Source of the DNA: Desulfobacterales bacterium | GTDB lineage: Bacteria; Desulfobacterota; Desulfobacteria; Desulfobacterales; Desulfobacteraceae | Reading direction: 5' to 3' | NCBI GenBank assembly: GCA_022361395.1 | Contig: JAKSAX010000150.1 | Coordinates: 1 to 58,984 of the forward strand | DNA length: 58,984 bases | Shown: in pieces, positions 1-58,984 of the stretch | Layout: each line of letters begins with the position of its first letter | Numbering within the stretch: position 1 is the first letter of the stretch | Made by a program: the position numbers and the translations under genes | Notes under the pieces: generated by a model | The model's input: the letters and a program-made list of their open reading frames with translations, nothing else | Told to the model about the DNA's origin: nothing | The model's database searches: none

Positions 1-51
1 CGCAAGCAAGAGAAGAATGAACAACGTCAATTAGAACTGGATTTTAAATAG
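1..51 (+). CDS. C-terminal end of an unidentified gene (partial)
   Basis: Frame 1 is open from the window edge and ends at TAG 49-51, giving a charged 16-residue tail ending QLELDFK. It is followed at once by a GC hairpin. The family cannot be told from 16 residues; the tail and the hairpins behind it would suit the end of a transposase gene, but that is a guess. Confidence 0.5.
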   Translation, partial: RKQEKNEQRQLELDFK

Positions 52-67
52 CCCCAACGGGGCTTTC
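50..67 (+). terminator. Short terminator-like hairpin behind the left-edge gene
   Basis: AGCCCC (50-55) pairs with GGGGCT (59-64) around a 3-nt loop and is followed by TTTC. It overlaps the stop codon of the partial gene. The U-tract is short, so termination may be weak. Confidence 0.5.
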
Positions 68-78
68 CTCACGTAAAC

Positions 79-123
79 GCCCCCTTTGAGGGGGCTTCCT
101 GAGGCCACCCGCTATGCGGGTGG
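79..123. repeat. Two tandem GC-rich palindromes
   Basis: GCCCCC/GGGGGC (79-84 and 90-95, loop TTTGA) and CCACCCGC/GCGGGTGG (105-112 and 116-123, loop TAT) lie within 45 bp, between the stop codons of two convergent genes. Neither is followed by a U-tract on either strand. They could be REP-like palindromes, an IS200-type end, or convergent-gene terminator stems; the sequence alone does not decide. Confidence 0.5.
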
Positions 124-127
124 AGAT

Positions 128-3100
128 TCACTCTATCTTTTGAATGATGGCCTCAACCGCTTTTTCGGCACTGGCCCCGAAAAGGGTATCGATTTCAACC
201 AGGTTTAAGTATTTATCGTCCCAGGTTATATTTTCACTCTCAAGAATCCAGTCTTTCAACCGGGTGTACTTCCCGCCCAGGGCCTTGATTTTTTTGAGCA
301 GGGTAACCTCTTTGGAAGATTTAAAAGCGACATTCAGCGACAATATGTACTCAATGGTATTGGGATTGGAGGGAGAAGCGGAAATAATGGGAATGACCAT
401 GATACTCCTGTTGTCCTTCCTTCCCTTGCCAATGTAGACATTACCTTCCCGGACAATGATATTCTTGGTGCCTTTGAGCCGGTGGTCCTTTTCCACCCGG
501 GAGGTCTCGTTAACCAGAGATCCGGTTTTGGAGATTACCTCAATCCGGGTCTCATCGGTCACCTCGCCCAGGAGGTTAAGGCCGGAGACCCTGTAAAGCA
601 GTGCACCGTTAACCCTTGAGATGATTTCCTGAAGGTTTTTTATAACCAATACGTTTTTATTGGTTAACTGAGAAATCTGGATTTCGTGGTGGTTCAGGGC
701 ATCAAATACTAAACCTTCAAAGGTTTCACTGATCCGGCTGGTGCCCACTGTCACAGTTTTGGCCTGGTGTTTTATGGCATCCACCGGCCGGGCCATGGTA
801 TTGATGGCATGGTTCATATTGTCAAAAAAGGTTGACAGCATGTTGGACGGGGTCCCTTTGATGCCGAAATCAATTTCAAAGTCGGATACAGGCAGCCTGC
901 CGGACAGGTACTTTAAAAGCAGGGTGATATTGGCAATGGTATCAAGCCCAATGGCTGAAGGGAATCCGCCATCCCTGCGTTTTTGTGAAAAGTCGTTGTA
1001 GAAGGCTGCTATTTTTTCCCTGAATGTGTTTTCCAGCAGCACCTCGTATGCGTCGTGCCCCTTTTGCCGGTATTCATCCAGAGTGTCCTGGATCCGGGTT
1101 CTGGCATCATACATGAACCGTGAACTTTCATTGATGGCCAGGGCGGCATAATATCCCCAGATGTGTCCCACAAGGGTATTGAGAACAGGGGCCAGATGCT
1201 CCTGAATTTCCGGGATTTTGAATATATCTTTTGCATAAAGGTCAAACCTGTTTTCCCCCTGGGTTGTAATCACTATAGGGCAGGCTTTGTGGGCATGGAA
1301 GATGGCCGTATCCTTGATGATGTCTCCCAGCACGCTCTCCCTGGTGCCTGCTGCACAGACAATGATCAGGGGTTCCGATGACAGGTCAATATGCTTTTTA
1401 TCCTCAACAAAGTCCGAAGAGATGGTCTTGTAACAGAGTTCGGATAGTTTGATCCGTATCTCATCTGCTGAGGTTTTGTTGGCCCCGGACCCGACTGTGG
1501 CCCAATAGTTTTTGGTCACGGCCCGCCGGTCTGCGGACGATTTAATGGCGGGTTTCATATCCAGAACAGCCTGCATCTTATCGGGCAGTCCGGTGAGGGT
1601 CTGAATCTGCTCAGAAATAAACTCCGGTGGCCTGGCATTTAAGATCGCCGTCAGGTGAAGGCCGAGAACCGCCCCTGCCGTGAGCTGGGAGTAAAACGCC
1701 TTGGTTGATGCCACTGACATTTCAATATCCCGGCCGGAACTGGTATAAAGCACCCCATCGGTTTTAAAGGTAAGGTCGGAGTCCCTCCGGTTGACAATGG
1801 CCAGGGCTTTGGCGCCGCACCCCTTGATCATGTCCACGGTCCGGTTGGTATCCGTGGTTGTGCCGGACTGGCTGATGGCCACCACAAGCGTATCTGCCAT
1901 GGTATCTTTGCATTCGCCGTTGCCGACGATACAAAAGCCGGAAAGTTCGGAAGATTTTGAGGCCCTGATGTCCACAGGTATATCACCGAGATAGTAGGTC
2001 AAAAGGTCTGCACACCCCTGGGCGGCAATACCTGCTGTACCTTGGCCGATAAAGTAAATTCTTTTTATTTTGCCTGTTTTCAGATCTTTCTCAAGGCGTT
2101 CCGGAATAATGTTACGGTCAAGGCTGGTTTTAAGAAGCCTTGAATCCGGATCCTGTTTGAATTTATTTTCAAGGGTTTTTTCCACCGAAAGAGGGGATTC
2201 TGAAATTTCCTTGAGAAAATAATGGGGAAATTCCTGGCGGTCAATATCCCTTGACGTGATCTGGCTGTTCAATACATCCTCAGGTCCGAGATCTATGGGG
2301 TGATTGTCATAGTAAAAAGACCGGATACCTTCAATTCCGCCGGCAGAGTGCTGATCAAGGATGACGATCTGCCCTTTTTCCTCTCCGTTGAGTTTGATAT
2401 ATGTCTGTGTCTCTTCCACCACCCCGTAAAGTTCCGATGCGGCAATGTAATGGTCCGGGGCAATGCCCACGAAAATGGCCTGGCCGCTCCCCTTCTGGGC
2501 CAGGAATAATTTGCCGGGCGCCAGGTCCGAATGCATGCTTATGGCATGTGATCCGTGAAATTCGTTTACAGCCAGCCGAAACGCCTCCTCAATGGGAGCG
2601 CCCAGTTTCAGGTGATGTTCGATTTGAAGGGGGATCAGCTTTGTATCCGTGTTGATGCTTGAATGGATCTTATCATACCTGGCCTCATACTCTGTCTTGA
2701 GTTCCAGGTAGTTGTCAATATCCCCGTTAAGGCATACATGGATAATACCGGAGGTTTTCATCTCCTTGTCTGTGGGAGTATTATCCACCGGGTGGCAGTT
2801 GGCTTCCGTTATATCGCCTACAGAGGCCCATCTTGTATGCGCGGATACAGAGTTTGATTCAAGTTTGAAACCTGCCAGGTGCCGAAGCAGGTGGTCGTTT
2901 TTGATCTGACTCCTTATAAAGGCGATATTGTCACCCAGGGCACCGATCTCAGCTGCAAACTTGTATACAAAAGAAATGGTCTGCAGGCACCCTTTATCCC
3001 GGCCTGTGGTTTCATTAATGGTAATGCTGTTGTTGGCCAGTACCAGGTGGTTGGTTCTTTTTTTCAGGGAATCGGTCAAACCCGCTTTATCCAGGGTGTG

Positions 3101-3934
3101 ACGGAAACGTTGGAATTCCTCGTCCGGCAGGGTGCACATTACTGAAATGCCCGCTGAGTCCCGGCCGCGGACTTCCAGGCGGTCAATGCTGTTTAGAACG
3201 GCATTAATGCGCTTGAAGATTCTTATTCCAGGCTGATGGGTTTCAGGGTTCTGAAGTGTGGTCAGATTCCGGATGGCAACTATATTTTCCAGTATCTCTT
3301 TTTTCAGACACCAGGCAACGTCTTTCAGTTTGTCCAGGCGGCCGGAAACAAGGTCCACATCTGCGGCTGACAGGTTTGATGTCAATGTTTTAAACCGGTG
3401 CTGCTCTTCCCGTATAAACAGGTCGAGAGTCCTGATAATCTTTATTAACGAATCCTCCTGGTCCGGATCCAGATAGAGTGCTGTAAAAATGCTTTCTTGC
3501 TTCAGTCCCTGTGCGGCTGCACACAGGGATGTGAGAATGGGTTCCCCGCCCAGGTATTCTTCCGTCAGGATGAGGTCCGCCGGCCCCTCAACCGGCAGCC
3601 GGGCTGCAGAAAGGGTGTCAATCAGATGTGGAATTTCTGTCAGGTCACAGGGCTTTTCTGTGGATCTGCCTTTAAAGGCAACAAAAGCGGAAATTCCGCA
3701 TCTCAAGATATTGGGGTGATCCGGAAAAAAAATAAGACTATTGTCGCTGGCCCGGGAAAGGGATTTGCCAACTTCAATTTTCAATGTCGCCAGATTACGG
3801 ATTAAATTTAGGGATCGCGCAAAAATAACTTCACCTAATCTGTTTATAAAAACCCTTAAAACATTGGGTATTTTGCAAACAGAATGTGAACTAATTCTTA
3901 CGCGATCCCTTAATATTGTTTTTCCTGATCTCAT
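128..3934 (-). CDS. Giant GlmS-like protein: glutaminase-like domain plus two SIS domains
   Basis: At 1268 residues this is about twice the usual 600-620 of glucosamine-6-phosphate synthase (fructose-6-phosphate + glutamine to GlcN-6-P). GlmS landmarks appear in order. The nucleophile-like CGI is at residue 79 instead of residue 1, then comes an insertion of about 170 residues. RLEVRGRDSAG (252-262), AHTRWASVGD (365-374), LNGDIDN (402-408) and TDT (429-431) complete the glutaminase-like half. SIS1 spans about 620-760, with SQSGTTTDT (689-697) and VASTKAF (741-747); SIS2 spans about 800-950. A C-terminal extension of about 230 residues (1040-1268) has no recognised family. If glutaminase activity exists, Cys79 would have to be exposed by propeptide removal, as in PurF or GltB. 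It lies 53 bp behind a peptidoglycan transpeptidase gene, which suits a cell-wall precursor role. Family membership is clear; activity and substrate are not. Confidence 0.8.
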   Translation of the reverse strand: MRSGKTILRDRVRISSHSVCKIPNVLRVFINRLGEVIFARSLNLIRNLATLKIEVGKSLSRASDNSLIFFPDHPNILRCGISAFVAFKGRSTEKPCDLTEIPHLIDTLSAARLPVEGPADLILTEEYLGGEPILTSLCAAAQGLKQESIFTALYLDPDQEDSLIKIIRTLDLFIREEQHRFKTLTSNLSAADVDLVSGRLDKLKDVAWCLKKEILENIVAIRNLTTLQNPETHQPGIRIFKRINAVLNSIDRLEVRGRDSAGISVMCTLPDEEFQRFRHTLDKAGLTDSLKKRTNHLVLANNSITINETTGRDKGCLQTISFVYKFAAEIGALGDNIAFIRSQIKNDHLLRHLAGFKLESNSVSAHTRWASVGDITEANCHPVDNTPTDKEMKTSGIIHVCLNGDIDNYLELKTEYEARYDKIHSSINTDTKLIPLQIEHHLKLGAPIEEAFRLAVNEFHGSHAISMHSDLAPGKLFLAQKGSGQAIFVGIAPDHYIAASELYGVVEETQTYIKLNGEEKGQIVILDQHSAGGIEGIRSFYYDNHPIDLGPEDVLNSQITSRDIDRQEFPHYFLKEISESPLSVEKTLENKFKQDPDSRLLKTSLDRNIIPERLEKDLKTGKIKRIYFIGQGTAGIAAQGCADLLTYYLGDIPVDIRASKSSELSGFCIVGNGECKDTMADTLVVAISQSGTTTDTNRTVDMIKGCGAKALAIVNRRDSDLTFKTDGVLYTSSGRDIEMSVASTKAFYSQLTAGAVLGLHLTAILNARPPEFISEQIQTLTGLPDKMQAVLDMKPAIKSSADRRAVTKNYWATVGSGANKTSADEIRIKLSELCYKTISSDFVEDKKHIDLSSEPLIIVCAAGTRESVLGDIIKDTAIFHAHKACPIVITTQGENRFDLYAKDIFKIPEIQEHLAPVLNTLVGHIWGYYAALAINESSRFMYDARTRIQDTLDEYRQKGHDAYEVLLENTFREKIAAFYNDFSQKRRDGGFPSAIGLDTIANITLLLKYLSGRLPVSDFEIDFGIKGTPSNMLSTFFDNMNHAINTMARPVDAIKHQAKTVTVGTSRISETFEGLVFDALNHHEIQISQLTNKNVLVIKNLQEIISRVNGALLYRVSGLNLLGEVTDETRIEVISKTGSLVNETSRVEKDHRLKGTKNIIVREGNVYIGKGRKDNRSIMVIPIISASPSNPNTIEYILSLNVAFKSSKEVTLLKKIKALGGKYTRLKDWILESENITWDDKYLNLVEIDTLFGASAEKAVEAIIQKIE

Positions 3935-3987
3935 TAAATTTCTCCACCTGTTTTTGAGGGGTTTCAGGTTCTTCTGTTTACAACTAT

Positions 3988-5349
3988 TTATTTTTTTGCG
4001 CCGGAGACCGGACTGAAATACGTTTTCAGCATGTTCCTGGCATGGGTACTGGCCCGGGTGCCGATGTATTTACGATGCCCGACAACAACGGCAACCACCA
4101 GGGCGCGTTTCATGTTTTTTTCTGCCCCGAAGCCGGTAAACCAATCGTATTTGACCGTGCGCTCTTTATTGTAAAGTGAACCTGTCTTACCGCCTAACGT
4201 CAATTTGGACAATACCCTGTCCCTGGAAAATCCCCTGAATGACTTCCTGGCAGTTCCGCTGGAAATGGTTTTTTTCATGATCCTGATCATTTCCCCGGCG
4301 GATTTTTGAGCAATAGGGGTCTTATAGACTTCTTTACGGCTTTTGTAAATCAAATCCTGGTCTGATGACTCAATATCAGCCACCAGGCGGGGAACCAGGG
4401 CACTTCCCCGGTTAAGAATGGCTGAGACCATCATTGTGGCGAATACAGGAGAAATTTCAGTCTGACGGTTAAATCCGCACCCCAGTTCTGCCAGGTGGTA
4501 GTCGCTCTCTGTTACACTGAAACGGCTGGCCGAAAAGTCAAAATCCGTGTCCGGATTCTGATTGAACCCGAATTTGTGGGCATAGGTGTTGAGTTTGTCC
4601 CGCCCCAGGTAAAGCTGGCCGATTTTTCCGAATACCGGGTTGATTGAGTCGGCAAACGCTTTACCCAGGGTTACGCGTGTGGTGTATTTGTTTCGTTTGT
4701 CCGTAAGCTGGCGCTTATATAAGGTATATTTATTCCCGTTAAAGAAAAGCGGGGTCCCGGCCGTATACCCAAGGGCATCCACTGCGGCGGCAGCGGAGAC
4801 AATTTTAAAGATACTTGCCGCCGGATAGTCCGAGGCCGTAACCGGATTTGCACCGGGATTGTCAAGATCAAAGCCGGCCATGGCTTTTATGAATCCGGTG
4901 TTATTGTCAAGGGCAACCATGGCAATGCGCTGGGGCTTGCCCCGGGTTAAGGTTTTCAGGCGGGCCAGGGTTGCGTTCAGGCTGGCCTGAAGCCGGGTGT
5001 CCAGCCGGGTGCGGACAGTATAGCTTTCAGAGGGAGTATCTACAAAGAAGATATCCTTCCCGGCATTTATAAATGCCGTATCCCGGAGGAGTTTACGCAG
5101 AGCCGGCTTTGACAGGGTAACCTTTGTCTTAGACGGCTCACTTTTTAATTCGGGCGCCGACGGCCCTGTTTTTTTGGTCAGGGTCAGATCGAGATTAAAA
5201 AGGTAAACACCGCCGATAATCAAACCTGTTATAAGGCCGATTAACGTGACAACCCTTGTGGAACTCCTCAGAAGCGTTCTCTTTCGCCGTTCAAGAATAA
5301 AGTCGGACTGGTGCTGGCGCCAGGAATTTTCTTTTTTAAATGTATACAA
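3988..5349 (-). CDS. Penicillin-binding protein, transpeptidase domain, single-pass membrane
   Basis: This 453-residue D,D-transpeptidase would cross-link peptidoglycan in the periplasm. A basic N-terminus (to about 32) precedes one membrane segment (about 33-53). The catalytic SxxK is SIFK at 179-182, the SxN motif is SIN at 235-237, and KTG is at 388-390 (GGKTGS). It is much shorter than FtsI or MrdA (about 600) because the usual N-terminal class B pedestal is almost missing, so its partner or cellular role is open. It lies between metG and the GlmS-like gene in the same leftward series. The motifs are intact, so it should be active and beta-lactam sensitive. Confidence 0.87.
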   Translation of the reverse strand: MYTFKKENSWRQHQSDFILERRKRTLLRSSTRVVTLIGLITGLIIGGVYLFNLDLTLTKKTGPSAPELKSEPSKTKVTLSKPALRKLLRDTAFINAGKDIFFVDTPSESYTVRTRLDTRLQASLNATLARLKTLTRGKPQRIAMVALDNNTGFIKAMAGFDLDNPGANPVTASDYPAASIFKIVSAAAAVDALGYTAGTPLFFNGNKYTLYKRQLTDKRNKYTTRVTLGKAFADSINPVFGKIGQLYLGRDKLNTYAHKFGFNQNPDTDFDFSASRFSVTESDYHLAELGCGFNRQTEISPVFATMMVSAILNRGSALVPRLVADIESSDQDLIYKSRKEVYKTPIAQKSAGEMIRIMKKTISSGTARKSFRGFSRDRVLSKLTLGGKTGSLYNKERTVKYDWFTGFGAEKNMKRALVVAVVVGHRKYIGTRASTHARNMLKTYFSPVSGAKK

Positions 5350-5406
5350 ACAACTATCCGTTGGTTTATCTGTTGGTCTGATTTGTTTTCCGGAACCCTT
5401 GCCGCC

Positions 5407-7314
5407 TTACTTGACCGGGTTACCCGGCAATGGGGTGCTGTCAAACCCTGACAGGATCAGATTCTTTTTCTTGCTGGCTGCCAGAATCATACCCTGGGAT
5501 ACCTCGCCCATCAGCTTGGCCTCTTTGAGGTTGGCCACAACAATCACCTCTTTCCCCACCACCTGGTCCGGTGTGTAGCTCTTACCAATTCCTGCAACAA
5601 TCTGCCTGGTTTCGGCGCCGAGATCCACCTGGAGCTTGAGCAGCTTATTGGAGTTTTCGATTTTTTCCGCAGAAAGGACAACGCCTGCCCTGAGATCGAT
5701 TTTGGAAAAGTCATCAATGGTGATCTCTTCTTTCAGCGCCGGTTTAAACGGTTTGGCTTTGGGTTTCGGTTTTTCTTTTTTAACCTCAATTCTTGGAAAG
5801 AGAATATCAGGTTTTTCAAGTGTGATTCCCGCCGGGATCTGGTTCCAGGGACGAATTTGCTCAAGGCTGGCAAATCCGGCTTCAGGCAGCGCCAATCCCA
5901 GGGCTGTTGTCATTTTGCGGCTGGTTTCCGGTATAACGGGAAAGACCAGTCCGGCCACGGTGCGCAATCCTTCAAGCAGTTGATAGAGCACCTCTCCCAG
6001 TGCCGGTTTGTTTTTTTCATCTTTGGCCAGGGTCCAGGGTTCGTTGGTGTCAATATATTTATTCATGGTTGAAATGAACTCCCAGACCGCAATCAACCCC
6101 TGGTGGAATTTGTATGATGCCATGGCCTGTGCATAGCCTGCTATGGCTTTTGCCGCATCTTCCTCAAGACTGTACCGGGCAGACAGGTTCGGATCAGACC
6201 CCATGACCCGGCCTTTGAAATACCTGTGGTTCATGGACAATACCCTTGAGAAAAGGTTGCCCAGGTCATTGGCAAGATCGGAGTTGATTCTTGAGGCAAT
6301 GGCATCTTCGGTAAAATTGGCATCCAGGCCGAACACCATTTCCCGCATAAGGAAATACCGGAATGCATCAACCCCGTATTCTCCGGCAACTGCCACAGGA
6401 TCCGTGACATTGCCAATGCTCTTTGACATTTTGCTTCCCTGGACATTCCAGAAGCCGTGAACATTCAGACCGTTGTATATCGGCATTCCTGCGGCCTTGA
6501 GCATGATGGGCCAGTATATACCGTGGGGTTTGATGATATCCTTGGCCACAAAATGCCGGGTGGTAGGCCAAAAGGTCTTGTACCGGTCTCCGTCCGGATA
6601 ACCCAGGGCGGTTACATAGTTGACCAGGGCGTCAAACCAGACATAGGTAACATAATTCTCGTCAAAGGGCAGGGTAATCCCCCAGGTCAGCCGGGTCTTG
6701 GGCCTGGAAATACAGAGATCCTCCAGGGGCTCTTTTAGAAAGGAGAGGATTTCATTCTTGTACTGCTCCGGTTGAATGAAGTCCGGGTTTGACTTGATGT
6801 GGTCTATGAGCCATTCCTGATATTTGCTCATTTTGAAAAAATAGTTGGACTCTTTAATGGTTTCAGGCGCAACCCCGTGGTCCGGACACTTGCCTTCAAC
6901 CAGTTCCCTTTCCTGGTAAAACCGTTCGCAGCCAAAACAATACAGGCCTTCATAACTGGAGAAATAAATATCCCCGCTGTCATGGATTTTGGTTAATATG
7001 GTTTTGACAACCTCAATATGATCCGGATCCGTGGTTCGGATAAACCGGTTGTTTTCAACCTGAAGCAGAGGAAGCAGGTCCTGGAACAACCGGGAAATTT
7101 TATCTGCATAGGCTTTGGGTGATGTCTTTTCCTTTTCCGCAGCCTGAACTATTTTATCCCCGTGTTCATCCGTGCCGGTGAGAAAGAAGGTGTCAATCCC
7201 TTCCATTTTTTTGAACCGTGTGGATACATCAGCTGCAATGGAGGTATAGGCATGCCCCAGATGGGGCTTGGCATTTACATAATAGATAGGGGTTGTATAG
7301 AATTGGTGAGTCAT
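5407..7314 (-). CDS. metG: Methionyl-tRNA synthetase
   Basis: Charges tRNA-Met with methionine in the cytoplasm. The class I signature HLGH is at 18-21 and KMSKS at 295-299. A single zinc knuckle CxxC...CxxH runs from Cys126 to His146. A C-terminal tRNA-binding (EMAP/Arc1p-like) domain occupies about 530-635, joined by a Lys/Pro-rich linker (about 505-525). The length of 635 matches MetG enzymes that carry the C-terminal dimerisation/tRNA-binding domain. The start ATG overlaps the ricT stop by 4 bp, so translation is probably coupled. Confidence 0.97.
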   Translation of the reverse strand: MTHQFYTTPIYYVNAKPHLGHAYTSIAADVSTRFKKMEGIDTFFLTGTDEHGDKIVQAAEKEKTSPKAYADKISRLFQDLLPLLQVENNRFIRTTDPDHIEVVKTILTKIHDSGDIYFSSYEGLYCFGCERFYQERELVEGKCPDHGVAPETIKESNYFFKMSKYQEWLIDHIKSNPDFIQPEQYKNEILSFLKEPLEDLCISRPKTRLTWGITLPFDENYVTYVWFDALVNYVTALGYPDGDRYKTFWPTTRHFVAKDIIKPHGIYWPIMLKAAGMPIYNGLNVHGFWNVQGSKMSKSIGNVTDPVAVAGEYGVDAFRYFLMREMVFGLDANFTEDAIASRINSDLANDLGNLFSRVLSMNHRYFKGRVMGSDPNLSARYSLEEDAAKAIAGYAQAMASYKFHQGLIAVWEFISTMNKYIDTNEPWTLAKDEKNKPALGEVLYQLLEGLRTVAGLVFPVIPETSRKMTTALGLALPEAGFASLEQIRPWNQIPAGITLEKPDILFPRIEVKKEKPKPKAKPFKPALKEEITIDDFSKIDLRAGVVLSAEKIENSNKLLKLQVDLGAETRQIVAGIGKSYTPDQVVGKEVIVVANLKEAKLMGEVSQGMILAASKKKNLILSGFDSTPLPGNPVK

Positions 7315-8123
7315 TTTTTTCGGCGTCCTGTTGTCTTCTTTTTCAATTGTTTTAGAGGCACTTCCACTTCTGTCCTGTCTTCCATTCGAACCGTAATGCT
7401 TTCCTTGAGCACATTCTGACGGACGACTTTTCCCTTGCCTGCTTCAATGGTAATCGGCTTGCCCAGCTTCGGCATTCTTTTTTTGCAATGTTTATAGGTT
7501 TTATTTTCAAAGGTCAGGCAGCACATCAGGCGGCCGCAGACCCCGGAGATTTTCGTGGGGTTTAAAGAGAGCCCCTGCTCTTTGGCCATTTTTATGGAAA
7601 CCGGTTCAAAAGACTGCATAAAAGAGGAGCAGCAAAGTTCTCTGCCGCATTTTCCCACCCCGCCGCAGTGTTTTGACAGATTCCTTATACCCACCTGCCG
7701 CATTTCAATACGGATACTGTACTCTTTAACCAGCAGTTTGATCAGTTCCCTGAAATCGATCCGGCCGTCTGCCGTATAAAAAAAGGTGAGTTTGTTGCGG
7801 TCAAAGGTGCTTTCCACACTGAACAGATTCATCAAAAGTCCTAGGTCATTGATACAGCTGATACAGAAGTCAAACGCCCTTTTTTCAAGCTGTTTCAGTT
7901 CGTCCCGTTTAATAAAATCTTCTTTGGTGGCAAGGCGGACAATACTTTTGAATTTTTTGTCGCCCCCTTCCACCTCTTTGGGAAGTCTGGCAACGGTTCC
8001 AAAGCCCAGGCCCTGCTCGGTCTCAACGATGACGCGGTCTCCTAAGTTCAGGACAAAGGCACCGCTTTTAAAATCATATATTTTTCCAGCTGTTTTGAAT
8101 TTAACACCAGCCACTTTGATCAT
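7311..8123 (-). CDS. ricT: PSP1-domain protein, RicT/YaaT family
   Basis: The 270-residue protein carries the PSP1 signature: cysteine clusters CGGVGKCGRELCC and GVCGRLMCC in the middle third, which bind [4Fe-4S] in the Bacillus RicAFT complex. In Bacillus, RicT helps RNase Y mature mRNAs and is linked to phosphorelay control; the role in Gram-negative bacteria is less clear. A basic tail (KKKTTGRRKK) ends the protein. It overlaps holB upstream and metG downstream by 4 bp each. The order holB-ricT-metG recalls the Firmicute holB-yaaT region and supports the identification. Confidence 0.88.
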   Translation of the reverse strand: MIKVAGVKFKTAGKIYDFKSGAFVLNLGDRVIVETEQGLGFGTVARLPKEVEGGDKKFKSIVRLATKEDFIKRDELKQLEKRAFDFCISCINDLGLLMNLFSVESTFDRNKLTFFYTADGRIDFRELIKLLVKEYSIRIEMRQVGIRNLSKHCGGVGKCGRELCCSSFMQSFEPVSIKMAKEQGLSLNPTKISGVCGRLMCCLTFENKTYKHCKKRMPKLGKPITIEAGKGKVVRQNVLKESITVRMEDRTEVEVPLKQLKKKTTGRRKK

Positions 8124-9178
8124 ATCTGCGTCAATCCCTTAGGTAATGACAATTTCAGGAAAAAGCGATCCAGGGTTAGCCTGGGGCCGCTGTTGGAGTC
8201 CAGCCTTTTTTCTGTTTCATAAAGGGCTTTCAGCCATTCAAGAAATGTCGGGTAAACATATATCTGACTAATATCTTTAAATGCGTCAAAAAAATCAAGG
8301 TTAACTATAAGATTCGGATCGTACCTGAATATGCATAAATCCCTTAAAACTGTACGCACAACAGCAATTGCATCGGAAATGCAATGGGGATCTGCAGATA
8401 ATTTTTGTGAGATGGCAAGTCCTTTTCTACTGCTTTGGAGGGCCTTGTCCCTGATCAACCCGAGGATTTCATTGATGAGCCAGGTTCTCAGCCTCAGCCA
8501 TTCAGATGTGTCCGGAGCACCATCTCCGGCACATGCTATAGCATAAGACAAGTCATTTCCTATTGTCCTTGATACAATATGGGCAGTCTGAGAGGAGATT
8601 CCATGCTGTGTGGTCAGGATTTCCCGGATCCGGTCAGCAGAGAGAGGAAAAAATTTAAAAAGACGGCATCTGGACAATATAGTCGGCAGCAACGGGGAGG
8701 TACTGACAGTGGCCAAAACGAAAAAGGTGTTATCCGGCGGCTCTTCCAGAACTTTGAGAAGCGCATTCTGGGCCTGGATGTTCATCAGATCCGCCTGCTC
8801 TATCAATACCATCCGGTGGCTTGCCTCATTGGGCCTGGAAGCAATTAACCGTCCCATTTCTCTGACCTGGGAAATGGAAATGTTTTTTTTATTCTCCTCC
8901 GGACCAAGGCAAATCATATCCGGGTGCATACCTGCATCAATCTTTTTACAAGACGGGCACAGGGAACATGACCGGTCCGTACCTTCAGTGCAATTGCAAC
9001 ACTTTGCAAACTCAAATGCCGCTTCTTTTTTCCCGGTGCCCGAAGCACCGGAAAAAAGAAGGGCATTTGGAATTCTGCCATTCTGAATGATTATTGTTAA
9101 TTCAGATAAGGGTGTAGATCTCAAACCAGTAGGTAGGATGGTTTTGGATCGGGCAGGCTTCTGATCAAGATTCGGCAT
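8120..9178 (-). CDS. holB: DNA polymerase III delta' subunit
   Basis: Clamp-loader subunit of the replisome. The 352 residues include a P-loop-like GASGTGKKE near residue 45, followed by a zinc module (CCNC...CSLCPSC) typical of the DnaX/HolB AAA+ family. The segment LLKVLEEPPDNTFFVLAT, with ILSRC after it, matches sensor 1 and the SRC arginine-finger motif. It differs from DnaX at 28200-29984 by its shorter length and lack of the C-terminal tau region. The stop codon overlaps the ricT start (ATGA). Confidence 0.9.
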   Translation of the reverse strand: MPNLDQKPARSKTILPTGLRSTPLSELTIIIQNGRIPNALLFSGASGTGKKEAAFEFAKCCNCTEGTDRSCSLCPSCKKIDAGMHPDMICLGPEENKKNISISQVREMGRLIASRPNEASHRMVLIEQADLMNIQAQNALLKVLEEPPDNTFFVLATVSTSPLLPTILSRCRLFKFFPLSADRIREILTTQHGISSQTAHIVSRTIGNDLSYAIACAGDGAPDTSEWLRLRTWLINEILGLIRDKALQSSRKGLAISQKLSADPHCISDAIAVVRTVLRDLCIFRYDPNLIVNLDFFDAFKDISQIYVYPTFLEWLKALYETEKRLDSNSGPRLTLDRFFLKLSLPKGLTQI

Positions 9179-9199
9179 CCTGTGATCAATCGAAAATGT

Positions 9200-9475
9200 C
9201 TAATAATCGACCCGCTCTTTAAGTTCCTTGCCGCATTTGAAAAACGGAAGCCGTTTCGGGGGGATTTCAACTTTTTGTCCTGTTTTGGGGTTTCTGCCCA
9301 CGTAGCTTTTATACTCTTTGATATGAAAACTGCACAGTCCCCGGATTTCAACGCGTTCTCCCTTTACAAACGAGTCCGCAAGAGAGTCGAAAAAAATTTT
9401 AATAACTTCAGCAGCCTCAGCTTTGGTAAGGTCTGCTCTGTCCTTTAAAGTGGAAATTAATTCAAGTTTATTCAT
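9200..9475 (-). CDS. IHF/HU-family DNA-bending protein
   Basis: The 91-residue histone-like protein has the complete fold: N-terminal helices (MNKLELISTLKDRADLTKAE), then the beta-arm signature GRNPKTGQKVEIPPKRLPFF and the closing helix. The arm carries the Asn-Pro pair that intercalates DNA. The IPPKRLPFF stretch is closer to IHF subunits than to HU. A second family member (HU-type) is at 51839-52117. Alpha versus beta identity cannot be settled by eye. It has its own likely promoter (9518-9546). Confidence 0.92.
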   Translation of the reverse strand: MNKLELISTLKDRADLTKAEAAEVIKIFFDSLADSFVKGERVEIRGLCSFHIKEYKSYVGRNPKTGQKVEIPPKRLPFFKCGKELKERVDY

Positions 9476-9517
9476 AGAACCTCAAAAACATTTTAAACAG
9501 ATGATAATTTTGTCAGG

Positions 9518-9546
9518 GTTTTAATTAAAATTCAATAAAAAGTCAA
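9518..9546 (-). promoter_or_regulatory. Probable sigma-70 promoter of the IHF/HU-like gene
   Basis: On the minus strand TTGACT (9546-9541), a 17-nt spacer and TAAAAC (9523-9518) lie upstream of the start at 9475. The -35 sits in CTTGACTTTT, a string shared with several other upstream regions here. The site lies just past the stop of the NusG-like gene. Confidence 0.45.
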
Positions 9547-9550
9547 GGAG

Positions 9551-10075
9551 TTATGATAAAAGATTCGGTATTTTTTCCACATTGTCCGAATCCACTTCCA
9601 AACCGGCATATTGGCCCAGAAGGTCGATTTTGACAATGACCCTGCCCTGGCCCTTGTACTGATAAAATTCTCCTTTTAATCCGGCCATGGGGCCTTCCAG
9701 TATCATCACAGGATCTCCTTTCTCCAATTGAACGATCGTTCCGGTAATCAGATCCTGGCCGGCAGAGGTCAGCAGCTTTAAAGAGGCGATCTGGCTTTCC
9801 GGAATCGGCACAGGCCCCTGGGAGTTTCCAAGCAGTCTCACCGCTCCCGTGGTCTTCAGGATCTGGAGATGGTCTGCAGAGGCCCTGGTTGATTTGACAA
9901 AGAGATATCCCGGAAATAAGGGAAACTCAACCATCAGTTTTCTGTCTTTTCTTTTGCTCGGCCTCCGCATTTTAGGAAGAAATGCGTCAATTTTTTTTTG
10001 GCAGATTTTGGTATATACGGTCTGTTCAAAATTGCTCCGTGTCAGGAGAGCGAACCATTGAAGCGTCTTTGTCAT
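9551..10075 (-). CDS. NusG paralogue of the RfaH/UpxY/LoaP type
   Basis: The 174-residue transcription-elongation factor has an NGN domain (about 1-105) with the FPLFPGYLFVK signature (about 52-62), and a KOW domain (about 115-170) with GDPVMILEGPMAGLKG. True NusG is usually about 175-180 residues and sits beside secE and rplK; this copy is elsewhere and overlaps lptD by 4 bp, as expected of a specialised paralogue. Such factors bind RNA polymerase at ops-like sites and let it read through long envelope or polysaccharide operons. Co-translation with lptD suggests a role in LPS or surface polysaccharide expression; that link is inference. Confidence 0.85.
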   Translation of the reverse strand: MTKTLQWFALLTRSNFEQTVYTKICQKKIDAFLPKMRRPSKRKDRKLMVEFPLFPGYLFVKSTRASADHLQILKTTGAVRLLGNSQGPVPIPESQIASLKLLTSAGQDLITGTIVQLEKGDPVMILEGPMAGLKGEFYQYKGQGRVIVKIDLLGQYAGLEVDSDNVEKIPNLLS

Positions 10076-12354
10076 TTGCTGCCGAATTCTCCTATCCCGT
10101 TCAGGGTGACCATGAAAGCGATGGTCCTTTCTGCCGATTCATCCTTGAGTTCCAACTTAAGTCCCCAGCATTGTTTTTCCACTTCGATACCGGTTCGGGT
10201 CTCTATGGTGGTATCATCTTCAAGGTCACTCTCAAACGAGTAGTATGCCATAAGATAGCTTGTGATCCGGGCATTAAACCGTGTTAACCAGGTATGAGTG
10301 GTGCTGCCCTTTGTATATCTGTATGATGTATAAATGCTGTCTCCACGGTTATCGCGCAGGGTGACGCCCACTTTAATTTCTGTAAAGTGTTGATTATATG
10401 GATCCAGCGCAATGTCCCCATCGCTGCTCAGATAATGAAAAGGGTTGAGTTCATATTTTAATTTCAGATCTTGCCAAGGTTTTTCAGGTGCATCAACGGC
10501 ATCTTTATCCCAATCGAAAAGATAGTTCTGATAAAGCCTGAACCAAGCCAGTTCTTTATATTGATTACTCACTGTTCCATCTGCTTTGCGTCCCTTTTTT
10601 CTTGAGGTAATGGTATTGGTTAGTGACCATTGGATTAAGTTCAGCTGGTCAATATCATCAATATCATCAAAATAAGGCAGATCGTCTTGGTCCTCTTCCG
10701 GTAGGTATTTATACTCTAGTTTCGGGACAATTTCATGCTTGATTTTTTCTGCAAAGCTATTGTTAAGATTAAAAATTCTGTTAAGACTAGTTGAAAGTTG
10801 TGCACCGAAATCGTACAATCCACGTGTGCGTATGTCTTTATCATTGCCGTAATTATCAGTAAAATTTTCGGTATCCCATATCGTTCCCCGGGCACCAAGA
10901 TACGGTTCAAAGAAAAATGATTTTCCTAAATTTGTGGGGTAAAAGAATCTTGAATAAAAATCAGCCCTTTGACCGTTCACTTTCGGCGTTGACGAACTTG
11001 GGTTCGGATCCTGTCTGAAAAAATATCGATATTCAGAATCAAATCCATAGTAAAAATTTGATTCACCTATTTGCTGGCGTGCGCCATCAAATTCAATGCT
11101 CGGGAGTTGTTGTAAAGTGGTATCGTCTGAATTCTGTTGTCTGGCTACCACATTGTCATACCATAGGGCTTGGATATTGAGGTTATATTTCGACCAGCTC
11201 TTTGTGGCCAGTAAGCTGTTCTTTCGGGTTTTGTCCGTATATTCATCTAAACTGCGGCCAAACATGGTTTCAAAACCGGAATTGGTGTCATGATAGCCTG
11301 TGAAACCGTCTTTAAACTCCAGCAGGTAGTCGGAGTCACTTACAAAATCGATATCCAGCTTTGCATTGAACCCGTAAGGGAGTGCCTGGTCATGCTTCAT
11401 CCTGAACCAGTAACGCTCATGGTTTGTCCGATCAATCGTTGAGCTATAGCCATAGTTGACATCCTGGGTGTCATCGGAGCCGTCACCGAGTTTATCATCG
11501 TCCAGGTAATCCACGATCATCATTCCTTTGGACTTGTCATCTAATACATAGCGGAACTCTCCTGATATTTTTGTTCCCCTGTCAGACATATGGTGTGCAT
11601 AGACTGTTGCATCTGTACTCCGGGAGATAGCTATAAACAAAGGCTGTTCATACTCAAATCCCCGTTTGTCAGAAATTGATACTCTTGGAAACAGCAGGCC
11701 GGTCTGCCTTTTATTTTTCACAGGGAAAACAAGGTATGGGGAATAGACCACTGGTACCTTTTTTGCCCAGAGAGCCGTGTGGCTGGCAGTACCGTATCCT
11801 TCAATGGTTACTTCTATATCTTTACCTGTAATTTTCCAGTCCGGTGTGTCTCCGTTGCAGGTGGTTATGGTTCCTTTTTCTGCATCGTAGGTAAATTCTC
11901 CTGTTTTTCTTAGATTTTCCCCGGAAATATAATAGTTGTCTTCCTGGATAAATATGGTGCCCTTATTAATGGTGCCTTTTTCCGTGAGCAGGTTTATCTG
12001 CATGGCATTGCAGGTGATTGTATCACCGCCGGAGATAAAAAGGACATTTCCCTGGGCAAAGGCGTCCTTGGTCTTGTTTGAAAATTCTACATAGTCTGCT
12101 TCCAGCCGGGTCTGTCCTCCGGTGATAACGACATTGTCCTCTGCAACATATAATTCCCGCTCATTGTCATAGGTCACCATGAGTGCTGAGATATGCCAGG
12201 AGATCTCTTTGGGATTTTCCATTTTGGGCGTAGCAGCCCGGGCACAGGTAATGGCGAACAGGCATAAAAAAAGGGTAAACACCACTGTCAGCGGCAGGCT
12301 TTTTCGTGAAAACAAACGGTACATGGGCTTTCCACTTAATAAATTGCACATCAT
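10072..12354 (-). CDS. lptD: LPS-assembly outer-membrane protein LptD
   Basis: Inserts lipopolysaccharide into the outer leaflet, with LptE. A signal peptide (hydrophobic core about 20-40, cleavage near ARA/ATPK) is followed by an OstA/LptA-like N-terminal domain (about 60-200) and a long beta-barrel to residue 760. An alternative start at Met11 (MYRLFSRKSLPL) would give a more ordinary signal peptide. Recognisable LptD stretches include KKVPVVYSPYLVFPVKNKRQ and TGLLFPRVSISDKRGFEYEQ. The presence of this gene shows that the cell makes LPS. A promoter candidate lies at 12367-12396, and the stop overlaps the start of the NusG paralogue. Confidence 0.93.
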   Translation of the reverse strand: MMCNLLSGKPMYRLFSRKSLPLTVVFTLFLCLFAITCARAATPKMENPKEISWHISALMVTYDNERELYVAEDNVVITGGQTRLEADYVEFSNKTKDAFAQGNVLFISGGDTITCNAMQINLLTEKGTINKGTIFIQEDNYYISGENLRKTGEFTYDAEKGTITTCNGDTPDWKITGKDIEVTIEGYGTASHTALWAKKVPVVYSPYLVFPVKNKRQTGLLFPRVSISDKRGFEYEQPLFIAISRSTDATVYAHHMSDRGTKISGEFRYVLDDKSKGMMIVDYLDDDKLGDGSDDTQDVNYGYSSTIDRTNHERYWFRMKHDQALPYGFNAKLDIDFVSDSDYLLEFKDGFTGYHDTNSGFETMFGRSLDEYTDKTRKNSLLATKSWSKYNLNIQALWYDNVVARQQNSDDTTLQQLPSIEFDGARQQIGESNFYYGFDSEYRYFFRQDPNPSSSTPKVNGQRADFYSRFFYPTNLGKSFFFEPYLGARGTIWDTENFTDNYGNDKDIRTRGLYDFGAQLSTSLNRIFNLNNSFAEKIKHEIVPKLEYKYLPEEDQDDLPYFDDIDDIDQLNLIQWSLTNTITSRKKGRKADGTVSNQYKELAWFRLYQNYLFDWDKDAVDAPEKPWQDLKLKYELNPFHYLSSDGDIALDPYNQHFTEIKVGVTLRDNRGDSIYTSYRYTKGSTTHTWLTRFNARITSYLMAYYSFESDLEDDTTIETRTGIEVEKQCWGLKLELKDESAERTIAFMVTLNGIGEFGSK

Positions 12355-12366
12355 TAAAATTTACTG

Positions 12367-12396
12367 TATAAAGCCATTTTATAAGTTAAAAGTCAA
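12367..12396 (-). promoter_or_regulatory. Candidate lptD promoter
   Basis: On the minus strand TTGACT (12396-12391), an 18-nt spacer and TTTATA (12372-12367) sit just upstream of lptD. The -35 is part of the recurring CTTGACTTTT string. Confidence 0.45.
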
Positions 12397-12449
12397 GGAT
12401 AATGGCTGAAAACATAATGGTTTGGACAGCCTGTGATGAAAGGAAAAAG

Positions 12450-14729
12450 ATGACTGCCTCCATCATTGATTCAATCGGAAATACCCCGCTTGTTGAAATT
12501 AAAAAAATCAATCCTGTTGCCGGGGTAAAAATATTTGCCAAACTGGAATATATGAATCCGGGGGGGTCTATAAAGGACAGGGCGGCCCTGTATATGATCA
12601 ACCAGGCTGAGATCTCGGGGGAGCTGACGCACGAAAAAACGGTGATTGAGGCAACCTCTGGAAACACCGGGATCGGACTTGCCATGATCTGTGCCATAAA
12701 GGGATATCGTATTGCATTGACCATGGCGGAAAATGCCAGTGAGGAGAGGATCCGGATTCTGAGGGCCAGGGGGGCTGATATCATTCTGACGCCAAAACAC
12801 CTGGGGTCTGACGGCGCCATTGAAGAGGCTTACCGGCTGGCAAGGGAAAATCCGGGCAAATACTTTCTTACAGATCAGTATAACAATGAGGCCAACTGGA
12901 TGGCCCATTACCATACCACCGGCCCTGAAATCCTTGAACAGACAGAGGGAACGCTTGCTTCGGTTGTAGCCACCGTCGGCACTTCAGGAACCCTTATGGG
13001 GCTTTCCAGGTACTTTAAGGAAAAAAATCCGGATGTCCGGATTGTCTGTGCAGAACCATACCTGGGGCACAAAATTCAGGGACTCAAGAACATGAAAGAA
13101 TCCTATACCCCTGAAATATTTGATAAATCAATACTTGATGCAAGTGCTTACATTGATGATGAGACTGCCTTTGACACGGCCCGGCAACTGGCAAGGAAAG
13201 AAGGCCTTTTTGTGGGGATGAGTTCCGGTGCTGCCATGGCTGTGGCAATTCAGGAGGCCCGGCGGATTCAAAACGGGGTCGTGGTGGCCATTTTCCCGGA
13301 TAGTGGTGAGCGCTATTTATCAACAGATCTTTTTTCCGTTAAAAAAAATGCCCATTTGAATATATACAATACCCTGACAAGGAGTAAAGAGGGGTTTGAG
13401 CCGTCCTCAGATGCCAGTATCGGTGTATACACCTGCGGTCCAACCATCCATCAAAGGCTGCACATCGGTCAGTTCAGGCGGTACGCCTTTACGGACCTTC
13501 TGGTCAGATATCTTGAGTACCAGCAATTTAAGGTAAATCATGTCATCAATGTGACGGATTATGATGATAAGACCATTGAAGGGGCAAGGGATGCAGGGCT
13601 TTCCCTTGATGAGTTTACCGGTCCTTATTTGGAAAGTTTTAAGTCTGACCTTGAACGGCTTGGGATGCGCAAGGCCCAGTCCGTGCCAAGGGTTTCCGAT
13701 CATTTCCAGGAAATGACGGATATTGCAAGAGCTTTAGTCCATAAGAACCATGCCTATGAAAAGCTGCACTCTGTATATTTTGATCTCTCAAGCTTAAATG
13801 AATATGGTAGGCTTTCAAATGTAGATCTTGATAAGATCCGGCTAGGGGCCACAGTGGATCTGGATGAGTATGAAAAACAGAATCCAAGGGATTTTACCCT
13901 GCTCAAACGGGTCCGCCTGTCTGAATTGAAACAGGGTGTGGGGATCAAAACCGAATGGGGCAACGTAAGACCTTCGCTGCACCTCCAGTGTGCCGCCATT
14001 TCAATGAAGTACCTGGGTAATAATTTTGATATCCACACCGGCAGCAATGAGTTGATGTTTCCCCACCATGAAAATGAGATTGCAATTGCCAAAGCAGCCA
14101 CAGGTGAGGATATAGCAAATATCTGGATGCATTGTCATCCTGTCCGGTATGACGGGTCACTGGGAGAGGAGGGCATAGGCGGCTTTACCGTGGATGCGCT
14201 TGCCGGCCGGGGCTGGGACCTGAAAACCATACGGTTCTGGCTTCTGTCCGCCCACTACCGGAAACCCCTGGTTCTGTCCAGGAAAAACCTGGAAGATGCC
14301 CGGTTCACCCTGTCAAAAATAAACCGGTGTATTGAAACCCTGGATGCTGTAACAGGCAGATCGGATAAGGAAGAGATCGAGCAAATTGCTTACGATATCC
14401 GGCAGGCAGTGATTTTGGCTATGGCTGACGATCTTAAGGTGCCGACAATGGTGTCGGGCCTGCTCTCCATTGTTAAAACCATAAACCGCCTGATCAGCCA
14501 GAATAAGGTGGGCAAAAGCGGGGCTTCAACATTGAGAGATTGTTTCAAAGAGGTAGACAATGTCTTAAATGTATTTGATTTCAGTAAAAAGATGGAATAT
14601 TCCCAGGCCGTAAATACTCTTATTAAGGAACGCGAAGCAGCACGGCAGAAACGGGACTGGGAAACGGCGGATGAGATCCGTAAAAAATTAGATGCCATGG
14701 GCGTTTCCGTTCATGATAAAAAGGTATGA
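12450..14729 (+). CDS. Cysteine synthase fused to a cysteinyl-tRNA synthetase-like domain
   Basis: Two enzymes in one frame. Residue numbers count from an upstream ATG at 12402; the likely start is Met17 (12450), preceded by AGGAAA at 5-8 nt spacing and matching the usual CysK start. The first half (about 17-312) is a complete PLP O-acetylserine sulfhydrylase: PLP lysine in PGGSIKDR (Lys58), SGNTG (86-90), TVGTSGT and FPDSGERY. The second half (about 320-775) is CysRS-like: Cys345, HIGQ (354-357), DYDDK (386-390), Cys530 and HHENE (555-559), so the zinc ligands are kept. However, the region that should hold KMSKS (about 580-595) reads VRYDGSLGEEGIGG. GWHIECSA has become SLHLQCAA, and the C-terminus stops before the usual TRWR-type tail. 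Fusion is certain; tRNA charging by the second half is doubtful. Confidence 0.88.
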   Translation: MTASIIDSIGNTPLVEIKKINPVAGVKIFAKLEYMNPGGSIKDRAALYMINQAEISGELTHEKTVIEATSGNTGIGLAMICAIKGYRIALTMAENASEERIRILRARGADIILTPKHLGSDGAIEEAYRLARENPGKYFLTDQYNNEANWMAHYHTTGPEILEQTEGTLASVVATVGTSGTLMGLSRYFKEKNPDVRIVCAEPYLGHKIQGLKNMKESYTPEIFDKSILDASAYIDDETAFDTARQLARKEGLFVGMSSGAAMAVAIQEARRIQNGVVVAIFPDSGERYLSTDLFSVKKNAHLNIYNTLTRSKEGFEPSSDASIGVYTCGPTIHQRLHIGQFRRYAFTDLLVRYLEYQQFKVNHVINVTDYDDKTIEGARDAGLSLDEFTGPYLESFKSDLERLGMRKAQSVPRVSDHFQEMTDIARALVHKNHAYEKLHSVYFDLSSLNEYGRLSNVDLDKIRLGATVDLDEYEKQNPRDFTLLKRVRLSELKQGVGIKTEWGNVRPSLHLQCAAISMKYLGNNFDIHTGSNELMFPHHENEIAIAKAATGEDIANIWMHCHPVRYDGSLGEEGIGGFTVDALAGRGWDLKTIRFWLLSAHYRKPLVLSRKNLEDARFTLSKINRCIETLDAVTGRSDKEEIEQIAYDIRQAVILAMADDLKVPTMVSGLLSIVKTINRLISQNKVGKSGASTLRDCFKEVDNVLNVFDFSKKMEYSQAVNTLIKEREAARQKRDWETADEIRKKLDAMGVSVHDKKV

Positions 14730-14734
14730 CATAG

Positions 14735-15712
14735 ATGAAAGATCTTTATTTTTTCCCCTTTACCCAAATGACAGAGGCCCAGGTTGAGATACTGACTTCA
14801 TTTTTTCCCAGGGTCGGTTTTCTGAATCTGAATGTTCCTGCCGGGTCAAAGGGTACGGAGCAGGTGGAAACCGGTGAGTTGTTGCCGCTTTGCCTGCCGG
14901 TTGACAGGTACGCAGGCATAGATGCCAGGGTGCAGTCTTACCTGGACTGGGCCGGGCTTCATAAGGGAAATGAAAAAAATCTGAAATCCCTGATCAGAGA
15001 TACGGCCTATTTCAGGGAGGATACCGGGTTGACAGCCATTCAGTCTCAGATTCGTTCAGGATCAGGGCAAAAGATCACTGAAACCGAAGGGGAGAGCAAT
15101 TCACACAGGGACCCTTTGCTGTTTATGAAATTGGCAGAGATATGGGATATGGAAAACGAGACTATCCAAAGTGAATTAAAGGCTCTGGACGAAGGTAACT
15201 CCGCGCTGTTTGCCGAACTTAAAGGAGAGTCGGATATCCTGGCCCCGGTTGACGGAGCTTCCCGGAACGGAATGCCCGGGTTCGATCCCGGGGAAAACAT
15301 GACGGAGGAGAGAGTGAGGGCCTGGGGGGAACTGGCCGGCGAGGCCGGGTTGTATGCCGAAGGCTGCGGGCCGCTAACGCTGGTTACGACCAGTCCGGCT
15401 GTTATGGACTATTTGGAGGCCAATGCGGATCAGGTGATAAATGGGCTTGACATTGAATCCATAAAAGTGCATGAAAATGGTTGTGCCCGCAAAGAGAGAT
15501 GGCAACAGGAAGTGACAGATATCCTAGATGAAACCCTTTCAAGCAACGCACCCTCCGGGAAAGAATTGACAGATAACGCTGAATGCTGTGCCCTGTCAGG
15601 GCGGATTCGGTATTGTCTTTTATCCGGGGAAAAACTGGATAGAATATTTAAAATGCCGGGAAAACAGATTGGCAAACAGATTGCGGTCTGCCTGGTAAAA
15701 CTAAACTCATAA
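14735..15712 (+). CDS. Unknown protein, probably co-transcribed with the CysK-CysRS fusion
   Basis: No family recognised. The 325-residue soluble, acidic protein has no signal peptide or membrane segment. It starts 5 bp behind the fusion gene, with AAGG about 10 nt upstream of ATG. The N-terminus (MKDLYFFPFTQMTEAQVEIL) and the PVDRYAGIDARVQSYLDW stretch look like a folded domain; the middle (about 100-200) is Glu/Ser-rich and helix-prone; the C-terminus has two cysteines in NAECCALSG. The tight spacing suggests related work, perhaps in sulfur or cysteine metabolism, but nothing in the sequence proves it. Confidence 0.75.
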   Translation: MKDLYFFPFTQMTEAQVEILTSFFPRVGFLNLNVPAGSKGTEQVETGELLPLCLPVDRYAGIDARVQSYLDWAGLHKGNEKNLKSLIRDTAYFREDTGLTAIQSQIRSGSGQKITETEGESNSHRDPLLFMKLAEIWDMENETIQSELKALDEGNSALFAELKGESDILAPVDGASRNGMPGFDPGENMTEERVRAWGELAGEAGLYAEGCGPLTLVTTSPAVMDYLEANADQVINGLDIESIKVHENGCARKERWQQEVTDILDETLSSNAPSGKELTDNAECCALSGRIRYCLLSGEKLDRIFKMPGKQIGKQIAVCLVKLNS

Positions 15713-15822
15713 AAAACTTGATTTTATCAAAAAATATGTTGTAAAAGCGTTTTTTAAATCAGGTATGAATTTAGAAAATGAGTTTATAAAATTGTACCAC
15801 TTAATTTAAGGAGGCTATTAAA

Positions 15823-16011
15823 ATGGCATTTAACCCGATTGTTGACGAATCAAAATGTGTTGGCTGTGAAGAATGTGTAGACGTTTGCCCTGTAGAAGTA
15901 TTTGAAATGGAAGATGAAAAATCCGTTCCTGTCAATGCTGAAGAATGCATGGGCTGCGAAAGCTGCGTTGAAGTCTGTGAAGAAGACGCTATCGTAATCG
16001 AAGAAGACTAA
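15823..16011 (+). CDS. 2[4Fe-4S] ferredoxin
   Basis: The 62-residue low-potential electron carrier is of the clostridial type. Two CxxCxxCxxxC clusters are visible: Cys12/15/18/22 (followed by Pro, the classic CP) and Cys42/45/48/52. The second lacks the Pro after the last cysteine (CEED). The protein is very acidic, as usual. A strong Shine-Dalgarno (AAGGAGG, 8 nt before ATG) and a perfect terminator right behind point to a highly expressed single gene, as expected in an anaerobe. Confidence 0.96.
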   Translation: MAFNPIVDESKCVGCEECVDVCPVEVFEMEDEKSVPVNAEECMGCESCVEVCEEDAIVIEED

Positions 16012-16034
16012 GCCAGCGTTTTTGCAAGAAGATC

Positions 16035-16070
16035 ATGCCGGGTCTGTTTTTCAGACCCGGCATTTTTATT
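16035..16070 (+). terminator. Intrinsic terminator of the ferredoxin gene
   Basis: A perfect 12-bp stem (16035-16046 with 16052-16063, ATGCCGGGTCTG arm, 5-nt T loop) is followed by TTTTATT. It lies 24 bp past the ferredoxin stop. Confidence 0.93.
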
Positions 16071-16072
16071 TA

Positions 16073-16981
16073 TTACACTTCCCCTGCAGTCCTGGTTTTC
16101 AAAGGAGGGGATAAATTGGTCAGATACACCCCTGCGATAACCAGCCCTGCACCTATCAGAATCTCACCGGATACGGATTCGTCCAGGATAAAATAGGACA
16201 AAGCCAGGGCACTGACCGGAACAAAATTTATAAACACACCGGATTTCACCGGACCTACCGTGTTAATACCCTGATAATACCAATAAAAACCAAGCACGGT
16301 TCCGAAAAAACCCAGATAAAAAAGGCTTGACCACTCGGCAGGCCCGTATCCCTGGATGAGGTCAAGACTTCCCCTTGTCAGGAAGGGAATCAAGAGCAGC
16401 AGGGTGCCTGCAACAGATGAGTAACAGACCGATACCAGCGGAGACAGGTTTTTCATTAAGGGTTTCCCAAGTATTGAATAGGATACCCACGAGAGAACAC
16501 ATCCAAAGATAGCCAGTTCTCCATTTCCAATGCCGGTCTTGAAAATCTGGGACAGGCTGCCGTCTGAGATAATGATTAAAGCCCCGGAAACCGACAGGAA
16601 AAGGCCGCAGATTTTTAACCGGGACAGTTTTTCCTTGAAAAAAACGGCTGAGGCCAGGCTGATAAATATCGGGTTGGTGGCGATGATCAGTGATGCCCTG
16701 TTTGCATTGATAAGGGAGAGGCCTTTGAAAAAAAGTATATTATAGGCAAATATACCCGTAAGGCCTGAGCAGAAAATGAACATGGCCTGACGGCCGTTGA
16801 TGCCCGGAAACCCGCCTTCGGTTTTCCGTGTTAAAATGAGCAGGAAAAATGAGGCAATGGCAAAGCGTAAAAATGCGGCGGAATATGGGTCAACCGTTCC
16901 TGCAATTCCTCTGCCGGCAATAAAGGTCCCCCCCCAGAAAAAAGCGGTGAGTATGAGCTTAATATAAATCATCGGATTCAC
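16073..16981 (-). CDS. EamA-family (DMT) transporter
   Basis: The 302-residue inner-membrane protein has about ten hydrophobic segments arranged as two EamA repeats (about 5-140 and 150-290). Typical motifs are FFWGGTFIAGRGIAG at the start of repeat 1 and a FLGFFGTVLGFYWYYQGI-type stretch in repeat 2. Family members export amino acids, purines or metabolites; the substrate cannot be predicted. It stands alone, convergent with the ferredoxin gene and divergent from the gspE-type gene. Confidence 0.9.
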   Translation of the reverse strand: MNPMIYIKLILTAFFWGGTFIAGRGIAGTVDPYSAAFLRFAIASFFLLILTRKTEGGFPGINGRQAMFIFCSGLTGIFAYNILFFKGLSLINANRASLIIATNPIFISLASAVFFKEKLSRLKICGLFLSVSGALIIISDGSLSQIFKTGIGNGELAIFGCVLSWVSYSILGKPLMKNLSPLVSVCYSSVAGTLLLLIPFLTRGSLDLIQGYGPAEWSSLFYLGFFGTVLGFYWYYQGINTVGPVKSGVFINFVPVSALALSYFILDESVSGEILIGAGLVIAGVYLTNLSPPLKTRTAGEV

Positions 16982-17137
16982 CTTTTTTCAAATAAAAAAC
17001 TGACTATCTGTACAGACACCGGCTGAAAAGTCAAGGAAAAGCTCGGGGCAGTTGTTTTTTGACCTTTACATCCCGTTCCGGGATACGTATAAAATTAAAA
17101 AAGAAAACCAATATGATTCCTGAAAATAGAGGGCCGG

Positions 17138-18961
17138 ATGTATCCTGTTTCAACCAAATATTTCAGTTCAAAGTCAATCTGCCAGGCACTGATTTCCGCC
17201 AGGCTGATTTCTGCAGACCAGGCTAGGGATATCCTGCGAAGGGAAAAGCAGATAAGGGAGCGGCTTCTGGGCAAGACCGGTCTTAAAGGAATGACGGGTG
17301 TGGACAGGAAAAAGGCCCTGGCGGGAATCTCATTTATCGACGTGGTTCTTCAGTTAAAAATAAACCGGATGGATCAGCCTGAAAAAATCATTGATGAGGA
17401 TTTGGTTTATAAAACCCTGGCCGGATCCTGGAATATTCCCTATAAGAAAATCGATCCCCTGAAACTGGAGCTGAACCTGGTGACCGGGACCATCTCCAAA
17501 TCCTTTGCATTAAGACACCTGTTACTCCCCCTGAAAATAGAGGCCGGCAAGCTTGTTGTGGCTACCCCTGACCCCTTTAATTACGAAGCCATGTCAGATG
17601 TGGAGCAGGTGGCCAAGCTGAAGGTTAAACCCATTGTCAGTTCGAAATCGGATATCCGGAAACTCATCAATGAGTTTTTCGGATTCCAATATTCCATATC
17701 GGCTGCTGAAGATCTTTTTGCCAAAAAAGGGGTGGAACTGGGTAATCTTGAGCAATTTGTCAGTCTGACCTCCATGGATGAGTTACCCTCCACAGACCAG
17801 CATATTGTCAATGCGGTAAATCATCTGTTTTCCTATGCCTTTGACCAGAAGGCCTCTGATATTCATATTGAGCCGAAGCGGGAAATCTGCCTTGTCCGGA
17901 TGCGTATTGACGGTGCATTGCACACAGTGTACAAGCTGCCTAAAAAACTTCATAATGCAGTGGTCAGCCGTATAAAGACACTATCTGCCCTTGATATGGC
18001 TGAAAAGAGACGTCCCCAGGACGGCAGAATAAAAATGGCTAAGGACGAGACAGAGGTTGAGATCCGGGTGTCCACAATCCCGGTGGCGTTCGGGGAAAAA
18101 GTTGTGATGAGAATAATGGATCCGGACATCCTGTTCCAGGATCTTGAAATGCTCGGTTTTTTTGAAGACGATTTTGAAAAATATAAAAAACTGATCACCA
18201 TGCCCTTCGGCATTGTACTGGTGACCGGACCCACGGGGTCGGGAAAGTCCACCACATTGTATTCAAGTCTGCGGATGCTCTCATCGCCTGAGGTAAATAT
18301 TACCACCATTGAAGATCCCATAGAGATGATTCATGAGGAGTTCAATCAGATCGGGGTGCAGCCGGCAGTGAACGTGACCTTTGGATCTGTACTCAGAAAT
18401 ATCCTCCGCCAGGACCCGGATATTATTATGGTCGGTGAGATCAGGGACCTTGAAACGGCCCAGGCCGCTGTCCAGGCAGCACTTACAGGTCATCTGGTTT
18501 TATCCACCCTCCATACCAACGACTCTGTTTCCAGCATTTTCCGTCTTCTCGACCTTGGCATTCCGCCTTACCTGGTGCATTCCTCCCTCACCGGTATTGT
18601 GGCCCAGCGCCTGGTGCGCAAAATCTGTCCCCATTGTATCCAGGCCTTTGAGATGAAATCATCCGAACTTGCAGAGCTCGGCCTTTTTGTTCCGGGAGAC
18701 GGGCCTTTTCAGCTTAAACACGGAAAAGGCTGTATTAAGTGCAGGAATACCGGATACCGCGGACGTACGGGGATATACGAGATACTGCCCTATACAGATG
18801 CCATGAAGCGGATGACCTCAAATGATGCCGATCTGGGAGAATTAAGGCAAAAGGCGGCTGAAGAAGGGCTGGTCGTGCTGAGGGAGAGCGGCATCAAGAA
18901 GATGCTCCAGGGGCAGACCACCTACCAGGAAATACTCAGGGTGACCTGGGATCAAGTCTAA
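17138..18961 (+). CDS. GspE/PilB-type secretion or pilus ATPase (first copy)
   Basis: Hexameric AAA-like motor that drives type II secretion or type IV pilus assembly at the inner membrane. It has 607 residues: an N-terminal regulatory domain (about 60-180), Walker A GPTGSGKST (364-372), an Asp box (TTIEDPIE), Walker B (DPDIIMVGEIRD), a His box (LSTLHTND) and the zinc knuckle CPHC (497-500) with CIKC (532-535). The c-di-GMP-binding MshEN consensus is poor here, unlike the copy at 24647-26527. No pseudopilin or secretin genes are adjacent; the prepilin peptidase is at 52784. Whether it serves T2SS or T4P is open. Confidence 0.88.
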   Translation: MYPVSTKYFSSKSICQALISARLISADQARDILRREKQIRERLLGKTGLKGMTGVDRKKALAGISFIDVVLQLKINRMDQPEKIIDEDLVYKTLAGSWNIPYKKIDPLKLELNLVTGTISKSFALRHLLLPLKIEAGKLVVATPDPFNYEAMSDVEQVAKLKVKPIVSSKSDIRKLINEFFGFQYSISAAEDLFAKKGVELGNLEQFVSLTSMDELPSTDQHIVNAVNHLFSYAFDQKASDIHIEPKREICLVRMRIDGALHTVYKLPKKLHNAVVSRIKTLSALDMAEKRRPQDGRIKMAKDETEVEIRVSTIPVAFGEKVVMRIMDPDILFQDLEMLGFFEDDFEKYKKLITMPFGIVLVTGPTGSGKSTTLYSSLRMLSSPEVNITTIEDPIEMIHEEFNQIGVQPAVNVTFGSVLRNILRQDPDIIMVGEIRDLETAQAAVQAALTGHLVLSTLHTNDSVSSIFRLLDLGIPPYLVHSSLTGIVAQRLVRKICPHCIQAFEMKSSELAELGLFVPGDGPFQLKHGKGCIKCRNTGYRGRTGIYEILPYTDAMKRMTSNDADLGELRQKAAEEGLVVLRESGIKKMLQGQTTYQEILRVTWDQV

Positions 18962-19037
18962 CCCGGATATCCGGGCTAACCTTCTTACTGAAGGAGAGTA
19001 AATCTTTGTACCAGGCGGGCAAATTTTCATTCAAGTC

Positions 19038-20063
19038 TTAATTCACCATGTCTCCCGGATGTATATCCCGCTTGGAAGAAAGAATCATGACGGTGGCGCT
19101 TATATCTTCAGTATGAAGAACGATGAGCCTGCCTGAGTTCAGAGGGTCGAGGACAATGGCATCCGCCCCGTCAAATGCAGATCTCTTCTCCTGTGTCTGG
19201 AAAACATCGTACATCTGCCCCGGCCGGATATCATCGTTCTTCCCTTTATCGATGAAGGCAATACGGTAATCATTGACCATCAGGGTGTTGTCTTCCGAGG
19301 AGATGATGACTGCATCAATGGGAGGCGGGGTTTCCTGAACCGGGAGCATGGGCTCCCTTTCATAAAAGGCCATGATCCTGTCGCCTACAGTGGCATCCTT
19401 GAACGAGGTGGTGATCAGGGCCTTTGCATATTGTTCTGTGGCTTCTAATACCTCTATTTCCGCCTTAATAATATGCTTGATACCTTTAAACCGTTTTTTG
19501 TTAAATTTTTTATTAACAGGTTCTGTTGTGAACACCTGATACCGTTCTTCCGGAACCAGGGCGCTGCCGGCGGCTGGTTTTATATAGATGATATCGTTGG
19601 CGGACATCATCAGGTTTCCGTCCCTTTCACGTATAATTGTTCCCAGGGAGTCGATTTCTTCTTCTTTGATGAATCCGATCCTGTCAATGGCCGTATAGTT
19701 GAATGTCGGTGTTATTTTTTGGGGAGCCTGGACGGTTTCCTGCTCGGGCGCCGCTTCTGCTGAACGGAATTTCTGCCGGGTGTCAGGTTTCAGATAGACC
19801 CGTATTTTATTCCCGGGGTAAATCCAATGGGGATTTTTAATATCTTTGTTCATCTCCCAGAGCCCGGGCCATTCCCACTGGGATTCATAAAATTTTTGAG
19901 ACAGATCCCAGAGGGTATCTCCTTTTTGAATCGTATAGTAAAAGCCTGAATCTTCATTGATATCGAATACTTGCGGTTCCTGTTCCCCGGCTTCTACAAA
20001 TGATGAGATAAAAAGCGCTATGAAAATCCATATGGGTATAATGCGTGTCTTTTGATAGGCCAT
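19038..20063 (-). CDS. LysM-domain exported protein
   Basis: A signal peptide (about 1-25, cleavage near VEAGEQ) is followed by one LysM motif (about 42-93, YTIQKGDTLWDLSQKF ... HWIYPGNKIRVY), a peptidoglycan-binding fold. The remaining 240 residues, rich in beta strands, have no recognised family. This architecture (LysM then a long beta region) is common in Desulfobacterota periplasmic proteins. It is convergent with the gspE-type gene and divergent from the HD gene, with which it shares a palindromic promoter region. Confidence 0.83.
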   Translation of the reverse strand: MAYQKTRIIPIWIFIALFISSFVEAGEQEPQVFDINEDSGFYYTIQKGDTLWDLSQKFYESQWEWPGLWEMNKDIKNPHWIYPGNKIRVYLKPDTRQKFRSAEAAPEQETVQAPQKITPTFNYTAIDRIGFIKEEEIDSLGTIIRERDGNLMMSANDIIYIKPAAGSALVPEERYQVFTTEPVNKKFNKKRFKGIKHIIKAEIEVLEATEQYAKALITTSFKDATVGDRIMAFYEREPMLPVQETPPPIDAVIISSEDNTLMVNDYRIAFIDKGKNDDIRPGQMYDVFQTQEKRSAFDGADAIVLDPLNSGRLIVLHTEDISATVMILSSKRDIHPGDMVN

Positions 20064-20092
20064 GAGGTCCCCCTGATGCGTTGATCCCTTTG

Positions 20093-20139
20093 AAATCTTG
20101 ACTTTATTTAATCTCCTGTTCTATAAAAAGTCAAGATTT
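20093..20139. promoter_or_regulatory. Palindromic divergent promoter, LysM gene / HD gene
   Basis: A perfect 13-bp inverted repeat (AAATCTTGACTTT at 20093-20105, AAAGTCAAGATTT at 20127-20139) contains the -35 of each promoter. Plus strand: TTGACT 20098-20103, 18 nt, TATAAA 20122-20127. Minus strand: TTGACT 20134-20129, 18 nt, TAAATA 20110-20105. Each -10 touches the other promoter's -35 arm, so polymerase bound on one strand should exclude the other. Confidence 0.7.
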
Positions 20140-20169
20140 GTTACGCCAATTACTAGAAACGGATAGAAA

Positions 20170-20721
20170 ATGACAGAAATTGCAGACCTGTTCTTTGAGG
20201 TCAGGATGCTGAAGGACCTAAACCGGTCCGGTTATGCATTCCTGGGTGCGGGAAGAGAGAGTATTGCCGAGCACAGCTTTACCACCGCTTTTATCTGCTT
20301 TGCCATGTCCAGGATGGAATCCGGGGTTGACCGGGGAAAACTCATGGCCATGGCATTGGTTCACGATATTCCCGAGGCCAGAACCGGAGATCACAACTAT
20401 GTGAATAAGCAATACAACATAGTGGATGAAGACAAAGCTGTTGCACATTTAACGGATGGCCAGGCATTTGGTCCCGACATCCGGGCACTGATTGATGAGT
20501 TTAACCGGGGTGAAACCCTGGAGGCAAAGCTGGCAAACGACGCAGACCAGCTCTCCTTTATCCTTGAGTTGAAAAAACTCAAGGATACGGGGGCAACCTC
20601 TCCGGAAGACTGGCTGCCCTATGTGCTTGGACGCCTGAAAACCGTCACCGGAAAACAAATGGCAAAAGAAATAATGGATACCCGGTGGGATGCGTGGTGG
20701 ACCCGTGATTATTCTGAATAA
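20170..20721 (+). CDS. HD-domain hydrolase, YfbR/HDDC2-like
   Basis: The 183-residue metal-dependent phosphohydrolase has the HD ligands His35, His65-Asp66 and Asp124 (LANDADQL), as in E. coli YfbR, a 5'-deoxynucleotidase. The segment GDHNYVNKQYNIVDEDKAV is typical of the HDDC2 branch. A likely role is nucleotide-pool clean-up (dNMP to deoxynucleoside). Its promoter is half of the palindromic site at 20093-20139. Confidence 0.87.
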   Translation: MTEIADLFFEVRMLKDLNRSGYAFLGAGRESIAEHSFTTAFICFAMSRMESGVDRGKLMAMALVHDIPEARTGDHNYVNKQYNIVDEDKAVAHLTDGQAFGPDIRALIDEFNRGETLEAKLANDADQLSFILELKKLKDTGATSPEDWLPYVLGRLKTVTGKQMAKEIMDTRWDAWWTRDYSE

Positions 20722-20738
20722 CCAGGTTTTCAATTCCC

Positions 20739-22154
20739 GTGGATCATAAGCCCATGGATGATAATACACTGCCGGATAATACACCGGTTTCCATTCTTTA
20801 TATCGGCACCCGCATGCCGGAGGAAAGTCTGTCCCAGGACTCCGGAATTATTTTTAATGCCTGCACGGATGTGACAGCCGCTGTCGCCTCTGCCCATCGT
20901 CCGGATATCGTTCTTATGGATCCGTTTCCCTCAGGGGGCCGGTCTTTGGAAACAGCTGCAGAATGGTTGTCTGCCTTCAACAAAAAAAAGTTTCGATTCC
21001 CGCCTGCTCTTTTCATCATTGTTCCCCGGAATGCTGATCAGGCATCGGCTCTGGAATTCCTGGGGGCGGGGTTTGACGAAATCGTGGAGTTGCCTGTTTC
21101 CGCAAGGGAGATAAGGCTGCGGGCGGGGATTTACCTGGAGAAAAACTTAATCGAGCAGAAAATGTCCTCCGGTGAATCTTCACTGAAACGGGCCTTTGAG
21201 TATCTGGATCGTTTCAAGCTGGAGGTGAAGCAGCTGAAGACAGAGCTGATGGATGAGAAAAACAGCCTGAACGCCGCTCTGAAACAAGTTCAGCAGATGA
21301 CTGATGAACGCCGCCGGTTGAAAGAGAGCCTGGCAGGGCTTAAGGAAAATCTCACCCTCAATATGGAAGGATTCGGACAGATCCTTTACAGTCTGATCCG
21401 CCGCCGGGTTGAAACCAACCAGGGCCATGGAGAGAGGGTAGCACGAATTGCGTCGTTTATTGCCAAAGAGCTGGGATATGATGAAAAAAAGTTGGATGAT
21501 CTTCGAAAAGCTGCTATGCTCCATGAAGTCGGGCTTCTTTTCATGTCCGGCCCGCCCTGTAAAGCAAAGGCAGAAAAAAACGGAACAGAGGAAAAACCGG
21601 ACATTAACGAATCAGCGGGCAGCGGACCAGCAGCTTATGACAAAACACTTATGTTGCAATATCCGGTGAAGGGAGCAGAACTCCTGGATCAATGTCCGGG
21701 ATTTGAAGATTCTGCCCGGATCATCCGATCATTAAATGAATGGTCGGACGGTACGGGATATCCGGACGGATTAAAGCGCAGGTATATCCCCATGCCTTCC
21801 AGAATCCTGGCAGGGGCTGACGAATTGGAGAGCCTCAGAGACAGAAAGGATATCCGGGATACCGAATCCCTGTTAAAGGCGCTGGAAGAACTGGCCGGTG
21901 TCCGCCTGGACCCGGTCATTGTCGGGTGGCTTGAGAAGTATGTTGTGTCGCACCTGGGCGGGGATTCATTCAGGGTCAGAGGGGTTCGCGTTGAGCAGCT
22001 TGAGCCCGGGATGGAACTTGGTACGGCATTGTTTACAGCCACGGGAACAAAGCTGTTTACATCCAATACCGTGTTGACCCGTGAAGCGATTGATAAAATT
22101 ATACAATACAACAGGGAGTACCCTGTGGATGAAACCGTTTATATAAAGGTTTAG
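20739..22154 (+). CDS. Degenerate receiver / HD-GYP protein upstream of motAB
   Basis: The 471-residue protein has three parts. A receiver-like N-terminus (about 15-130) has Asp61 at the acceptor position but lacks the conserved Lys. A coiled coil follows (about 140-210). An HD-GYP-like domain (about 215-400) has the HD pair as His262-Glu263 and HHE replaced by SLNE (331-334), while DGTGYPDG (337-344) is kept. A C-terminal domain (about 412-471) ends the protein. A working c-di-GMP phosphodiesterase needs the HD pair, so this one may only bind or signal. The start could be GTG 20739 or ATG 20754; neither has a strong Shine-Dalgarno. It ends 3 bp before motA, so it probably acts with the flagellar stator. 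Confidence 0.8.
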   Translation: MDHKPMDDNTLPDNTPVSILYIGTRMPEESLSQDSGIIFNACTDVTAAVASAHRPDIVLMDPFPSGGRSLETAAEWLSAFNKKKFRFPPALFIIVPRNADQASALEFLGAGFDEIVELPVSAREIRLRAGIYLEKNLIEQKMSSGESSLKRAFEYLDRFKLEVKQLKTELMDEKNSLNAALKQVQQMTDERRRLKESLAGLKENLTLNMEGFGQILYSLIRRRVETNQGHGERVARIASFIAKELGYDEKKLDDLRKAAMLHEVGLLFMSGPPCKAKAEKNGTEEKPDINESAGSGPAAYDKTLMLQYPVKGAELLDQCPGFEDSARIIRSLNEWSDGTGYPDGLKRRYIPMPSRILAGADELESLRDRKDIRDTESLLKALEELAGVRLDPVIVGWLEKYVVSHLGGDSFRVRGVRVEQLEPGMELGTALFTATGTKLFTSNTVLTREAIDKIIQYNREYPVDETVYIKV

Positions 22155-22157
22155 AAA

Positions 22158-22919
22158 ATGGATATTTCTTCGATTATCGGTGTTGTTTCCGGAATGGGTT
22201 TTGTGCTGGGGACGATCTTGCTGGGCGGCAGCATCATGATGTTTGTGAACATTCCCTCTGTTTTGATAGTTGTGGGCGGGACCATTGCAGCTGTCATGAT
22301 TGCCTATCCGCTTTCCGATGTATTGAGCATGTTCAAAGTCGCCATTAAGGTGTTCATGTTTAAAATTGAAAAGCCCGAAGATATTATTGGCAATCTGGTG
22401 GAAATTTCAAATAAAGCCAGAAAGGGGGGATTGCTTTCCATTGAAGGGGATATTCAGACAACCCCTGACCCTTACCTTGCCCAGGCCCTTCAGATGACTG
22501 TGGATGGGGTTAAAACAGGGGATATTGCACAGATCATGCAGAAGAAGATGCAACTGACCAAAAAGGGGCTGGACACCGGGGCTCAGATTTTTTCCAACAT
22601 GGGGGCCTATGCCCCTGCCTTTGGTATGATCGGTACCCTGATCGGCCTGGTGCAGATGCTGGCAAACCTGGACGATCCCTCTTCCATCGGTCCGAAAATG
22701 GCCGTGGCCATGATTACCACATTTTACGGTGCTGTGATGGCCAACCTCTTTTTTATCCCCATGAGTGATAAGCTAAGCGGGCGCAATGAAGAGGAAATTG
22801 TAAATATGAATATTATTTTCGAAGGAATTTTGTCCATCAGGGAAGGGGAGCATCCTAAACTCATGGAGGACAAACTTAAGGTTTACCTGGCAGAGTCAAA
22901 AGAAGAAGAAAAGAAATAA
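22158..22919 (+). CDS. motA: Flagellar motor stator protein MotA/PomA
   Basis: The 253-residue inner-membrane ion-channel half of the stator has four membrane segments: two near the N-terminus, then a cytoplasmic loop (about 70-150) and two at about 150-205. MotA signatures include MGAYAPAFGMIGTLIGLVQM and FYGAVMANLFFIPMSDKL. The short N-terminus and length resemble PomA/MotP-type proteins. It starts 3 bp after the HD-GYP-like gene and is followed by motB 21 bp later. Confidence 0.94.
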   Translation: MDISSIIGVVSGMGFVLGTILLGGSIMMFVNIPSVLIVVGGTIAAVMIAYPLSDVLSMFKVAIKVFMFKIEKPEDIIGNLVEISNKARKGGLLSIEGDIQTTPDPYLAQALQMTVDGVKTGDIAQIMQKKMQLTKKGLDTGAQIFSNMGAYAPAFGMIGTLIGLVQMLANLDDPSSIGPKMAVAMITTFYGAVMANLFFIPMSDKLSGRNEEEIVNMNIIFEGILSIREGEHPKLMEDKLKVYLAESKEEEKK

Positions 22920-22940
22920 TTAAAAAGAGACCCTAAACAG

Positions 22941-23756
22941 ATGGCTGATGATACCGGCGCAGACAAAGAAGAGGAGATGAGCCTGGCCCCTCCGCCCGAG
23001 GAGGAGAAAAAGGACGACGGTGGCGGTGCCCCAGGATGGATGGCTACCTTTGCCGACCTGGTCACCCTTTTGATGTGCTTTTTTGTTCTATTGTTCGCCA
23101 TGAGTACCACCCAGCAGGAAACCTATAAAGAGCTGGTGAAATCCCTGAGAAGTGCGCTGGGTGCCCAGGCCGTCCCTGAATCAGGTACCCGTGAAGGCCT
23201 GACCATGCATGCCGTGCCCTCTGAAGAACCTTCGGAAAACCAGCAGATTGACGAGTTGGGCGGGATGATTGAAAAAGAGCTGGAAGACATCGTGTCCGAG
23301 GTCAGGGAGCTGGTCCTGTTCAATAAGCTGGGGGGGGAGGTCAGCGTGACAAAAACAGAGGACGGCGTGGTCATCACCATGTCTGATCTCCTGTTGTTTG
23401 CCGAAGGCGGCACCAAACTGTCTCCAAAAGGGCTGGATATTCTTGAGAAAGTGGCAAGCGTATTATCCAAGCTGGCCTACCATGTTAAAATCAAAGGGCA
23501 TACGGATTCTGAACCGATTTCATCAGCCCAGTATCCCTCAAACTGGGAGTTGTCCAGCGCCAGGGCCTCCACTGTTGTCCGCTTGCTGGTTAAAAACGGG
23601 GTTCCTCCCTATTATATTTCCGCGGAAGGCTATGCCCAGTATCACCCGGTGGCAACCAACGATACTGCCCAGGGCAGGGCAAGGAACCGCCGTGTGGAAA
23701 TTGTTTATGAGCGGGACAGCATTGCCAGGCAGTTTGCAGATATGGCAAACCAATAG
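22941..23756 (+). CDS. motB: Flagellar motor stator protein MotB
   Basis: The 271-residue protein has one membrane segment (about 34-53), entered through GAPGWMATFADLVTLLMCFF; the Asp of FADL is the ion-binding residue. A plug and linker follow, then a C-terminal OmpA-like peptidoglycan-binding domain (about 150-262, with IKGHTDSEPI and RARNRRVEIVYE). It pairs with MotA to turn the rotor. Proton versus sodium use cannot be told with certainty. The motility genes sit directly behind the degenerate HD-GYP gene. Confidence 0.94.
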   Translation: MADDTGADKEEEMSLAPPPEEEKKDDGGGAPGWMATFADLVTLLMCFFVLLFAMSTTQQETYKELVKSLRSALGAQAVPESGTREGLTMHAVPSEEPSENQQIDELGGMIEKELEDIVSEVRELVLFNKLGGEVSVTKTEDGVVITMSDLLLFAEGGTKLSPKGLDILEKVASVLSKLAYHVKIKGHTDSEPISSAQYPSNWELSSARASTVVRLLVKNGVPPYYISAEGYAQYHPVATNDTAQGRARNRRVEIVYERDSIARQFADMANQ

Positions 23757-23797
23757 GCACTTCAGGGAGAGATAAAGACCGGTGTGTTGCCCGTCAT

Positions 23798-24643
23798 TTA
23801 AGCCATAGGTCGGTTGACCCGGGCATCTTCCAGGGCAATTTCAAGTTCAGCCACACCGATCTCAGGCATTCCCAGGATATCTGCCTCCCTGGATGAAACA
23901 ATTCCGGATAGATCCGTGGCCTCATCATTTTTTTCCATTTTATTGCATACCGCATTTGAAAGCCTTACGATCATTAGCAGCAGGTTTGTGCGGTCAAATT
24001 CCTCAGAATGGTGGTCCCTGGCAATGACACGGTATTGGTCCGGCAGATGCCATTTGGTCAGCAGGTTGTATCCCAGTGCCGCATGGAGGTTGCTCAGGAT
24101 TTTATCGATGAGCTGGGGGGGCGGTTTGAACGGGGATGTCTTTGACTCCAGTATTTTTTCAATGGCTGTGAGCAGGTACAATTTTCCCATATCATGCAGG
24201 AGACCTGCAATAAATGCCTTTGGTACAATTTCCACCATTGCCAGGTACCGTGCAATCCATAACGAACCAATGGCACAGGATACGGAATGGGCCCAGAGTT
24301 TGTTCTGATAGGCACGGATCAGCGGGTTCCGGGATTTAAAATTCTGCTGATGAACTTCCTTCATAATGATATTGATCATTTCATTCTGGCCGAGTCGGAC
24401 AACGGCGTCTTTTATTGTGTCAACATCACCAAGACCTTTGTAAAAAGGGGAATTCGCCGTTTTAAGGATCTGGGTGGTCAGGGTTGGGTCCATGCGGATC
24501 AACCGGGTGAGTATTCCAAAGTCAGGATCTTTTTTAACGGCCTCAGCCTGGATTTTAACGGCCTTTGGATTAAGTACCGGCAGGGAATCTTCTTTTTTAA
24601 TCTGCTGCTTGATGATTTCTATGATGCTTGGTTTCTGTGGCAT
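23798..24643 (-). CDS. HDOD-domain protein
   Basis: The 281-residue HDOD domain covers most of the protein. It begins with LPVLNPKAVKIQAEAVKKD, continues with VRLGQNEMINI and AFIAGLLHDMGKLYL, and ends with a Glu-rich helix. HDOD proteins are signalling scaffolds related to HD hydrolases. Here the HD pair in LLHDMGKL is present, so an enzymatic role is not excluded. It starts 3 bp after the stop of the GspE-type gene, so the two are translationally linked. Confidence 0.88.
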   Translation of the reverse strand: MPQKPSIIEIIKQQIKKEDSLPVLNPKAVKIQAEAVKKDPDFGILTRLIRMDPTLTTQILKTANSPFYKGLGDVDTIKDAVVRLGQNEMINIIMKEVHQQNFKSRNPLIRAYQNKLWAHSVSCAIGSLWIARYLAMVEIVPKAFIAGLLHDMGKLYLLTAIEKILESKTSPFKPPPQLIDKILSNLHAALGYNLLTKWHLPDQYRVIARDHHSEEFDRTNLLLMIVRLSNAVCNKMEKNDEATDLSGIVSSREADILGMPEIGVAELEIALEDARVNRPMA

Positions 24644-24646
24644 GGC

Positions 24647-26527
24647 TTATACGACTCCTAGCAACCGGTTAATCTCTGAAATGGGTCTCGGGGGGCTTAA
24701 CCTGGGAATGCACCTGAAGGTCTCATCCAGGGTGGTTACACCTGTGGATACCTTTGACAGGGCGTCTTCCATCAGGGTGACAAGTCCTGTGGTTTCCAGT
24801 GCAATCCGCCTGAGTTCATAGCTGGACTGGCAGCTTAAGATGGCCTCTTTTATAAATTCATTGAGCACCAGCATTTCAAACACAGCTACCCGTCCTTTAT
24901 AACCGGTGTGATTGCAAACCGGACATCCCCGGCCTTTTACCAGGTCGTATTTAGCCATTTCCTCCGGGCCGTATTCCAGCAGTTTCAAATCTGCGGGGGA
25001 CGGCCTGTAATCTTCCTTGCAGTGGGGACAGATCCGCCGGAGCAGGCGCTGGGCCAGTACGCAGTTGACTGTGGACGCAATGAGAAAGGGTTCAATATCC
25101 ATGTTCATCAGCCGGATCAGACCGCTGATGCTGTCTTCGGTATGAAATGAGGTCAGCACCTTATGACCGGTCAATGAGGCATGGACCGCCACACCGGCAG
25201 AGTAATTGTCCCTGATTTCACCAATCACAATAACATCCGGGTCCTGGCGGACCACATGGCGCAGGGTCTCTTCAAAGGTCCGGTTGATTCCCGCGTCAAT
25301 GGAGCATTGTGAAATACCCTCCACAACATATTCCACAGGATCCTCAGCCGTTACAATACTGGTCTGGGGATTGCTGATATCTGAAACGCAGGAGTAGAGG
25401 GTGGTGGTCTTTCCGGATCCTGTGGGGCCTGTGATTATCATTACCCCGGATGGGGATTTTAACACATCTTCCCGGAAACGGTTCAGCATTTTAGGCTGCA
25501 TTCCGATCCCGTCGATTTTTATAACCTGGTCAATCCTGTTCAGGATTCTTAATACTATTTTTTCACCAAAAACCGTGACGAAAAAAGATGTTCTCAGATC
25601 ATAGGAGTTTCCCTGGTGGTGAAAAGACATCCGGCCGTCCTGGTGCCGTCTTTTTTCAGCAATATTGGCCTTGCACAGTATTTTTATCCTGGCCGAAACC
25701 ATTGAAGCGGCGTTGATGGGAAACATCTTAAAGGGAACCAGAATGCCGTCAACCCGGAATCTGACCTGCAGACGCTCGTCAAAAGGCTCAATGTGAATAT
25801 CGCTGGCACCCTGGTCAATGGCATTGGCGATAATGGAGTCCACTATGCCAATGGCGGTGTTTTCATCCACAACACCTTTGGTCTGGGCAGTGCCGCTGTC
25901 CAGGCGTTCAAGTTTTTTTTCAATCATATTGGGCGATGCGATGCCCATGATGAAGTTTTTACCGAACAGCTTTTGAGCCCCCTGGATGTCAGACTTGTTA
26001 AACGGGTCGGCAAAGGCGACCAGGGGTTTGTCGTTTGCCATGTGCACCGGTAAAAAATGGTTTGCGATGCACCATTTGATAGGGATGTTTTCCAGCAGTT
26101 TATTGTCCACATCCTGGATGGACAGGTCGATGAACGGAAAGCCAAGCTGGACGGAAAGTGCCTCAATAAAGGCACTTTCGCTCATATACTGGTTTTCAAT
26201 GATGATCTGCCCCAGGCGTTTATTCTTCTGGTTTTTCTGGATACTCAGGGCCGCGTTGAGTTTTTCCTGGGGAAGATACCCGAATTCAACCATAAGATCG
26301 CCGATGCGAAGGGAAAGGTGGTTTTTGCGCAGTACGTCTTTAACCTTTTCCTCATCAATGTACTTCAGGTCTTTAAGGGTATCAAGAAGGGTTTTGCCCG
26401 GTGACAGCTTTGACTTGACCCGCATGGCATACTGGGCTTTTTTACTTGTCAGCAGGCCTTCTTTGATCAGCAGGGAAACAATCTCACCAGGGTTTGTGTC
26501 AAATTTATGGGGGGCTTTGGGTTTCAA
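24647..26527 (-). CDS. GspE/PilB-type ATPase with c-di-GMP-binding MshEN domain (second copy)
   Basis: The 626-residue motor has Walker A GPTGSGKT (367-374), Walker B (DPDVIVIGEIRD), a His box (LTSFHTED) and zinc cysteines 500/503 and 535/538. Residues about 72-135 match the MshEN two-part c-di-GMP motif: RIGDLMVEFGYLPQEKLNAA followed by RLGQIIIENQYMSESAFIEA and then LSVQLGFPF. The start is TTG with GGAG about 15 nt upstream, wider than usual, so the start is uncertain. A structured leader (26555-26693) precedes it and an HDOD gene follows. It probably powers a pilus or secretion system whose other parts lie outside the window. Confidence 0.87.
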   Translation of the reverse strand: MKPKAPHKFDTNPGEIVSLLIKEGLLTSKKAQYAMRVKSKLSPGKTLLDTLKDLKYIDEEKVKDVLRKNHLSLRIGDLMVEFGYLPQEKLNAALSIQKNQKNKRLGQIIIENQYMSESAFIEALSVQLGFPFIDLSIQDVDNKLLENIPIKWCIANHFLPVHMANDKPLVAFADPFNKSDIQGAQKLFGKNFIMGIASPNMIEKKLERLDSGTAQTKGVVDENTAIGIVDSIIANAIDQGASDIHIEPFDERLQVRFRVDGILVPFKMFPINAASMVSARIKILCKANIAEKRRHQDGRMSFHHQGNSYDLRTSFFVTVFGEKIVLRILNRIDQVIKIDGIGMQPKMLNRFREDVLKSPSGVMIITGPTGSGKTTTLYSCVSDISNPQTSIVTAEDPVEYVVEGISQCSIDAGINRTFEETLRHVVRQDPDVIVIGEIRDNYSAGVAVHASLTGHKVLTSFHTEDSISGLIRLMNMDIEPFLIASTVNCVLAQRLLRRICPHCKEDYRPSPADLKLLEYGPEEMAKYDLVKGRGCPVCNHTGYKGRVAVFEMLVLNEFIKEAILSCQSSYELRRIALETTGLVTLMEDALSKVSTGVTTLDETFRCIPRLSPPRPISEINRLLGVV

Positions 26528-26554
26528 TACCGGTATCGGTCTCCAAAATTGCAG

Positions 26555-26693
26555 TTAACGATGCGCATACCTCGGGCCAATGTCTATGGCAAATCGTAAA
26601 TTATGTTCCGAAACCACAGGACCCCTTTTCATGGTTCCGGGGGGGCGACTTCCGTATGCGACAATCTGTTTTCTTCTGGTGATTGCCCGTTAA
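26555..26693 (-). ncRNA. Predicted structured leader RNA upstream of the gspE-type/HDOD pair
   Basis: On the minus strand four helices can be drawn. P1 is UUAACG/CGUUAA (26688-26693 with 26555-26560). P2 is GGCAAUC/GAUUGUC (26681-26687 with 26660-26666). P3 is GCAUAC/GUAUGC (26654-26659 with 26565-26570). P4 is CCGGAACCA/UGGUUUCGG (26632-26640 with 26608-26616). P1 encloses P2 and P3 as a three-way junction, and P4 caps P3. P2 and P4 each contain a G-U pair that fits only the minus strand. I could not match it to a known riboswitch; the GEMM-I consensus is absent. Confidence 0.45.
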
Positions 26694-26804
26694 TTGATGG
26701 GTTTCAGAGCATTATTTCAATAATCTTTGTTAATTAGCAATAGTCTGTCAGTGAAGTCAACCGAAGAATCCCTTTAGGGTGCTGTTTTTGCTCCGGTTTG
26801 ACGG

Positions 26805-27227
26805 TTATTTCAGGCTGTTGTCCAGTTTCTCTTTTTCAAGGGCTACAATCCGTTGCAGATCTTTGTACGGGATCTGTTTTTTCATCCCCGGACAGGAATT
26901 TGCCATAATATCCCAGTTCTCGGGGTTTTTGATGATGGTTTTTATAAATGGCCAGGCTTTGCACATATAAGGCTTTACAGGGTGGATGGTACATTGTTTT
27001 TCAGGATCGAAAAAGATGCAGGTCTCATGGTCATTGAGGGTCAGAACCGGCCTGGTGCCTGACATGTCGCAATAGGTATCCACAAATGAGTCCGGGTCCG
27101 CTTTTATAAAATCGCTGATATTTTTAATGTCTGTCCCGGTAACATAGGTTCCGCCGAAGCCTGTGCAGCACTGTCCGCAGAGCCGGCAGTCAAATATATC
27201 CCGGGATGTTTTTTCATTAGAAGCCAT
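26805..27227 (-). CDS. YkgJ-type cysteine-cluster protein
   Basis: The 140-residue small cytoplasmic protein has CRLCGQCC near the N-terminus (Cys14, 17, 20, 21) and a second group (CIFFDPEKQCTIHPVKPYMC ... NSC), the hallmark of the YkgJ/UPF0153 family, which probably binds zinc or Fe-S. Function unknown in the family. The start overlaps the recR stop by 11 bp, so it is the last gene of a dnaX-ybaB-recR operon. Confidence 0.85.
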   Translation of the reverse strand: MASNEKTSRDIFDCRLCGQCCTGFGGTYVTGTDIKNISDFIKADPDSFVDTYCDMSGTRPVLTLNDHETCIFFDPEKQCTIHPVKPYMCKAWPFIKTIIKNPENWDIMANSCPGMKKQIPYKDLQRIVALEKEKLDNSLK

Positions 27228-27816
27228 ATCTTTTTTCCATAGCCTTTTGCATGGTCAGGGGGTCAACATACTGAAGATCCCCGCCCATGGGCACGCCTGA
27301 GGCAATCCGTGTCAGTTTGATTTTCGAATCTCTCAACCTGTCCAGAATATAAGACGCTGTTGCCTCTCCTTCAACATTGGTTTTTGTAGCAAGGATAATT
27401 TCAGAAACGCTTTCCGAATTTGTCCGGTTAAATAACTCTGCCAGTCGGATGTCATCCGGTCCGATTCCGTCTATAGGGGAGAGGGCGCCCCCAAGGATGT
27501 GGTAGGTGCCTGAAAAAGCATTGGCCTTTTCAATGGCAGCCATGTCTGTGGGGTTTTCAACCACACAGATGACGGAACTGTCCCTTGCCGGATCTGCGCA
27601 GATCCGGCATTGATCCGTATCACTGAGGGCAAAGCAGGAGGTGCAGAGCCTGACACTGCTCTTTAATTCAATAATATCGCCCGCCAGGGCCGCTGCTTCA
27701 TGGTCCGGTGCATGAAGTATATGCAGGGCCAGCCGTTCAGCGGTTTTTTTTCCTATCCCCGGCAGGGTGGACAGGGAGTGAATCAGTTTTAAAATTGCTT
27801 CCGGGTAATGGTTCAC
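27217..27816 (-). CDS. recR: Recombination protein RecR
   Basis: The 199-residue recombination mediator works with RecO/RecF to load RecA at gaps. It has an N-terminal helix-hairpin-helix (LPGIGKKTAERLALHIL), a zinc finger (CTSCFALSDTDQCRIC), a Toprim domain with CVVENPTDMAAIEKAN, and a C-terminal tail with ATASYILDRL. The length is normal. The order dnaX-ybaB-recR is widely conserved. Confidence 0.96.
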   Translation of the reverse strand: MNHYPEAILKLIHSLSTLPGIGKKTAERLALHILHAPDHEAAALAGDIIELKSSVRLCTSCFALSDTDQCRICADPARDSSVICVVENPTDMAAIEKANAFSGTYHILGGALSPIDGIGPDDIRLAELFNRTNSESVSEIILATKTNVEGEATASYILDRLRDSKIKLTRIASGVPMGGDLQYVDPLTMQKAMEKRYGF

Positions 27817-27852
27817 AACAGGTAGTTAAGAATGCTCGGCCGCAGGGCCGGA

Positions 27853-28167
27853 TTACAGGCCCGGAATATTGAAGCCGCCGGTCAGTTTACCCATTTCCGA
27901 AGAAACCATCTCCTGGGATTTGTTCAGGGCATCATTTACTGCTGCCAGTACAAGGTCCTGCAGCATCTCAATATCTTCGGGATCAACCACCTCTTTTTCC
28001 AGTACGATGGAGTCAATTTTCTGACTGCCGTTGGCCACAACCTTGACCATGCCGCCGCCTGCAGAGGCTTCTACTGTTTTCTTTGCCAGCTCTTCCTGGG
28101 TTTTCAGCATTTTTTTCTGAAGCTTTTGTGCCTGCTTCATCATGGTGTTCATATTTTTCATAGTCAT
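27853..28167 (-). CDS. YbaB/EbfC nucleoid-associated protein
   Basis: The 104-residue DNA-binding protein of the YbaB/EbfC family starts [20 protein letters not shown] and has the [12 protein letters not shown] core and [17 protein letters not shown] helix. A second in-frame ATG three codons in could also serve. It lies between dnaX and recR, the usual place. Confidence 0.93.
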
Positions 28168-28199
28168 ACACTCCTGTGTTTGTCCTGATATTATGGGTT

Positions 28200-29984
28200 T
28201 TATAGTATTATTTCACCGTTAAACAATTGTCTGGCCTCCTGGACCATGGGATGTCTGGATGCTGCCTGCCTGGCCTGCTCTTCTGCTTTCCGGTCTTCGG
28301 AAGGACCCGCAGGGGCGGATGTCCTGGCCTTGATTTTAATGGTAATGGATTTGCCAAGGAACGATTTACTCAACGCCTGCAGCTCCTTATCCTTGGTTTT
28401 AAGCCTTGACGACTCAAAAGCAGAGCAGGCGTCCAGTTCAACAACTACCTCCCGGTCCCCCGAAGTATCTGCCTTTCCCTTTGAAAACAGGCCGAAAATA
28501 AAGGGCAGCTTTTTCTGCAGCATGTTCAGGAATTCAGGCCAGGTACCTGCCCCTTCCGGCCGGGAAGGGGGATTGCCCTGTGGTATCGGTTCCTGATGCT
28601 GTTGCGGTCCGCTGTTTTCCCGGTGCGGAGGCGGGTCCTGCCGGGGAGGCGGTGGCGCCTCCAGTCTAACAGGTTCCTGCCTTATCTGCCGGTGAGGCGG
28701 CCGGTTCTGTTCTGCCTGCGGCATTTTTCCTGGTGCGTTTCCCGCCGGTACCTGCTGCGCCGCCTCCGGCTGGGGTGATGCGGATGCCGGAGAGCCGCTC
28801 GAAATACCCTGGGCCGGGATATTTGAGAATTTAGTATCGATCTGGCGGGCAAGGGTATCAAGCTTGGTGATGACCTGGCCCAGCTGGGCGCCCGGATTGA
28901 TCTGGATCAGTTTGAGCAGGACCATTTCAACAGCAGTCTGGGTATGGGAAGAAAAACGGACCAGTGTTTCTTCATCCAGAAGCAGCTGGAGCAGCATGCC
29001 CAGGTAAGTCGGGGTAACTTGCGAAACCGCCTGGAACAATACCTCTTTTTCCGTGTCTATCAGGTTAAGTGCCGGGGTCTCGGTTCCGCATAGTTTAATG
29101 ATATTCAAATTCCGGAAGTGGAGTATAATATCCCCATAAAATTTTTTTAAATCCATCCCGGAATCGTTCACCCGTTCAACAAGGCGGATCAGGCTTGCTC
29201 CGTCCTTATTAAATATGCCTGATGAGATGTCAAACATCAACTGCCTGTCCATCACCCCCAGGTTGTCCACAACAGTCTCATGGGTAATTGTTTTTTCAGT
29301 GCCTGCTGACAATACCCGGTCCAGCAGGCTTAAGGAATCCCTTATGGAGCCGTCTGCTTCAAGGGCGATAAGGTCGAGACTCTCCTTGTCCACTGAAAAT
29401 TCCTCTTTCAGGGCAAGATCCGCCAGATGGGCTGATATCTGCTCAAGGGGGATCCGGCTCAGGTCATGGCGCTGGCATCTTGACAGGATCGTTGCCGGAA
29501 GCTTGTGAACTTCAGTTGTGGCAAATATAAAAAGGACATGGGCCGGCGGCTCTTCAAGGGTTTTGAGCAACGCGTTGAATGCCGCGACCGACAGCATGTG
29601 AACTTCGTCAATAATATAAATTTTCAACCGGGCGGAGGCCGGCATATACGTTACATTTTCCCGAAGATCCCTGATCTGTTCAACACTGTTGTTGGAGGCA
29701 CCGTCGATTTCAAACACATCTGCACAATGGCCGTTAATGATATCTGTACATATTTTGCAGGTGTTGCAGGGCTGTGGTGCCGGGCCCCGGGAGCAGGCCA
29801 TGGCCTTGGCCAGAATTCTGGCAATGGTGGTCTTGCCTGTTCCCCTCGGCCCTGTGAGTAGAATGGCGTGGGCAACACGGTCCCCGGTTATGGCATTGGC
29901 CAGGGTGGTGGTTACATGTGCCTGACCGACAACATCTTCAAATGTCTGGGGCCGGTATTTTAATGCTAAAACTTGGTAAGACAT
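28200..29984 (-). CDS. dnaX: DNA polymerase III subunits gamma/tau
   Basis: Clamp-loader ATPase of the replisome, 594 residues. It has Walker [10 protein letters not shown] (about 45-53), a zinc module ([16 protein letters not shown]), DEVHML and the SRC motif. The linker at about 395-480 is rich in Pro, Gln, Arg and Gly and leads to the tau region (about 485-594), which contacts the polymerase and helicase. No obvious slippery frameshift signal (A AAA AAG type) is visible at the gamma boundary, so a gamma form is not evident. The upstream promoter (30111-30139) gives a leader of about 120 nt. Confidence 0.95.
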
Positions 29985-29997
29985 GAGCCTGAAAGCT

Positions 29998-30031
29998 TAG
30001 GTGGCGGAGACGACGGGATCAGGACCCAATG
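29998..30031. other. tRNA-Ser 3'-end look-alike in the dnaX leader
   Basis: The plus-strand string GGTGGCGGAGA at 30000-30010 is identical to that at the 3' end of the tRNA-Ser gene (30221-30231), and the next 17 positions match at 11 in an ungapped comparison (GGGAT and ACCC preserved). On the minus strand it reads as a degenerate T-arm, acceptor strand and CCA. No matching 5' half of a tRNA is found, so it is not a tRNA gene. It could be a relic or a leader structure. Confidence 0.4.
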
Positions 30032-30110
30032 TCCCGGATTCCACCTTTGCTGCGCCGCTTGTCATCCTTAAAATTTTGTTTGCATACCTTAACTTGGTAT
30101 CAGACCCACT

Positions 30111-30139
30111 TTTATACCAGAGGGGAGAGGTGGGGTCAA
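30111..30139 (-). promoter_or_regulatory. dnaX promoter
   Basis: On the minus strand TTGACC (30139-30134), a 17-nt spacer and TATAAA (30116-30111) lie downstream of the tRNA-Ser terminator and upstream of dnaX. The leader folds partly: ATACC/GGTAT just after the start, and a GGTGGA/TCCGCCACC stem closer to dnaX. Confidence 0.65.
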
Positions 30140-30173
30140 CCAAGGGGTGGATTATTTGTCAGGGTAATTCCAA

Positions 30174-30208
30174 TAAAAAAGGCCTGAAGTGAAACCACCT
30201 CAGGCCTT
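30174..30208 (-). terminator. tRNA-Ser terminator
   Basis: AAGGCCTGA (30179-30187) pairs with TCAGGCCTT (30200-30208); on the minus strand the stem is followed by TTTTTTATT. It lies just past the tRNA-Ser gene. Confidence 0.88.
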
Positions 30209-30221
30209 GAACTTTTTATGG

Positions 30222-30313
<92 letters not shown>

Positions 30314-30332
30314 GCAATCAATTAACCCGGGC

Positions 30333-30361
30333 AAAGTAGTATCTTTTCCAAAATATGTCAA
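30333..30361 (-). promoter_or_regulatory. tRNA-Ser promoter
   Basis: On the minus strand TTGACA (30361-30356), a 17-nt spacer and TACTTT (30338-30333). The TGA inside the -35 is the stop codon of the methyltransferase gene (30358-30360). Confidence 0.65.
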
Positions 30362-31080
30362 GGATTAAAGAGCATTTTGTATGCTTTTGTCGGATTGTTT
30401 TTATTGTCGTTCAGGTACAGGGGGGGCAGAACCCTGCAGGATGATTTGATATTTTTAACAGCAGAAACAATAACCCGCTTTGCGTTTTTTCCCTCCAGAG
30501 GATGGATAAATCGAAGCCATTCAGGTAACATTGATGTTTCAGAGATGGCCTGGCAGAGGTCGAACAGGCGTTCAGACGGGAAAATTATCACCATCCGGCC
30601 TTTTGGTTTCAGCAGGTCATCCGCCCTGGTGAAAAGCCGGCCGATGGTCAACTCTAATTCATGTCTGGCAGTTGCCCTTTGCAGGTCCGGGTTCACTCGT
30701 CCGCTGTTTGCCTTTTTATACGGTGGGTTGGAAATGATCAGGTCAAAGGGCGCCGGGTCTACAGGCAGCCCATTGTCTTTAATATCGGCGTGGATAATGG
30801 AAACGGTGTCCTGCATATTGTTTTCAGCGATGTTCTGCGCTGCAAGGTCTGCCAGTTCTTTTTGGATCTCAATGCCGGTAATGGACGTGCCGGGGTGTCT
30901 GAATCCGACTATCAGGGGCATGATGCCGCAGCCGCAGCCAATGTCCAGAATCCGGGCGCCGGGGGCAGGGGACAGATGCGAACAAAGGATGACAGGGTCT
31001 ATTGTGTACCGGTATCCGGTCCGGGGTTGTCTTAAACGCAGTCTCCCGTTAAACAGGGATTCAACTGTGGATTTTTCCAA
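30358..31080 (-). CDS. TrmN6-like tRNA1(Val) adenine-N6 methyltransferase
   Basis: The 240-residue class I SAM-dependent methyltransferase has the SAM site DIGCGCG (46-52) and the N6-adenine motif NPPY (118-121). It starts with LRQPRTGYRYTIDPVILCSH, typical of the YfiC/TrmN6 group, which modifies A37 of tRNA-Val. Other N6-MTases of this shape cannot be excluded. Its start overlaps the DciA-like gene by 20 bp. Confidence 0.87.
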   Translation of the reverse strand: MEKSTVESLFNGRLRLRQPRTGYRYTIDPVILCSHLSPAPGARILDIGCGCGIMPLIVGFRHPGTSITGIEIQKELADLAAQNIAENNMQDTVSIIHADIKDNGLPVDPAPFDLIISNPPYKKANSGRVNPDLQRATARHELELTIGRLFTRADDLLKPKGRMVIIFPSERLFDLCQAISETSMLPEWLRFIHPLEGKNAKRVIVSAVKNIKSSCRVLPPLYLNDNKNNPTKAYKMLFNP

Positions 31081-31381
31081 TTTTAAAGCGAATCCTGGTG
31101 ATCAGAGGCTTGTCCATGTGCTTGTTCAGGTTGGTGATCATCTCTTTTTCAAGGAATTTAAGTTGGTGTATCCAGGCCGAACTGGACACGTTAACGGATA
31201 AGACGCCGTCTTTGAAGGCGTCAGGCTTGGCATTCATGGCAATGGGGCTGCCCACTGCGGTATCCCAGATATCCCAGATCAGCGTCATCTCGGTATCCAT
31301 TGCCGGCCGGTATTTGCCCAGGGCTTTGGTCAGGATGTCGCTGATATGGACCAGTTTGCCGTTTTTGTCTGTTTTGCTCAA
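31061..31381 (-). CDS. DUF721 / DciA-family protein
   Basis: The 106-residue small basic protein has the DUF721 pattern (ILTKALGKY, WDIWDTAVGSPIAMNAKPDA, GVLSVNVSSSAWIHQLKFLE). DciA proteins with this fold load the replicative helicase in bacteria that lack DnaC/DnaI; here the domain stands alone and short, so the role is inferred. It is the first gene of a leftward pair with the methyltransferase. The 258 bp between it and hflK shows no clear gene. Confidence 0.83.
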   Translation of the reverse strand: MSKTDKNGKLVHISDILTKALGKYRPAMDTEMTLIWDIWDTAVGSPIAMNAKPDAFKDGVLSVNVSSSAWIHQLKFLEKEMITNLNKHMDKPLITRIRFKIGKIHS

Positions 31382-31639
31382 AATTACCTTCCCTGTTTCA
31401 AAAAGCTGTGCATTGACCTTATAATAAATGTAATATCACAGAACGGCAATGGAATATACCCCCAATGGTAATATTCAAAGTCCGGGATTCAAGCGCTCTT
31501 TCACGGGGGAATCCTTAAATAAATATTGCCTTTTAGGCTTGATAATTATAAATAAAGTCATATTTTGCCTTCACGATGATTCGGAATAAATTAACCATGT
31601 AACCGCGACAAAGGACTCTCAGTAATAGGATAAAAATTT

Positions 31640-32710
31640 ATGAATTGGGATTGGGAAAAGCTTAGGGAAAATCAGCAAAAATACGAACAGAATAAGGGGG
31701 GTGGCCCGGGCATGCCCAGACCGCCTCAGATGGATGATCTTGTAAATAAATTTAAAGGGTTTAAATTCCCGGGTATGTTTTTTGTCGGTCTGTTGCTGCT
31801 GGCGGTGTTTTTGGGATCTTCCATGTTCTTTACCGTTGGGCGGAGTGAGGTTGGTGTGATTCAGCGGTTTGGCAAGTATGAACGGCTGGCTCAGCCCGGT
31901 CTGAATTTTAAGCTGCCCACGGGTATAGAAAAGGTAACCAAGGTCAACGTCAGGCAGCCTGAAACCGCCGAATTCGGCTTTAAAACCTATAATAGTACCG
32001 GGTACCGGACTTCTGCGGATTCATCCAGGCAGGAATCCTCTCTCATGCTCACCGGGGATCTGAATGTTGCTGTTGTGCCATGGATCGTTCAGTACCGCCG
32101 GTCCAATCCCAGGGATTACCTGTTTAACGTCAAGGATGTAAGCTCTTTGCTTCGCCATATGTCAGAAGCCACCATGCGGACGGTAATCGGTGACAGAAGT
32201 ATTAACGAGGTTATTTCAAGCCGTGCGGAAATTGCCAGTGCTGCAAAGGAGATGCTCCAGACAGAGATGGATAAAGCCAAGGCCGGTATCAGCATTGTTA
32301 ATATAGAGATGAAAAAGACCAATGTGCCGGAACCGGTTCAGGCCTCTTTTAATGAGGTCAATCAGGCTATCCAGGAAAAGGAGCAGACCATCTACAAAGC
32401 CAGGGAGGAGTATAACAAGGCTGTTCCGCTGGCAAGAGGTGAGGCCAAACGTCTGATCAAGGATGCCGAGGGGTATGCCATCGACCGCGTAAACCGTGCC
32501 CAGGGTGATGCCACAAAGTTCAAGGCGGTATATGACGCCTATGCCCAGGCAAAGGATGTCACCAAAAAGCGGATGTATCTGGAGTCCATGCTGGAAGTGC
32601 TGCCGAAAGTGGGCAGCAAGTATATTATTGATGCAGACCAGAAAAACCTGCTCCCGTTTTTGAATATGGGGGATAAAATGCCGGACAGATTTCTTCAGAA
32701 GGGTGAATAA
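31640..32710 (+). CDS. hflK: HflK membrane protein
   Basis: The 356-residue SPFH/prohibitin-family protein has a Gly/Pro-rich N-terminus, one membrane segment (about 45-68) and the SPFH domain (about 70-250, from VGRSEVGVIQRFGKYERLAQ). The C-terminal coiled-coil region is rich in Ala and Glu. With HflC it forms the periplasmic cage around FtsH. hflC starts 2 bp after its stop. Confidence 0.93.
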   Translation: MNWDWEKLRENQQKYEQNKGGGPGMPRPPQMDDLVNKFKGFKFPGMFFVGLLLLAVFLGSSMFFTVGRSEVGVIQRFGKYERLAQPGLNFKLPTGIEKVTKVNVRQPETAEFGFKTYNSTGYRTSADSSRQESSLMLTGDLNVAVVPWIVQYRRSNPRDYLFNVKDVSSLLRHMSEATMRTVIGDRSINEVISSRAEIASAAKEMLQTEMDKAKAGISIVNIEMKKTNVPEPVQASFNEVNQAIQEKEQTIYKAREEYNKAVPLARGEAKRLIKDAEGYAIDRVNRAQGDATKFKAVYDAYAQAKDVTKKRMYLESMLEVLPKVGSKYIIDADQKNLLPFLNMGDKMPDRFLQKGE

Positions 32711-32712
32711 AG

Positions 32713-33681
32713 ATGGATAATAGTCGTATGAATAATATTAAGATTGGAATTCTGGCCGCTGTTGCAATTGTGGTCATGTTGTTTTTCGGATCTGCCTATG
32801 TCGTTGATGAGACTGAGCAGGTTGTTGTTACCCAGTTCGGGCGGATTGTCGGTGATGCGGTAAAGGAGCCCGGGCTTAAGTTTAAGATTCCTTTTATTCA
32901 AAAGGCAAATTATTTTCCTAAAAACCTGCTGGAGTGGGATGGCGATCCCGGCCAGGTGCCTACAAAGGATAAAACCTATATCTGGGTGGATACCTTTGCC
33001 CGCTGGAAGATCAGTGATCCCATTGTTTATTTCCAGACCGTTAAGGATGAGTTTTCCGGGCTGAAGCGCCTGGATGATATCATAGATCCTGCCATGCGGG
33101 ACCTTATCTCTGCGTATCCCCTTGTTGAAAGTGTCAGGAATACAGACCGTTCCATGGATACCTTTGAAGCAATTGGCTCCGGAAATGACGGCTCGAATAA
33201 AAAGAGGATGGTCCGGTACAAAGTTGATATCGGCCGTGCCCAGATTGCAGAACAGATTGAAAAGCAGGCCCGGGAAAAGCTGGCTGAATTCGGGATCGAG
33301 GTTGTGGATGTCAAGATTAAACGGATCAATTATATAGACAGCGTGCGTCGCTCCGTTTATGACAGGATGATCGCGGAGAGAAACCAGATTGCTGAAAAAT
33401 TCCGCGCAGAAGGAAAGGGGGAGGCAAGCAATATAAGGGGTGAGAAGGAAAAACAGCTTCAGGTGATCAAATCAGAAGCATACCGTGAGGCCCAGGCCAT
33501 TAAAGGTAAAGCCGATGCCAAGGCCACGCAGGTGTATGCGGAGGCTTACGGCCAGGACCCGGAGTTCTATGCCTTTCTGAAAACCATGGAATTGTATAAG
33601 TCTACCCTTGAGAAGGACAGTACGATGGTGCTTTCGACGGATTCCGAATTGATGAAGTATCTGAAGGGGAGTGGTGAGTAG
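32713..33681 (+). CDS. hflC: HflC membrane protein
   Basis: The 322-residue partner of HflK has one membrane segment (about 12-30) and an SPFH domain (VDETEQVVVTQFGRIVGDAV ... GLKFKIPFIQKANYF). The tail is a coiled coil with AEAYGQDPEFYAFLKTMELY, a typical HflC C-terminal motif. It regulates FtsH proteolysis. It ends shortly before a 13-bp hairpin. Confidence 0.93.
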   Translation: MDNSRMNNIKIGILAAVAIVVMLFFGSAYVVDETEQVVVTQFGRIVGDAVKEPGLKFKIPFIQKANYFPKNLLEWDGDPGQVPTKDKTYIWVDTFARWKISDPIVYFQTVKDEFSGLKRLDDIIDPAMRDLISAYPLVESVRNTDRSMDTFEAIGSGNDGSNKKRMVRYKVDIGRAQIAEQIEKQAREKLAEFGIEVVDVKIKRINYIDSVRRSVYDRMIAERNQIAEKFRAEGKGEASNIRGEKEKQLQVIKSEAYREAQAIKGKADAKATQVYAEAYGQDPEFYAFLKTMELYKSTLEKDSTMVLSTDSELMKYLKGSGE

Positions 33682-33698
33682 ATAAGCTGAATGGGTGT

Positions 33699-33735
33699 GA
33701 GTATTGAGTTGGCTCGGATCTGCAACTCAATACTC
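33699..33735. repeat. 13-bp perfect hairpin behind hflC
   Basis: GAGTATTGAGTTG (33699-33711) and CAACTCAATACTC (33723-33735) pair perfectly around an 11-nt loop. No U-tract follows on either strand, so it may act as an mRNA 3'-end stabiliser or processing site more than a classical terminator. Confidence 0.6.
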
Positions 33736-33749
33736 CCCATATGGTCAAG

Positions 33750-33777
33750 AAAAAAAACCTTAGGTGAGCAGTCACCT
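33750..33777 (-). terminator. Terminator of the 31-codon basic gene
   Basis: On the minus strand AGGTGA (33777-33772) pairs with TCACCT (33767-33762) around CTGC; AAGG and eight T residues (33757-33750) follow. Confidence 0.75.
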
Positions 33778-33783
33778 TAACGC

Positions 33784-33879
33784 TTATTTTTTCTTTCTCT
33801 GATGTCTGGTCTTGGCAAGGAGTTTTCTGTGTTTATGCTTACGCATCTTTTTTCTTCTCTTTTTAATAACACTACCCAA
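33784..33879 (-). CDS. AURKAIP1/COX24-domain small basic protein (ribosomal bS22/Thx-like)
   Basis: This 31-codon gene is almost entirely Lys, Arg and His. It starts at TTG (33879-33877) with AGGAGG 8 nt upstream (33893-33888) and stops at TAA 33786-33784. It begins MGSVIKKRRKKMRKHKHRKL, the pattern of the short AURKAIP1/COX24 proteins that attach to the small ribosomal subunit. The strong Shine-Dalgarno, in-frame coding and own terminator support a real gene; it is too short for ordinary ORF callers. Confidence 0.85.
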   Translation of the reverse strand: MGSVIKKRRKKMRKHKHRKLLAKTRHQRKKK

Positions 33880-33991
33880 AAAAATCACCTCCTTTAAGTG
33901 TATTGAATTTTTCCTTAATTGCTAAACTATTACTATAGCATAAAATTTTATTAGATGTCCATTCTTTTATTCCCATGGAATCTGACTGGAA

Positions 33992-34507
33992 ATGAGTACT
34001 CTATTTAATAAGGAAGAGCTTGAAACCGTTGATAAGTCAGTTCTTCGTGCTGAAGAACTGGTCAACAATTATTTTAAACTCTCTCCGGGGCAATGGCTGA
34101 AAAACCGGTATGATATCAAAACGGCTGCAACCCTTGCACCCCATGAACGGGTGGAAGGTCCTTTTGCCCAGGTGCTTAAATATGAAGGCCGGAAAGCAGA
34201 TGCACCCCTGGGCTCTTCTTCTTTCAGTCTTTATCATGTTTGCCTTCAGGATCCGGCCATTCTTGATCTGGTTACAAGGAGACCTCAAATCAAGCTTGCC
34301 CCTTTTTTATTATACGTTCTGATTCATGAGCTTGTCCATGTGGTCAGGTTCTCACGGTTCGAGCACCGGTACGAGAATGTGTCCGAGGCGGATGTGACAC
34401 TGGAAGAAGAAAGGAAAGTCCATGGCCTGACCCATGAAATCATCTCTTCTGTAAGTGTTTCCGGTGTTTCGGAAGTACTTGATTTTTATCGGAAATGGTA
34501 TGGGTAG
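33992..34507 (+). CDS. Conserved-looking protein with an HExxH motif
   Basis: The 171-residue protein belongs to no family I recognise. HELVH at 112-116 sits in a hydrophobic helix (FLLYVLIHELVHVVRF) with FEH at 123-125 close by, which looks like a zincin metal site with a candidate third ligand at His125 or at His144/His148. No signal peptide. A small metalloprotease is possible; a structural zinc site is the alternative. It stands between a leftward tiny gene and the fmdB-groESL block. Confidence 0.75.
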   Translation: MSTLFNKEELETVDKSVLRAEELVNNYFKLSPGQWLKNRYDIKTAATLAPHERVEGPFAQVLKYEGRKADAPLGSSSFSLYHVCLQDPAILDLVTRRPQIKLAPFLLYVLIHELVHVVRFSRFEHRYENVSEADVTLEEERKVHGLTHEIISSVSVSGVSEVLDFYRKWYG

Positions 34508-34549
34508 GTCCGGGGTGTTTTGCAAAGGAAAATTTTTGGGGGGGCTGCC

Positions 34550-34577
34550 TTGACAAGGATGAAAGACTTATTATTTT
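34550..34577 (+). promoter_or_regulatory. Candidate promoter of the FmdB-type gene
   Basis: TTGACA (34550-34555), a 16-nt spacer and TATTTT (34572-34577), in an AT-rich stretch before the gene at 34626. Confidence 0.55.
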
Positions 34578-34625
34578 ATTTTTGATTTTTCAAGCACCAA
34601 TGCAAATAACGAAGGAAAAAAAGCA

Positions 34626-34904
34626 ATGCCAGTTTATGAATACCAATGTGAGGCGTGTGGACAAGTAGAGGAAGCATTTCAAAAAATTTCAGAGCCCCCT
34701 CTTGAGACCTGTTCCTCCTGCAAAGGTCATCTCAGAAAATTGATATCCCAGAGTTCATTCCATCTAAAGGGCTCCGGGTGGTATGTCACTGATTACGGCG
34801 GAGCAAAATCCGGTGCCAACAAAGGCAGCGGAAGCAGCGGATCCAAAGGAAAATCTGAAGGCAACTCAGCAAAGACAACTTCCAAATCCGGTGATTCAAA
34901 GTAA
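34626..34904 (+). CDS. FmdB-family zinc-ribbon protein
   Basis: The 92-residue protein starts MPVYEYQCEACG, with CxxC pairs at Cys8/11 and Cys29/32 forming a zinc ribbon. A Ser/Gly/Lys-rich disordered tail follows (about 60-92). FmdB proteins are putative transcription regulators of formamidase-type operons, but most are of unknown role. It lies 89 bp before groES. Confidence 0.9.
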   Translation: MPVYEYQCEACGQVEEAFQKISEPPLETCSSCKGHLRKLISQSSFHLKGSGWYVTDYGGAKSGANKGSGSSGSKGKSEGNSAKTTSKSGDSK

Positions 34905-34993
34905 AATTAACTCCTGCACCGGAAAACTTGGAATTAACTTAAAATTACTAAAATTTAACGAGCAAACATTAATACGTAAAGGAGAATTGTATC

Positions 34994-35281
34994 ATGAGTT
35001 TGAGACCATTGAGCGACAGAATTCTGGTTGAACGCGTAGAAGAAGATGAAAAAACCAAGGGCGGCATCATCATCCCTGATACTGCCAAGGAAAAACCTGC
35101 CGAAGGTAAGGTCGTTGCAACCGGAAACGGCCGCATGGGTGAAGACGGAAAACTGCTTCCCATGGATGTAAAAGTCGGAGACCGCGTGCTGTTCAGCAAG
35201 TACGGCGGTACTGATGTGAAAATCGACGGCATTGACTATCTGATCATGCGTCAGGATGATGTTCTCGGTGTAATCGACTAA
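34994..35281 (+). CDS. groES: Co-chaperonin GroES
   Basis: The 95-residue lid of the GroEL cage has the full family pattern: [20 protein letters not shown], the mobile loop [16 protein letters not shown] and the closing [17 protein letters not shown]. It has a good Shine-Dalgarno (AAAGGAG). No CIRCE element is visible in the upstream 89 bp, so HrcA control is not indicated. It is followed by groEL 73 bp later. Confidence 0.98.
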
Positions 35282-35348
35282 TCCTTTGTCGATCCGTTTG
35301 AAATCAGACTATAGAATTAAATCACTGCAAAGATATAAATGGAGATAA

Positions 35349-37004
<1,656 letters not shown>

Positions 37005-37044
37005 GCATGGTTTAATATGCGCGTCATTTCTTCATAAATGACAT

Positions 37045-37084
37045 AAAAAGCCCCTTTACCCCTGTGTAAAGGGGCTTTTTTATT
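37045..37084 (+). terminator. groESL terminator
   Basis: AGCCCCTTTAC (37049-37059) pairs with GTAAAGGGGCT (37066-37076) around a 6-nt loop, flanked by AAAA upstream and TTTTTATTTT downstream. Confidence 0.94.
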
Positions 37085-37090
37085 TTCACC

Positions 37091-37119
37091 TTGACTAAGA
37101 GAACCTGCTCATATACGTA
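37091..37119 (+). promoter_or_regulatory. Candidate tol operon promoter
   Basis: TTGACT (37091-37096), a 17-nt spacer and TACGTA (37114-37119), between the groEL terminator and tolQ. Confidence 0.4.
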
Positions 37120-37181
37120 GATTTATTGGATTTTATCTGATATGTTTCCTGTGGAAAATATTAAAGATTAAGAGAGGGGTT

Positions 37182-37886
37182 ATGACCGCGGAATCTGTAG
37201 GCCTATTGTACATGTTAAATGATGCAGGGCCAGTTGTAAAATTTGTTATGCTTTTGCTGCTGTTTTTTTCCATCATCTCATGGGCCATCATGTTTATAAA
37301 GTTCCGGTATATCCGGAGCGCTTACAAGGAATCCGCTGACTTTACTGAGGTGTTCTGGCAATGCAGGACCCTGGCAGATGCCTTTACAAAGGCCAAGGCC
37401 CTCCGCTCCAGTCCGGTGGCCAGGATTTTTATCACCGCCTATATGGAGGTGGCCCGGTCCGACAGTAAAGAGGGCCAGCCGACATTGAAAAGTGAGGCTT
37501 CTTATTTTCAGGCAATGGGCAGTGTGAAACGTACCCTGAGGCGCTCCATTAATGTGGAAGTCAGGCGGTTGACTCAATTGGTCCCCTTTCTGGCCACTGC
37601 CGGAAATACCGCGCCGTTTATCGGCCTGTTCGGCACAGTATGGGGCATCATGAATACCTTCCAAGGGATCGGGCTCAGTGGTTCAGCCAGCCTGGCCGTG
37701 GTTGCTCCCGGTATCTCGGAAGCCCTGGTGGCTACAGCTGCCGGCCTTGCCGTGGCCATCCCGGCTGTAATCGCTTATAACTATTTTACCGACCGGATCC
37801 GGGTTCTGGATTCGGAGCTTCAAAGCTTTTCCTCGGATCTGCTGAATATCATCGAACGCGATATCCAGAAAAAAATGGAGGCATAA
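37182..37886 (+). CDS. tolQ: TolQ (ExbB/TolQ family) proton channel
   Basis: The 234-residue inner-membrane protein has three membrane segments: about 18-40, then about 140-165 (LVPFLATAGNTAPFIGLFGT) and about 175-205 (VAPGISEALVATAAGLAVAI). It energises Tol-Pal with TolR. Its stop shares one base with the tolR start. The whole set TolQRAB-Pal-CpoB is present and in the usual order, so identity as TolQ, not ExbB, is well supported. Confidence 0.94.
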   Translation: MTAESVGLLYMLNDAGPVVKFVMLLLLFFSIISWAIMFIKFRYIRSAYKESADFTEVFWQCRTLADAFTKAKALRSSPVARIFITAYMEVARSDSKEGQPTLKSEASYFQAMGSVKRTLRRSINVEVRRLTQLVPFLATAGNTAPFIGLFGTVWGIMNTFQGIGLSGSASLAVVAPGISEALVATAAGLAVAIPAVIAYNYFTDRIRVLDSELQSFSSDLLNIIERDIQKKMEA

Positions 37887-38302
37887 TGCAGCTGGGATCC
37901 GGTAATGACCAATTGATGTCCGATATTAATGTAACCCCTTTTGTGGATGTGATGCTGGTTCTGTTGATCATCTTCATGGTTACCGCCCCCATGATGGTTC
38001 AGGGGGTTGATGTGGATCTTCCCACAGCAACATCCGAAGCCCTTCCTTCCTCTGAGGAAAACCTGATCGTGTCCATAGACAATGACCTTAAGGTCTATAT
38101 CAATGATCTTGAAGTCAGTGTGGCATTTTTATCGGAGAAACTGGATGCGGTCATGGAAAACCTTGATAAAAAAGAGGTCTACCTGAAGGCGGATAAAAAA
38201 GTGCCCTACGGGGTGGTGGTGAACGTCATGTCCCAGATTAAAAAGGCGGGCATTGAAAGTTTAGGCATGATAACGCTTCCGGACGATCAGGAGGCCGGCT
38301 GA
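37886..38302 (+). CDS. tolR: TolR (ExbD/TolR family)
   Basis: The 138-residue protein starts with DQLMSDINVTPFVDVMLVLL; the Asp in the membrane segment (FVDVMLVLLIIFMVTAP, about 17-37) is the proton-carrying residue. A periplasmic domain follows. It pairs with TolQ to form the proton-driven motor. Confidence 0.95.
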   Translation: MQLGSGNDQLMSDINVTPFVDVMLVLLIIFMVTAPMMVQGVDVDLPTATSEALPSSEENLIVSIDNDLKVYINDLEVSVAFLSEKLDAVMENLDKKEVYLKADKKVPYGVVVNVMSQIKKAGIESLGMITLPDDQEAG

Positions 38303-38311
38303 TCAAATAGA

Positions 38312-39247
38312 ATGGGTATCCGGTCTCAGATTCAAAATAGAAACAGATTTGTTTCTGACCCCAAAGGGCGAAGTGCAAGCCGTTTTGTCTGGGTTGTTTT
38401 TGCCTCTTGCCTGGCTCATATCCTCTTCTTTGCGGGGATTTTCTGGGTTCATGATTTCAATTTTCTGAAACCTGTGCCAAAGGTGGTCAGAGTGGACCTG
38501 GTCTCCTTTGTTCCAGGGCCGGTGGGAGGGCAATCCGATCCTGAACCGGCGCCTGCGCAGGCACCAGACCCCAGCGGCGCGGCCGTGAACCTGAATACAA
38601 CACCTGTATCTCCGACTGTTGAAAGTCAACCGGCGCCTGTTCCGTTATTGAAACCGGATCTCAGCCTGAAAACAAAGCCCAAGAACATCAAGGAATTGAT
38701 GGCGGCCAGGAAGGAGAAAGAAAAACCGGCGGAAAAAAAGAAAACCCAAAAGCTTAAGCCCAAGCCTAAAAAAGATCCGGAAAAGGAGCTGCAGAAGGCA
38801 AGAGAAGCCCTGGCCAAAAAAGTTGAAGATCAAAATCAGGAAAAGATCAACCAGGCGCTGCAGCGGATGCAGGCAGCCATCGCGGCTAAAGAAAAAGAGA
38901 CCAGTCAAGGGGTTGCCCAGGGGGGCGGTCAGGGCACCGGGATCGGCAAGCAGGGATCCAATCCCCTGGTCCTATATCAGATGGTGCTTAAATCAGCCAT
39001 TGAACAGAATTGGGTGTATAACGATGTTATGGCAGGGCTGAACCGGAGCCTTGAGGTCCGGATTTTAATAAAGATTCTCAAAAGCGGTGAGATCCGGGAT
39101 ATCAGTTATGAAACCAGGTCCGGGAATCAATACCTTGATGAATCTGCTAAAAAGGCTGTTCGGCGGGCAGGGCCTCTCCCGCCACTGCCTAAAGGGATGT
39201 CTTCCTATGATGTGGTGTTGGGATTTAACCCAAAAGGGCTTAAATAA
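38312..39247 (+). CDS. tolA: TolA-like / TonB C-terminal protein
   Basis: The 311-residue protein has one N-terminal membrane segment (about 27-48), then a long Pro/Lys/Glu/Ala-rich stalk (about 70-215) with KEKEKPAEKKKTQKLKPKPK, and a C-terminal TonB/TolA-type domain (about 220-311, with SLEVRILIKILKSGEIRDIS). It spans the periplasm and links TolQR to TolB/Pal. The position between tolR and tolB supports TolA. Confidence 0.9.
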   Translation: MGIRSQIQNRNRFVSDPKGRSASRFVWVVFASCLAHILFFAGIFWVHDFNFLKPVPKVVRVDLVSFVPGPVGGQSDPEPAPAQAPDPSGAAVNLNTTPVSPTVESQPAPVPLLKPDLSLKTKPKNIKELMAARKEKEKPAEKKKTQKLKPKPKKDPEKELQKAREALAKKVEDQNQEKINQALQRMQAAIAAKEKETSQGVAQGGGQGTGIGKQGSNPLVLYQMVLKSAIEQNWVYNDVMAGLNRSLEVRILIKILKSGEIRDISYETRSGNQYLDESAKKAVRRAGPLPPLPKGMSSYDVVLGFNPKGLK

Positions 39248-39286
39248 AATATACGCGGGTGCTGCAAAGAATTCAAAGAGGTTTAT

Positions 39287-40630
39287 ATGAATACTGCTTT
39301 ATGGAAAACGGGCGTGTTGGGTGTGATAATTACCTGCCTCTGTTTTTCCCAGGTAATGGGAAAAGAGTACGATTACATCAATATCAGTAATCCTTTCCTG
39401 AACAAAACCCCGGTGGCTGTGACACGGTTCAAGGCATTTTCAGGCCATGAAGCCGAGGTTCAGGACGGCATCCGGGCAGAGCAGATCCTTAAGGATGCCT
39501 TAAGTTTTACCGGCTATCTGAAGGTGATGAACCCCAATGCCTTTTTGTCTGATCCGGCGGAAACCGGAATCCAGCTGGGACAAATAAGCTTCAGGGACTG
39601 GACCGGGATCGGTGCGGAACTTTTGATCACAGGGGGGATTGAAGAGTCCCAGGGGCAGGTCCGATTAAAGCTTCGTCTCTTTGATACCTTTAATACAAAA
39701 CTGCTGGTCGGGAAAATTTACTCCGGTAAAAGCAATCAGATCCGCCAGATGATTCATATGTTCTGTTCGGAGATTTCCCATAAGCTTACCGGAAATTACG
39801 GTGTATTCAACAGCAAGATATCCTTTGTCTCCACAGTCAAGGGGAATAAGGAGATCTTTATCTGCGATTTTGACGGGTATAATCCAAAACAGATTACCCA
39901 TCACAAGAGTATTTCCCTTTCTCCCGTGCGATCCCATGACGGCAAGTGGATGGCCTATGTGTCCTATGCCAAAGGGAAACCGGATATCTTTATTAAAAAT
40001 ATCAAGGAAAACCGGGGCGCCATTGTAAATTATGATGGAATGAATATTGCTCCCGACTGGATGCCCGGGCAGTTAAAATTGGCGGCAACACTTAGTTTTT
40101 CCGGGAATCAGGAAATATATTTGTTGACCAGGAAGGGAGAAATTATTAAAAGGATTACCAAGAGCTGGGGGGTGAATGTTTCTCCGAAATTTTCACCTGA
40201 CGGGAAAAAAATTGCATTTACCTCAAGCAGGGGAGGGAATCCACAGATTTATGTGCAGGATCTGGCTTCAGGAGAGGTGAACCGGGTTACCTTTACCGGA
40301 AAGTATAACACCTCACCTGCCTGGTCCCCTGACGGAAGTAAAATTGCCTATGTGGGCATTGAGAAAAATAAAATCAATATATTTGTCATCAGCCTTGAGT
40401 CCGGGACCGGTGTCCCGGTGCAGCTGACAACGGACCAGGGGGATAATGAAGACCCGACATGGTCGCCTGACGGCAGCCTGATTGCATTCAAGTCAACCCG
40501 GGAGGGCGGCAGAGAAAGGCTTTATGTGATGACGGCGGCAGGAACGGATCAGCGGCGCCTGCTGACTTTAAAGGGTAAACAGAGTCAGCCCCATTGGTCG
40601 GGGTCAAGCAGTTCCCAGGCCACATACTAA
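39287..40630 (+). CDS. tolB: TolB periplasmic beta-propeller
   Basis: A signal peptide (about 1-25) precedes an N-terminal domain (about 30-165) and a beta-propeller with repeated SPDGKKIAFTSSRGGNPQIY-type blades (about 165-440). The length of 447 is slightly above the usual 430. It binds Pal and TolA during outer-membrane constriction. Confidence 0.96.
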   Translation: MNTALWKTGVLGVIITCLCFSQVMGKEYDYINISNPFLNKTPVAVTRFKAFSGHEAEVQDGIRAEQILKDALSFTGYLKVMNPNAFLSDPAETGIQLGQISFRDWTGIGAELLITGGIEESQGQVRLKLRLFDTFNTKLLVGKIYSGKSNQIRQMIHMFCSEISHKLTGNYGVFNSKISFVSTVKGNKEIFICDFDGYNPKQITHHKSISLSPVRSHDGKWMAYVSYAKGKPDIFIKNIKENRGAIVNYDGMNIAPDWMPGQLKLAATLSFSGNQEIYLLTRKGEIIKRITKSWGVNVSPKFSPDGKKIAFTSSRGGNPQIYVQDLASGEVNRVTFTGKYNTSPAWSPDGSKIAYVGIEKNKINIFVISLESGTGVPVQLTTDQGDNEDPTWSPDGSLIAFKSTREGGRERLYVMTAAGTDQRRLLTLKGKQSQPHWSGSSSSQATY

Positions 40631-40679
40631 ATTGAGTTAACGGAAATATACATAATTAATCACGATTAAAGGAGGCGTA

Positions 40680-41249
40680 ATGAAAAGAAATTTGTGGATG
40701 AATCTGATGATGGCCGTGCTGGTAATGGGACTTTTTATGACAGTTTCCTGTGCCCAGAAGACTGTGGTGTCAGATGCGACAACCGTTGAGGACCAGGCAA
40801 AAGCAGAAGCTGAAGCTGCCGAGAAAGCAAGGCTTGAAGCCGAGCGGATCAAACAGCAGGAGCTTGAAGAACAGATGGCCAGAGAAAAGGCAGCTAAAAT
40901 TGCTGCGGCTAAAAACCGGTTCGTCAACCAGAACATTCATTTTGATTTTGACAGTGCCGAGTTAAGTTCAATGGCTAAAATGCTGCTTAAGGAAAAAGCT
41001 GAATGGCTGGCCGCCAACCCCATGGTCAAAGTCACCATTGAGGGGCATTGTGACGAACGCGGTACAACGGATTATAACCTTGCCCTTGGTGAGCGCCGCG
41101 CCCAGGCCGCCAGAAACTACCTGGCTGACCTTGGTGTCTCTGCAGGCAGGCTTTCCATGGTGAGCTTTGGTGAGGAAAAGCCTCTTGACCCGGGGCAGAC
41201 CGAAGAGGCGTATCGTAAAAACAGGCGTGCGCAATTTGTGATCAAATAA
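40680..41249 (+). CDS. pal: Peptidoglycan-associated lipoprotein Pal
   Basis: A lipoprotein signal with lipobox TVSC (about residues 21-24) is followed by an Ala/Glu/Lys-rich helical stretch (about 40-75), unusually long for Pal, and an OmpA-like domain (about 80-189, with FDFDSAELSS and EGHCDERGTTDYNLALGERR). It anchors the outer membrane to peptidoglycan. Confidence 0.96.
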   Translation: MKRNLWMNLMMAVLVMGLFMTVSCAQKTVVSDATTVEDQAKAEAEAAEKARLEAERIKQQELEEQMAREKAAKIAAAKNRFVNQNIHFDFDSAELSSMAKMLLKEKAEWLAANPMVKVTIEGHCDERGTTDYNLALGERRAQAARNYLADLGVSAGRLSMVSFGEEKPLDPGQTEEAYRKNRRAQFVIK

Positions 41250-41274
41250 GCAGATCCCAAATCGACTTTACTTT

Positions 41275-41322
41275 ACTCCGCGTATGCCCGGGGCTTTCTA
41301 TACCGGGTGTGCGCGGAGTTTT
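41275..41322 (+). terminator. Hairpin between pal and cpoB
   Basis: ACTCCGCG (41275-41282) pairs with CGCGGAGT (41312-41319), with an inner CCCGG/CCGGG stem, and TTTAAT follows. The U-tract is short; it could attenuate rather than end tol transcription before cpoB. Confidence 0.55.
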
Positions 41323-41348
41323 AATCGTTTCCAGTACTGGAGTTTGAT

Positions 41349-42197
41349 ATGAGACGTATTCTTTTTTTTATGTGTATGGCCTTTCTGGTGACGGGGTGTG
41401 TGGCACCGGATCAATACAAGGTATTGGAGAACCGTGTGGCTGCCATTGAAAGGGAGAACAACCGTCAGGCTTCGGTTCAAAAGGATAATACAGCCGCTGC
41501 CCGGGACCTTGGAATGGTAAAAAAGGAACTGGCGGAATCATCAAAAACATCGCGGGAAAATTATGCTGAGGTCAAGTATGAGATCAAGCAGATCAAAGAG
41601 CAGTTTTACCGGATGGAAGGATTGATAGAGGAGGTGCGGCATAGTTTGGGAACCAGTGACCAGGCCCGCCAGGAGACCCTGGAAAAGCGGCTGGACCGGC
41701 TTGATAATGCCATCTCAAGGAACTTTGAGAAAGTTATTGCCCTTGAAAAATACATGGGATTTGAACCGTCGGAAACCCTGGCATCCGAAGAGGGGCAGAA
41801 ATCTGCAGTACCGGTTGCGGCAGACTCCGAACAGGCGCTCTATGACCTGGCAAAAAAGATGTTTGACCAGGGGGACAGGGAAAACGCAAGGATTCAGTTT
41901 GAAAATTTTATCAACAAGTATCCTGATTCAAAAAATGCGGACAATGCCCGGTTCTGGATTGCAGACAGCTATTATGCTGAAAAATGGTATGAAAAGGCTA
42001 TACTTGAATACCAGAAAGTCCTTGAGACTTACCCGGACTCGAATAAAACCGCTGCTGCCAGGCTAAAGCAGGGATATGCCTTTGCCGCCCTCGGGGAAAA
42101 GGCCAATGCCAGATTGATTTTAAAAGAGTTGATAAAACGGCATCCCGGCTCCAAAGAGGCCCAGTATGCAGCAGAGAAGCTTAAAGGGTTGAATTGA
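41349..42197 (+). CDS. cpoB: Tol-Pal system protein CpoB/YbgF (lipoprotein form)
   Basis: The 282-residue protein has a signal with lipobox VTGC (residues 14-17), so this version is a lipoprotein, unlike E. coli CpoB. An N-terminal coiled coil (about 25-125) precedes TPR repeats (about 155-280, with EQALYDLAKKMFDQGDRENA and FWIADSYYAEKWYEKAILEY). It coordinates outer-membrane constriction with PBP1B. Confidence 0.92.
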   Translation: MRRILFFMCMAFLVTGCVAPDQYKVLENRVAAIERENNRQASVQKDNTAAARDLGMVKKELAESSKTSRENYAEVKYEIKQIKEQFYRMEGLIEEVRHSLGTSDQARQETLEKRLDRLDNAISRNFEKVIALEKYMGFEPSETLASEEGQKSAVPVAADSEQALYDLAKKMFDQGDRENARIQFENFINKYPDSKNADNARFWIADSYYAEKWYEKAILEYQKVLETYPDSNKTAAARLKQGYAFAALGEKANARLILKELIKRHPGSKEAQYAAEKLKGLN

Positions 42198-42234
42198 CCC
42201 AACGTTGAAACGTTGAGGTTAAGCTTCTGTTTTC

Positions 42235-42717
42235 ATGATGAAGATCATCGGTATTGATCCCGGACTGGCAGGCACTGGTATCGGCGTGGTTCAGGGTCAG
42301 GGAATGGATATTGAGGAATATTCATTCGGTTCCATATCCACAGATGCCAAAGATGCCTTACCCACCAGATTGAATCTTATCTATTCCAAGGCCAATTCAT
42401 TTTTAGAGCAGCAGAGGCCTGACCTTGTTGTTATTGAGGATATTTACTCCCTTGAAAAATACCCCGGATCAGGTATTATGTTGGGGAAAGTCACCGGAGT
42501 GCTGCTGCTGGCGGCTTTCAACGCCGGCGCCACCATTAAGGAGGTGGCCGTCAGGGAGGTAAAAAAAATAATATCCGGGAACGGAAGTGCGGACAAGTAC
42601 CAGGTGGAGCGGTCCGTGCGCCACCTACTGAACCATGACGGGCCCATCAGGCCGTTTCACGCCTCTGATGCACTGGGGCTGGCATTAACCGGTTTATACA
42701 GATATGGAAAACAATAA
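42235..42717 (+). CDS. ruvC: Holliday-junction resolvase RuvC
   Basis: The 160-residue endonuclease has acidic catalytic residues in GIDPGLAGTG, VVIEDIYS and the C-terminal HASDALGLAL. The second Met (42238) is an equally possible start. Its last base overlaps the first of ruvA. Confidence 0.96.
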   Translation: MMKIIGIDPGLAGTGIGVVQGQGMDIEEYSFGSISTDAKDALPTRLNLIYSKANSFLEQQRPDLVVIEDIYSLEKYPGSGIMLGKVTGVLLLAAFNAGATIKEVAVREVKKIISGNGSADKYQVERSVRHLLNHDGPIRPFHASDALGLALTGLYRYGKQ

Positions 42718-43364
42718 TGATCGGATATATTAGGGGGACAATTCTTCGCCATGAGCCGGACGGTATTCTTCTGCTGGCCGGTCACATCGGGTATGAGATT
42801 CTTCTTGATCCTGTAACTCTGGCCCAGGCTGTTGCCGGGGCTGAAAACCAGGAACGGGAAGAAGACCAGGGGGAAATCTCTCTCTATATTTATTATCATG
42901 TCACTGAACGACAGCCAAAGCCGGTTCTCATAGGATTTCTGGCCCCTGAAGACAAAGAGTTCTTCCAGCTGTTTATTACTGTTTCCGCCATTGGCCCCAT
43001 GAAGGCGATTAAGGCATTGACCAAGCCGGTTTCAGAGGTAGCTTCGGCCATTGAGAATAAGGATGTGGCGTTTTTATCCCAATTGTCAGGCATTGGTAAA
43101 CGGACTGCTGAAAAGATCATCGCTACCCTCCGCGGAAAGGTTGTGGAATTTATAGGAACCGGAGGTGTGAACGAAGACGTACCCGTTGCCGCGGTTCCTG
43201 TTGAACGGGAGGGTATTTCAAGGCAGGTGGGTGACGTATTGGTTGAACAGCTCGGGCATTCCGCCGCTTCAGCCCAGCGTATGATAAAAGAGGCCTTTGA
43301 CCGGAATCCCTCCATCCGGACACCGGAGGATCTGTTTGATGAAATTTACCAGGAGAACCGTTAG
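42717..43364 (+). CDS. ruvA: Holliday-junction helicase subunit RuvA
   Basis: The 215-residue DNA-binding platform has an OB fold ([10 protein letters not shown] ... [15 protein letters not shown]), helix-hairpin-helix motifs ([16 protein letters not shown] and [13 protein letters not shown]) and a flexible C-terminal domain III (about 165-215). It assembles tetramers on the four-way junction for RuvB. Confidence 0.96.
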
Positions 43365-43366
43365 CC

Positions 43367-44398
43367 ATGGAGACGGATATCATATCCTTTTCATCGGACA
43401 GGAAAGGGGTGGTTTCAGAAAAGCAGAAACCGGAAGACGGATCCCCGGAGATTGTTTCCCTCCGTCCGACCCGTTTCAATGATTATGTGGGCCAGAAAGA
43501 GGCTGTTGAGACACTGAAAATTGCCATCCAGGCAGCAAAGCTGAGGGGAGAGCCCCTGGATCATATCCTGCTCCATGGTCCTCCCGGACTTGGGAAAACC
43601 ACGGTTTCCCATATTATTGCCAATGAAATGGGCAAAGAATTGACAATTACCTCAGGGCCGACCCTGGAAAAGGGGGGGGATCTGGTTGGGATTCTGACCC
43701 ACCTGGGTGAGGGTGATATCCTTTTTGTGGATGAAATTCATAGAATCCCCAAAGTGGTTGAGGAGTTTTTATACCCTGCCATGGAGGATTTTGCAGTTGA
43801 TTTCGTGTTTGACAAGGGGATTCATGCCAGGAGCCACCGCTACCGGCTAAAGCAATTTGTCCTGATCGGGGCAACCACACGGGTGGGATTGTTGTCTGCC
43901 CCCCTGCGTGACCGGTTCGGTATATTCAGGACCCTGGATTTTTATTCGGTTGAAGAGCTTGTGGTGATTATCAAACGTTCTGCCGCAATTTTAAACACCC
44001 ATATGTCCGATGACGGTGCAAGGGCACTGGCGTTAAGGTCAAGGGGAACCCCCAGGGTGGCAAACCGGCTCCTAAAGAGGGTGCGGGATTATGCCCAGGT
44101 AAAACACGAGGGCCGGGTTTCCTCTCAGGGGGTCAGGGAGGCGCTGGCGCTTGAAGGGATTGATAACCTGGGCCTGACCCGTTTGGACAGAAATTACCTT
44201 AAGACCATTATAGATTTTTATGGAGGCGGGCCTGTGGGGATAGAGGCGATTGCAGCCACCCTTCAGGAAGAAACAGATACGCTTGTGGATGTGGTAGAGC
44301 CCTTTTTATTGAAAATTGGCCTTGTCCTCCGGACCTCCAGTGGACGAAAAGCTTCCGAGCGGGCTTATCAGCATTTGAAGATGGACCCTAAAAGATAA
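43367..44398 (+). CDS. ruvB: Holliday-junction ATPase RuvB
   Basis: The 343-residue AAA+ motor has Walker [10 protein letters not shown], Walker B ([10 protein letters not shown]), sensor 1 ([19 protein letters not shown]) and a C-terminal winged helix. Length and order (ruvCAB) are normal. It starts 2 bp after ruvA. Confidence 0.97.
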
Positions 44399-44410
44399 GT
44401 GTGTAAGTAG

Positions 44411-45718
44411 ATGAGAGCAATGAGAGAATCCCTTTTTTTTGTGTTGTTCTGTTTGTCAGGACTTGTTATTGCCCCCGGCCTACTTGCGAATGAGCAGTTT
44501 TTACCGGAGGCTCTGATCATGATGCCGGAAAATGAGCATGCCGTCATCGTTGAAAAGCAGACCCAAAAGCTATATGTCTACTCTGTCTCCCGGGACGGGA
44601 TAGCGCTGTCCTACAAGTTTGACTGTTCAACAGGAGAGGCTGCCGGCCCTAAAACAAAGGCCGGGGATAAGAAAACGCCGGAGGGGGTCTACTTTTTAAA
44701 GGACGAGTATGAAGACCGTTACCTGACCCCGGTATACGGCAAAAAAGCATTTCCGTCAGACTACCCGAACCTGCTGGACCTGCGCCAGGGCAAGCAGGGC
44801 TCGGCCATATGGATTCACGGCACGGACAAGCCCTTAAAACCGATGGATTCCAACGGATGTGTGGCCCTTGAAAACAAAAATATCATGACCCTGTCCAAGT
44901 TAGTCAATCTGGATGCAACCCCTCTGATCATTGTTGAGACGATTCAATCGAAGGGGCAGGAAGAGCTCAAGGCCCGGGAAAAACAGATCACGGGGTTTTT
45001 AACCCAATGGGTAGAGGCCATGGGGCATGGCAGTTATCATCAGTATCTCTCCTTTTACGCTGATGATTATGTGCCTGATATTTCATGGTGGGAAACCTGG
45101 CTCAGTATGCGGAAGACAGGTATAAAAAAGAATCAAAGATTTAAAGTCGAGCTGAAAAACACAGGGATTTATGCCCATGAAGGGGTGATCGTTGTGCTTA
45201 TGGATATGTACCTTGCCGTGGATAGGGAATCCAGGTTCCTTGGTAAGCGGCAATTGTTCATCAGGGCATCTGAAAAACCGGTAATCGTGGGAGATCTGTT
45301 TCAGAAACGGGCAAAGGCATATGCCTCAGGAGAGGTGCCGCTGGTCGCCGCTGCCCGGGAACTGGTTATGGATGATTCAATGGATATTGCCGTGGTTGAA
45401 ACCGTTGAACAATGGCTCGCTGCATGGTCGGCAAAGGATATGGCGGAATATGCCGCGTTCTATGCCAATGATTTTTATTCGGACGGACTTGGAAAAAACG
45501 CATGGGTGAGACGGAAGAAGCAGCTTGCCAAACGTTACGATTATATTTCTGTGACAGGAAAAGATTACAAGGTTATTCAGAAAAAAGACGGTTATGAGGT
45601 CAGTTTTCTTCAACTTTATGAGTCCAGCGGATTCTCTACCAAGGGAAGGAAGCGATTGAAACTGGTCAGAAAAGGTGGCTTATGGAAGATATATCGAGAG
45701 AATTGGAAAGGGAAATAG
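44411..45718 (+). CDS. YkuD-type L,D-transpeptidase with NTF2-like domains (Csd6/Pgp2-like)
   Basis: The 435-residue protein carries a signal peptide (about 6-26), then a YkuD domain (about 40-178) with catalytic HGT (136-138) and SNGC (Cys150). Two SnoaL/NTF2-like domains follow (about 190-300 and 325-432). The same layout, YkuD plus NTF2-like, is found in Helicobacter Csd6, which trims peptidoglycan tetrapeptides to tripeptides and sets helical shape. Whether this copy is a transpeptidase or a carboxypeptidase cannot be read from motifs. It overlaps the next gene by 37 bp and heads the cell-shape cassette, 13 bp after ruvB. Confidence 0.85.
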   Translation: MRAMRESLFFVLFCLSGLVIAPGLLANEQFLPEALIMMPENEHAVIVEKQTQKLYVYSVSRDGIALSYKFDCSTGEAAGPKTKAGDKKTPEGVYFLKDEYEDRYLTPVYGKKAFPSDYPNLLDLRQGKQGSAIWIHGTDKPLKPMDSNGCVALENKNIMTLSKLVNLDATPLIIVETIQSKGQEELKAREKQITGFLTQWVEAMGHGSYHQYLSFYADDYVPDISWWETWLSMRKTGIKKNQRFKVELKNTGIYAHEGVIVVLMDMYLAVDRESRFLGKRQLFIRASEKPVIVGDLFQKRAKAYASGEVPLVAAARELVMDDSMDIAVVETVEQWLAAWSAKDMAEYAAFYANDFYSDGLGKNAWVRRKKQLAKRYDYISVTGKDYKVIQKKDGYEVSFLQLYESSGFSTKGRKRLKLVRKGGLWKIYRENWKGK

Positions 45719-46629
45719 CCCGGGCAAAGCCTTCTCCACACAGAACCAGCCGCAAGAAAAAAATTCTGGTTGTTGATGATTTCGGAGAGTTGAAATCGGG
45801 TGGGTATTTAAAGGTTCTGGTATATCTGTTTTCAATCACAAGTGTGATCGGCATTGCCGGCGCCCTGTGCTTTTATTTCCTCTATACCAGTGCAAGCAAT
45901 GAAAACAGTTTGCTCAAGGAAAAGCTTGCCGGGGTTGAGAAAAAGGCTGACAGGTTGACCAATGATAAGGAAATTTTAATGGCCAGGCTGGTTATGACAG
46001 GCAAAAAGCCGGCCCTTGATGTTGAGAAAACCAGTCCGGCCGCGGCTAAAACCCAGGCCAAAGAAAAAAAGCCGGGCATCATGCCCAAACCTGATTTTAA
46101 AAACGGAAGCCTCAAAACCGTGGAGGAGGCGAAAGCAACACCCCGGGAGAAGCCCTTAGATGCAGCACCGGTTTTACCGCAGAAAACGGACGAGACTGCT
46201 GAGTTGACCGCAACACAGGCAGTGGAAGAGGTCCCGGTAACCCCTGAACTTGAACCCTTTGTTGCCGTGGAAAAGTTCTCCGTCACCCAGGGCAGCACAA
46301 ACGGCGAGTTGATTGTCCGGTTTGATATCAGGAATATTTCCACCAAACCCGGCGGGATATCCGGACGTATCTTTACCGTACTGAAACCGGGGACAGACGA
46401 AGAAGAAAAATGGGTTGTCGTGCCCAGTGCGCCGCTGGAGGACGGGATGCCGTCCCTGTACCGGAAGGGGCAGTACTTTTCCATTTCCAGATTTAAACCG
46501 GTCAAATTTACAGTCAGAAGCCAGGCAACCCCGGAGTCATTCCATAAGGCAACTGTATATATTTTTAACGATGACGGAAAGTTGATGTTTAACGGAAATA
46601 TGAAAATTAACGAGGCTGAAACCGATTAA
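45682..46629 (+). CDS. Single-pass membrane protein of the cell-shape cassette
   Basis: No known family. The 315-residue protein has a cytoplasmic basic N-terminus (1-42, with PHRTSRKKKILVVDD), a membrane helix (about 43-68), a coiled coil (about 72-104), a Lys/Pro/Ala/Glu-rich linker (105-190) and a C-terminal beta-rich domain (193-312). The start has AAGGTGG upstream and overlaps the L,D-transpeptidase gene by 37 bp; its own stop overlaps the carboxypeptidase start. The topology (cytoplasmic tail, one helix, periplasmic domain) would allow it to connect bactofilin inside with the wall enzymes outside, as Csd5 does in Helicobacter. That role is inference. Confidence 0.8.
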   Translation: MEDISRELEREIARAKPSPHRTSRKKKILVVDDFGELKSGGYLKVLVYLFSITSVIGIAGALCFYFLYTSASNENSLLKEKLAGVEKKADRLTNDKEILMARLVMTGKKPALDVEKTSPAAAKTQAKEKKPGIMPKPDFKNGSLKTVEEAKATPREKPLDAAPVLPQKTDETAELTATQAVEEVPVTPELEPFVAVEKFSVTQGSTNGELIVRFDIRNISTKPGGISGRIFTVLKPGTDEEEKWVVVPSAPLEDGMPSLYRKGQYFSISRFKPVKFTVRSQATPESFHKATVYIFNDDGKLMFNGNMKINEAETD

Positions 46630-48137
46630 TGGCAGGGAAGAGTAAAATATGCTTTGCCCGTGTTATACGCCGGCTGATTTTTTATGGGGTTCTGTTTGCC
46701 GTTTTCTGTTCCCAGGCAACGGCCGGTCAAAAAACCCATACAGTGTTTTTTGAAGGTGAAGAAAATGAACTCCATGTCTATAGAATCTTCGGAGCCGAGC
46801 CCGGAAAAACCCTTCTCGTGGTGGGCGGTATTCAGGGAGATGAGCCCGGCGGGTTTCTTGCTGCGGATTTCTTTGCCGATATGACACTGGAAAAAGGTAA
46901 CCTGATTGTGGTGCCCAGGGCCAATTTCCCGTCGATCTTAAAAAAAGAGCGGCAGATCAATCAGGATATGAATCGTAAGTTTATGGATGACCACACCTCC
47001 AACTATGAGGCAGAGGTGGTGCAGGTTCTCAAAAAACTGATCTGTGAAAGCGATTGCTTCTTGAATCTTCATGAGGGGTCGGGGTTTTATTCCCACACCT
47101 GGGATGGGGTTGACAGAAATCCGGAAAAATTCGGACAATCCATTATTGCGGACGAGGCGTATTTAAAGCAGGGTGAAAATCAGCCGGGACTGGACCTTGA
47201 GAAAATGGCGCTTGAGGTGATCCGGACCATTAATTCGGGAATACCGGATGAGGCGCATTATTTCCATTTCAACAACCACAAAACAAGTCATCCGGATTCC
47301 CTGCATAAGGAGCAGAGAAGATCTGCAACCTATTATGCCATGAACATCTGTAAAATCCCCGCCTTTGGCATTGAGTCTGCCAAGTCCCTTCCCCTGGAGC
47401 AAAAAATCCGCCAGCATATTCTTGCGGTGAACGGTTTTCTGGCACTGATGGATATCAAACCCCGGACACCGGGAATTGATCTGGAGAAGCCGGAGATGCA
47501 GTATATGATCATCTCCGTCAATGATTCAATTCCTGTTGTGGTGGGTAAAATGCAGCGGTTAAAAATAAAACAGGGCGATGTTATTCAGATACATGATATT
47601 GTGGCCAACTATGAACGGGGGCTCAGTGTTGATGTTATCGGGGTGGGCAATGAGTTTAACGATATGAAGAAAAAGCTGAAAATCGTTGAACCCACCCGGA
47701 TTGAAGCTAAAAAGGATTTTTATGCCTGCGGCAGTGTTTTTTTGGATATCCAGGATAAAAGGGGGACCGGAGACCTCAACCGGTTGTCTTTAAGTGATTC
47801 TGAGAAATCCGACGAACTCAGGTATAAACTCAAGATTAACGGAAAAACCAGGATTGTGGAAAATTACGGCCGGGTGAATTTGAATTTCGGTGACCGCCTG
47901 ATAATTGTGGATGTCATAAGCGGGGATATTGACCCGTCTGCATACATTGTGAATTTTAAGGGGTTTGTGGGAAACAGCAGCCTTAACACAGGCGAGGACA
48001 GGGGATATGTCATAGATACCGGAGCCGGTGTTTTATTGCCAAGATATTCCCTTGAAAAACAGGGCAGGCGTTATCATGTAGTAACAACCTTAGGCGGGAA
48101 TGAGGTCGGAAAAATATTTATTGATATTCAATCATAA
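46629..48137 (+). CDS. M14/M99-type zinc carboxypeptidase, Csd4/Pgp1-like
   Basis: The 502-residue exported enzyme (signal about 12-32) has a metallocarboxypeptidase domain. The zinc motif is GGIQGDEPGG, so the first ligand is Gln69 instead of His, with Glu72 and His148 (LNLHEG); NQDMNRKF (111-118) and the likely catalytic Glu249 (FGIES) complete the site. A Gln at this place is the hallmark of Helicobacter Csd4 and Campylobacter Pgp1, which cut tripeptide stems to dipeptides and create helical shape. The C-terminal half (about 290-502) resembles the extra beta domains of that family. It lies between the membrane protein and the bactofilin gene. Confidence 0.88.
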   Translation: MAGKSKICFARVIRRLIFYGVLFAVFCSQATAGQKTHTVFFEGEENELHVYRIFGAEPGKTLLVVGGIQGDEPGGFLAADFFADMTLEKGNLIVVPRANFPSILKKERQINQDMNRKFMDDHTSNYEAEVVQVLKKLICESDCFLNLHEGSGFYSHTWDGVDRNPEKFGQSIIADEAYLKQGENQPGLDLEKMALEVIRTINSGIPDEAHYFHFNNHKTSHPDSLHKEQRRSATYYAMNICKIPAFGIESAKSLPLEQKIRQHILAVNGFLALMDIKPRTPGIDLEKPEMQYMIISVNDSIPVVVGKMQRLKIKQGDVIQIHDIVANYERGLSVDVIGVGNEFNDMKKKLKIVEPTRIEAKKDFYACGSVFLDIQDKRGTGDLNRLSLSDSEKSDELRYKLKINGKTRIVENYGRVNLNFGDRLIIVDVISGDIDPSAYIVNFKGFVGNSSLNTGEDRGYVIDTGAGVLLPRYSLEKQGRRYHVVTTLGGNEVGKIFIDIQS

Positions 48138-48157
48138 AAATATTGAGGAGACGTGCG

Positions 48158-48574
48158 GTGGGTAAAAAAGACAGGAAAAACCTGAGTATTATTGATAAGG
48201 AATTGAAGATTGACGGCTCCATATCCAGCACTGGAAAGTTAATTATAAAAGGTAAGGTGACCGGAACCATAGACGGGGATGTGGTGATTATTGCCGAAGA
48301 CGGACAGGTGGATTCAAGTGCCACCAAGGTGGCCAGTTTAACCATTGGAGGGAATTTTCAAGGAGAGGTGGCTGCATCCAAGGAGCTGATCATCCTTTCC
48401 ACCGGTACCTGTGCCGGAAAGGTGGAGTGTCAGGATCTTATTGTGGAAAACGGGGGGATTCTGAATGCCGATGTCTCTTGCAAAACAGCTAGTAAAATGA
48501 GCATCCCGAAAAAAGAGTCAAAGATTTTTTCTCCGGGTCCCAGCCTGAAAACCGAAAAACAGATAGAGTTGTAA
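48158..48574 (+). CDS. Bactofilin (CcmA-type polymer-forming protein)
   Basis: The 138-residue protein forms filaments under the inner membrane. The bactofilin core (about 20-115) has the repeated beta-helix pattern: GKLIIKGKVTGTIDGDVVII, SLTIGGNFQGEV, ELIILSTGTCAGKVECQDLI. I place the start at GTG 48158, with GAGGAGA 6 nt upstream, not at TTG 48143. In Helicobacter, CcmA works with Csd proteins. Here it closes the cassette 21 bp after the Csd4-like gene. Confidence 0.9.
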   Translation: MGKKDRKNLSIIDKELKIDGSISSTGKLIIKGKVTGTIDGDVVIIAEDGQVDSSATKVASLTIGGNFQGEVAASKELIILSTGTCAGKVECQDLIVENGGILNADVSCKTASKMSIPKKESKIFSPGPSLKTEKQIEL

Positions 48575-48581
48575 AATATGC

Positions 48582-48610
48582 TTGACATAATCAAGAAAAT
48601 TATGTAAATA
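48582..48610 (+). promoter_or_regulatory. rplM-rpsI promoter
   Basis: TTGACA (48582-48587), a 17-nt spacer and TAAATA (48605-48610), 36 bp before the rplM start. Confidence 0.65.
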
Positions 48611-48645
48611 TCGCTGATTGTCTTTATGAAGAGGAGCATGGAACA

Positions 48646-49080
48646 TTGAAAAAGTATACATATAGTGCCAAGAGAGCAGATAACAAAGAGAACTGGTGTG
48701 TGATTGATGCAAAGGATCAGGTGCTTGGGCGCCTGGCGTCCCAGGTGGCTTACCGGATCCGCGGTAAGCATAATCCCCTGTACACTCCCCACGTTGATAT
48801 GGGTGACTGGGTGGTTATTATCAATGCGGATAAAATTCGCCTGACCGGTAACAAAATGGATCAGAAAACCTATTACCGGCATTCCGGTTACATGGGCGGG
48901 ATTAAATCTGAGACCGTTAAAGAGGTCCTGGAGAAAAAACCTGAGGAAGTGCTCAGGAAGGCTGTTCGGGGAATGCTCCCAAAAAACAGGCTGGGTAGGA
49001 AATTAGGAAAAAAATTATTTGTATATGCAGGCGACCAGCATCCCCATGCTGCTCAGAAGCCTGAAGTTGTTGAAATTTAA
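48646..49080 (+). CDS. rplM: Ribosomal protein L13
   Basis: The 144-residue large-subunit protein starts at TTG (48646) with GAGGAG about 9 nt upstream; no in-frame ATG fits. Signatures: [20 protein letters not shown] and [15 protein letters not shown]. Paired with rpsI as in most bacteria. Confidence 0.98.
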
Positions 49081-49103
49081 AGGATAAGGACGCGATACTA
49101 TCA

Positions 49104-49499
49104 ATGGAAAGTGGAAACGTTTTTTACGCAACAGGTAAGCGGAAAGATTCTGTGGCCAAAGTGTGGCTTGTGCCTGGTACAGGGAAGATTGTTGTTAATA
49201 ACAGAGAAATGGAAGAGTACTTCGATATTCCTGTAAACCAGGGCGCGCTGACCTCACCTCTGGTATTGACCGATAATGCCGAAGCTTTCGACGTTAAGGT
49301 CACCGTTATGGGCGGCGGACAGACCGGTCAGGCCGGAGCAGTACGTCAAGGTGTTTCTAAAGCACTTGTACTGGCAGATCCGGAGCTGAGAGGCGTTCTT
49401 AAATCAGCCGGTTTCCTGACCCGGGATGCCAGGAAGAAAGAACGTAAAAAATACGGTAAAAAAGGCGCAAGAGCCAGTTTCCAGTTCTCAAAAAGATAG
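49104..49499 (+). CDS. rpsI: Ribosomal protein S9
   Basis: The 131-residue small-subunit protein begins [20 protein letters not shown] and ends with the conserved basic tail [17 protein letters not shown], which reaches toward the P site. It is followed by a terminator. Confidence 0.98.
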
Positions 49500-49530
49500 T
49501 CTTTTTTATACAGTATCGATTCACCTGGAG

Positions 49531-49559
49531 GGGGAGCAAAATAATTTGTTCCCCTTTTT
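49531..49559 (+). terminator. rpsI terminator
   Basis: GGGGAGCAAA (49531-49540) pairs with TTTGTTCCCC (49545-49554, one G-U pair), with a 4-nt loop; TTTTT follows. Confidence 0.9.
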
Positions 49560-49582
49560 CGGGTTCGGGGTGACACAATAGA

Positions 49583-51040
49583 ATGAGCGGCTCTAAAACC
49601 TATCTTTTTTACGATATTGAGACATCCGGATTGAATCCTGCCTTTGATCAGGTGCTTACCTTTGCCTGCATCCGGACCGATCTTGAACTGAACGAACTTT
49701 CCAGGGAGACGATCACGATATCCCTCAGGCCCGATATCGTACCCTCGCCACGGGCCTTTTTAACCCATTGCCTGACGTTCCGGGAGCTCGAACAGGGTAT
49801 ATGCGAGTATGAGGCCGCCCGAAAAATACATGCCCTTTTCAATACACCGGGTACAATAAGCTGCGGGTATAATTCACTGGGGTTTGATGACGAATTCCTG
49901 CGGTTTCTGTTTTATCGCAACCTGCTCGACCCCTATTCGCATCAATTTGCTAACGGGTGTGCCAGAATGGATATGCTTCCCATTGCAGCGATCTTTAAGC
50001 TGTTTAGTCCGCATGTCCTTTCATGGCCTGTATTGCCTGACGGCAGCCCGACACTGAAGCTGGAATACCTGTCCGAAGAGAATGAATTTGAGGTGTCGGG
50101 CAGGGCCCATGAAGCCATGGCGGATGTGGAAGCGCTGCTGGCCCTGGCCAGGATCTTTTCAACTGAAAGGAAGATCTGGGAATATGTGCTGGGATTTTTC
50201 AACAAGGCCGAGGACCTGAAAAGAAAGAATGCGCTTGGGCGCCATATTTTGGTTGAAAAAAACAGGTTTGACCTTGGAATGATGGTCTCTATCTCCTTTG
50301 GGGCAAAAGTCAATTATATGGCGCCTGTAATCTGTTTAGGCGGTTCTGTTCCCTATAAGAACCAGGATCTGTGGCTGCGGATGGATATTGACGGTCTTTT
50401 TGATAAGATTGATGATGAAAACGGCATATACGATTTTTTCGTAATCAGGAAGCGGCCGGGAGATCAATTGATCCTTTTGCCCTGTCTGGAGCGTTTCTGG
50501 AAGAGGCTGACGCCTGAGGCGCTGACCGCTTACGAAAAAAATCTCGAACATCTCAATGCCGGGGCTGAACTATTTTTGAAGACCGTTGCGTTTCACAGGG
50601 TGTTTGAGTATCCGGATATTCCTGATGTCGACCCTGATGCGGCCCTGTATAAATCCGGTTTCTTTTCAACAAAGGAAAAATCGGAGATTTCACAGTTTCA
50701 CGGGCTGGTTGCCGACGAAAAATTTGATGCCTGCAACTCCTTTGAAAGCGTGCGTATCAGGACACTGGCCCGCAGGATCCTGTTTCGGAATTTCAAACAT
50801 AACGGAGACGAGCGTGACGAGTTTTCGGCGCATACCAGCCGATTAACCGGACGAAATCCGGAAGAACCGGTCAAAGGGTATAAGAATGATGTGAAGTTTA
50901 CCTGTGCCTTGGCTGTAGCTGAGTTGGAGCAGATAGAGTCTGAAGGAATAGATGATTTTGAGCCGGTTCAAAAAGAGATTTTTGAATGGCTGAAATTATA
51001 TATTGACAGCCTGTCAGCCTCTTTTACTGATTCGTTTTAA
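49583..51040 (+). CDS. sbcB: Exodeoxyribonuclease I
   Basis: The 485-residue 3'-5' single-strand DNase takes part in recombination and mismatch repair. The DEDD exonuclease domain starts YDIETSGLNP; SH3-like and helical domains follow, with GYNSLGFDDEFLRFLFYRNL and HEAMADVEALLALA. It overlaps the PilZ gene tail-to-tail by 27 bp. Confidence 0.94.
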   Translation: MSGSKTYLFYDIETSGLNPAFDQVLTFACIRTDLELNELSRETITISLRPDIVPSPRAFLTHCLTFRELEQGICEYEAARKIHALFNTPGTISCGYNSLGFDDEFLRFLFYRNLLDPYSHQFANGCARMDMLPIAAIFKLFSPHVLSWPVLPDGSPTLKLEYLSEENEFEVSGRAHEAMADVEALLALARIFSTERKIWEYVLGFFNKAEDLKRKNALGRHILVEKNRFDLGMMVSISFGAKVNYMAPVICLGGSVPYKNQDLWLRMDIDGLFDKIDDENGIYDFFVIRKRPGDQLILLPCLERFWKRLTPEALTAYEKNLEHLNAGAELFLKTVAFHRVFEYPDIPDVDPDAALYKSGFFSTKEKSEISQFHGLVADEKFDACNSFESVRIRTLARRILFRNFKHNGDERDEFSAHTSRLTGRNPEEPVKGYKNDVKFTCALAVAELEQIESEGIDDFEPVQKEIFEWLKLYIDSLSASFTDSF

Positions 51041-51766
51041 TTCGTCTATCTGTGCATTATGAATAAACCGGTTAAGCAGGTCCTCGCTTTCTGCTGTGAT
51101 GGCAATGATTTTTAAACCGATAAGCATATGGGTCTCCGAATAATTCGGATTCAGCCTCGCAACCTTTGTCTTGACCGGAAAGGTGCCCACCGGCGCTTGT
51201 TGCCCCCTGTCCACAAGAATCATTCCCACCGGTACCAAGGTGCCTGATTGTGCCTGGGTCAGCGGATTTGGTTTCCCGTTCAGTTTTTTAGGAACGACAA
51301 GTCCCATGCCGGCAAACGAAATGTCTTTGATTTTGAAATCTTTGGCTGTGAAATATTCGACACCGTTCAGCAGGAGTTTTGCTTTGATGTTATGTCTCTG
51401 GCTCAGGGGAAGCCTGAATGCAGACCGGATATTCGTTTCAACTGGCGGCAACCGGTATTCCACGACCAGTGCTTTGGTTGTGGATCTGTTTGCCAGGTGG
51501 TATTGGTCTATAAATTTGATGGGTTTGCAAGCCAGGCCGATTCTGACTCTTCGCTGCTTGATGTGAATAATGGTCGTCAGGTGCAGTTCATCGAACTGGG
51601 TCTCGGATGTAACCGGAACTATCGGCTGTGCAATGGTTATCGTTCTGTTACCATAATCCGTGTCATAGATTATGGACGATCTGGAGATCGGCGTGAGGGA
51701 GTCCATGTCAAAGACCAGATCCACTCCCACCGAAGGAAGGAATATGTTTTCAATATCAAACCCCAT
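51014..51766 (-). CDS. PilZ-domain c-di-GMP-binding protein
   Basis: The 250-residue two-domain protein resembles YcgR. The N-terminal YcgR-like beta domain (about 1-110) is followed by PilZ (about 115-235) with RSAFR and DISFAGMG, the RxxxR and DxSxxG motifs. Such proteins slow flagellar motors when c-di-GMP rises; MotAB is also in this window, but the target is unproven. Confidence 0.85.
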   Translation of the reverse strand: MGFDIENIFLPSVGVDLVFDMDSLTPISRSSIIYDTDYGNRTITIAQPIVPVTSETQFDELHLTTIIHIKQRRVRIGLACKPIKFIDQYHLANRSTTKALVVEYRLPPVETNIRSAFRLPLSQRHNIKAKLLLNGVEYFTAKDFKIKDISFAGMGLVVPKKLNGKPNPLTQAQSGTLVPVGMILVDRGQQAPVGTFPVKTKVARLNPNYSETHMLIGLKIIAITAESEDLLNRFIHNAQIDELKRISKRG

Positions 51767-51780
51767 GGTTCAAATCCATT

Positions 51781-51812
51781 CAGGCAGTATTGACATCGTC
51801 AAATACTGCCTG
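51781..51812. repeat. Inverted repeat between the HU gene and the PilZ gene
   Basis: CAGGCAGTATT (51781-51791) and AATACTGCCTG (51802-51812) pair perfectly around 10 nt. It lies past the HU stop, without a U-tract on the minus strand, and could mark the 3' end of HU mRNA or the PilZ leader. Confidence 0.6.
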
Positions 51813-51838
51813 AATAATTTTACGTAAAAAGGATTTGA

Positions 51839-52117
51839 TTATTTTACGGCATCTTTGAGGGCTTTGCCGGGGACGAACTTGGGTACATTTCTAGCAGGGA
51901 TGTTGATTTCTTTTCCAGTCTGGGGGTTTCTGCCTTTTCTGGCTTTTCTTTCTGCTGTTTTAAATGTGCCGAAGCCAACGAGAGTTACAGAGTCATTGTT
52001 AGAAAGGGCGTCTGTTACAGCTTTGATCATGCAGTCAACTGCAGCCTGGGCTTCTTTCTTACTGTTCAGAACTTCTGAAACCTTGTTGATTAAATCGCCT
52101 TTGTTCATCGTGATCAC
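51839..52117 (-). CDS. HU-family DNA-binding protein
   Basis: The 92-residue protein is closer to HU than the copy at 9200: it ends FKTAERKARKGRNPQTGKEI NIPARNVPKFVPGKALKDAVK. The beta-arm proline is in RNPQTG. It has its own promoter and a 5'-leader inverted repeat (52132-52140 with 52164-52172). Confidence 0.95.
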   Translation of the reverse strand: MITMNKGDLINKVSEVLNSKKEAQAAVDCMIKAVTDALSNNDSVTLVGFGTFKTAERKARKGRNPQTGKEINIPARNVPKFVPGKALKDAVK

Positions 52118-52202
52118 TCCTTTTTTTAGGTTTTTAGGAATTAATATTTTTATTAAAAACGTTTTCCTAAAAGTTGTAAAAATTTAAATCAGCTTTTTGC
52201 GT

Positions 52203-52231
52203 ACGTTACGTCGTTGAGAAGTGCGTGTCAA
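52203..52231 (-). promoter_or_regulatory. HU gene promoter
   Basis: On the minus strand TTGACA (52231-52226), a 17-nt spacer and TAACGT (52208-52203). The leader is about 80 nt and contains a 9-bp inverted repeat at 52132-52140/52164-52172. Confidence 0.65.
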
Positions 52232-52260
52232 GTATTTATTCACATTTTTTGAAAATTTCA

Positions 52261-52289
52261 TTGCCAGATTTTTTCAAACAACATAAAAT
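52261..52289 (+). promoter_or_regulatory. cheX promoter
   Basis: TTGCCA (52261-52266), a 17-nt spacer and TAAAAT (52284-52289), 22 bp before the gene; five of six consensus bases in each box. Confidence 0.7.
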
Positions 52290-52310
52290 CGTTTAAAACA
52301 GGAGGAAAAT

Positions 52311-52775
52311 ATGGACGTAACACTTGTCAATCCTTTTATTGAAGGTGCTTTGCACATACTAGACACCACCGCTTTTGTTAAAGTAAAACCCGAGCCCCCG
52401 GTTTTGAAAACAGATTCCTTTCTACAAGGTGATATATCGGGCCTTTTGGAGATTTCCGGTGATCTTGAGGGAACAGCGGCAATTTCTTTTTCAGAAAAAA
52501 GTATTCTAGGTATTGTCTCTGCCATGTTTGGTGAGGAAATGTTAGAGATCAATGACGAAATCACAGACGCTGTAGGTGAAATCAGTAATATGATAGCCGG
52601 GCATGTTACCACAAAGATTGCCGAACTTGATAAAAAGATTAAGGTAAAATTTACCAAGGTTGTAATCGGACGCAATCAAACCGTTGAGCATATAGCCAGC
52701 GGCAGTCATGTGGTGCGCATACCTTTCCGCACGACCAAGGGCAAAGTTATCCTCGAGGTCTGCTATGCGGATTAG
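52311..52775 (+). CDS. cheX: CheX-type chemotaxis phosphatase
   Basis: The 154-residue protein of the CheC/CheX family keeps the ExxN motif EISN (Glu90, Asn93) in the active helix DAVGEISNMIAGH; the family dephosphorylates CheY. One copy of the motif is present, as in CheX. It has a near-consensus promoter and a strong Shine-Dalgarno (AGGAGGAAA). No other che genes are near. Confidence 0.87.
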   Translation: MDVTLVNPFIEGALHILDTTAFVKVKPEPPVLKTDSFLQGDISGLLEISGDLEGTAAISFSEKSILGIVSAMFGEEMLEINDEITDAVGEISNMIAGHVTTKIAELDKKIKVKFTKVVIGRNQTVEHIASGSHVVRIPFRTTKGKVILEVCYAD

Positions 52776-52783
52776 CCGGCGGG

Positions 52784-53578
52784 TTATCGGCTGAGAATTG
52801 AAAAATACCAGTAAATCAACTCATTTCCCCAGAGTACATAAACCATTGCACCCGCAGATAAATACGGGCCAAAGGGAATTTTAACCTTGGTACCTCTGTT
52901 TTTTCCAAAAATCATGGTTGCCACGCCGCCGCAAGTGCCTGCAAGGGACCCTGCAAACATTGTGAATAACACCCCTTTAACTCCGGTGGCCGCCCCGATC
53001 ATTGCCAGAAGTTTTATGTCTCCGCCCCCCATTCCCTGTTGCCCTCTTAAAAGATAGTAGCCCAGGGCGACAGCGTACAGCACTCCGCCGCCTGTCAGAA
53101 CCCCGTAAAGTGATGAGGCCAGGGTCATTTCCGGGATAAAAAACCCAGACGATGCAAAAATGAAAATTCCGGGAATGGATATGATGTCCGGAATGATTTG
53201 GTGGTCAATATCTATGAATGTGACCACAATCAACGCACATCCAAAGACAAACCAAAAGAGGAGCGGCAGGCCAATACCGAATCTATGAAGCAGGAGCACG
53301 GCCAGGCCCCCTGTTAAACACTCTATTACCGGGTATCTTGCGGAGATGGGCGTTTTGCAGAACCGGCACCTGCCTTTAATTAACAGATAGCTTAAAACCG
53401 GGATGTTTAAATAGAAGGGGATCGTATGGTTGCAGACCGGACAATGGCTGCCCGGAAAAACAATGGATTTTTTTTCAGGCAGCCTGTAGATGACCACATT
53501 TAAAAAGCTGCCAACGCATGCGCCGAAAATGAAAACAACCAGTGCGAGTGGGATCGGTAACTGGGCAGTGTGAATCAT
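52784..53578 (-). CDS. pilD: Prepilin peptidase PilD/GspO
   Basis: The 264-residue polytopic aspartyl protease and methylase processes type IV pilins and pseudopilins. It has four cysteines (46, 49, 71, 74) of the N-terminal domain, FIDIDHQIIPD (Asp123/125) and GMGGGD (Asp187) for the two catalytic Asp. It likely serves the pilus or secretion systems powered by the two GspE-type ATPases here. Confidence 0.94.
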   Translation of the reverse strand: MIHTAQLPIPLALVVFIFGACVGSFLNVVIYRLPEKKSIVFPGSHCPVCNHTIPFYLNIPVLSYLLIKGRCRFCKTPISARYPVIECLTGGLAVLLLHRFGIGLPLLFWFVFGCALIVVTFIDIDHQIIPDIISIPGIFIFASSGFFIPEMTLASSLYGVLTGGGVLYAVALGYYLLRGQQGMGGGDIKLLAMIGAATGVKGVLFTMFAGSLAGTCGGVATMIFGKNRGTKVKIPFGPYLSAGAMVYVLWGNELIYWYFSILSR

Positions 53579-53755
53579 TCTTAATTTATCCTCTTTTTAT
53601 TGTCATCGTGTATCGGGGTTGCGTCCGGATCTGCTTCCGGTTACCGTCAGGTTATCTGATTTTAAAAATATTTTATCAAGCATATTGTAAAAAGAAAAAA
53701 CTGTTTTATTCTAAGATCAAACAAATTTAAGCATAACTAAAGCGCCCAAAAGGGG

Positions 53756-53800
53756 AAGATCAACTATCGGTTATAAATAATTGAAAACCTGGTTGATCTT
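53756..53800. promoter_or_regulatory. 9-bp inverted repeat upstream of lon
   Basis: AAGATCAAC (53756-53764) and GTTGATCTT (53792-53800) are perfect inverted copies 27 nt apart, ending 22 bp before the lon start. TATAAA lies between them (53772-53777). It could be an operator or a leader hairpin. No sigma-32 or CIRCE consensus is visible. Confidence 0.45.
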
Positions 53801-53822
53801 GTTTGATTTATAAGGAGTGTAA

Positions 53823-56198
53823 ATGGCTGAAGCAGATATTGATGATCTTATCGAGATTATAGAAAAAGAAGGCAATATTGAAGATATTCCTAAAACTCTT
53901 CCCATGATGCCGGTCAGGGATGTGGTGGTGTTTACGGATATGCTGCTTCCCCTGTTTGTCGGACGTGAGAAATCTATAAAAGCCATCGAAGAGTGCGTGG
54001 AGTATGACCGGTATGTCTTTTTATCCGCCCAGAGGGATTCCGAGATTGAAAAGCCCGGCATTGATGATGTCTATGAAATCGGGACCGTGGGGCGTGTCCA
54101 GAAAATGATCAAAATGCCGGATGGCAGGATAAAGGCTTTGGTCCAGGGTATTGCCAAAGCCAAAGCGGTTGAATATGTCCAGAAAAGATCTTTTTTCAAG
54201 GTTGAAGTTGAAATTCTTACCGATGTGGAACCCGAAGATCTTGACATAGAAATCGAAGCAATGATGAGGAACGTCAAGGAGAACAGCGAAAAATTGCTGG
54301 CCCTGAAGGGAGAGTTCTCCGGTGATGTGGGGGATCTGCTTTCCCACATTGATTCTCCGGGTAAATTGGCGGATCTTGTGGCATCCAATCTTAATTTAAG
54401 AGTGGAAGACGCCCAGACGCTGCTTGAGATCACAGATACCGTGGAAAGGCTTAAACGGGTCAATGATCTTCTGGCAAGAGAGCTGGATCTTTCAACTGTC
54501 CAGGCTAAGATTCAAACCCATGTGAAAGACGAGATTTCAAAGAATCAGAGAGACTATTACCTGAGAGAGCAGGTCAAGGCCATTCACAGGGAACTGGGTG
54601 AAAGTGACGACAAACTGGCCGAAATTGCAGAGTTCAAGGCAAAAATTAAAAAATGCAAATTGCCGGAAACCTGTGAAAAAGAGGCGTTGAAACAGGTTAA
54701 ACGCTTGGAGCAGATGCACTTTGATTCGTCAGAGGCCTCCGTTGTCAGGACCTATCTGGACTGTATTGTTGAACTGCCCTGGAGCCGGTCCACCAAAGAT
54801 TTCCTTGATATTAAAAAAGCCAAGGACATGCTGGATCAAAATCATTTCGGGCTTGATAAGGCCAAAGAGAGAATTTTAGAGTACCTGAGCGTCAGAAAGC
54901 TGAATCCCAATAAAAAGGGTCAGATTATCTGCTTTGTGGGTCCTCCCGGTGTCGGCAAAACTTCTCTCGGACAGGCCATTGCCAAAGCCATGAAACGTAA
55001 GTTCCACAGGGTTTCTCTAGGGGGAATCCGGGATGAGGCTGAGATCCGGGGACACCGCAGAACCTATATCGGGGCCATGCCCGGCAGGATTCTGCAGGGG
55101 TTGCGTCAGTGTAAGACAAACAACCCCGTATTTATGCTTGATGAAATAGATAAATTGGGCAGTGATTTCAGGGGGGATCCTTCATCTGCCCTGCTGGAAG
55201 CCCTTGATCCGGAGCAGAATTCAGACTTTTCAGATCATTATCTGAACATGCCCTATGATCTGTCCAACGTATTGTTTATTCTCACAGCAAATATGGCAGA
55301 TACGATTCCGTCCGCCCTCCTGGACCGGATGGAGTTGATCCATATTTCAGGGTATACCCGCCAGGAAAAGGCTGTGATAGCCAAAAAACACCTTTTGCCG
55401 AGAAAGTTGAAAGACAACGGGTTGATAAGGCGTTCTATCCACATCAGCCCCAATGCCATGGAATCCATTGTTTCGGAATATACCCTGGAGGCCGGGTTGC
55501 GCGGGCTTGAGCGGAAGCTGGATACCGTTTGCCGGAAAATTGCCCGGCAGATTGCGGAGGGGAAAAAAGGCCGGTTCAGTATTACCAAGCAGAACCTGAA
55601 CAAATACCTCGGGCCGCCGCAATATATATCTGAGCTGGACCAGGAAGAGAGTCAGGTGGGACTGGCCACAGGGCTTGCCTGGACAGAGTTCGGCGGGGAA
55701 CACCTGTATATAGAAATCTCATTGTTCCAGGGAAAAGGGGAGTTGCTGCTGACAGGGCAGATCGGAGAGGTGATGCAGGAGTCGGCCCGGGCTGCACTGA
55801 CCTATACAAAGGCGAACCAGAAGCCGCTGGGAATCGATAAAGAAGTCTTTGACAATAACGATATTCATATCCATGTGCCTGCCGGGGCCATACCAAAGGA
55901 CGGACCCTCCGCCGGGATAGCAATGGTCACTGCCCTGGTATCTGCCTTTACAGACAAAAAGGTTGACCACAAAGTGGGAATGACCGGTGAAATCTCCCTG
56001 AGGGGACGCGTACTGCCGATCGGCGGGCTCAGGGAAAAGGCCCTGGGTGCATTGCGGGCCGGTATCAAGCAGGTGATTATTCCTGAAAAAAACCGCAAGG
56101 ATCTCCACGATATCCCCAAATCGGTTAAAAGCAAACTCAAGTTTACCTGTGTCAAGGATGTAAAAGAGGTTCTTGATATTGCGCTGGAAAAGGATTAA
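53823..56198 (+). CDS. lon: ATP-dependent protease Lon
   Basis: The 791-residue protein has an N-terminal LON substrate-binding domain (about 25-220), an AAA+ module with Walker A GPPGVGKT (373-380) and MLDEIDKL, and a protease domain with the Ser696/Lys739 dyad (KDGPSAG, LREKALG). It degrades damaged and regulatory proteins. tsaB follows 6 bp later. Confidence 0.98.
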   Translation: MAEADIDDLIEIIEKEGNIEDIPKTLPMMPVRDVVVFTDMLLPLFVGREKSIKAIEECVEYDRYVFLSAQRDSEIEKPGIDDVYEIGTVGRVQKMIKMPDGRIKALVQGIAKAKAVEYVQKRSFFKVEVEILTDVEPEDLDIEIEAMMRNVKENSEKLLALKGEFSGDVGDLLSHIDSPGKLADLVASNLNLRVEDAQTLLEITDTVERLKRVNDLLARELDLSTVQAKIQTHVKDEISKNQRDYYLREQVKAIHRELGESDDKLAEIAEFKAKIKKCKLPETCEKEALKQVKRLEQMHFDSSEASVVRTYLDCIVELPWSRSTKDFLDIKKAKDMLDQNHFGLDKAKERILEYLSVRKLNPNKKGQIICFVGPPGVGKTSLGQAIAKAMKRKFHRVSLGGIRDEAEIRGHRRTYIGAMPGRILQGLRQCKTNNPVFMLDEIDKLGSDFRGDPSSALLEALDPEQNSDFSDHYLNMPYDLSNVLFILTANMADTIPSALLDRMELIHISGYTRQEKAVIAKKHLLPRKLKDNGLIRRSIHISPNAMESIVSEYTLEAGLRGLERKLDTVCRKIARQIAEGKKGRFSITKQNLNKYLGPPQYISELDQEESQVGLATGLAWTEFGGEHLYIEISLFQGKGELLLTGQIGEVMQESARAALTYTKANQKPLGIDKEVFDNNDIHIHVPAGAIPKDGPSAGIAMVTALVSAFTDKKVDHKVGMTGEISLRGRVLPIGGLREKALGALRAGIKQVIIPEKNRKDLHDIPKSVKSKLKFTCVKDVKEVLDIALEKD

Positions 56199-56204
56199 CC
56201 GCTT

Positions 56205-56918
56205 GTGAAGCTTTTTGCACTTAGCACTGCCGAAAATGGGGCCAGCATGGCCCTTTTCGACGGTGATGAGAAGGTGTGCTCCTCTTATTGGGCCAGCCGC
56301 CAGACCCACTCCAGGAGACTGATGTCAATGGTCGAGCAGATGATTCAGGTCCAGGCCGGGTTGACTGTGGATGTCATTGACGGGTTTATTGCTGCAAAGG
56401 GACCGGGAAGTTTTACCGGCCTTAGAATCGGTATCAGTGTGATCAAGGGGCTGGCTTATTCATTTTCAAAACCCTGCGCAGGAATCTCCAGTCTTGACGG
56501 AATTGCCTTCGGGGTCGGTTACAGCCCGGATCCGGTTTGTGTGATGATGGATGCAAAGAGAAACGAGGTGTATACCGCCCTGTACCGTTTTGAACAAGGC
56601 AGGCTGGTCCATAAAGGTGAAGAATCCGTCTGTTCCCCTAAACATGCCGTAACAAAGGCAGGAGCCTCTGCGCTTTTTGTGGGATCCGGTTCAAAGGCCT
56701 ACAGGGAGGTGATTTTAGAACTGACCGGCGGGCAGGCACGGTTTTCTCCGCCATCCGTGGATAGCGTGAGTGCCTCTGCAATGATCCGGATTGCGCTGGC
56801 GTCACCCGCTTTATTCGAGTCTGCTGAGAACAGGCTGGAACCTGTTTATTTACGTAAATCCGATGCAGAGATCCATTTTGCCGGAACCATTGAAAAAGCA
56901 AAAAAAGGGGCGTCTTGA
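56205..56918 (+). CDS. tsaB: tRNA threonylcarbamoyladenosine protein TsaB
   Basis: The 237-residue ASKHA-fold partner of TsaD in t6A37 synthesis starts at GTG and has AAGGA about 10 nt upstream. The family signature GPGSFTGLRIGISVIKGLAY is intact. Its stop TGA (56916-56918) lies inside the TTGACA of the next promoter. Confidence 0.94.
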   Translation: MKLFALSTAENGASMALFDGDEKVCSSYWASRQTHSRRLMSMVEQMIQVQAGLTVDVIDGFIAAKGPGSFTGLRIGISVIKGLAYSFSKPCAGISSLDGIAFGVGYSPDPVCVMMDAKRNEVYTALYRFEQGRLVHKGEESVCSPKHAVTKAGASALFVGSGSKAYREVILELTGGQARFSPPSVDSVSASAMIRIALASPALFESAENRLEPVYLRKSDAEIHFAGTIEKAKKGAS

Positions 56919-56944
56919 CAGAATGGACTCTGATTTGATATTAT
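56915..56944 (+). promoter_or_regulatory. Candidate psd promoter
   Basis: TTGACA (56915-56920), an 18-nt spacer and TATTAT (56939-56944). The -35 includes the tsaB stop codon. Transcription would begin about 3 bp before the annotated psd ATG, giving a nearly leaderless mRNA unless psd starts further in. Confidence 0.5.
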
Positions 56945-56953
56945 TACAGGGTT

Positions 56954-57616
56954 ATGGATAATTCAAAATGGCCGGCAAAGGCGATACTGCCCATTGCAAT
57001 GCCCGGCATAAAATTTGTTGTTATAGCCATCCTTCTTACGGGGATGTTTTTTTATTTTGGGTGGCAGGTATTGGGAGGGATCTTCGTCTGCCTGACAGCT
57101 TTCGTTGCCTGGTTTTTCAGGGATCCCGACCGGGCCGTTCCTGAAGAGAGCGATGCCCTGGTGTCCCCTGCGGACGGGAAGGTGATCATCGTTCAGAGGC
57201 TGGCCCAGTGCGAATATATGGATGAGCCCTGCCAAAAGGTGAGCATTTTCATGAATGTATTTAATGTTCATGTGAACCGGATTCCGTTTGACGGTGTGGT
57301 TGAGCGGGTGCAGTACAATCCGGGTAAATTTATAAATGCATCTTTTGACAAAGCCTCTGTACACAACGAACGGAATGCCCTTGTGGTTAAGACAGATGAG
57401 GGAAAATCCTTTGCCTTTGTTCAGATTGCAGGACTCATTGCCCGCAGGATTGTCAATTGTGTGACAACAGGAGAGCGGGTAAGAAAGGGTGACCGTTACG
57501 GAATGATCCAATTCGGATCCAGGCTGGATCTTTATCTGCCGCTGGCCTTTGATGTAGCCGTACAGGTCGGGGATAAAACAAGTGCAGGTACCACCATTAT
57601 CGGGCACATGCGGTAA
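56954..57616 (+). CDS. psd: Phosphatidylserine decarboxylase (short form)
   Basis: Makes phosphatidylethanolamine from phosphatidylserine. At 220 residues it is of the short PSD type. It has a hydrophobic N-terminal region (about 22-55), VSPADGKVIIVQ, and the autocleavage/pyruvoyl site at FGSR near the C-terminus (MIQFGSRLDLYLPL). The start could also be Met16 (56999). pssA follows 36 bp later, so both steps of PE synthesis are together. Confidence 0.92.
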   Translation: MDNSKWPAKAILPIAMPGIKFVVIAILLTGMFFYFGWQVLGGIFVCLTAFVAWFFRDPDRAVPEESDALVSPADGKVIIVQRLAQCEYMDEPCQKVSIFMNVFNVHVNRIPFDGVVERVQYNPGKFINASFDKASVHNERNALVVKTDEGKSFAFVQIAGLIARRIVNCVTTGERVRKGDRYGMIQFGSRLDLYLPLAFDVAVQVGDKTSAGTTIIGHMR

Positions 57617-57652
57617 CTTGGCTGAATGATCGTTTAACCAACGAGGATTGCC

Positions 57653-58390
57653 ATGCAAAAGCAGCAGTTTAAGAGGGGTATTTATATTCTGCCCAATTTG
57701 TTCACTTCCATGAACTTGTTCTGCGGATACTACTCTATTCTTGCCTCTATTCAGTTAAGATTTACCGATGCGGCCATTGCCATAATGATCGGTGCCGTGT
57801 TTGATCTTCTGGACGGAAAAATTGCCAGGGCCACAAATACAACCTCCAGGTTCGGGATCGAATACGATTCCCTGGCTGACCTGATCAGTTTTGGCCTGGC
57901 TCCGGCTATCCTGATGGTGCTGTGGGCTTTGGAGCCCATGGGGCGGCCCGGGTGGCTGGCCGGTTTTTTATTTGCCGCCTGCGGGGCTTTGCGGTTGGCC
58001 CGGTTTAATACCGGTGCATCATCCGGTCCTGATTTTGAAGGCCTTCCCATTCCTGCTGCGGCTGCAATGAATGTGTCGGTTGTTCTTTTATTTTCCAGGC
58101 TGGAGATAGGCCCTGAACCATTCAGGGTATTACTGCTGGTAATGATGTTTGGGCTGTCATTCTGTATGGTCAGTTCATTCAGGTATAAAAGTTTGAAAAA
58201 TGTACCATTGTTCAAAAGTTTTACCTTTAACAGATTGGTTTGCCTGGTTTTGATTTTCGTGGCTTTTGCTGCAGAACCCTGTATCATACTGTTCGGGGGC
58301 TGTGCCCTGTACGTGATATCCGGGCCTCTGCTCTCACTAGTGTTCTTTTTCAAGGATGGAAAAGAGATGCCTGTTGATAAGGGCGTTTAA
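57653..58390 (+). CDS. pssA: CDP-diacylglycerol-serine O-phosphatidyltransferase
   Basis: The 245-residue polytopic membrane enzyme makes phosphatidylserine. The CDP-alcohol phosphotransferase signature (DG..AR..G...D..D) is seen in DLLDGKIARATNTTSRFGIE then YDSLADLISFG. This is the integral-membrane (Gram-positive/epsilon type) PssA, not the E. coli soluble type. Confidence 0.94.
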   Translation: MQKQQFKRGIYILPNLFTSMNLFCGYYSILASIQLRFTDAAIAIMIGAVFDLLDGKIARATNTTSRFGIEYDSLADLISFGLAPAILMVLWALEPMGRPGWLAGFLFAACGALRLARFNTGASSGPDFEGLPIPAAAAMNVSVVLLFSRLEIGPEPFRVLLLVMMFGLSFCMVSSFRYKSLKNVPLFKSFTFNRLVCLVLIFVAFAAEPCIILFGGCALYVISGPLLSLVFFFKDGKEMPVDKGV

Positions 58391-58451
58391 CGGATTTCAG
58401 TGTCGGTGATCCCGGGAATTTAAATTTTATTAAACGGAGTAAATCGTAGTT

Positions 58452-58919
58452 TTGGATCAGATACCTATTACAACACAGGGCTTTGCAGCCTTAAAAAAAG
58501 AACTTGAGAGATTAAAGACCATTGAGCGGCCTGAGAATATCAAGGCCATTGAGGTTGCCCGTGCCCATGGTGATCTGTCTGAGAATGCCGAATATCACGC
58601 AGCCAAGGAAAGGCAATCCTTTCTTGAAGGACGGATTGGGGAAATTTCCTATAAAATCGGAAATGCCAAAGTCATTGATCCTGATGAGGTGCCAAAGGAT
58701 GTTGTCCGGTTTGCCAGCCGTGTTCTGGTAGAAAACCTGGACTCCGAAGAAGAGATTGAATACATGATTGTCGGTGCGGATGAGGCAGATATTAAAAAAG
58801 GCAAGATATCCGTATCCTCACCCCTCGGCAGCGCCCTTATCGGAAAGGAACCCGGTGAGGAGGCTGTGGTGCAGGCGCCCGGCGGTAAACGAATTTATGA
58901 AATAATTGATATACTATAA
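58452..58919 (+). CDS. greA: Transcript cleavage factor GreA
   Basis: The 155-residue factor rescues backtracked RNA polymerase. It starts at TTG (58452). The N-terminal coiled coil carries the acidic tip (ARAHGDLSENAEYHAAKERQ), and the C-terminal globular domain ends GGKRIYEIIDIL. It is followed by rpoZ. Confidence 0.96.
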   Translation: MDQIPITTQGFAALKKELERLKTIERPENIKAIEVARAHGDLSENAEYHAAKERQSFLEGRIGEISYKIGNAKVIDPDEVPKDVVRFASRVLVENLDSEEEIEYMIVGADEADIKKGKISVSSPLGSALIGKEPGEEAVVQAPGGKRIYEIIDIL

Positions 58920-58961
58920 AATTCAGGTATCTGATTTAAATTAATACTGGAGGAAGTTGTT

Positions 58962-58984
58962 GTGGCTCGAGTAACCATTGAAGA
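58962..58984 (+). CDS. rpoZ: RNA polymerase omega subunit, first codons (partial)
   Basis: GTG 58962 with GGAGG upstream (58949-58953) opens a frame reading MARVTIEE, the usual RpoZ start, and runs off the window. Position after greA fits. Confidence 0.75.

Follow-up and report, generated by a model that had tools for sequence, protein, structure and literature searches.

In Bdellovibrio bacteriovorus, the L,D-carboxypeptidase Bd1075 is reported to make the cells curved, its NTF2 domain directing the enzyme to the outer curve (PMC8938487). In Hyphomonas neptunium and Rhodospirillum rubrum, the gene of the bactofilin BacA adjoins that of LmdC, a single-pass membrane protein with a cytoplasmic beta-hairpin, a membrane helix, a coiled coil and an M23 peptidase domain; the N-terminal region of LmdC is reported to bind bactofilin, changes in the hairpin to abolish its inner-curve enrichment, and BacA and LmdC to modulate curvature in R. 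rubrum (PMC10945521). Csd5 of Helicobacter pylori, also single-pass, is reported to contact the bactofilin CcmA through a short cytoplasmic N-terminus and to carry a periplasmic SH3 domain (PMC9448923). In Campylobacterota, the bactofilin gene is reported to overlap the gene of a wall hydrolase, an M23 peptidase (PMC10151779), which disagrees, as far as bactofilin is concerned, with the view of a first-pass annotation of the DNA studied here that the curvature genes of Helicobacter and Campylobacter are scattered.

The window analyzed here is a whole stretch of 58,984 nucleotides from a Desulfobacterales bacterium (GCA_022361395.1, contig JAKSAX010000150.1). As that annotation had proposed, four co-directional open reading frames lie within 44411..48574, all of them between ruvB and rplM (Table 1), and Pfam matches and frame overlaps (37 bp between the YkuD and linker frames, 1 bp between the linker and M99 frames) agree with its claim that a YkuD protein, an M99 carboxypeptidase and a bactofilin are encoded in one tight unit. 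The fourth gene is a bactofilin as claimed (PF04519, 4.6e-19; solved bactofilin 6ria, 6.7e-5), with a beta-helix domain, and it is the only bactofilin match detected in the assembly. A bactofilin gene stands with that of a single-pass membrane protein as in BacA-LmdC, and with wall-enzyme genes as in Campylobacterota; however, the Campylobacterota partners are M23 peptidases and the BacA-LmdC enzyme is an endopeptidase, whereas the window has separate secreted carboxypeptidases, M99 and YkuD, and an enzyme-free adaptor. In this way, the carboxypeptidase types Csd4, Csd6 and Bd1075 are genetically tied to bactofilin and to a membrane protein with an LmdC-like segment. No paper describing the four-gene set was found in the open-access literature, subscription journals lying mostly outside the search.

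Table 1. Features of the locus and its flanks (positions in the window)
Feature	Position	Strand	Basis
ruvC-ruvA-ruvB (names presumed from the sequences), upstream anchor	42235..44398	+	ORFs; gene order in relatives
YkuD L,D-carboxypeptidase-type gene	44411..45718	+	PF03734, PF24125, PDB matches
Linker/adaptor gene, single-pass membrane protein	45682..46629	+	ORF, homologs, AF2 model
Linker residues 22-44, predicted cytoplasmic beta-hairpin, LmdC-type	45745..45813	+	Model, invariant G35, hhalign
Linker residues 41-106, one long helix (membrane span and coiled coil)	45802..45999	+	AF2 model; aligned with M23 peptidases
Linker residues 194-308, predicted periplasmic Ig/FnIII-like beta-sandwich	46261..46605	+	AF2 model, Foldseek
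M99 carboxypeptidase gene	46629..48137	+	PF17033, 4q6m, tree, AU test
Bactofilin gene	48158..48574 (probable GTG start; listed ORF TTG 48143)	+	PF04519, 6ria
rplM-rpsI (names presumed from the sequences), downstream anchor	48646..49499	+	ORFs; gene order in relatives

With moderate confidence, we regard the locus as a bactofilin-scaffolded wall-trimming module in which the linker places the YkuD and M99 carboxypeptidases, the shape produced being most likely curvature. The bactofilin would be the scaffold, bound by the linker through its cytoplasmic LmdC-type hairpin; the linker would span the membrane once, display its Ig-like domain in the periplasm and, by docking, hold or position both secreted enzymes there. 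The YkuD protein may then strip the terminal D-Ala off tetrapeptides (L,D-carboxypeptidase activity, as Csd6, Pgp2 and Bd1075), the M99 protein may shorten the tripeptide left behind to a dipeptide (D,L-carboxypeptidase activity, as Csd4), and uneven trimming along the cell could skew the structure of the wall and alter the shape of the cell, probably by curving it. Directly observed are the order of the genes, their domains and catalytic residues, their conservation and co-occurrence, and the profile similarity between the linker N-terminus and LmdC-type M23 proteins. The linker is a specific candidate for the adaptor so far lacking, one that would put wall-trimming carboxypeptidases on one side of the cell, in environmental relatives, and in many relatives parts of the set have stayed side by side, which suggests a putative common cell-shaping device.

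Pfam gave nothing for the linker at E<=1, and no NCBIfam model came close to its cut-off. Its AF2 model (mean pLDDT 70.7) places strands at residues 30-31 and 37-38, on either side of G35, the sole invariant column among 56 linkers, and for the sandwich at residues 194-308 the best Foldseek match is 2r2c (E 4e-4), followed mostly by GH3 and other beta-sandwich proteins. By profile and model, the hairpin, membrane helix and coiled coil match the N-terminal segment of LmdC-type M23 proteins, whereas the M23 peptidase domain of LmdC is absent from the linker (Pfam, E<=1) and the Ig-like sandwich stands at that position in the model. The hhalign comparison of the linker N-terminus with LmdC-type M23 proteins gave 96.5% (E 8.4e-10, 85 columns), 8 of the 11 M23 rows having come from a search with the linker profile; for 18 M23 proteins identified via the M23 domain only, namely those passing a motif and length filter from 30 fetched M23 loci, it gave 93.5% (E 2.3e-7) in the same register. 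Reversed, 27-family and FtsB controls accompanied this match. Sequence matches of the linker profile in the PDB (helix-rich fusion proteins and coiled coils, best E 0.0058; FtsB, 0.018) were taken as compositional noise and were the reason for running the FtsB control. Since that control scored 42.7% against the linker (E 2.5e-4, 37 columns) and FtsB and unrelated helical chains matched weakly in the PDB search, a coiled-coil bias in the linker profile comparisons is real. A hairpin-only HMM gave no significant match to the M23 proteins (E 0.2-0.4; best decoy 0.33). The best reading is that the linker derives from LmdC and acts as an adaptor that would bring wall carboxypeptidases to a bactofilin scaffold. 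Csd5 resembles it in topology but has an SH3 domain where the linker model has an Ig/FnIII-type sandwich; the linker was rejected as a Csd5 homolog, no SH3 domain being found by Pfam or among the 50 Foldseek matches listed, and neither source gave a sign of common descent.

Two fetched hairpin-type M23 genes (L220, L221) have a bactofilin gene directly 3′ of each. The LmdC-type hairpin may nevertheless not be specific to bactofilin, because one genome (G399) retains a hairpin-type M23 protein without any bactofilin match, another (G397) keeps such a protein with only a weak bactofilin match in a 581-aa frame, and the short flanking sequences of the 30 M23 loci retrieved from relatives contain no bactofilin gene. 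A broader idea, which we advance tentatively and hold to be somewhat doubtful, is that the hairpin, membrane helix and coiled coil form an interchangeable bactofilin plug whose cargo has been swapped by evolution: an M23 domain in LmdC, and here an Ig-like docking domain recruiting separate L,D- and D,L-carboxypeptidases. Were this so, the phylum's Csd6/Csd4-type enzymes would have in the linker family their missing adaptor between cytoskeleton and wall, one that outlives its enzyme partners.

Linker homologs occur in 45 of 59 relatives. Of 77 M99 places found in the phylum sample, 75 were examined (G001 and G041, below the family cut-off, were left out), and ykud, linker and M99 stand together in 41 of the 57 loci whose M99 lies outside the Csd4 clade, with bactofilin also adjacent in 13 of these 41; eight of the 57 showed no detectable neighbor gene, being divergent, short or cut by a contig end. 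In 44 of 88 loci, a count that includes some contigs twice, the ykud and linker frames likewise overlap by 37 bp. Because of this recurrence and the 41 conserved loci, the arrangement is not due to chance, and the neighborhood conservation on which the first-pass annotation had staked its claim extends beyond the family. The whole set is also present in one named isolate, Desulfospira joergensenii (L081). In distant families, a YkuD+NTF2 gene adjoins the linker gene with no M99 or bactofilin gene nearby (L205, L210, L213, L224). At the genome level, bactofilin is found in 63 of 65 strong-linker genomes versus 182 of 330 others (Fisher 1.5e-12, a test that ignores the relatedness of genomes), where strong means E<=2e-14 among the 167 genomes with a linker-profile match at E<=1e-3. 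Of 20 linker-profile places that were read (the strong L224 and 19 weaker, hand-picked ones), 12 encode a linker-type protein and 8 a protein with an M23 motif; one of these eight (L216) was run against Pfam, and the weak matches beyond the 20 may be coiled-coil noise.

Within the family, bactofilin is present in all 29 linker-positive genomes, and the linker and bactofilin are the steadiest part of the set, so that the membrane protein, earlier regarded as a mere link, belongs to what is most consistently kept. It could be argued that this pair is a general spatial organizer of wall growth or division rather than one dedicated to curvature, with YkuD and M99 as optional clients. In line with this, seven of the 29 family loci have linker and bactofilin alone, in genomes without M99 or Cds6_C matches (two of these assemblies are only 56% and 74% complete); in six of these genomes, which are close relatives, the periplasmic domain of the linker shows the same conservation as the hairpin (77% for both); and enzyme decay is visible as ykud pieces in L188 and a stop-split M99 in L127. 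Since the linker persists with bactofilin in the seven genomes and its periplasmic domain is still conserved, it apparently has a partner or role other than the enzymes. A general organizer is nonetheless unlikely in our view, as the strong-linker genomes of the phylum sample are enriched for Cds6_C (50 of 65, versus 47 of 330 others) and for M99 genes (40 of 65), again in counts that ignore relatedness, and as YkuD+NTF2 adjoins the linker even in the distant families mentioned above.

The enzymes themselves bear on the original suggestion that the locus is an orthologous set of Helicobacter/Campylobacter curvature genes (Csd6, Csd4 and CcmA) united in one operon of a vibrioid host, the membrane protein being a passive link. 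The YkuD protein (PF03734, 1.3e-18) carries a C-terminal Cds6_C NTF2 domain above the cut-off (PF24125, 1.8e-20), preceded by a first, weak NTF2-like stretch, and its best PDB match is Bd1075 (7o21, 1.2e-40, spanning the YkuD and C-terminal NTF2 domains), followed by Pgp2 (2.4e-19) and Csd6 (6e-18), all of which bears out its description as a Csd6-like YkuD enzyme with NTF2-like domains. The catalytic His 136 and Cys 150 are each conserved in 96 of 98 alignment rows, the translated N-terminus reads as hydrophobic and signal-like, and the protein is likely a secreted L,D-carboxypeptidase candidate of the Csd6/Pgp2/Bd1075 type. In the YkuD tree, Csd6 and Pgp2 pair (97), with Bd1075, Csd6 and Pgp2 on long branches that carry a warning of long-branch joining. 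Bd1075, the closest relative of solved structure, has one NTF2-like domain compared to two such stretches here, and the window gene, unlike that of Bd1075, is clustered with linker, M99 and bactofilin genes.

The M99 protein (PF17033, 6.1e-39; 4q6m, 3.1e-30) also has a hydrophobic, signal-like N-terminus in its translation. Its GIQGDEPGG motif (residues 67-75) contains the Gln and Glu ligands, and the metal ligands Q69, E72 and H148 and the catalytic E249 are all present; the Q-x-x-E...H ligands and catalytic Glu are invariant across the 20 sequences of one alignment, and among the 82 M99 rows that have ykud or linker in the vicinity, Gln is retained in 79, the first Glu in 81, His in 81 and the catalytic Glu in 80. 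Csd4/Pgp1 is reported to have the same type of catalytic domain, with QxxE...H ligands, an Arg and the catalytic Glu (PMC4220969), all common to the window protein. The five best PDB Foldseek matches of the window model are all Csd4, aligned over 465-486 columns but with an rmsd of about 14. However, the cassette M99, judged by its sequence, is not a Csd4 ortholog but belongs to a different M99 clade: it lies outside the Csd4 clade of 19 rows (Csd4 and 18 other M99 proteins, support 99.9), in a quick tree in which the Campylobacterota are represented by one H. pylori fragment whose long branch drew a warning, and grouping Csd4 with the cassette proteins was rejected (AU p 0.005, for a group adjusted after the tree had been seen). 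In addition, it has no M99_m (PF17130) or M99_C (PF17129) match at E<=1. The Csd4-like label thus holds for Gln ligand and catalytic residues and fails for the clade; the first-pass annotation had named YkuD and M14-like proteins falling outside the Csd6 and Csd4 clades as evidence against itself, and the M99 half of this outcome was observed.

A second M99 copy of the same assembly (contig C350, locus L131) falls in the Csd4 clade, with M99_C at 2e-22 and M99_m at 0.0023, below the cut-off of the latter. Contamination is an unlikely source of this copy, because nine same-genus genomes (G397, G398, G400, G402, G405, G407, G408, G409 and G410) carry a comparable high-scoring one. The G408 version contains a stop. 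An orthologous set, although all three enzyme and scaffold types are present and adjacent and D. joergensenii, which has the whole set, is vibrioid, therefore appears improbable given the separate clade of the window M99, the Csd4-clade copy elsewhere in the assembly, and a YkuD protein with two NTF2-like stretches that is nearest to Bd1075. A literature search on cell shape gave nothing for Desulfospira and nothing usable for Desulfobacterium autotrophicum.

Around the proposed module, ruvB and rplM matches flank 26 and 27, respectively, of the 29 fetched family loci. It is very improbable that proximity within this stable ruvB-rplM operon region is the only tie between the genes, with no common function, even though the locus sits inside a conserved family gene string that also admits an unrelated gene in relatives, since ykud-linker-M99 is kept where the fetched DNA (<=17 kb) shows no ruv, pal or rplM match (L087, L093, L099 and L106 among others), in many cases with frames that overlap.

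The extra gene at the ruv-rpl site in relatives is presumably SAM-hydrolase-like. In scans for operon ends, promoter- and terminator-like signals were about twice as numerous as in shuffled sequence, and these scans were not used to define those ends. Finally, the listed bactofilin start at TTG 48143 is probably wrong and GTG 48158 the true one, because a GAGGAG at 48145-48150 precedes this in-frame GTG by 7 nt.

The window corresponds to contig C221 of a 6.57-Mb assembly (611 contigs, 95.7% complete, 8.9% contaminated), and the records with a name among the relatives of its M99 gene belong to Desulfobacula, Desulfospira and other Desulfobacteraceae. Flanked by ruvB and rplM, four genes encode a YkuD protein, a single-pass membrane protein (hereafter the linker), an M99 carboxypeptidase and a bactofilin, for which the assembly has no second match. 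The tight four-gene unit described in the first-pass annotation is present where it had been placed, with overlaps of 37 bp between ykud and linker and 1 bp between linker and M99, and all products except the linker have a Pfam match. Searches of an open-access library turned up no publication that describes these four genes as a set.

Coordinates of the cassette genes and of related features in other loci
Feature	Sequence	Position (nt)	Direction	Remark
YkuD protein gene	window	44411-45718	co-directional with other three	Pfam match
Linker (membrane protein) gene	window	45682-46629	co-directional with other three	no Pfam match at E<=1
M99 carboxypeptidase gene	window	46629-48137	co-directional with other three	Pfam match
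Bactofilin gene	window	48158 (GTG, probably the start) or 48143 (TTG) to 48574	co-directional with other three	Pfam match
LmdC-type M23 gene	L114	6200-7051		between M99 and bactofilin
LmdC-type M23 gene	L120	6875-7726		between M99 and bactofilin
VanY-type (PF02557) gene, then Csd4-clade M99 gene	L131 (own assembly, contig C350)	304-2743		overlapping ORF ends
VanY-type (PF02557) gene, then Csd4-clade M99 gene	L148	7410-9646		overlapping ORF ends
Decayed ykud pieces	L188 (G404)	8116-8648		between ruvB and linker
Presumed transposase-like gene	L177	10589-11632		between M99 and bactofilin

Homologs of the linker were found in 45 of 59 relatives. In its model (mean pLDDT 70.7), a short helix at the N-terminus is followed by a small beta-hairpin (residues 30-38) and by a single helix (41-106) comprising the membrane span and a coiled coil; residues 111-186 are modelled with low confidence, and residues 194-308 form a beta-sandwich of a common Ig/FnIII-like type. 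G35, in the hairpin turn, is the sole invariant column across 56 linkers. A linker-profile search of 395 genomes of the phylum gave additional weak matches over the N-terminal half. The 20 places read comprise 12 linker-type proteins and 8 proteins with an M23 motif, which can be aligned to the linker over the hairpin, membrane helix and coiled coil, and in two of these 8 (L220 and L221) a bactofilin gene directly follows the M23 gene. Profile comparison of the linker with LmdC-type M23 proteins (LmdC being the M23 peptidase partner of the bactofilin BacA) gave 96.5% (E 8.4e-10, 85 columns), 8 of the 11 M23 rows having come via the linker profile, and 18 M23 proteins picked by their M23 domain gave 93.5% (E 2.3e-7) with the register unchanged. 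As controls, a reversed profile reached 1.4%, 27 alignments of other membrane-type ORFs at most 2.9%, and FtsB, which likewise combines a membrane helix with a coiled coil, 42.7% (E 2.5e-4, 37 coiled-coil columns). By part, hhalign gave 69% (E 4e-5) for the hairpin alone and 92.8% (E 4e-7) for the helix part; simple HMMs of either part alone had no significant M23 protein match.

LmdC and the linker appear to share a membrane module, the linker carrying an Ig-like domain where LmdC has its M23 enzyme. One study (PMC10945521) reports that hairpin changes abolish the inner-curve enrichment of LmdC in R. rubrum and that the H. neptunium LmdC protein binds BacA in vitro through its N-terminal region. 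We favour the account that the linker is an adaptor derived from an LmdC-type membrane module, which would be bound to bactofilin and would position secreted carboxypeptidases. Profile similarity and co-occurrence point to the linker-bactofilin contact, gene order suggests the enzyme docking, and an effect on cell shape may be expected by analogy with Bd1075, Csd6 and Csd4. Among 30 M23 loci from relatives, no bactofilin gene was found in the short flanks searched, and a hairpin M23 protein is encoded in G399 (L238), a genome with no bactofilin match, as well as in G397 (L235). The hairpin is therefore not proof of bactofilin binding, and the hairpin-membrane-helix M23 module may have another cytoplasmic partner.

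Co-occurrence across the phylum is consistent with such an adaptor. Bactofilin is present in 63 of 65 genomes with a strong linker match (the two others are G042, 67% complete, and G115, 78% complete) versus 182 of 330 others, with corresponding counts of 50 versus 47 for Cds6_C and 40 versus 33 for M99. M99 was detected in 73 of the 395 genomes, and 75 M99 loci were examined, 18 of which belong to the Csd4 clade and stand alone. Within 1.5 kb of the other 57, ykud occurs in 48, linker in 42 and bactofilin in 15; ykud, linker and M99 are found together in 41, and 8 have no neighbour of the set. The neighbourhood is conserved at most of these loci. L114 and L120 contain a five-gene set, ykud-linker-M99-M23-bactofilin. 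In the f50 family, all three loci scanned (L205, L210 and L213) have a YkuD+Cds6_C gene just upstream of the linker-type gene, with M99 and bactofilin elsewhere; the linker-type proteins of f50 genomes (L205-L215) form a family of shorter proteins.

The YkuD protein combines its YkuD domain with two NTF2-like stretches, of which the second exceeds the Pfam Cds6_C cut-off. Its closest solved structure is the L,D-carboxypeptidase Bd1075 of Bdellovibrio (1.2e-40), followed by Pgp2 and Csd6, and the catalytic His and Cys are each conserved in 96 of 98 alignment rows. According to PMC8938487, Bd1075 causes cell curvature and its NTF2 domain directs it to the outer curve. In two family members (L182 and L146), the adjoining YkuD protein has no Cds6_C match at E<=0.01.

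The M99 protein had been proposed to be a Csd4-like carboxypeptidase, which is borne out for the catalytic domain: its metal ligands and catalytic Glu are those of Csd4, and the top five PDB matches of its model are all Csd4, with near full-length alignment and poor overall rmsd. However, in a 105-row tree Csd4 of H. pylori clusters with 18 M99 proteins, including the second copy of the same assembly on contig C350 (support 99 and 99.9 in two runs); the genes of these 18 lie more than 1.5 kb from any match to ykud, linker or bactofilin. Cassette M99 proteins form a separate group of 78 rows (support 95), 75 of them with ykud or linker nearby. Forcing Csd4 into this group cost 58.7 log units (p-AU 0.005), in a quick tree with a single long Csd4 branch, a long-branch warning and a tested group adjusted once the tree was seen. 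The second copy has a strong M99_C and a weak M99_m match, whereas the window protein matches neither in Pfam. The window protein is therefore Csd4-like in its catalytic domain, yet probably not a Csd4 ortholog. The Csd4-clade M99 genes preceded by a VanY-type gene perhaps represent a second, separate wall-trimming pair. In L127 (G072), a stop splits the M99 frame.

Among 36 genomes of the family, the linker is found in 29, all with a bactofilin match, and two of the 7 without linker have bactofilin. The 29 loci include 10 with all four genes, 8 with ykud and bactofilin without M99, 7 with linker and bactofilin only, and 4 with other combinations, most of them lying at a contig end or carrying an insertion. 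The 7 linker-bactofilin-only genomes, two of which are 56% and 74% complete, have neither M99 nor Cds6_C matches. At one of these seven loci, L188, decayed ykud pieces with up to 89% identity to intact copies of the genus indicate loss of the enzyme gene. In six of the seven genomes, which are close relatives, the periplasmic domain and the hairpin each retain 77% mean identity, and this conservation without the enzymes speaks against YkuD and M99 being the sole clients of the linker. A gene that we take to be SAM-hydrolase-like, not present in the window, lies between ruvB and the cassette in 13 relatives (L097, L105, L127, L133, L137, L138, L141, L142, L145, L172, L200, L201 and L203).
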